Part shown: in pieces, positions 1 through 23,004 of the stretch
How positions within the stretch are numbered: the first letter of the stretch is position 1
Layout: each line of letters starts with the position of its first letter
Origin: a virus
IMG/VR virus record: IMGVR_UViG_3300020442_000898
Location: 1 to 23,004 of that record
Length of the DNA stretch: 23,004 bases
Direction: 5' to 3' (one strand)
Made by a program: the position numbers and the translations under genes
The notes under the pieces: model-generated
What the model was told of the DNA's origin: nothing
The model's database searches: none
The model's input: the letters and a program-made list of their open reading frames with translations, nothing else

Positions 1-2412
1 AAGTGGGATACTACTGCTACAGAGGTAACGGGCCCAACTGCTACTGTATACGCGTCTGTAGATAATCTTCCTACTTCGGGAAATATTACTGGTAGCCAAG
101 CGTTTGTAAGTGGTACAAACCGACTTTACATCTGGAATGGCTCCGGCTGGTACAATATTGCACTTATCAATAATACTCCTACGATTAGTGGGGCTTCCGC
201 TGCATATAGTCTTGCAATCGACGGTACAGCAACTACAGTAACTCTTACTGCAACAGACCCAGAAGGACTACCAATTACTTACAGTATTGCTTCTGATACC
301 TCTGGTAATACTGCGACTGTAACTCAAGGAACGGGCTCAAATACAAACGTATTTACGATCACTCCTTCGACAAACAGTGCTCACGCGGGAACTTTTAGTC
401 TTACATTCCGTGCAAGCGACGGCGTAAATCTAGCAACTGCTGTATCTTCCTTTACATTACAGTTTGCTGTAGTAAATCAAAAATATACGACTTCATTGAT
501 TACTTCAGTGGGGGCTAATAATGCTACAAATAGGACTTGGGATGATAAGTCTACTTCAGACCATACAATAACAACTTCGGGAACTTATGTTCATCAAACT
601 ACATTTAGTCCTTATCGACATGGTGGGTATTCAACTTACTTTGATGGAACAACAGGAACAAAACTAACTACTCCTGCACAATTCGATTTCAGTGGTTCAT
701 TTACAGCAGAGTTTTGGTTTCATACAGGAAATAGAATTGAAATAGGAACCGCAAAAGACGTAACTCCATCCGATCATGACTATTTCAGGTTAGGCACAAA
801 CGGTAATGGGTATGCATTCTTTCAGTGTAGATCAGATGCTGCAACTGTTACAACAGCCACAGGCTCTACACTTGTAAATGACAACGCCTGGCATCACATA
901 GCAGGTGTAAGAGATGCAAACGGCAATATGACATTATATGTAGACGGTGTAAGTGCTGCTACAGCAACTAATAGTGGAAATTTAGGAACCTCAGAAACTA
1001 TTACCCTAGGGGCTTTTGATTACGAGTCAACTGGTAATGATTCTTGGAGCACTGGCTACTTAAGAGATGTTAGAGTATCATCTAATGTTAGATACTCAGC
1101 AAATTTTACTGCACCTACCGAAGCTTTAACCTCTGATTCTGATACAACTCTGCTTACTTGCCATCTTCCATACATAGCAGACGGCTCAACGAATGGTCAT
1201 ACTATTACCGTAAATGGAAATACAAGCACACAACCTTTTGCACCCTATGATTCGCAAGAATACTCGGCAGCAGATCATAGTGGATCAGTAAGAATGGACG
1301 GTAGCGGAACTTCCTTAGGTATTAGTTCAAATGCAGATTTTGGGTTGGGAACAGGAGACTTTACAGTAGAATGGTGGTCTTATTTTAATACTATTTCTAA
1401 TTACCCCTATCCTTTTGATATGAGAGCAGCAGATACTGATTCCGGACTTAATATATATGTAAGAACTAATATATCAAATGTGGCAGGAGCATATGTTAAT
1501 GGAACACAGTTAATGTCTGGAACTCATAGTTTTGTGCCTAAACAATGGATTCACTATGCTGTTTGTAAAACAGGAGGGTATTTGAAAGGCTATTACAATG
1601 GTAAACAAGACTTTTCAATTGCAGATACACGGGATTATGGAAGCAGTAAGCCTTTAAAAATAGGCTCAGTTTGGAGTCAAAGTAACCATCATTATGACGG
1701 TAATCTTGCTGATTTTCGAGTAGTAAAGGGCACCGCAGTTTACACTGGTGAATTTACTCCACCAACCGAACCTTTGACAGCAATCACAAATACAAAAGTA
1801 CTTATACAAAGTACAGATGCAGGAATTATTGATAAGTCACAGTCTCTAAAGAGGATGCTTCTAACTGGGGATACTAAATCATCTACAACTCAGAGTAAAT
1901 ATTTAACTTCATCGATGTATTTTGACGGCTCGGGTGATTATATAGAAGTACCTCATGATCCTGTGCTCACTTTAACAAAAGACTTTACAATCGAATGTTG
2001 GGCATATTTTAGTGCTCTTTCCTCAAATAGAGTAGTCATAGAAAAGTATGACAATACTAGTGCTGCGAGCTGGGAGCTTTATTGGAGAGCATCAGGAAGT
2101 TCAATAGCTTTTTGGGCTGATTCAAGTGCGATATTACAAGACCCTAGTTCTTCAACTATTACTACGGGTCAATGGTATCATATCGCAGTTTCAAGAACAG
2201 GATCTGCTGTAAAATTATTTATAGATGGTACAGAAGTAGACTCGGCTACAACCAGCACTGCATTTACTTCAACAGTTGCTATGCAAATTGGAAGGCAGAG
2301 AATAAATAATACTAATTACTTTAATGGATATTTAAGCGATGTACGAATAACAAATGGATTGGGCAGATACACTTCAAACTTCACGCCACCGGCAGCAGCT
2401 TTAAAAGGATGA
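1..2412 (+). CDS. Tail fibre/adhesin with cadherin-like and three LamG domains (5' end missing)
   Basis: The frame is open from base 1, so 803 residues of a longer protein are visible; a TTG at 496 is only an internal codon. First comes a short module ending RLYIWNGSGWYNIA (bases about 60-165), typical of phage tail proteins. A cadherin/Ig-like domain follows (about 175-470; ATDPEG, then FRASDG). Three concanavalin-A-like LamG domains follow at about 620-1130, 1280-1775 and 1905-2400. Each starts near a Y/V-x-x-DG motif, has a central W-H/Y-H/Y-x-A strand (AWHHIAGVR, QWIHYAVCK, QWYHIAVSR) and ends in DVR/DFR...Y(S/T)xxFT-P...AL. LamG folds usually bind carbohydrate, so host surface recognition is likely. 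The protein is rich in Thr, Ser and Asn with little Cys, as expected for an extended fibre. Domain assignment is firm; the exact virion position is inferred. Confidence 0.85.
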   Translation, partial: KWDTTATEVTGPTATVYASVDNLPTSGNITGSQAFVSGTNRLYIWNGSGWYNIALINNTPTISGASAAYSLAIDGTATTVTLTATDPEGLPITYSIASDTSGNTATVTQGTGSNTNVFTITPSTNSAHAGTFSLTFRASDGVNLATAVSSFTLQFAVVNQKYTTSLITSVGANNATNRTWDDKSTSDHTITTSGTYVHQTTFSPYRHGGYSTYFDGTTGTKLTTPAQFDFSGSFTAEFWFHTGNRIEIGTAKDVTPSDHDYFRLGTNGNGYAFFQCRSDAATVTTATGSTLVNDNAWHHIAGVRDANGNMTLYVDGVSAATATNSGNLGTSETITLGAFDYESTGNDSWSTGYLRDVRVSSNVRYSANFTAPTEALTSDSDTTLLTCHLPYIADGSTNGHTITVNGNTSTQPFAPYDSQEYSAADHSGSVRMDGSGTSLGISSNADFGLGTGDFTVEWWSYFNTISNYPYPFDMRAADTDSGLNIYVRTNISNVAGAYVNGTQLMSGTHSFVPKQWIHYAVCKTGGYLKGYYNGKQDFSIADTRDYGSSKPLKIGSVWSQSNHHYDGNLADFRVVKGTAVYTGEFTPPTEPLTAITNTKVLIQSTDAGIIDKSQSLKRMLLTGDTKSSTTQSKYLTSSMYFDGSGDYIEVPHDPVLTLTKDFTIECWAYFSALSSNRVVIEKYDNTSAASWELYWRASGSSIAFWADSSAILQDPSSSTITTGQWYHIAVSRTGSAVKLFIDGTEVDSATTSTAFTSTVAMQIGRQRINNTNYFNGYLSDVRITNGLGRYTSNFTPPAAALKG

Positions 2413-2588
2413 AGATACAAGTTCCTTTCAATTACAATGATGAGTTGCGCAAAGCAATAAATTATTACTTAGAAAGGCCCGGGCTTGCCACTCGTCAAGA
2501 GATGCGAAGTTGGTTTTATAAATATGGTATCTCCCGAGACGTAGAAATACTTTCCTACTATAGAGGTACAACGAAAAAAGGGGCTTAG
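2409..2588 (+). CDS. Small basic protein downstream of the tail fibre
   Basis: A 59-residue frame starting ATG at 2409 overlaps the fibre stop codon (ATGA), which suggests translational coupling. There is little room for a Shine-Dalgarno: the AAAAGG just upstream abuts the ATG. The protein begins MKIQVPFNYNDELRKAI, is rich in Lys, Arg and Tyr, and has no membrane segment or known motif. Its TAG stop lies in the loop of the terminator hairpin at 2576-2598, so it is the last gene of the plus-strand transcript. I do not recognise a function. Support comes from the overlap, the tight fit to the terminator and the lack of any other gene here. Confidence 0.6.
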   Translation: MKIQVPFNYNDELRKAINYYLERPGLATRQEMRSWFYKYGISRDVEILSYYRGTTKKGA

Positions 2589-2598
2589 TGCCCCTTTT
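2576..2598. terminator. Bidirectional intrinsic terminator between converging transcripts
   Basis: AAAAGGGGC (2576-2584) pairs perfectly with GCCCCTTTT (2590-2598) around a 5-nt loop. Read on the minus strand the stem is followed by a run of six T (2579-2574); on the plus strand the run is TTTT-CT. It ends both the structural transcript and the long replication transcript. The loop contains the TAG of the plus gene (2586-2588) and the TAA of the minus gene (2587-2585). Confidence 0.88.
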
Positions 2599-2827
2599 CT
2601 ATTTCTTCTTGAAGTGCTATACTAAATCCTTTTATTGCCATTTCGAGACGTTGAACTTTTAAATGTTCTTGCTCTAATTGCTGTTGCAAATCTTGAATTT
2701 GTGCTAAATACATGATTCCGAGTTCAGATAAATTAGGCTCAGAAGAAGATTCTTCTTCCTCTTGATTATCTAATGAATCCTCCCATCCTGCTTCATCAGC
2801 AAGAGGAATATCAATTTCTTTAGCCAT
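2585..2827 (-). CDS. Small acidic coiled-coil protein, paralogue of its upstream neighbour
   Basis: 80 residues. The N-terminal half is very acidic (EEEESSSEP at about 23-31), and residues about 40-78 form a heptad-like coiled coil (QIQDLQQQLEQEHLKVQRLE). The helical part aligns without gaps to residues 31-68 of the protein encoded just upstream, sharing Y-x-x-QIQ, RL, GF and L-x-x-EI. The start overlaps the upstream stop by one base (TAATG), with AGAGGA about 10 nt before the ATG. It is the last gene of the minus-strand transcript. Function is unknown. The helical pattern resembles small marine-phage proteins of the DUF6447 type, a tentative match from memory. Confidence 0.75.
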   Translation of the reverse strand: MAKEIDIPLADEAGWEDSLDNQEEEESSSEPNLSELGIMYLAQIQDLQQQLEQEHLKVQRLEMAIKGFSIALQEEIEKGH

Positions 2828-3093
2828 TAAAAATGTTCCTCTGAGCCATTAGCTTCTTCAGCTTCTGGTGTCTCTTCAGCTTCTTGGGCAATTTCTACTC
2901 GAAGCATATTGATAAACCCTGCTCTAGAAACATTAAGTCTTTCTAGCGCATATTGAGCGTCATTTACATCTTTATTCAAAATTTGAATTTGAGTAGTATA
3001 GTACTGTCCTTTTTCCGACAGTTCTTCAATAATATACTTTTCTCCGTCCAAAGTAATTGCAGGACGGGGATCAGTTTCTTCAACTTCAGTCAT
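2827..3093 (-). CDS. Small coiled-coil phage protein (DUF6447-like)
   Basis: 88 residues. An N-terminal strand-like segment (PAITLDGEKYIIEELSEKG, residues 10-28) leads into a helical segment (about 31-68) and an acidic tail rich in Glu. The arrangement 'I-x-LDG-x-x-Y-x-x-E-x-LSE' plus a coiled coil is what I recall for DUF6447-type phage proteins. No enzymatic motif is visible. AGGA lies 7 nt before the ATG, and the gene follows nrdB by 8 bases, so it belongs to the same transcript. The next gene is a diverged copy of its helical half. A structural or adaptor role is possible but not shown. Confidence 0.72.
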   Translation of the reverse strand: MTEVEETDPRPAITLDGEKYIIEELSEKGQYYTTQIQILNKDVNDAQYALERLNVSRAGFINMLRVEIAQEAEETPEAEEANGSEEHF

Positions 3094-3101
3094 AATAAAT
3101 C

Positions 3102-4061
3102 CTATTTAAATATGTCTTGCCAATTACCTGTAGTACTCGCCCGAGCATACTCTGTGGCACGATTTTCAAAAAAGTTAGTGTGCTCTACCCCATTCAACAT
3201 ATAGTCGAGCCAAGGCAAAGGATTATCTTCACTTCCAAAAATCTTTTTCATACCTAGTCCAAGAAGCCTTCTATCCGCAATATATCGAATATACTCTTTC
3301 ACTTCTTCAGGAGTAAGATCAGGAATAGAAGCACCTTGGAAACATAAATCAATAAATGCATCTTCTAGTTCAACAGTACGTTCTGCTGCACAATAGATTT
3401 CATATTTAAGATCGTCATTCCAAAGTTCTGGATGTTCTTGAATAAATGTACGGAAAAGTTGAGACATTCCTTCTACATGAAGAGTTTCATCTCGCACAGA
3501 CCAAGTTACAATTTGGCCCATTCCTTTCATAAGATTGTGTCTTGGGAAGTTTAACAAAATAGCAAAAGAACTAAACAGCTGTACTCCTTCTGTAAATCCA
3601 GAATAAATTGCCATTGTTTTCGCTATATTCATAGGAGTATCCATACCAAAATTAGAAAGATACTCATGTTTGTCCATCATTTCTTTATGCTCAAAGAATT
3701 TCTGGTATTCATCATCACCAAATCCAAGCGTTTCTAGTAACAAAGAATAAGCTTCTTGATGCACTGCTTCCATTGCTGCAAAAGCAGATAACATCATTCT
3801 TACTTCAGGCTGTTTAAATGTTGGTAGATAATGCTTAGCATACCCACAACAAACATCTACATCAGCTTGTGTAAAAAATCTAAAAATTTGATTGATAAGA
3901 CGACGATTCTCAGGAGTCAACTTATCTCGATAATCTCGAAGATCATCAGCAAGATTGACTTCATCAGGAAGCCAATGCATATGCTGTTGAGTTTTATAGT
4001 GTTCATAAGCCCAAGGATAGTTAAAGGGCTTGTAGTACTCTCTCTCATGTAATAAATTCAT
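3102..4061 (-). CDS. nrdB: Ribonucleotide reductase class Ia, small (beta) subunit
   Basis: 319 residues, a full ferritin-like radical subunit of phage size. The diiron ligands of the family can be placed: D67, E98 and H101 (in MEAVHQEAY), E158 (GFTEG), E192 and H195 (DETLH). The radical tyrosine is Y105, four residues after the first ligand His as in E. coli (H118/Y122), so this is a tyrosyl-radical enzyme. Distances between ligands (31 and 34 residues) match E. coli. The C-terminal tail (ending WQDIFK) is the usual docking peptide for the large subunit. The start lies 3 bases after the nrdA stop, with AAGGG 6 nt upstream overlapping that stop, so the two subunits are probably translated together. 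It generates the radical that lets NrdA reduce NDPs to dNDPs. Confidence 0.96.
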   Translation of the reverse strand: MNLLHEREYYKPFNYPWAYEHYKTQQHMHWLPDEVNLADDLRDYRDKLTPENRRLINQIFRFFTQADVDVCCGYAKHYLPTFKQPEVRMMLSAFAAMEAVHQEAYSLLLETLGFGDDEYQKFFEHKEMMDKHEYLSNFGMDTPMNIAKTMAIYSGFTEGVQLFSSFAILLNFPRHNLMKGMGQIVTWSVRDETLHVEGMSQLFRTFIQEHPELWNDDLKYEIYCAAERTVELEDAFIDLCFQGASIPDLTPEEVKEYIRYIADRRLLGLGMKKIFGSEDNPLPWLDYMLNGVEHTNFFENRATEYARASTTGNWQDIFK

Positions 4062-4064
4062 TTT

Positions 4065-5846
4065 TTACCCTTCACACGCTAAACACGCGCCTTCGTCAAT
4101 GCTATCAAATATGTATTGACGTAATGCTTCATCAGATACTTTCTCAGCTCTCTTATATGCTTCACTACGAAGATAGTAGAGAGTTTTTACTTTTTTCTTC
4201 CATGCCATCATATGTATACCATGCAATTCTTGCTTAGAGACATTAGCAGGGAAAAATACATTTAGAGATTGACTTTGACAGATATATTGTTGTCTATCGG
4301 CCGCAAGATCGATAACCCATCTTTGGTCAATCTCAACGGCTGTTTTAAATACATCTTTTGTCCAATCGTCCAAAAATTCCAAATGCTGTACTGAGCCGCC
4401 GTTTGTAATAATTCCTTTCCATACTTCATCAGTATCTTCTCCTAATTCTTGAAGAATATGTTCTAAATATTCGTTCTTTTGTAGACTGGATCCGGATTTA
4501 GTTTTTTGAGTAAACGCATTAGCACGGTAAGGCTCGATACTAGGACTAGTGTTGCCGCAAATAATACTAGAGCTAGCATTAGGAGCAACAGCGAGCAGAT
4601 GAACGTTACGGATTCCATAACCCAATGCATCAGGAGCTTCACCGCGTTCATTAGCCAATTCACGAGTTGCACGTTCTGCCTCCGATTTTATATGCTTAAA
4701 CATTCTCATGTTTGCACTCTTTGCCATTATACCTTCAAATGGCTGATTGTGTCTTTGTAGATAAGCGTGAAAGCCCATTGCACCAAGACCAATACTTCTT
4801 TCCTGCATAGCACTATATGCAGCTCTCCATAGCTCTCGAGGAGCGTTATCAATAAAATATGTTAGTACGTTGTCTAGCATTGCAATAAGATCAGGAATAA
4901 AAAGAGGGTCGTGTTGCCACTCATCAAATTCCTCTAAATTTACACTAGACAAACAACATACTGCGGTACGATCTTCATCTGTAGCAAGAGTAATTTCGCT
5001 ACACAAGTTTGAGTGATTTACTTGCAGTCCTTTTTCTTTTTGACACGCAGGTAAAGCATCCTGGACTGTATCACCAAACATGATGTATGGTTCACCAGTT
5101 TCTACACGATTCTGAATAAGTTTTACCCAAAGTGTTTTTGCTGATACAGTTTTTACAACTCTGCCAGAATGTGGGTCTTTTAATTCCCAACTATCATCAA
5201 ATCCTTCTTCTCTAGTGGCTCCTTCTATAAGGGCCATAAACTTATCTGGAACAACCACTCCGTGATGAAGATTAGTAGACTTGCGGTTAATATCGCCTCC
5301 AGTAGGTTTGCGTACATCTAAAAATTCCTCAATTTCGGGATGAGACATATCGAGGTATGCTGCATAGCTACCCCGTCGAGTGACGCCTTGAGAAAAAGCG
5401 AGCATCTCAGCGTCTACAACTTTCATAAAAGGAATTACTCCAGTACTCTCAGAGCCATTAGAAGTTTTACTTCCTACACTACGAATACTATTCCAGCATC
5501 CACCTACACCGCCACCAACACTACTAAGAAAAGCATTCTCTGTATAGTGATTAGTAATTCCTTCCCTGCTATCTTCTACATAGTTTAAAAAACAACTAAT
5601 TGGAAGCCCTCTGCTAGTGCCTCCATTTGATAGTACAGGAGTGCTAAACATAAACCAAAGTTTACTAGCATAGTCATACAATCGTTGTGCATGTGCTTCA
5701 TCATTTGCAAAAGCTCCTGCTGCACGTGCAAACGCATCTTGAGGAGAAAGTTCTCCATCAATCATGTATCTATCTTCCAAAGTCTTTTTACTAAACTCGG
5801 ATAGATAAGCGTCTCGATTGTAATCGACAACTACATTAAAGCCCAT
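4065..5846 (-). CDS. nrdA: Ribonucleotide reductase class Ia, large (alpha) subunit
   Basis: 593 residues, much shorter than E. coli NrdA (761). It begins near the ten-stranded barrel and lacks an N-terminal ATP-cone, so allosteric activity control through that domain should be absent. Catalytic residues are visible: C85 (PISCFLN) and C297 (CCLSSVNL) as the redox pair, and N280-L-C282-S-E284 as the active-site asparagine, thiyl cysteine and glutamate. The radical-transfer tyrosines are in TLYYLRS, and the C-terminal shuttle pair is C588/C591 (GACLACEG). No glutaredoxin or thioredoxin gene lies in the window. The start overlaps the flap endonuclease stop by 11 bases; GGGAG lies about 10 nt before the ATG. 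It converts host ribonucleotides to deoxyribonucleotides for phage replication. Confidence 0.96.
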   Translation of the reverse strand: MGFNVVVDYNRDAYLSEFSKKTLEDRYMIDGELSPQDAFARAAGAFANDEAHAQRLYDYASKLWFMFSTPVLSNGGTSRGLPISCFLNYVEDSREGITNHYTENAFLSSVGGGVGGCWNSIRSVGSKTSNGSESTGVIPFMKVVDAEMLAFSQGVTRRGSYAAYLDMSHPEIEEFLDVRKPTGGDINRKSTNLHHGVVVPDKFMALIEGATREEGFDDSWELKDPHSGRVVKTVSAKTLWVKLIQNRVETGEPYIMFGDTVQDALPACQKEKGLQVNHSNLCSEITLATDEDRTAVCCLSSVNLEEFDEWQHDPLFIPDLIAMLDNVLTYFIDNAPRELWRAAYSAMQERSIGLGAMGFHAYLQRHNQPFEGIMAKSANMRMFKHIKSEAERATRELANERGEAPDALGYGIRNVHLLAVAPNASSSIICGNTSPSIEPYRANAFTQKTKSGSSLQKNEYLEHILQELGEDTDEVWKGIITNGGSVQHLEFLDDWTKDVFKTAVEIDQRWVIDLAADRQQYICQSQSLNVFFPANVSKQELHGIHMMAWKKKVKTLYYLRSEAYKRAEKVSDEALRQYIFDSIDEGACLACEG

Positions 5847-6684
5847 CTAACATTCTCCCTCGTATATCCTTAAAATTTGTCACACCTAGTGCATCATCAC
5901 AGTAAGTTAATAAGTCCATCAACTCATAGTTTTTAAGAATCTGCTCTGGATTTTCATTCAATCCTTGTATAAATTTATATTTACTATCTATCGGTACAGC
6001 TTCATAAATATCATAGGCACTACCATATGCTTTTACAAGGCTTACCGCACGTTTTGGACCAATGCCAGGGAATCCAGCTACATTATCACCTTTATCTCCC
6101 ATTAGACATTTAACAGAGATATACTCTTCGGGGGTGCAGTCATAGTGAGTGTTCCAATTTTCTAGCGTGACTTCCTTCCTCGTCACATAAGAAAATCTAC
6201 TCACACCTTCTTGCACTAATAAATCCCAGTCTCGGTCACTTGATATAAGCCAAATATCTCCTAATTGATACTTATCCTTATACTTTACTAGGTGCCCGGC
6301 AATATCATCCGCTTCTACACCCTTATATCGAAGAACTGTATACCCACTCTCATCCATTACTTCAAGACTGGCTTCAAACTCTTCAAAAAACTCTTCAAAT
6401 GCTATTCGTTCTTCTTCCGTTTGTTCTGCAAATTTTTCTTTTCTATTTTGTTTGTAGTCTTTACTAATTATCTTTCGATAAGAAGAAGAGCCCCAATCTG
6501 CAGCAATAATTATTCTATCTATATTATATGACTTTGCTAAACTTTGAACAGTGCTTTCAAACTCGTAACGAAAGTCTGATCTTCCTTGGTGCTTCCATCG
6601 AAAAGCCAAGTTTAAAGCGTCAACAATTAGAGTAGAGTATGGAGAATCTTCATCAAATAGCTTATCTTCAAAACTAAATGCCAT
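5836..6684 (-). CDS. 5'-3' exonuclease / flap endonuclease (T5 D15-like)
   Basis: 282 residues with the FEN-family metal centres in order: D22 (LIVDALN), D63 (AADWGSSSYRK), the cluster E124-A-D126-D127 (GVEADDIAG), D150/D152 (SSDRDWD) and D197/D200 (MGDKGDN). The helix-hairpin-helix GFPGIGPKRA (204-213) follows. K75 and the basic stretch after Y69-R70 (DYKQNRK) correspond to the helical arch that threads the 5' flap. It removes RNA primers and 5' flaps during replication. CGGAG lies 8 nt before the ATG, and the ATG overlaps the stop of the upstream nuclease gene by one base. The gene order nuclease-FEN is that of T5 D14-D15. A standalone FEN fits the family A polymerase here, which carries only a 3'-5' exonuclease. 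Confidence 0.95.
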   Translation of the reverse strand: MAFSFEDKLFDEDSPYSTLIVDALNLAFRWKHQGRSDFRYEFESTVQSLAKSYNIDRIIIAADWGSSSYRKIISKDYKQNRKEKFAEQTEEERIAFEEFFEEFEASLEVMDESGYTVLRYKGVEADDIAGHLVKYKDKYQLGDIWLISSDRDWDLLVQEGVSRFSYVTRKEVTLENWNTHYDCTPEEYISVKCLMGDKGDNVAGFPGIGPKRAVSLVKAYGSAYDIYEAVPIDSKYKFIQGLNENPEQILKNYELMDLLTYCDDALGVTNFKDIRGRMLDGL

Positions 6685-7121
6685 TATAAAAACTCCGGAT
6701 TTTCATTTTTTAACCACTCATCTGCAACCATTACATAACATCCTAAAAAATTTATATTGATCCACAAAGAAAAGTTTTTAGGCTTATCTGCTGTAACTAC
6801 AAAAATAGGGGATCTATTGTATTTAAAGAAAAGCAGGGCTTCTTGGTTTCCCTGAGCCGCTTGTATCTTTAACTTAGTCCACCAGCGAATAAGATTATTA
6901 GTTTTTGGAGCAGTAAAAATTTTATCAGTAAGAGGAGAATCTGCGTAATTTTTTACTTCTATACAATATTTATTTTTTTCGTGCGGTATATATAAATCTC
7001 CCTTTAGATACTCCAAAGCTCCAGAATTAGGAACTCTTTCAAACTGCAAATTTGTATACTCACGCAATAAATCTCTGACTAAATATTCTCCTCTTGCTCC
7101 TTTTGCTCTACTGTCCACCAT
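6684..7121 (-). CDS. PD-(D/E)XK nuclease, Holliday-junction resolvase-like (T5 D14-like)
   Basis: 145 residues. The restriction-endonuclease-fold core is readable: E12 in GARGEYLVRDLL, the motif RVPNSGA then KGDL with D42, and IEVKNY with E55 and K57. This order (E, GD, E-x-K) is that of archaeal Hjc, RecU and phage resolvase-like nucleases, which cut branched DNA. The position between SbcCD and flap endonuclease corresponds to D14 in T5. It probably resolves recombination or replication intermediates; whether it cuts four-way junctions is inferred. It overlaps the upstream small gene by 14 bases. Its own Shine-Dalgarno (AGAAG) is weak, so translational coupling is likely. Confidence 0.8.
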   Translation of the reverse strand: MVDSRAKGARGEYLVRDLLREYTNLQFERVPNSGALEYLKGDLYIPHEKNKYCIEVKNYADSPLTDKIFTAPKTNNLIRWWTKLKIQAAQGNQEALLFFKYNRSPIFVVTADKPKNFSLWININFLGCYVMVADEWLKNENPEFL

Positions 7122-7317
7122 GGCTGAATTCTTCTAGTACTTTAAACTTTTCTTGTGCTTCTGCCAGTTTTCCAACTTGTGAGTCAATTGCGTCGATTAT
7201 TTCTGGGTGCTCTCCAATACCAACTGGGCTTGCCAGATAAATCTCTATATTTGCCTCCGCTTCTTTCATCTCCCCGAAGTACTTCGCTTTCAGTGCTTCG
7301 ATCACCATTTCCCTCAT
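7108..7317 (-). CDS. Conserved small phage protein, unknown function
   Basis: 69 residues, beginning MREMVIEALKAKYFGEM. A helical, Glu/Lys-rich protein with a central YLASPVGIGEHPEIIDAI segment. The 'YL-x-x-P-x-GIGEHP' pattern is one I recall from short proteins of marine T4-like and other phages, with no known role. The start at 7317 is preferred over the ATG at 7323: AGGAGG at 7329-7324 sits six bases before 7317 but directly abuts 7323. No catalytic motif or membrane segment is present. It lies between the SbcC and resolvase-like genes in one transcript. Confidence 0.75.
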   Translation of the reverse strand: MREMVIEALKAKYFGEMKEAEANIEIYLASPVGIGEHPEIIDAIDSQVGKLAEAQEKFKVLEEFSHGGQ

Positions 7318-7323
7318 TTTCAT

Positions 7324-7329
7324 CCTCCT
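7324..7329 (-). promoter_or_regulatory. Strong Shine-Dalgarno that decides a start
   Basis: A full AGGAGG six bases before the ATG at 7317. The upstream in-frame ATG at 7323 touches the AGGAGG and cannot use it. This is the strongest ribosome-binding site within this part of the transcript. Confidence 0.75.
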
Positions 7330-7368
7330 GTATTAACCATTGTTGCCTTCTACCAGACGCTAGTCTGT

Positions 7369-9165
7369 TTAGTACTCTAGTTTGCTGACGTTGTCGCATT
7401 TAATAACCTCTATTTTTTCAAGCAGTGGATGGCTCCATCCATGACTAACAATATAAGTATTTAGATCTTCTTGCAGAAGAACTTCTACTATTTTCTCTCG
7501 ACCTGTTTCGTCAAGAACGTTGATAACCTCGTCCAGAAATAATACGTTTATCCTGGATTTGGAAATACTACTCATCAGCTTTCGAATTGCAACTAAAGTT
7601 GCTGTGTTAACCCGGGCTAACTCTCCACTCGAAAGCGCAAGAATGTCTACAACATTTCCATTGTCAGTGACTTGTACATTTAACTTGTCATTTGTTACTA
7701 CAAACTCAAGTGTAAATCTACCGTCTGAAAGTTCTGCTAGATAGTGGTTTGCGAGTTCTTCTAACTCTTTAACAAGATTTTCGATCTTGTATGCAACTAA
7801 ACCATTTGTACTGAAAGACTTTTTCAGTACCTCTAGATTTGATGAAAGCTCTGCTATACTCTTTAACTTTTCCTGTGCTTTTTCTAGTTGAGCGCAAAAT
7901 TCATCAGTTTGTTCTTGTATTACTTGGATTCTGGTGTTGTGTTTTGTTCGCTGTTCATTTTCTTTTGCGATACGCTCCACTTCGCTTTTTGCTCTGCCCA
8001 AGTCATCTCGTACTCTAGCCAGGCGCTTTTCGAGCTCGTCCTTATCCAAGAGGGCCACTGGGAGAGTTCTGTCGATACTTCGATACAAGTCTTCCCAATC
8101 CCTTTCAATTTTTCGAGCACTGTCGTACTCTCGATTGTTTCGTTTAATTTGCGATATTCTTCTTTCAATTTCATCTTGTTTCTCTCTCGCCTCTGCAACT
8201 TTTTTGGATTCCTCCAAGATGAGGGCTTGTTTAAAGTCAGAGTCTACTTCCTGTTCGCATGTGGGACAGTGATCTCCGAGCTTGTTGAGTTTTTCTAGTA
8301 ATTTTTTAGACCCCGCTGCGACCCCGTTGAGACTTCCTAACTCTGACTGTAAGTCATCATAGGATTCTTTTTTAGCCACAGTACATTTTCTGGCATCTTC
8401 TATATTTATCTGTTTTAATAGCTCTATATAAGAATTATTTTTAGAAATTTTTTTATTTTTTTCGGAAATATTTTCAATCTCTTTCGTTAAAAATCGAAAT
8501 TCTTTCTCTTCTTCTTCCGTATCAATTTCTAAATTTAGCATTGGCAGTACGTTGGTATCTGTCAATTTGTTATCTGTCAACCATTTTTCAATCGTACCTA
8601 CTTGACTATCAAGTGCATTTACTTCCATAGCAATATCTCTAGAAGCAGACTTGAATAATTCAAAAAGCTCAACATACTTTTCTAGAGATAAAAGCTCAAT
8701 TAAAAACTTTTTTCTATTAGTATCTGTGGCTGTTAAGAATTGTAGGCTTGCGTTTGTATTTTGGTATACGAGTTGTGAAAAGGTCTTAAAATCTATGCCT
8801 ATAACTTCTTGTATAGACTTATATGTGTTTGTAGCTGTATGACTAGATACATCATCTCCATTCTTTTCGAATTTTACTTTTACGTTTGTTTTTCGATTTA
8901 CAGTTATTCTATATTCATCGTCATCACGAGTAAAATCAAGAATTATATCATAGCCATTATTTACATAACGGTTAGGAATATCTGCTTTTTTAATTCCTTT
9001 TGAATTTTTATTATACAGAGCTTCTTCAATAATTAAAGGAATAGAACTCTTCCCCATACCATTTGTACCTAGGATTTGGGTTAGAGTTCTTTCATCCAGC
9101 ATTATTTCATTGCCCTCTCCGTAGCTAAAGCAATTATTCCATTGCAACTTTTGAAGCGTAATCAT
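7369..9165 (-). CDS. SbcC/Rad50-like recombination ATPase (T5 D13-like)
   Basis: 598 residues, about half the length of E. coli SbcC because the coiled-coil arms are short. Motifs in order: Walker A LGTNGMGKSS (32-41), coiled coil about 200-295, zinc hook C300-P-T-C303, second coiled coil about 305-450, ABC signature LSSGELAR (511-518), Walker B VLFLDE (541-546) and the switch His H575 (YIVSH). With the adjacent nuclease it forms the SbcCD/Mre11-Rad50-type complex that processes DNA ends and hairpins. Phage versions (T4 gp46/47, T5 D13/D12) act in recombination-dependent replication and host DNA breakdown. It overlaps the sbcD-like gene by 32 bases; AGGA lies 9 nt before the ATG. Confidence 0.94.
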   Translation of the reverse strand: MITLQKLQWNNCFSYGEGNEIMLDERTLTQILGTNGMGKSSIPLIIEEALYNKNSKGIKKADIPNRYVNNGYDIILDFTRDDDEYRITVNRKTNVKVKFEKNGDDVSSHTATNTYKSIQEVIGIDFKTFSQLVYQNTNASLQFLTATDTNRKKFLIELLSLEKYVELFELFKSASRDIAMEVNALDSQVGTIEKWLTDNKLTDTNVLPMLNLEIDTEEEEKEFRFLTKEIENISEKNKKISKNNSYIELLKQINIEDARKCTVAKKESYDDLQSELGSLNGVAAGSKKLLEKLNKLGDHCPTCEQEVDSDFKQALILEESKKVAEAREKQDEIERRISQIKRNNREYDSARKIERDWEDLYRSIDRTLPVALLDKDELEKRLARVRDDLGRAKSEVERIAKENEQRTKHNTRIQVIQEQTDEFCAQLEKAQEKLKSIAELSSNLEVLKKSFSTNGLVAYKIENLVKELEELANHYLAELSDGRFTLEFVVTNDKLNVQVTDNGNVVDILALSSGELARVNTATLVAIRKLMSSISKSRINVLFLDEVINVLDETGREKIVEVLLQEDLNTYIVSHGWSHPLLEKIEVIKCDNVSKLEY

Positions 9166-10093
9166 TAAAAGTTCCTATAATATCTGGTATTCGTGCTTCT
9201 TCTATTTCTAGTACAAATTGCAAGTATTCTGTAAGCTCTTCTTGAATTGTCATTTCCTTATCAAGAAGTAATGCTGCTTCACTATTTCTTCGCACTACTT
9301 TTTTATCTAGTAGTTCTGAGTTTTTTACATCTGCGAGCTCTTGTATATCCCCTTCTATTTCATAGATTGTATGATCGTAGTCAGTAGGTATCATTTCTTC
9401 TGTACTACTTACAGTCTTACGTATCAATTGTGGAAGGTCAAAAGGTTCCCATATCCAAGACCAATCGTCTGGATTTATAAGAAGATAACCAGTAGTTACA
9501 TTAGTTCTATGAAAGGAAGTCGTCATTGGACTGCCAGGGTATACAATGTTACGCTGAGTATTACTGTGTGCGTGTAGGTCTCCTGCAAATACAATAGGAA
9601 ACTCCTCAAACCTGTCTAAGTCCACCTCTGGCTTGACATGGGGAGGAATCTCTCCTCGTACATGAGTAAACAGTGGTTCTGTCTGTATAAACTTTTCAAT
9701 GCTTCCTTTTCTATGTAAGTCGGCGTAAGGAAGAACGCCAAAACCAAAATCGGAATCACGATATGAAATATCCACTATCTGTACTAAAGGGTTAATATCT
9801 CTACTTGCTTGTTTTAGCTGTGTAAAGAAAGTTTTGTTTTTCTTGGTAGCTTCATGGTTTCCATCATAGATAAGCGTTGGAATACTTACTCCTCGTATAA
9901 AAGAAAAGTAAAGTTCCAGCTCTTCCATATTAGGAAGGCGATCAAAGAGATCGCCCCCAATAATGTGCATATTGCACATCTTTTCCAAGCTATATATTTG
10001 CTCGAAAAATAACTTGTACCTATCTAAAGCCCAAGAAACTGGGACATTTTTCTGCCCCAGTTTTATATGCCAATCGGCTGTAAAAAGAATCAT
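9134..10093 (-). CDS. SbcD/Mre11-like nuclease (T5 D12-like)
   Basis: 319 residues with the calcineurin-like phosphoesterase motifs in order: D7-W-H9, GGDLFD with D48, DGNHE with N79/H80, H144 (THVRG) and GDLHAH (D172, H174, H176). These bind two Mn ions in the Mre11/SbcD family. The C-terminal 100 residues would form the capping and SbcC-contact region. It supplies the nuclease activity of the complex with the SbcC-like ATPase encoded next. The start overlaps the stop of the ssDNA-binding protein by 4 bases (ATGA) with only a weak Shine-Dalgarno, so coupled translation is expected. Confidence 0.94.
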   Translation of the reverse strand: MILFTADWHIKLGQKNVPVSWALDRYKLFFEQIYSLEKMCNMHIIGGDLFDRLPNMEELELYFSFIRGVSIPTLIYDGNHEATKKNKTFFTQLKQASRDINPLVQIVDISYRDSDFGFGVLPYADLHRKGSIEKFIQTEPLFTHVRGEIPPHVKPEVDLDRFEEFPIVFAGDLHAHSNTQRNIVYPGSPMTTSFHRTNVTTGYLLINPDDWSWIWEPFDLPQLIRKTVSSTEEMIPTDYDHTIYEIEGDIQELADVKNSELLDKKVVRRNSEAALLLDKEMTIQEELTEYLQFVLEIEEARIPDIIGTFNDYASKVAME

Positions 10094-10725
10094 GCAACGT
10101 CAAACTCTTTCTCTAGTGCTTCTTCATCTACGTTAGCGTCATTGCTAGCGCCCTCTCGTACTCTATCGAGTAACTCTTTTTGTGCGTCTGGAGTTGGACG
10201 AGGCATAACGTCATCCATAGACTTCAGATCGGCAATTAGTGCCAGCTCATCCTCATCAAGAGCACGAGACTTACACTTGAGTACCTGTACTTGATACTCT
10301 ACATTATAGGGCAAAGGACCAGTCTTGACTCGCTTAAACTTGACATCCCAACCGGTTTCAGTATCGGTAGGATCGCCTAGATCTTCAGCAGCTGTCATGA
10401 TCTGCTCAAAGAGCTTCTTCTTTAAATTAAAGACTTTTAATTCACCATTGTGAATGCACTGCATAGCGTAGCTCCAGCCACACTTCAGATCAGGGTAGTA
10501 TTCACGAACCCAGTCTTTTTCTTTATTGTTAAAGCGCTCTTCGTCTCGATCAAAGGAAAGACATTCCAAAGGAATATTCTTTCCATTTTCGCCTTCGATC
10601 CAGTAAACGTAACGAGCCAATACGTCGCCTACAAGCCGAACATTATTGTCGCCGTCCTGTGGAACAAAAGTGTTGATTGAACTTTTTTGAGCTGCGCCCT
10701 TTGCTTTGTTAAATGTAAGTGCCAT
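10090..10725 (-). CDS. Single-stranded DNA-binding protein (gp32/OB-fold type)
   Basis: 211 residues. The N-terminus (MALTFNKAKGAAQ) and the pattern of aromatic and basic residues through about residues 20-165 fit phage ssDNA-binding OB-fold proteins (NVRLVGDVLARYVYWIEG, then ELKVFNLKKKLFEQI, then WDVKFKRVKTG...YQVQVL). The C-terminal tail is acidic (DEEALEKEFDVA), the hallmark of proteins that recruit replication partners. I do not see the zinc-binding cysteines of T4 gp32 in the usual spacing; there are only four scattered Cys. It would coat ssDNA at forks and recombination sites. AAGGAG about 9 nt before the ATG is strong, fitting high expression. The gene starts by one-base overlap with the upstream stop. 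Confidence 0.75.
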   Translation of the reverse strand: MALTFNKAKGAAQKSSINTFVPQDGDNNVRLVGDVLARYVYWIEGENGKNIPLECLSFDRDEERFNNKEKDWVREYYPDLKCGWSYAMQCIHNGELKVFNLKKKLFEQIMTAAEDLGDPTDTETGWDVKFKRVKTGPLPYNVEYQVQVLKCKSRALDEDELALIADLKSMDDVMPRPTPDAQKELLDRVREGASNDANVDEEALEKEFDVA

Positions 10726-11132
10726 TAATGTATCTCCTTTTTAGATGGACTTCCTTCATATAAAAAATGTATTTTATCATCTTTTACATCCAGTAGCCTG
10801 TTTTCGTAAACGTGTATTAAAGCTTCTTCGGGTATAAGTAGTACGTCCAAGGTTATTTTATTATTAGCATAGAAATCAGGAAGAGGCCGCATAGCAGCAA
10901 TGCCTGTATATACAGCCACCTCTCGAAGAGAATATTTATATCCATCGTATAATAATCTTTCTGGATGAACTAGAAAACTTGTACCGTCAAAGTTTATCTG
11001 TGAATAAAAAAATGTTTTGTCATACTTATTCTTTGGGATGCGTTTTTCTACTAGCATTCGTAGTATCCGTACAATATCTGCGGGATCTCCTGCTGCTGTA
11101 GAATAAATTTTTTTCCAATCGAATAATAACAT
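10725..11132 (-). CDS. Conserved phage protein of unknown function
   Basis: 135 residues beginning MLLFDWKKIYSTA, with RIPKNKYDK, a SFLVHPERLL segment and a mixed alpha/beta composition. I recall related proteins beside replication genes of marine phages but no function, and no catalytic motif is visible. The start is odd: the ATG (11132-11130) directly follows the TATAAT of a perfect promoter, so a transcript from that promoter would begin near 11126, inside the gene. There is no Shine-Dalgarno before the ATG, and the next in-frame ATG is codon 27. Either the gene is read only from transcripts that start further upstream, or the true start is internal. Confidence 0.72.
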   Translation of the reverse strand: MLLFDWKKIYSTAAGDPADIVRILRMLVEKRIPKNKYDKTFFYSQINFDGTSFLVHPERLLYDGYKYSLREVAVYTGIAAMRPLPDFYANNKITLDVLLIPEEALIHVYENRLLDVKDDKIHFLYEGSPSKKEIH

Positions 11133-11172
11133 ATTATACTAAAATCTAACGTAAATGTCAAGAACTATTTTT
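11133..11172 (-). promoter_or_regulatory. Perfect sigma70-type promoter upstream of ssb/sbcDC/nrd
   Basis: -35 TTGACA at 11161-11156, a 17-bp spacer and -10 TATAAT at 11138-11133. The upstream flank AAAAATAGTTC is shared with the other four promoters. It starts right after the helicase TAG (11175-11173). The predicted start site is about 11126, six bases inside the next gene. It should drive ssb, SbcD/C, nucleases and ribonucleotide reductase. Confidence 0.9.
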
Positions 11173-12465
11173 CTATACTTGATTGATATGCCAACCCTGC
11201 TTCATATAGTATCCCATTCTATTGGAAGCCTGCTTCCGAGCAGTGTTCCCTTTGAGATGAATGTCTACTATTACTGGAGTCTTTTTTCCTTCTCGCTCTC
11301 GAATGACTCTTCCGATGAGCTGGGTGAGGAGGGGCTCGTTGTTGATAGGGGTACCGAGTATAAGGACAGAGAGGGCATTGACTGATATGCCTTCACTAAA
11401 TATCGCTTGAGTCCCAAAAAGAATGTTTTTATCGCCATAGTTTATCTCATTTAACAATGTCTCACGTTCTTCGTGAGGAACATCGCCTGTAACACATATT
11501 GCTTTTTCGCCCGCTAGTATAGCACAGTTCTTTAAGAAATTTACTCGATCTGACACTACTAGAACTTTGTGTCCTCTTGCTGCATAGTAAGAAGCAAGCA
11601 TTGCAACTGTGTGAATATACTCTTCATTTGTTGCTAGATTAGTAACTCTGTTAGCCCACGGTATCCTGGCGCCATCCATAAACCTTATTTCTGACTTTAT
11701 AATATCTACTTTTGGAGTCATAAAGTTTTCTTTCGGCGGCTTGAATACCTTTTGACTAAAGTAGTCTCGAAAGACTACATGTTTTCCGTCTTTTCTTTCT
11801 ATTGTACCACTTAATCCGATTTTGTATCGTGCGTGGTTTGTGTCGATGATTTTCGAAAAAGTTGGCGAAGATACGTGATGCATTTCGTCCAAGATAACTG
11901 TTCCAAACATTTTTCGAATTCGATCGATGTTTCTGTAGAGTGTTTGGGTATTACCAACCACAATACAAGGATCGGTATTGAAATTACCGCTACCAATAAT
12001 ACCTGGGGTAAATCCATATACTTTTTCTACCTCCTTTGCCCATTGATTTCTCAAGGGAACAGTATGTGTAATTACTAATGTTTTTTGTCCTAACTTTCCT
12101 GCGATTGCTAAACCTGTAAAAGTTTTCCCCCAACTTACCCACGCATTGATGATACTGCTATCGTCGAGCTCGTCATAGACGGACTGTTGACTTTCGCGGA
12201 GTACAAACCTAAAATCAGGAAAATCAACAGGAACCATAATCCTCTTGTCCACCACTTCATATTCATCTGGTATTAAATCCGTTCTTCCAATAGGTATGCT
12301 AACTAAATTATTCCTCACTCTTGCCATATTTTTTATTACAAGAGGAGGGTCTTTAGGATTAGGAGCAGGCACTTTGTATGTAAGTTCTTTACTTAAAACT
12401 TCTTTATACTCGGGCGTAACTTCTAATAATATTCTATTACTAACTACTGCTTTCACGAGCAACAC
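11173..12465 (-). CDS. SF2 DNA helicase, T5 D10 / T4 UvsW-like
   Basis: About 430 residues. SF2 motifs in order: motif I AWVSWGKT (108-115), motif Ia VITHTVPLRNQW (131-142), motif II DEMH (193-196), motif III LSGT (218-221), motif IV region VLVVSDR (301-307), motif V LFGTQAIFSEGISV (349-362) and motif VI QLIGRVIR (382-389). The Walker A has Ala where the first Gly is usual (A-x4-GKT). Enzymes of this type remodel forks and branched recombination intermediates. The start is uncertain: 12465 is GTG, with an in-frame TTG at 12462 and GTG at 12456 (giving MKAVVSN), none with a clear Shine-Dalgarno. The gene overlaps the lipoprotein gene by 17-26 bases. Confidence 0.92.
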   Translation of the reverse strand: MLLVKAVVSNRILLEVTPEYKEVLSKELTYKVPAPNPKDPPLVIKNMARVRNNLVSIPIGRTDLIPDEYEVVDKRIMVPVDFPDFRFVLRESQQSVYDELDDSSIINAWVSWGKTFTGLAIAGKLGQKTLVITHTVPLRNQWAKEVEKVYGFTPGIIGSGNFNTDPCIVVGNTQTLYRNIDRIRKMFGTVILDEMHHVSSPTFSKIIDTNHARYKIGLSGTIERKDGKHVVFRDYFSQKVFKPPKENFMTPKVDIIKSEIRFMDGARIPWANRVTNLATNEEYIHTVAMLASYYAARGHKVLVVSDRVNFLKNCAILAGEKAICVTGDVPHEERETLLNEINYGDKNILFGTQAIFSEGISVNALSVLILGTPINNEPLLTQLIGRVIREREGKKTPVIVDIHLKGNTARKQASNRMGYYMKQGWHINQV

Positions 12466-12670
12466 AAACTGTAGTTATATAAGGTTCGTATACACATAGT
12501 CTTTCTCCGCCATAAAGTGGCCATGTACATTCTTTATCTGTTACTTGAACATCTGCCCACTGTACACAAGGCTCTAAATCAGTAGGATCTGTTGTAATCG
12601 TACATGCTGTAAGAACATAGAGTATTACTAGCACTATTACTACTATGTCTAGTCTTTGGCTAAGTTTCAT
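12440..12670 (-). CDS. Small predicted lipoprotein
   Basis: 76 residues. A short basic N-terminus (MKLSQR) is followed by a hydrophobic segment (9-20) and the lipobox L20-T21-A22-C23, so signal peptidase II cleavage and lipidation at C23 are predicted. The mature part has four further cysteines (35, 48, 59, 69), enough for two disulfides in the periplasm, and no second membrane span. It lies in the replication transcript between the helicase and a 164-residue gene, overlapping the latter by ATGA. T5 encodes the lipoprotein Llp, which blocks the phage receptor, so superinfection exclusion is one idea. A spanin-type role is less likely because no partner spanin gene is adjacent. The function is not shown by the sequence. 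Confidence 0.75.
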   Translation of the reverse strand: MKLSQRLDIVVIVLVILYVLTACTITTDPTDLEPCVQWADVQVTDKECTWPLYGGERLCVYEPYITTVCVARESSS

Positions 12671-13161
12671 ACTTTTCGTCTCGTATCTTTAGGTTTAGTC
12701 TCAGCATAATCATATAGAAGCCAAGGCATATTATAAATATAAATTACTCCTGCCCAGTTGCAATCACTAGGCGGAGGACGGGGTATTATAAATTTCTTTT
12801 TCACTCCATTTAGTTCTAATAAAGAAGCTACTTGTTTCTTTGTTATCTTTCGTATACTATGATACTTTACGGGACACATTTTAGTTCTTTCATATATAAA
12901 AACAGTTCCGGTTGCATCAATAAAGTATTTATCCCGGGATTTAATCAACCCTAAGTGACTGTCTAAAGACTTTTTTAAAGAAAACAAATTTTCATGAGGT
13001 GTTTGTAATCTTCGAATACCAAGCGTAGCTCCCTTCATATTTTTATCGTCTAGTATTAGATCGTCAAGAAAAAGCAGCCCGTCCAAGAGCTGCCAGTTTC
13101 CATTTGGTAAATTAAATACTGGGAAAGTTATTTTTTCTATATTTCGATAAGTTATAATCAC
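12667..13161 (-). CDS. Conserved phage protein beside DNA polymerase, unknown function
   Basis: 164 residues, beginning with a GTG at 13161 that overlaps the polymerase TGA (GTGA). Visible segments are ITFPVFNLPNGNW near the N-terminus, KGATLGIRRLQTP in the middle, and a Pro-rich RPPPSDCNWAGV-x-Y leading to MPWLLYDY near the C-terminus. It is basic overall, with many aromatic residues and no membrane segment. I recall this family next to polymerase genes in marine phages, always without a function. No Shine-Dalgarno is evident, so translation probably depends on coupling to the polymerase gene. A role as a replication accessory factor is inferred only from position. Confidence 0.75.
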   Translation of the reverse strand: MIITYRNIEKITFPVFNLPNGNWQLLDGLLFLDDLILDDKNMKGATLGIRRLQTPHENLFSLKKSLDSHLGLIKSRDKYFIDATGTVFIYERTKMCPVKYHSIRKITKKQVASLLELNGVKKKFIIPRPPPSDCNWAGVIYIYNMPWLLYDYAETKPKDTRRKV

Positions 13162-15422
13162 AGATACTGCTTTTCAAACTTACCCATTGAGTAGTCATCT
13201 CCTATTTCAAAGTCACACCCTACAGGTGCCCCAGGTATGGATATTCCTCTGTCCATTTGAATAAACTTCTTTAGCATTTCGCAGTAAAAATCTATTTCAT
13301 CTTCTGGAACCTCTGCAAGAATGGAGTCATGCACAAGTGCGAATATTTTAGACTTCATTCTTTGACTCTGAATAAATGCATTCATATCAATAGCTCCTAA
13401 GAGGTTAATATCAGAAGCAGCAGACTGCACCAGAAAATTAAGACCAGACCTAATGCTATGAGACTTGATGCCTTTATCTTCTGATGCGACATTTGGTAAT
13501 CTCCTTTTGCGACCAAAGTAACTGTATGTAAATCCATTCTGCTCAATAAACTTTTGATTAGTCTCAATCCAAGACTTTAGTTTGTGAAAAGTCTTGAAGT
13601 AGTCATTGATTACTTCGGCAGCTTCATTCTTGGAAAAATATTTTCCGCTATCTTTTGTTACTTGTTCGCTGATTTTTGCAGGGCCAGCACCATACATTAT
13701 ACCAAACGTAACAGCTTTAGCAGCTTGTCGTCGATCTGAATACAATTCGGCCACATCCTCTACAGGACAAGGCAGTTTAAATACTGTGTGAGCAATTGTA
13801 CTGTGAAAGTTTCCTCCACTACGGAAAACATCCATCAGAGCTTCATCTTCTGCTAGTTTCGCAGCAACATATACTTCAGCAGTAGTTAAGTCCATTGCAA
13901 CTATTTTGGACCCCGCTGCGGCTTTAATACATCCTTTTACAGCAGGATTATCTCGAGGCAACTGCTGCATGTTCAGTTTACCACTAGAGGACAGACGCCC
14001 GCTGGTTGTGCCATGAAGATTAAATCCTGTACGCAATCTTGAATCACGATCAAGTTGTGGAATAATCTTGTCTAGATATGTATTTTTAATCTTAGACTTT
14101 TGACGAATATCAAGAATTAACTGAGGGACAGGAGACTGAGCAGATAGTTCTTTTAAAACTTCTGCATCCGTAGAGTCTGCACCTGTACCAGTTTTCTTGC
14201 CAGTAGGGTTAAGCCCTAAGAAGTCAAACAGTAACTTACGCAGTTGTAAAGTACTGTTTGGATTGAACTCTTTTCCTTGAATCTGCTCAAACTTTCGTAC
14301 TCGCTCATCTTTGTATAAGGCTGCGATTGCATTATCAATATCATCCTGCATTATATTTTGAGCAGTATATAATCTTTTCTTATCAAAAGGAACACCGTTA
14401 TCTTGTGCATCTGTCAAGAATCTAGTGCCTGGAATTAAGATATTATCATATACCCAGCACAATTTCTTATTCTGCTTAATCTTTACAAACTTTTCATATA
14501 CCATAAAAGTTACAACAGCATCCATAGCTGCGTAAGTTTGCATTACCTCAAATGGAATCCATCCCCATTGAAAGTCTGCTTTGAGAATACCGTTCTCTTT
14601 TCTGTACTGATCGATCCAATCATACATAGGCTTCTCATAGTCTCCATAAGGAGTGAACTTCATAGCAAGCTGTTTCAAGCCATGAGTCCCGGGATTCTCG
14701 TCTATGAGGTAATGTAGTAACATTGTATCTTCGAACTTTGGAAATTTAAAGTTGAAGTGATATTCAAAGAATGCCATATCAAACTTAGCATTATGAAAGA
14801 TTACTGCTTTTTCGTTAAATAAAGTTTGTAAAAGTGACTCAGTGCTGTCATCAAAGCAGTTGGTATCAATATAAGCCCCACACTTGCCATTATAACTAAG
14901 ACTAATGCCCAGCATATGACCATCTCTAGGATAGAGCCCAGTTGTCTCAGAGTCGAGAGCAACATACGGGCATGGGTCTTTGATGGCACAACGAATAAAT
15001 TCATTAGCCTCCTCCGTATCTTGTATTCCCCAAGCAATACTACTATCAATTACTGCATCCTCTATCTCACCACGAATGTAACCAATAATATTAGCCTTGG
15101 AATCTTCCCACGTTCTACGAGCTTCTGGTTTGAAGGCAAGCATAGCAGGATTAATTACAGGCAAAAACTTTTTCTCTACCTTTTTACCTGAGTATTCTGT
15201 TACTGAATTAATTCTAGTAAAGTACTTCAAAGCATCTGAGCCTACTAATATAACCCATTCATACTCGTCAGTATCAATTTCAATATCACAGTCTCTTTTC
15301 AAAACCTTTTTAATACTAGGATCTGAACACAACTGAAACTGATCGAACTCGAAAGCTCCATCGAACTCTCGAGTAAAGTTTGTTCTTGAAGGTTTCGTCT
15401 CTATTAAGGCGACGTTAGCCAT
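13158..15422 (-). CDS. DNA polymerase I, family A, with 3'-5' exonuclease
   Basis: 754 residues. The exonuclease domain has D157/E159 (ALDSETTG), D215 (HNAKFD) and Y297-AAM-D301 (YAAMD). The polymerase domain has TSGRL (about 473-477), motif A D511-LTTAE516, motif B (R565, K569, F573-G574 and Y577 in RRQAAKAVTFGIMYG) and motif C H698-D699-S700. Motif A differs from the usual DYSQIE, and motif C has HDS where most family A enzymes have HDE; both catalytic aspartates are kept. F573 matches E. coli F762, a variant linked to lytic phages and to discrimination against dideoxynucleotides. No 5' nuclease domain is present; the separate FEN fills that role. AAAGGAG lies before the ATG, which overlaps the primase stop by 8 bases. 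Confidence 0.96.
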   Translation of the reverse strand: MANVALIETKPSRTNFTREFDGAFEFDQFQLCSDPSIKKVLKRDCDIEIDTDEYEWVILVGSDALKYFTRINSVTEYSGKKVEKKFLPVINPAMLAFKPEARRTWEDSKANIIGYIRGEIEDAVIDSSIAWGIQDTEEANEFIRCAIKDPCPYVALDSETTGLYPRDGHMLGISLSYNGKCGAYIDTNCFDDSTESLLQTLFNEKAVIFHNAKFDMAFFEYHFNFKFPKFEDTMLLHYLIDENPGTHGLKQLAMKFTPYGDYEKPMYDWIDQYRKENGILKADFQWGWIPFEVMQTYAAMDAVVTFMVYEKFVKIKQNKKLCWVYDNILIPGTRFLTDAQDNGVPFDKKRLYTAQNIMQDDIDNAIAALYKDERVRKFEQIQGKEFNPNSTLQLRKLLFDFLGLNPTGKKTGTGADSTDAEVLKELSAQSPVPQLILDIRQKSKIKNTYLDKIIPQLDRDSRLRTGFNLHGTTSGRLSSSGKLNMQQLPRDNPAVKGCIKAAAGSKIVAMDLTTAEVYVAAKLAEDEALMDVFRSGGNFHSTIAHTVFKLPCPVEDVAELYSDRRQAAKAVTFGIMYGAGPAKISEQVTKDSGKYFSKNEAAEVINDYFKTFHKLKSWIETNQKFIEQNGFTYSYFGRKRRLPNVASEDKGIKSHSIRSGLNFLVQSAASDINLLGAIDMNAFIQSQRMKSKIFALVHDSILAEVPEDEIDFYCEMLKKFIQMDRGISIPGAPVGCDFEIGDDYSMGKFEKQYL

Positions 15423-16242
15423 ATAATCTCTCCTTTAACTTTTGAACTTGAGATTGTATAAGTGCTCCAGGGTCTGTATTTTCTAGATATACATTTCTGG
15501 AAGTGAGATCAACTTTCTCGCACATATCTTTAACATTTTCTGCTGCTTTCTGTCCTGCTTCGTCTCCGTCAAAAAATATATCAATATTAGTGACGCCCTG
15601 TAGACTTAGCAAAGCGAGCTTCTCTTCATTTATATTATTTGTACCAAAACAACAAACTGCATTACGCAGTCCTTTATCATGTAGATTTACTGCATCAAAG
15701 ATGCCCTCTACCAAAATAACACTACTCTTAATTGGAGAGACTGTAGGAAACAAAGGAAGTTTTACTCCTCGTGGAGTAATCATATACTTCGGAGTGCCGC
15801 CAGACATATGTCGCCCATTAAAAGCTACTACTCTACCACTAATATCTCGTATTGGAAATACAAGACGCCCAACATGATCTTTATCATGATGGGTAAATGC
15901 TTGAAAAGTTTTATAAGTATCAGGACTAGTTTCCCTCCAGTTGCCTTCATACGGCATATAGCCTTTGGGAAAAGAAAGTCCTGCGCCTTCTGACATTTTT
16001 TGTCGTATCTTTTTCTTTAAATTCTCTCTACGAAGTTGTAGCTGATTCGCTTTTTCCCCGTAGAAATTAAAAAGATTACCTTTAAATCCACAAGCAAAAC
16101 AATTAAATATACCAGTAATCTGATCTATTCTCATGCTGGGATTATTATCATCATGCTCCGGGTTAAGACACTGTACTAAATAGTCTTTACCTTTTGCATA
16201 GTAAGGAATCTTTTTATCAATTAATAAATCTTCTACGTTCAT
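15415..16242 (-). CDS. DNA primase, DnaG type (zinc finger + TOPRIM)
   Basis: 275 residues, short for a DnaG. The N-terminal CHC2-type zinc finger is C25...H30...C48-x-x-C51 (CLNPEH, then FNCFACGFKGN). The TOPRIM core has E179 (ILVEGIFD) and D225-x-D227 (FFDGDEAG). A central basic stretch (RRENLKKKIRQK) lies between them. There is no long C-terminal helicase-binding domain, so contact with the DnaB-type helicase, if any, is through another surface. It makes RNA primers for lagging-strand synthesis. Its ATG overlaps the stop of the Cys-rich gene by one base, and it is followed by the polymerase gene in the same transcript, the order seen in T5. Confidence 0.93.
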   Translation of the reverse strand: MNVEDLLIDKKIPYYAKGKDYLVQCLNPEHDDNNPSMRIDQITGIFNCFACGFKGNLFNFYGEKANQLQLRRENLKKKIRQKMSEGAGLSFPKGYMPYEGNWRETSPDTYKTFQAFTHHDKDHVGRLVFPIRDISGRVVAFNGRHMSGGTPKYMITPRGVKLPLFPTVSPIKSSVILVEGIFDAVNLHDKGLRNAVCCFGTNNINEEKLALLSLQGVTNIDIFFDGDEAGQKAAENVKDMCEKVDLTSRNVYLENTDPGALIQSQVQKLKERLYG

Positions 16243-16514
16243 TAACAGTCCGGATCAAAAGATGCCCACTCATCCATTTCTGTAGGCTCATCATAATTAT
16301 CGTCATCAAAACTACAAAACCAAGGTCCGCTGTCAGGCGGCTCATACCACCAATCTTCTTCGTATGCATTGGGACAATGATAAGGAAGTGTGTAGCCATC
16401 CCCTATCATATTTTCCCCGCATTTGGGGCATATATCAGGATTTGCAATTAAAAGTGCATCATGCATATCAGTTTTTTCCCATCCAAATAAGTGCCATAAT
16501 ACATAAGCAAGCAT
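16242..16514 (-). CDS. Small Cys-rich, probable zinc-binding protein
   Basis: 90 residues. C29-P-K-C32-G and H46-C47 form a likely zinc site (CPKCGENM, then YTLPYHCP). A Trp/Pro-rich segment (EEDWWYEPPDSGPWFC, 52-67) and a very acidic C-terminus ending in Cys follow. The N-terminal 12 residues are hydrophobic but too short for a clear membrane anchor. It lies between the basic 98-residue gene and primase with one-base TAATG overlaps on both sides, so it is translated as part of a tightly coupled set. The family looks familiar from marine phages; I know no function. DNA or protein binding through the zinc site is inferred. Confidence 0.75.
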   Translation of the reverse strand: MLAYVLWHLFGWEKTDMHDALLIANPDICPKCGENMIGDGYTLPYHCPNAYEEDWWYEPPDSGPWFCSFDDDNYDEPTEMDEWASFDPDC

Positions 16515-16810
16515 TACCTTCTCATTCTTGCAATATCTTTCATTTCTTCTTCATTAATTACAGGTACTGCATTGCTCTTGTGCATGGTACTAATACCTCT
16601 GACAAGGGTTCCTGTATAACGTGGGCTTTCGACCCTAGGGGCAACTCCAACTGTATCGGGAACCGAGGGATACTCTGGGGTACTCCTGCGGCAATAATTT
16701 CGCTTATGGGCATTGACACTCCCAATCTTGCGAGATACAGTTTTTCTGCGCACACCTTTTTTCTTTCTTCCTGTGACATCATAAGCCAGTGATCCATATA
16801 TCATCCCCAT
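16514..16810 (-). CDS. Small basic conserved phage protein
   Basis: 98 residues. The N-terminal half is strongly basic (GRKKKGVRRKTVSRK at 14-28), and the C-terminal part carries YTGTLVRGISTMHKSNAVPV and ends EMKDIARMRR, a block I recognise from short marine-phage proteins. That block argues for this frame over the overlapping 79-residue frame at 16558-16797. The predicted start of its promoter is 24 bases upstream. The likely Shine-Dalgarno, CGGGAG, is the 3' arm of the terminator hairpin at 16815-16864, so it is free only in transcripts made from the promoter inside that hairpin. Nucleic-acid binding is plausible from charge; the function is unknown. Confidence 0.78.
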   Translation of the reverse strand: MGMIYGSLAYDVTGRKKKGVRRKTVSRKIGSVNAHKRNYCRRSTPEYPSVPDTVGVAPRVESPRYTGTLVRGISTMHKSNAVPVINEEEMKDIARMRR

Positions 16811-16814
16811 AAAT

Positions 16815-16864
16815 AAAAAACTCCCGTGATCGAAGTATATATTATACTACAAATCAACGGGAGT
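16815..16864 (-). terminator. Intrinsic terminator with a promoter in its loop
   Basis: On the minus strand ACTCCCGT(T)GAT (16864-16853) pairs with ATCACGGGAGT (16830-16820), 11 bp with one bulged base, followed by six T (16820-16815). The 22-nt loop holds a second stem (AGTATA/TATACT, 16848-16834) that includes the promoter -10. It follows the DnaB-type helicase stop (16881-16879) and should end transcripts coming from upstream. Confidence 0.85.
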
Positions 16865-16880
16865 GTCAAGAAATATTTTT
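16841..16880 (-). promoter_or_regulatory. Perfect sigma70-type promoter nested in a terminator
   Basis: -35 TTGACA at 16869-16864, a 17-bp spacer and -10 TATAAT at 16846-16841. The flank AAAAATATTTC is shared with the family. The predicted start, about 16834, excludes the 5' arm of the hairpin, so its own transcripts cannot form the terminator. It drives the 98-residue gene through to the SF2 helicase. Confidence 0.9.
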
Positions 16881-18231
16881 ATATGTCCTGGATTTCTTCT
16901 CCAGTTTTATGAGAGGAATCCTCTCTTTGATCTGGAGTTAGAGCATTCTCAGGGCCCATTTTTAGAGTTTCCCAGTCCATAGTGGAGGTAAAGTCTATAG
17001 GCTCATTATTTCTTATTTTTACGCACTTGAAAGTTACACAACTATCTTCATGCTGCCACGGCTCAAGAGCAAAAGCTGCATCAGCAGCATCTAAAATACC
17101 TTTTGCAAATCGAGCTTCGCCCGTTGCATCCGTTTGATACGGAGAGAAGAAAGGTATTTTATACTCTTGGGCCATAGACTTAAGAGCTTTACTTACTTCT
17201 ATTTGTTCGGTCCAATCGTACTGACCGCTTCTACTAGGAAGATTAGACCTCTTTACCTGATTGATATAATCAACAATAACTACACCAATATCCATAGAGG
17301 ATTTTACTTTCATTTCAACTTCTGTTCTTATCTTGCCCAACGTAAGAGAAGGATCGTAGATAACATCTAACTGCGCTTCGGGATTAAGATCACAGGTAGT
17401 AGTAAGTTTTTTATGAAAGTCATCGAACTTACGATGATCTCTATATTCTGAAAGAAGGTCTTGACCTCTCTGAAAACGACCAGCCCACCATTCTGCAACA
17501 CGTTCCCATTCGGTTACACTGAGGTTTTTAGATCGTAAGCGCCCTTGCGGCACCTCTGTAGCGATAGAGCAAAGTCTCTGAAGAATCGATCTGGAATCCA
17601 TTTCGATAGTAAAGTATAGTGCAGACTTACCGTCTTGATACACTGAGTTTGCAATATTCGCACAGGTAAGAGATTTCCCTGCGCCTCGTCTACCACCTAC
17701 AAGAATCAGATCCTTCGGGGAGAATTGAATCAGATTATCGTACTGTGTATTTAGACCAAGGCGCAGGTACTTTCCAAGCTCTTCTTCATCCTCAAATAGA
17801 GAGATACGTTGCATACTCTCTTGAGGTTCTTCAAGTTCTACCTTCTCTTCAACTCGAAGAATAATATCGTGTAGATGCTGGACACTTTCTTCCGCATCTT
17901 CAAAAGAAATGGAGTTTTCTACATAGTCATCTAACTCTGTCAGTATCTCTCGTTGAGTAAACTCATTTTTAAGATACTGTAAAAGTATGTATGGGTCTGT
18001 ATCAACTTCAAGAGTTTCTATCGCATATATCTTATCGAGAGTAGAAGTATCTCTAGTGGATAACTTCAGTTCTTCGACAGATGGGAGTTTATGATACGAC
18101 TCGCAGTGCTTATCAATAACGGAAAAAATAGTGTGGTACTCTTTCGGCAAATAGTGCTTACGCACATAGCTCCAGGTCTCAAAATCCTGTATGCTCAATA
18201 TTTGCTTGATGAGCGCACTAGCGACGTTCAA
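16879..18231 (-). CDS. Replicative DNA helicase, DnaB type (T5 D6-like)
   Basis: 450 residues. An N-terminal helical region (1-130) precedes the RecA-like core: Walker A GGRRGAGKS (179-187), H1a glutamate E210 in FTIEMDSRSI, Walker B VVIVDYI with D321, and the H3 region FFSPYQTD (361-368). The start is TTG at 18231, chosen because GGGGAG lies six bases upstream and no ATG lies nearby. It is the hexameric 5'-3' unwinding motor at the fork and partner of the primase. It is preceded by the D5-like gene terminator (18254-18285), with no recognisable promoter in between, so expression may depend on readthrough. It is followed directly by the nested promoter/terminator. Confidence 0.93.
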   Translation of the reverse strand: MNVASALIKQILSIQDFETWSYVRKHYLPKEYHTIFSVIDKHCESYHKLPSVEELKLSTRDTSTLDKIYAIETLEVDTDPYILLQYLKNEFTQREILTELDDYVENSISFEDAEESVQHLHDIILRVEEKVELEEPQESMQRISLFEDEEELGKYLRLGLNTQYDNLIQFSPKDLILVGGRRGAGKSLTCANIANSVYQDGKSALYFTIEMDSRSILQRLCSIATEVPQGRLRSKNLSVTEWERVAEWWAGRFQRGQDLLSEYRDHRKFDDFHKKLTTTCDLNPEAQLDVIYDPSLTLGKIRTEVEMKVKSSMDIGVVIVDYINQVKRSNLPSRSGQYDWTEQIEVSKALKSMAQEYKIPFFSPYQTDATGEARFAKGILDAADAAFALEPWQHEDSCVTFKCVKIRNNEPIDFTSTMDWETLKMGPENALTPDQREDSSHKTGEEIQDI

Positions 18232-18237
18232 TTATAT

Positions 18238-18243
18238 CTCCCC
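18238..18243 (-). promoter_or_regulatory. Shine-Dalgarno that fixes a TTG start
   Basis: GGGGAG six bases before the TTG (18231-18229) of the DnaB-type helicase gene. The TATAAT between them is in the wrong place to act as a -10 for this gene and lacks a -35. Confidence 0.7.
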
Positions 18244-18253
18244 AACGAACACG

Positions 18254-18285
18254 AAAAAACAACCGCAGTGAAATCACCACGGTTG
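18254..18285 (-). terminator. Strong intrinsic terminator after the D5-like gene
   Basis: CAACCG-TG-GTGA pairs with TCAC-TG-CGGTTG around a TT centre (two G/T wobbles, 12 bp), followed by six T at 18259-18254. It lies 20 bases beyond the D5-like stop and just before the Shine-Dalgarno of the helicase gene. Confidence 0.9.
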
Positions 18286-18289
18286 CTAT

Positions 18290-18306
18290 ATTACCTATAA
18301 GGTAAT
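18290..18306. repeat. Small perfect inverted repeat at the D5-like stop codon
   Basis: ATTACC and GGTAAT flank a 5-base centre. The outer arm touches the TAA of the D5-like gene, directly before the terminator. It could be a weak RNA hairpin or a protein site; nothing else supports a role. Confidence 0.4.
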
Positions 18307-19031
18307 TACTCTGCTGCTTTAGCGGCTTTAGCGGCACCATCGTAGTCGGCAGCAGCCAAACCACGACGAGTCAGCATAGTCTTAACACCACGAGCAGTCT
18401 TGCCAATAGCTTCTGCGATCTGCTCAACAGTCATAGAAGCAATGTCAGCTAAGTCTTCAAAGGGATCAGCCTTAGAAGTGCCCTTGGTGGTCTCTTGGCG
18501 AGGGATTGCATCAATATCGCCAGAGCGCAGAAGGCTAAGAGCCTTACCACGAATACTGTTTACAGAGCGTCCGAGAGCTTCTGCAATAGCTTCGACGAAT
18601 GCACCATCATTAACCATGCTAATGAAAGTAGCTTCTTCGTCTGCTGAATAAGTCTTTACAGACTCAACTTTAGGAGCAGGCTTGACATGGTCAGTCAGCT
18701 CCATAGAAAGGATCTTGCCCTGCAATTGCTTAGCAGAGAAAGCCCCGCCCTCAAAGTGATCGGCGATCTGAGCATAAGTATACTCACCGCTGTTGCTCTC
18801 GAGGAAAGAAACAAGAGTTGCCTCTTGTGACTCAGAGAAAGACTTGGAAGCGCGGGCAGATGCCAGCTCTACTTCGAAGCCCATCTTTCGCAGCTTAGAA
18901 GAAACAGAACGAGTGGAAGTCTCCAGTCGGTCAGCTGCTTCAGCTACAGTTTCTTGAGATACTGGAGACTCAGTTCCGACAAAGGAAGTAAGTTCTTCAG
19001 TACGCTCATCAGTCCACTTAGGAAGTGCCAT
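18306..19031 (-). CDS. D5-like multi-HTH DNA-binding protein
   Basis: 241 residues built of repeated homeodomain/SANT-like helix-turn-helix units: about 6-54 (SQETVAEAADRLETSTRSVSSKLRKMG), 64-112 (TYAQIADHF, then KQLQGKILSM), 127-168 (VEAIAEALGRSVNSIRGKALSLL) and 190-225 (VEQIAEAIGKTARGVKTMLTRRGL). The C-terminus is Ala/Lys-rich. T5 D5, encoded at the same place, is an abundant DNA-binding protein that affects late transcription and replication. Similarity here rests on position and architecture plus my memory of the marine family. GGAG lies 8 nt before the ATG, and the gene overlaps the ligase C-terminal half by 14 bases. A strong terminator follows. It probably coats phage DNA or regulates transcription; sites are unknown. 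Confidence 0.82.
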   Translation of the reverse strand: MALPKWTDERTEELTSFVGTESPVSQETVAEAADRLETSTRSVSSKLRKMGFEVELASARASKSFSESQEATLVSFLESNSGEYTYAQIADHFEGGAFSAKQLQGKILSMELTDHVKPAPKVESVKTYSADEEATFISMVNDGAFVEAIAEALGRSVNSIRGKALSLLRSGDIDAIPRQETTKGTSKADPFEDLADIASMTVEQIAEAIGKTARGVKTMLTRRGLAAADYDGAAKAAKAAE

Positions 19032-19794
19032 ATTTTTTCTCCAAATAGGATTGTAAATCCGTGATTATTTCAATACCAGATTCTCTGGCCTGTTTAGTTT
19101 TTGCCGATTCAATACCGCTTTCATTTATGAGAATCGTTACATCTTTTGTTAAACTAGACTTTACTATATAGCCAAGATTAACGAGTGCTCCTTCTGCTTG
19201 AGCCTTAGTCTTAAAACTCTTAAGCTTTCCGGTTATGCAGACAACGCCTCGGTCCATAGGCACCGGCAATGCCCCAGGAGGTGTAAACTTCATGTCAAAT
19301 GGTAGGGCACCATCGTAAAAACAATAGAACTCTTCATCTAACCAGTTACACAGATTCTCTGTTGCTTTTGGTCCTAATCCGGCACGCTCACAAGTGTCTG
19401 GTGTTATTTCAGTAATAGATCGCACAGTCTCAGACAGCTTCTTCGTTGCCGTTTTTCCGATCAGTGGAATACCAAAAGCTGGTAATACCAAGTCAAGAGG
19501 AGCCGAAGTAGAGTTTTGAATCTCTGCGTGTAGTTTTGTACCGAGCTTATCGCCCAGCTTCTCGCAGAGTAAAATCTCATCATATAGATAAACTTGATCG
19601 AAGTCCTCTATCTCTAGCTTCTCTATTGTTGCGGGGCCAAGCCCCTTAATCTTCAGAGTCTTTGCAAAATGCTCAATCTTCTTTTGCTTCTGTGCTGAAC
19701 AAGTTCTGCTGTAGCAGTAGAACAAATCATTGACCGAAGTAAGCTCGCCACCACAAGACGGACATTCCGTTGGCGGTAGGATTTGTTTTAGCAT
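19018..19794 (-). CDS. NAD-dependent DNA ligase, C-terminal subunit (Zn finger, HhH, BRCT)
   Basis: 258 residues equivalent to the last third of bacterial LigA. A four-Cys zinc finger (C11, C14, C27, C32) opens the protein. Helix-hairpin-helix motifs follow (KGLGPAT 50-56, FGIPLIGKTAT 107-116, GLGPKAT 139-145), then a BRCT domain (about 182-255, VVCITGKLKSF). It has no adenylation site, so it must act with the separately encoded N-terminal subunit. T5 also splits its NAD ligase into two genes here. The gene has its own promoter (19824-19863) and starts at an ATG with GGAG 10 nt upstream, so the halves can be made in different amounts. The complex would grip DNA and seal nicks. Confidence 0.92.
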   Translation of the reverse strand: MLKQILPPTECPSCGGELTSVNDLFYCYSRTCSAQKQKKIEHFAKTLKIKGLGPATIEKLEIEDFDQVYLYDEILLCEKLGDKLGTKLHAEIQNSTSAPLDLVLPAFGIPLIGKTATKKLSETVRSITEITPDTCERAGLGPKATENLCNWLDEEFYCFYDGALPFDMKFTPPGALPVPMDRGVVCITGKLKSFKTKAQAEGALVNLGYIVKSSLTKDVTILINESGIESAKTKQARESGIEIITDLQSYLEKKYGTS

Positions 19795-19823
19795 TTAAAA
19801 GTTTCTCCGAAAATGTAAAATAT

Positions 19824-19863
19824 ATTATACGAAAAAGTGAGTTAAAAGTCAAGAACTATTTTT
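19824..19863 (-). promoter_or_regulatory. Sigma70-type promoter between the ligase halves
   Basis: -35 TTGACT at 19852-19847, a 17-bp spacer and -10 TATAAT at 19829-19824. The TGA stop of the ligase N-terminal gene is inside the -35 box, and its last codons encode the conserved AAAAATAGTTC flank. The predicted start is about 19817, giving a 23-nt leader to the ligase C-terminal gene. Confidence 0.88.
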
Positions 19864-20796
19864 CTGAAGGTCCACTCTGCGAACGATTCGCGGAATGATA
19901 TCACCACTTCGTATTACTTCTACTTTGCAACCAATTTCTAAGTCCAAAGAGCGAATGTACTCGATGTTGTGTAGAGTTGCCCTGCCCACGACAGCACCTT
20001 CCACTTCGACTGGATCAAGTATAGCAACAGGGCTGACTACACCCGATTTACCTACTTGCCACACAACATCGAGTAATTCTGTAATCATACCCTCCTTCTG
20101 CTCTTTGAGAGCAAAAGCGCCGCGAGGGTGGTGGGCTGTATATCCCATTTTTTTGAAGTTTTTTTGATTGTTAAGACGGTAAACTAGGCCATCCGTAGGA
20201 TAGTTACTAGCGTCGAAGGTCGTAACAACATTAAAACCTTCATGGGCCAATGCATGCATTATTACATCATAGTTTGTGTAGTCATTTTCAAACTGGAGAT
20301 CGTAAGCGACAAAGACTAAGTCTTGAGATCGCTCTCGAAACTCTTTAATGTCTTTGACGTTTAACAACCCCGCTGCAGCATTACGAGCATTGGGGACATA
20401 CGAGGGCAAAACTACTTCGCCAGTGATTTGCACACTACCCCTCATGGGAATAGTGGCAGGCACTAGCTCTTCGAGTTTGACGGTAATATCTCGGCCTAAG
20501 TTACCATCGCCTCGTGTCAATCCGAGTGCAAAGTGTCCATTTACATACAGTAAAGATACTGCTGCACCATCTAACTTTGGAGTACAAATGTACTTTGCGT
20601 TAGGGGTAGGAATATCATCTAGACTAAAAACTTTTTGTAAAGAATACATCTTGTACAAATGCGGAACACCATCTGTGACCGTATGGCCCAGAGATTGATG
20701 ATTCCACTTTTTTACAAGTGCGTCATACTCCTCATCCGAGATTATCGGGTAGCCAGAGAAGTATGCTGCTTCGCATTTTTCAAAAAAATCTTTCAT
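19849..20796 (-). CDS. NAD-dependent DNA ligase, N-terminal subunit (adenylation + OB fold)
   Basis: 315 residues from the ATG at 20796, chosen because GGGAG lies five bases upstream; a GTG at 20808 would overlap that site. An incomplete NMN-binding Ia part (ISDEEYDAL at 19-27) leads into the adenylation domain: K74 of the KLDG motif, TRGDGNLGRD (94-103), E127 (TGEVVLP), NARNAAAG (136-143), TDGLVY (201-206) and FALKE (228-232). The OB fold begins at about 246 (WQVGKSGVVSPVA) and ends near RSGDIIPRI (296-304). The zinc finger, HhH and BRCT domains are encoded next door. It would react with NAD and carry the AMP. Its promoter lies 17 bases upstream of the start, and its own stop is part of the next promoter. 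Confidence 0.93.
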   Translation of the reverse strand: MKDFFEKCEAAYFSGYPIISDEEYDALVKKWNHQSLGHTVTDGVPHLYKMYSLQKVFSLDDIPTPNAKYICTPKLDGAAVSLLYVNGHFALGLTRGDGNLGRDITVKLEELVPATIPMRGSVQITGEVVLPSYVPNARNAAAGLLNVKDIKEFRERSQDLVFVAYDLQFENDYTNYDVIMHALAHEGFNVVTTFDASNYPTDGLVYRLNNQKNFKKMGYTAHHPRGAFALKEQKEGMITELLDVVWQVGKSGVVSPVAILDPVEVEGAVVGRATLHNIEYIRSLDLEIGCKVEVIRSGDIIPRIVRRVDLQKNSS

Positions 20797-20819
20797 AGTT
20801 TCTCCCACTCAGACCATAT

Positions 20820-20859
20820 ATTATACAGAAATATGGAAAGAAAGTCAAGATTTATTTTG
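20820..20859 (-). promoter_or_regulatory. Sigma70-type promoter before the ligase N-terminal subunit
   Basis: -35 TTGACT at 20848-20843, a 17-bp spacer and -10 TATAAT at 20825-20820. The TAA of the PC4-like gene (20854-20852) lies in the A-rich flank ACAAAATAAATC. The predicted start is about 20813, 17 bases before the ATG. Confidence 0.88.
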
Positions 20860-21154
20860 TATATAGTGTGTTTAAAAGTTCTGAAAATTCTTCCTGGATT
20901 ATCTCTTTACTCTCCGCCAGGCTTAGTATCTCTACTAATCCACAAAATAACTCTCTTGAATTATTAAAATCTAGAGGAAAGGCTATTCCATCAGGAGTAG
21001 GGCACCATTCTTCTTCAAAGCTTAAAAAATACTTTCTTAAATGCAAGTATTCTATTCCTCGAAAAGTACTAATAGTAAGTCGTACTTGTAGTTCCCTATC
21101 TTCATCATAATGTATTACTTTTTCATACACCTCAGGAGACGCATATAGTTCCAT
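20852..21154 (-). CDS. PC4-like (p15 coactivator fold) single-strand DNA-binding protein
   Basis: 100 residues. The central segment VRLTISTFRGIEYLHLRKYF (24-43), then EEEWCPTPDGIAFPLDF (47-63), matches the PC4/p15 pattern of strand - FRG - x-Y-x-x-(I/L)R-x-(Y/F) - W-x-P-x-x-x-GI-x-x-P-L. A C-terminal helix follows (66-96). PC4-fold proteins bind single-stranded or melted DNA and are found in phages as replication or transcription accessory factors. The assignment is by motif and length; I did not verify it by search. AGAGG lies about 9 nt before the ATG, and the gene follows the 88-residue gene by six bases. Confidence 0.7.
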   Translation of the reverse strand: MELYASPEVYEKVIHYDEDRELQVRLTISTFRGIEYLHLRKYFLSFEEEWCPTPDGIAFPLDFNNSRELFCGLVEILSLAESKEIIQEEFSELLNTLYTK

Positions 21155-21160
21155 AACTAT

Positions 21161-21427
21161 CTACCTCTCGTTCTTTAGAACTGAAGCCAAGGGCACTACA
21201 CTCGTTACATTGTTAGGTTTTAATAGTCGATACGAGTCCGTATCCCAACAAAACGTAAGCAGCGTACTTGAGGATTCTTTAGCTCTATTCTTTTTATTCT
21301 GAATGTATGGTGTAGAAAAATCTAAGGTACATACATTATACTTTAGTTTATTAGATTTTTCACTGCGATACGTGATTATGGCATCCCCATAATCATGTAT
21401 CAAATTTGCTAATTCTTCCTTTTTCAT
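21161..21427 (-). CDS. Conserved small phage protein, unknown function
   Basis: 88 residues with an N-terminal helix (MKKEELANLIHDYGDAI), a central KSNKLKYNVCTLDFSTPYIQ, then LTFCWDTDSYRLLKPNNVTSVVPL. The alternating hydrophobic pattern suggests a small beta-barrel, perhaps SH3- or Sm-like, but I see no diagnostic residue. I recall close relatives in marine phages with no assigned role. AAGGAG lies five bases before the ATG, a strong site. It lies below the terminator at 21499-21526 and has no clear promoter of its own, so readthrough or an unrecognised promoter must supply the message. Confidence 0.75.
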   Translation of the reverse strand: MKKEELANLIHDYGDAIITYRSEKSNKLKYNVCTLDFSTPYIQNKKNRAKESSSTLLTFCWDTDSYRLLKPNNVTSVVPLASVLKNER

Positions 21428-21448
21428 TATTACTCCTTTTGGTAGGTT

Positions 21449-21464
21449 AGCAAAATTTTTTGCT
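21449..21464. repeat. AT-rich inverted repeat upstream of a small gene
   Basis: AGCAAAA and TTTTGCT meet around TT, about 20 bases upstream of the start at 21427 and just before its Shine-Dalgarno. It could be a 5'-leader hairpin or an operator. No -10/-35 pair was found with it. Confidence 0.4.
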
Positions 21465-21498
21465 GTCCAGACTTAGGGTAGAATAATGAAATGCAGCA

Positions 21499-21526
21499 AA
21501 CCCCCGAAACAAGAGCTTCGGAGGTT
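21499..21526 (-). terminator. Intrinsic-type stem-loop after the HTH gene
   Basis: AACCTCCGAA pairs with TTCGGGGGTT around an 8-nt loop. On the minus strand the one imperfect position is a G-U pair, while on the plus strand it is a C-A mismatch, so the stem is made for minus-strand RNA. The following run is poor (TT-TGCTGC), so termination may be partial. Confidence 0.65.
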
Positions 21527-21541
21527 CACATAGTCAATAGG

Positions 21542-22000
21542 TTAGCTTGCTGAGTTTACACCATTCAATACTGTGGTAAAGTATTGTGCAGCCTTGCCTG
21601 TCAACTTGCTAATGATTTCTTCATCAACACTTTGACCTGCGTCATTGATAGCTGCAATTAGTCCTTCTTGGGCGGCAGCTTTAGATACTCTCCCGCCACC
21701 ATTACCACCACTCGCGGTAGTCTTGCTGCCACCAGAAGCGGGGCTCTTCTTTACATAGACGCCTGCTTTGGTAAGAATCATACGAACACCATTCGGTGAC
21801 TCTTCCAGTTCGTCTGCGATGTCCTTTACGATTTCCATTGACGTTTCGGGAGTAGGGTCAGCTGCTTCATACATAGATACAGCCTGTGCCTTCTTGTCGT
21901 CGTCCCATGCCATTTTGCGTTTCCTTCTAAGTTGTGTAATTTTTGCGCCAGGACACGATCCTGTCGCGGCTAGTTGAGATAAATAAAATCGGTCGCCCAT
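21542..22000 (-). CDS. Small HTH-type phage protein (possible dual start)
   Basis: 152 residues from the ATG at 22000, or 123 from an internal in-frame ATG at 21913 (MAWDDDKKAQ). The outer start has GAGGG six bases upstream and lies 18 bases after the predicted transcription start, like the other promoters here. The inner start has AAGGA and matches the N-terminus I recall for this family. The core (about 32-82) is a helical unit, VKDIADELEESPNGVRMILTKAGV, that resembles the last HTH unit of the D5-like protein. A Gly/Ser/Thr linker follows, then a C-terminal helical domain (SKAAAQEGLIAAI, then SKLTGKAAQYFTTVL). It is probably a DNA-binding regulator or nucleoid-type protein, expressed from its own promoter and followed by a stem-loop terminator. 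Confidence 0.78.
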   Translation of the reverse strand: MGDRFYLSQLAATGSCPGAKITQLRRKRKMAWDDDKKAQAVSMYEAADPTPETSMEIVKDIADELEESPNGVRMILTKAGVYVKKSPASGGSKTTASGGNGGGRVSKAAAQEGLIAAINDAGQSVDEEIISKLTGKAAQYFTTVLNGVNSAS

Positions 22001-22006
22001 TGGTTT

Positions 22007-22011
22007 CCCTC
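22007..22011 (-). promoter_or_regulatory. Shine-Dalgarno for the longer HTH protein
   Basis: GAGGG, six bases before the ATG at 22000 in an 18-nt leader. It competes with AAGGA (about 21921-21925) before the internal ATG at 21913. Confidence 0.55.
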
Positions 22012-22024
22012 ATTTCTTACACAT

Positions 22025-22064
22025 ATTATACTTGTATAAGAGATGAAAGTCAAGAAATATTTTT
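22025..22064 (-). promoter_or_regulatory. Sigma70-type promoter before the HTH gene
   Basis: -35 TTGACT at 22053-22048, a 17-bp spacer and -10 TATAAT at 22030-22025, with the shared AAAAATATTTC flank. It follows the TAA (22065-22063) of the upstream regulator-like gene. The predicted start is about 22018. Confidence 0.9.
22026..22039. repeat. Inverted repeat across the -10 box
   Basis: TTATAC and GTATAA flank a 2-base centre and cover most of the -10 box. It may be an operator for one of the HTH proteins, but it could also be a by-product of the TATAAT sequence. Confidence 0.35.
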
Positions 22065-22755
22065 AGATACGTGATAAATCTACTCCATATTCTTTGAGGT
22101 GAGACAGCTTGCCTAAATCATACGCAAGCTGTGTAGCAGTAAAACCCCCGCCAGTAGCAGTAGTCCAACGTTCGCTGTAGTCATCATCAATTTTTTCTAT
22201 CACCCAAATATTGTAGGCTTTGCAACCATACTTCTTTTCATAGTTTACATCTTTATACCCTGGAAGTTCAGCTTGATAGTCTACTGATAATTCTTGCTTA
22301 ATTATGGCAGGGCCATGATATTTAGCCGACCAGACTATCTCTCCTTCTTCGAATGAAGTTGCCACGCATTCTTCTGGTAGGTAATCGTACCGTCCTTCTT
22401 CCTTTTGAGGTACACCCACTTTTTCGATGATACTTTTAACAAATCCTGATGAACGATAAAGTCCTGATGCAATTGTGCTGATGGGGGAGCCGGATAAGAA
22501 CTCAGTAACCGCATCTGCCACCTCTTGCTTTGTAGCTGCTTTTCCTCTATTTTGAGATTTTCTTTTCTCGCGATACGCTTGAGTTTCTTGAAAATCATCA
22601 ATTATACGTTGTAGGCGCGTTGTATTGTACGCTATATTCAGAATGTTGCAGGCTTCCTTCTTTGAGATTGGGGAAGTCCCACTCAGAAGGTCTATAACTT
22701 TCTTGATATTGGTGTCGGATAAGTTCTCGTGATCCTTCTTCTTGAGTCGTGCCAA
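22063..22755 (-). CDS. Conserved phage HTH protein, probable regulator
   Basis: 230 residues with a TTG start at 22755 and GGGAG about 10 nt upstream. Two helix-turn-helix units are visible: PISKKEACNILNIAYNTTRL (residues 29-48) and PISTIASGLYRSSGFVKSII (91-110), joined by a basic linker (REKRKSQNRGKAATK). The C-terminal 100 residues form a beta-rich domain (EEGEIVWSAKYHGPAII, then YNIWVIEK) and end with a short helix. I recall homologues in marine phages with the same layout, some noted as transcriptional regulators. The first 158 bases overlap the upstream DUF3310 gene in another frame. The gene is followed directly by the promoter at 22025-22064. Regulation of phage transcription is plausible; targets are unknown. 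Confidence 0.78.
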   Translation of the reverse strand: MARLKKKDHENLSDTNIKKVIDLLSGTSPISKKEACNILNIAYNTTRLQRIIDDFQETQAYREKRKSQNRGKAATKQEVADAVTEFLSGSPISTIASGLYRSSGFVKSIIEKVGVPQKEEGRYDYLPEECVATSFEEGEIVWSAKYHGPAIIKQELSVDYQAELPGYKDVNYEKKYGCKAYNIWVIEKIDDDYSERWTTATGGGFTATQLAYDLGKLSHLKEYGVDLSRI

Positions 22756-22948
22756 TTCTATTTATCTCCCTATTTACGTACCAAACAGCTTTATTTAAAT
22801 CTTCTACTGCATCTTTTTTAAGACCAGCTCTCCAAATATATTTTACTGCATTCCCTAAGCAGAAGTTCATATGTTCTGTGATTTCAATACATTCTACACC
22901 ACTAGCGTGTGCACGATAGTGTGGAGGATAATTTACATTATCTACCAT
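22598..22948 (-). CDS. DUF3310 protein with an overlapping C-terminal extension
   Basis: 116 residues. The first 66 are a typical DUF3310 domain: NYPPHY (6-11), GVECIEITEHMNFC (17-30), LGNAVKYIWRAGLK (31-44) and EDLNKAVWYVNREI (49-62). This domain is widespread in phages, sometimes labelled a nucleotide kinase, without proven activity. After IGT at 65-67 the remaining 50 residues lie within the start of the next gene in a different frame, and show no recognisable domain. A full AGGAGG lies eight bases before the ATG. The extension may be non-functional, with the original stop lost. Confidence 0.85.
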   Translation of the reverse strand: MVDNVNYPPHYRAHASGVECIEITEHMNFCLGNAVKYIWRAGLKKDAVEDLNKAVWYVNREINRIGTTQEEGSRELIRHQYQESYRPSEWDFPNLKEGSLQHSEYSVQYNAPTTYN

Positions 22949-23004
22949 TGGTTATGCCTCCTGTCTGTAGCTTGCGTTAAGTATGTTACATACTGCTCTG
23001 CTTG
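22942..23004 (-). other. Possible end of an upstream gene cut by the window edge
   Basis: Two minus-strand frames are open from the window end: one ends at TAG 22944-22942, overlapping the DUF3310 start (ending RRHNQW), and one ends at TAA within GCATAACC (ending NASYRQEA). About 20 codons are too few to tell which is real, or to name the product. The DUF3310 Shine-Dalgarno lies inside both. Confidence 0.3.

Follow-up and report, generated by a model that had tools for sequence, protein, structure and literature searches.

In Tn10/IS10, read-through RNA from external promoters folds back and hides the transposase ribosome-binding site, whereas transcripts begun at the promoter of the element itself do not, an arrangement to which the junction described below may be likened; its context is that of a transposon, and we know of no intrinsic terminator nested within it. 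In phage T4, inhibitory leader hairpins are found at gene e (lysozyme), soc, 49, and I-TevI, and gene e escapes through late promoters (PMC3014915). The review cited presents the T4 system as one of temporal control through late promoters and mentions no U-run terminator (PMC3014915).

Here, we analyze a 23,004-base virus record, IMGVR_UViG_3300020442_000898 (the window, meaning the whole stretch of DNA analyzed), from a T5-like marine phage. At the junction between its DnaB-type helicase gene and the following 98-amino-acid (98-aa) gene, as at T4 gene e, long upstream RNA would hide the ribosome-binding site, and RNA from a promoter beside the 5′ part of the hairpin, not having that strand, would be translated. 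Unlike gene e, however, the junction has a sigma-70-type promoter enclosed by the hairpin, which is itself U-tailed. With intrinsic terminators, the junction shares a G+C-rich stem, a U-run directly after it, and a position at a gene end, but its loop holds most of a promoter and its U-run is the leader of the 98-aa gene. The T5 early promoters N25, K28, and P31 resemble the junction promoter in their A/T-rich upstream sequence, similar spacing, strong -10 element, and replication-gene neighborhood; T5 differs in that neither a promoter nor a terminator is annotated between its helicase (D6) and primase genes. Some annotated T5 promoters fold back on their leader (e.g., P31B), and none of them has a T-run directly after the stem. 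In the literature searched, consisting mostly of papers available without subscription, we found no description of a U-tailed terminator that encloses a promoter and has the next ribosome-binding site as its 3′ arm. In its translational half, the junction appears to work like T4 gene e and I-TevI, and the nesting of a promoter in a U-tailed terminator appears to be new.

Results

The window carries T5-like replication genes arranged as in T5: split NAD ligase, D5-like regulator, DnaB-type helicase, primase, and family-A polymerase. The helicase gene (16879 to 18231, minus strand; Pfam DnaB_C, 1.3e-21; PHROG 19, 3.7e-48) ends with a TAA codon at 16881-16879 and would be the origin of read-through RNA entering the junction. 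The next gene (98 aa; 16514 to 16810, minus strand; PHROG 27048, 2.1e-21) begins at ATG 16810-16808, the start codon common to its relatives, and is followed by a 90-aa open reading frame (ORF) and then by the primase and DNA polymerase genes. Searches of the window found no tRNA and no Rfam match above the gathering score. In the interval between the D5-like gene and dnaB, positions 18287-18258 (minus strand) form a strong, ordinary terminator-like hairpin with 13 pairs and a T-rich tail; given its place upstream of dnaB, traffic through dnaB may already be limited.

All elements of the junction lie on the minus strand, within about 65 bases just 3′ of the helicase gene. The 70 bases that follow that gene read TAAAAATATTTC TTGACA CTCCCGTTGATTTGTAG TATAAT ATATACTTCGATC ACGGGAGT TTTTTATTT ATG. 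The first of these, an A/T-rich, UP-element-like stretch (16870 to 16881), is common to promoters of this phage family; similar stretches lie 5′ of the promoters at 22053, 20848, 19852, and 11161 and of most promoters in relatives. The -35 hexamer TTGACA (16864 to 16869) and the -10 hexamer TATAAT (16841 to 16846) both match the consensus, giving 12 of 12 positions with a spacer of 17, within the 16 to 18 expected of a sigma-70-type promoter, and the site as a whole (16869-16841) is the best promoter-like site within 14-20 kb. The 5′ arm of the hairpin, ACTCCCGT (16857 to 16864), shares the last base of the -35 hexamer and covers the start of the promoter spacer. It forms 8 bp with the 3′ arm, ACGGGAGT (16820 to 16827), a pairing identified by folding and by paired changes in relatives. 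Between the arms lies a 29-nucleotide (nt) loop that includes the -10 hexamer and, judged from the distance to the -10 alone, the predicted transcription start zone (16831 to 16836), which thus falls 3′ of the 5′ arm and 5′ of the 3′ arm. Five of the eight pairs are G-C, and the last T of the stem is the first T of a T6 run (16815 to 16820; terminator score, +15.0), so that a G+C-rich stem is followed immediately by a U-run, as in an intrinsic terminator. The 3′ arm also contains GGGAG (16825-16821), the ribosome-binding site of the 98-aa gene, and the T6 run, while completing the terminator, doubles as the spacer between that site and the ATG.

The junction strand folds at -19.6 kcal/mol, compared with -8.2 ± 2.4 for shuffled sequences (z = -4.7; 0/200). 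A scan restricted to loops of 3 to 8 nt, about the length expected in intrinsic terminators, missed the hairpin; counted from the 8-bp stem alone, its 29-nt loop is long for a terminator, and an inner stem shortens it. These coordinates and the folding confirm the layout proposed in the first-pass annotation, namely, a 5′ arm in the spacer and -35 edge, a loop around TATAAT, and a 3′ arm with six T's; a sigma-70-type promoter does lie inside an inverted repeat with a T-run. In the window, the -10 also sits within a small inner hairpin, AGTATA/TATACT (16848-16834), whose stem leaves a 3-nt apical loop. We rejected this as a key element, as it is not kept in relatives.

The proposal that CGGGAG is the sole Shine-Dalgarno candidate holds for the ATG at 16810 but not for an overlapping ORF of 79 aa in another frame of the 98-aa gene (16558 to 16797, minus strand; ATG at 16797), which has GGGGA 6 nt upstream (16808-16804) and may therefore have its own ribosome-binding site. 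The frame is open, at 67 to 85 codons, in 33/33 divergent relatives, and synonymous randomization gave a P value of at most 0.02 in 32 of these. In the first half of the overlap, codon-position variability is flat. Of 84 sequences, 81 contain a QLEL(P/Q)L motif (QLELPL type), which we take to resemble those that bind the beta clamp. The two frames may be a genuine dual-coding gene pair.

Relatives were gathered as two sets of 80 loci each, with the helicase and the 98-aa gene as queries; the helicase set comprises the best 80 matches listed, and clade shares within it are not frequencies. In the 98-aa gene family, the nested arrangement is present upstream of every member at 57 to 99% identity (L084-L157) and absent from five distant homologues (L158-L162). 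When 35 relatives were aligned, 91% of cells paired, compared with 37 to 57% when the arms were slid and 46 to 54% for a slide of one column. The first-pass annotation had suggested that related phages be compared for compensating changes in both arms, and such changes are present: both sides changed in 16 cells, versus 4.7 in shuffles (a comparison that overstates independence, since the relatives are mostly short metagenomic contigs with shared ancestry), with double changes at 4 of the 8 pairs. Arm types include CTCCCGT/ACGGGAG, CTCCCGC/GCGGGAG, CTCCTGC/GCAGGAG, CTCCCAT/ATGGGAG, ATCCCTGTGA/TCATGGGGAT, and TCCTCACTGATTG/CAATCAGTGGGGA; stems are longer or register shifted in L016, L017, L103, L147, L148, L151, and L194, the first two being register shifted. 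The anatomy of the junction, its conservation, and the paired changes in both arms are matters of direct observation.

This variability bears on two other readings of the inverted repeat. One is that it is a DNA operator overlapping the promoter and bound by a phage regulator; the arms flank the promoter symmetrically, and a D5-like DNA-binding protein, which could be such a regulator, is encoded near the junction. We rejected this as the main reading and consider it very unlikely, because the letters and register of the arms vary while pairing persists, where a sequence-specific operator predicts otherwise, and because the T-run and the ribosome-binding site in the 3′ arm would be left unexplained. 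The other, which we judge to be extremely improbable, is that the hairpin is a site of RNA processing or stability at the 3′ end of the dnaB mRNA (for RNase III, for example) rather than a terminator. Stems of 13 to 16 bp in some relatives would suit it, but the window stem has only 8 bp, which is short for RNase III, and the conserved T-run directly 3′ of the stem is better explained by termination.

Arms also pair better with their own partners than with those of orthologues: own arms gave -13.0 kcal/mol and swapped arms -8.4 (permutation P = 0.0002), and at the ligB promoter position, used as a control, swapping changed nothing. It could be argued that pyrimidine-rich spacers pair naturally with purine-rich ribosome-binding sites and that the hairpin is a by-product of composition. 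Indeed, some weak pairing with leaders persists when spacers are swapped (mean, ca. -7 kcal/mol), and even the ligB control has a ribosome-binding site that is predicted to be mostly paired in read-through RNA. However, own pairing at the helicase junction is far above swapped pairing, and when the spacer alone was shuffled, with hexamers and leader kept, 0/1,000 sequences reached the terminator score of the window, as did 0/133 real spacers taken from other promoters of these phages. On the strength of the swap test and the spacer shuffles we rejected this explanation, the probability of which we put as very low.

The terminator score, of a standard type, combines hairpin energy per length with a weighted T-run. 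Of 156 promoters that are exact members of the family, collected across the window and ten related contigs, eight scored above zero, all of them at the helicase junction (the window and seven contigs). Junction variants with a T-run scored positive in 37/40 cases and those without one in 0/20. The three exceptions are L073, where one C separates stem and T-run; L127, which is marginal; and L012, where the stem is lost. A G+C-rich stem accompanied the T-run in 39/40, and none of the 20 variants lacking a T-run had a stem of comparable G+C content. These results weigh on a further possibility, that the hairpin is mainly a translational lock of the T4 gene e type, in which the T-run is mostly spacer and termination is minor. 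The proximity of the stem to the helicase stop codon would be in keeping with such a lock, as would the hairpins at the MNLFYLDE and MGDRF genes, which hide ribosome-binding sites and show paired changes without any T-run. We nevertheless think it unlikely, if worth keeping in mind, given the restriction of positive scores to the helicase junction, with none among the remaining 148 promoters, the joint occurrence of T-run and G+C-rich stem in the junction variants, and the same coupling in L073, which belongs to another helicase clade and has an unrelated stem (CCTCCTCTA/TAGAGGAGG) followed by CTTTTT. A bidirectional terminator was likewise rejected: read on the plus strand, the stem leads into GTCAAGAAATATTTTT rather than directly into a T-run, and no ORF of more than 142 aa runs that way near the junction.

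Taken together, the paired changes, the swap test, and the terminator score strongly support selection on the geometry of the junction, as far as sequence comparison can indicate it. The co-changing arms, the advantage of own over swapped pairing, and the confinement of positive terminator scores to this junction argue against a chance origin.

At the corresponding junction, 108 IMG/VR stretches carry the element, and in three of them (L401, L413, and L425) a different gene follows it. These come from a pattern scan in which 108 elements were read back from 113 stretches; the scan required a T-run and fixed outer arm letters, so that loss of the element is outside what it can measure. The nested element is spread across many helicase lineages. 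Relatives that keep the promoter and lose the pairing, which the first-pass annotation would have counted against its reading, do exist: the stem is absent from a distant clade with helicases ca. 67 to 70% identical and from the L012/L057 lineage, though not from L084-L157. The hairpin is thus not needed for the promoter to be retained, and the helicase tree is compatible with either gain or loss of the terminator. In L012, L013, L057, and L197, a different, inserted gene lies directly 3′ of dnaB, and the promoter and T5 run, with the stem lost, still precede the MGV-type gene. The distant Vibrio phage VCPH (L203) has an ordinary-looking hairpin and T-run between helicase and primase (9381-9432), with no promoter inside it.

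In the window, the ribosome-binding site of the 98-aa gene is predicted to be unpaired with a probability of 0.0004 in read-through RNA and 0.36 in new RNA; family means are 0.12 and 0.68, and the ligB control shows a milder predicted shift (0.19 versus 0.61). The expectation that the site would be hidden in the former and free in the latter is therefore borne out for hiding and only in part for release, both by prediction. In prediction, the site is more exposed in RNA from an internal promoter than in upstream RNA, where it is paired, which is the pattern of a T4 gene e-type lock.

Discussion

We regard the junction as likely to be a compact border separating two transcription units in a T5-like phage, at which transcription would be stopped and restarted and a ribosome-binding site unmasked. 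From the layout we infer the following sequence of events. Polymerase arriving from dnaB would transcribe the full hairpin and six U's and often stop; in RNA that nonetheless reads through, the 3′ arm would lock the ribosome-binding site, and the 98-aa gene would be poorly translated. Polymerase that binds at the promoter inside the hairpin would, to judge from the position of the promoter, start past the 5′ arm. As the new RNA would not include this arm, it would form no hairpin, would not be terminated, and would have its ribosome-binding site available. The 98-aa, primase, and polymerase genes would then be expressed from their own promoter rather than by read-through from the helicase gene.

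How tightly the terminator insulates is another matter. The stem begins 14 nt past the helicase stop codon (13 to 18 nt in relatives). In E. coli, terminators this near a stop codon lose part or much of their activity to the trailing ribosome; full termination is reached only beyond ca. 27 to 30 nt, and 17 to 18 nt gives 0.12 to 0.8 (PMC4824070). Ribosomes may therefore weaken termination at the junction, and insulation is probably leaky. A leaky terminator would give purpose to a second lock, the masked ribosome-binding site, and hiding that site may be more important than insulation. A tentative and, we concede, rather doubtful extension is that the 65-base element is a translation-sensitive insulating promoter, in which ribosomes finishing dnaB tune passage through the terminator, the same hairpin silences the RNA that has passed, and only RNA born within the hairpin is translated.

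If this extension were true, terminator, promoter, and ribosome-binding site would have been fused in this phage family into a unit that evolves as one. Read-through by polymerase makes neighboring transcription units interfere, and the junction element would solve that problem without added sequence: its 5′ arm occupies part of the promoter spacer, which is freely variable, and the ribosome-binding site and the spacer after it double as 3′ arm and U-run. The natural variants with matched arms would also serve as an existing collection for testing compact insulated promoters, and they distinguish the translational lock, found without a T-run at several loci, from the terminator added at the helicase junction.

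Weaker hairpins without a T-run recur at other promoters of these phages. When arms were swapped among orthologues, pairing fell from -10.1 to -6.6 kcal/mol at the MNLFYLDE gene, from -9.6 to -7.7 at the MGDRF gene, and from -8.2 to -6.7 at ligA. The arms at the MNLFYLDE gene vary and yet pair (e.g., CAATCAG/CTGATTG, CTAGTAGA/TCTACTAG, and GGTCTC/GAGACC). In the simplest history, fold-back promoters would be widespread in this phage group, and one of them would also have turned into a terminator.

On its minus strand, the window has four further promoters that belong to the family of the junction promoter (22053, 20848, 19852, and 11161), with the form TTCTTGACW-17-TATAATAT after an A-rich stretch. 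At 22053, too, the promoter folds onto its ribosome-binding site (-13.0 kcal/mol), here with no T-run. Upstream of the MNLFYLDE gene, L284-L363 carry a fold-back promoter with paired changes in both arms, a hidden GGAGG, and no terminator T-run. In two of these, L312 and L313, the six-base arms GGTCTC/GAGACC directly flank a CATAAT -10 element, and GGAG lies in or beside the 3′ arm.
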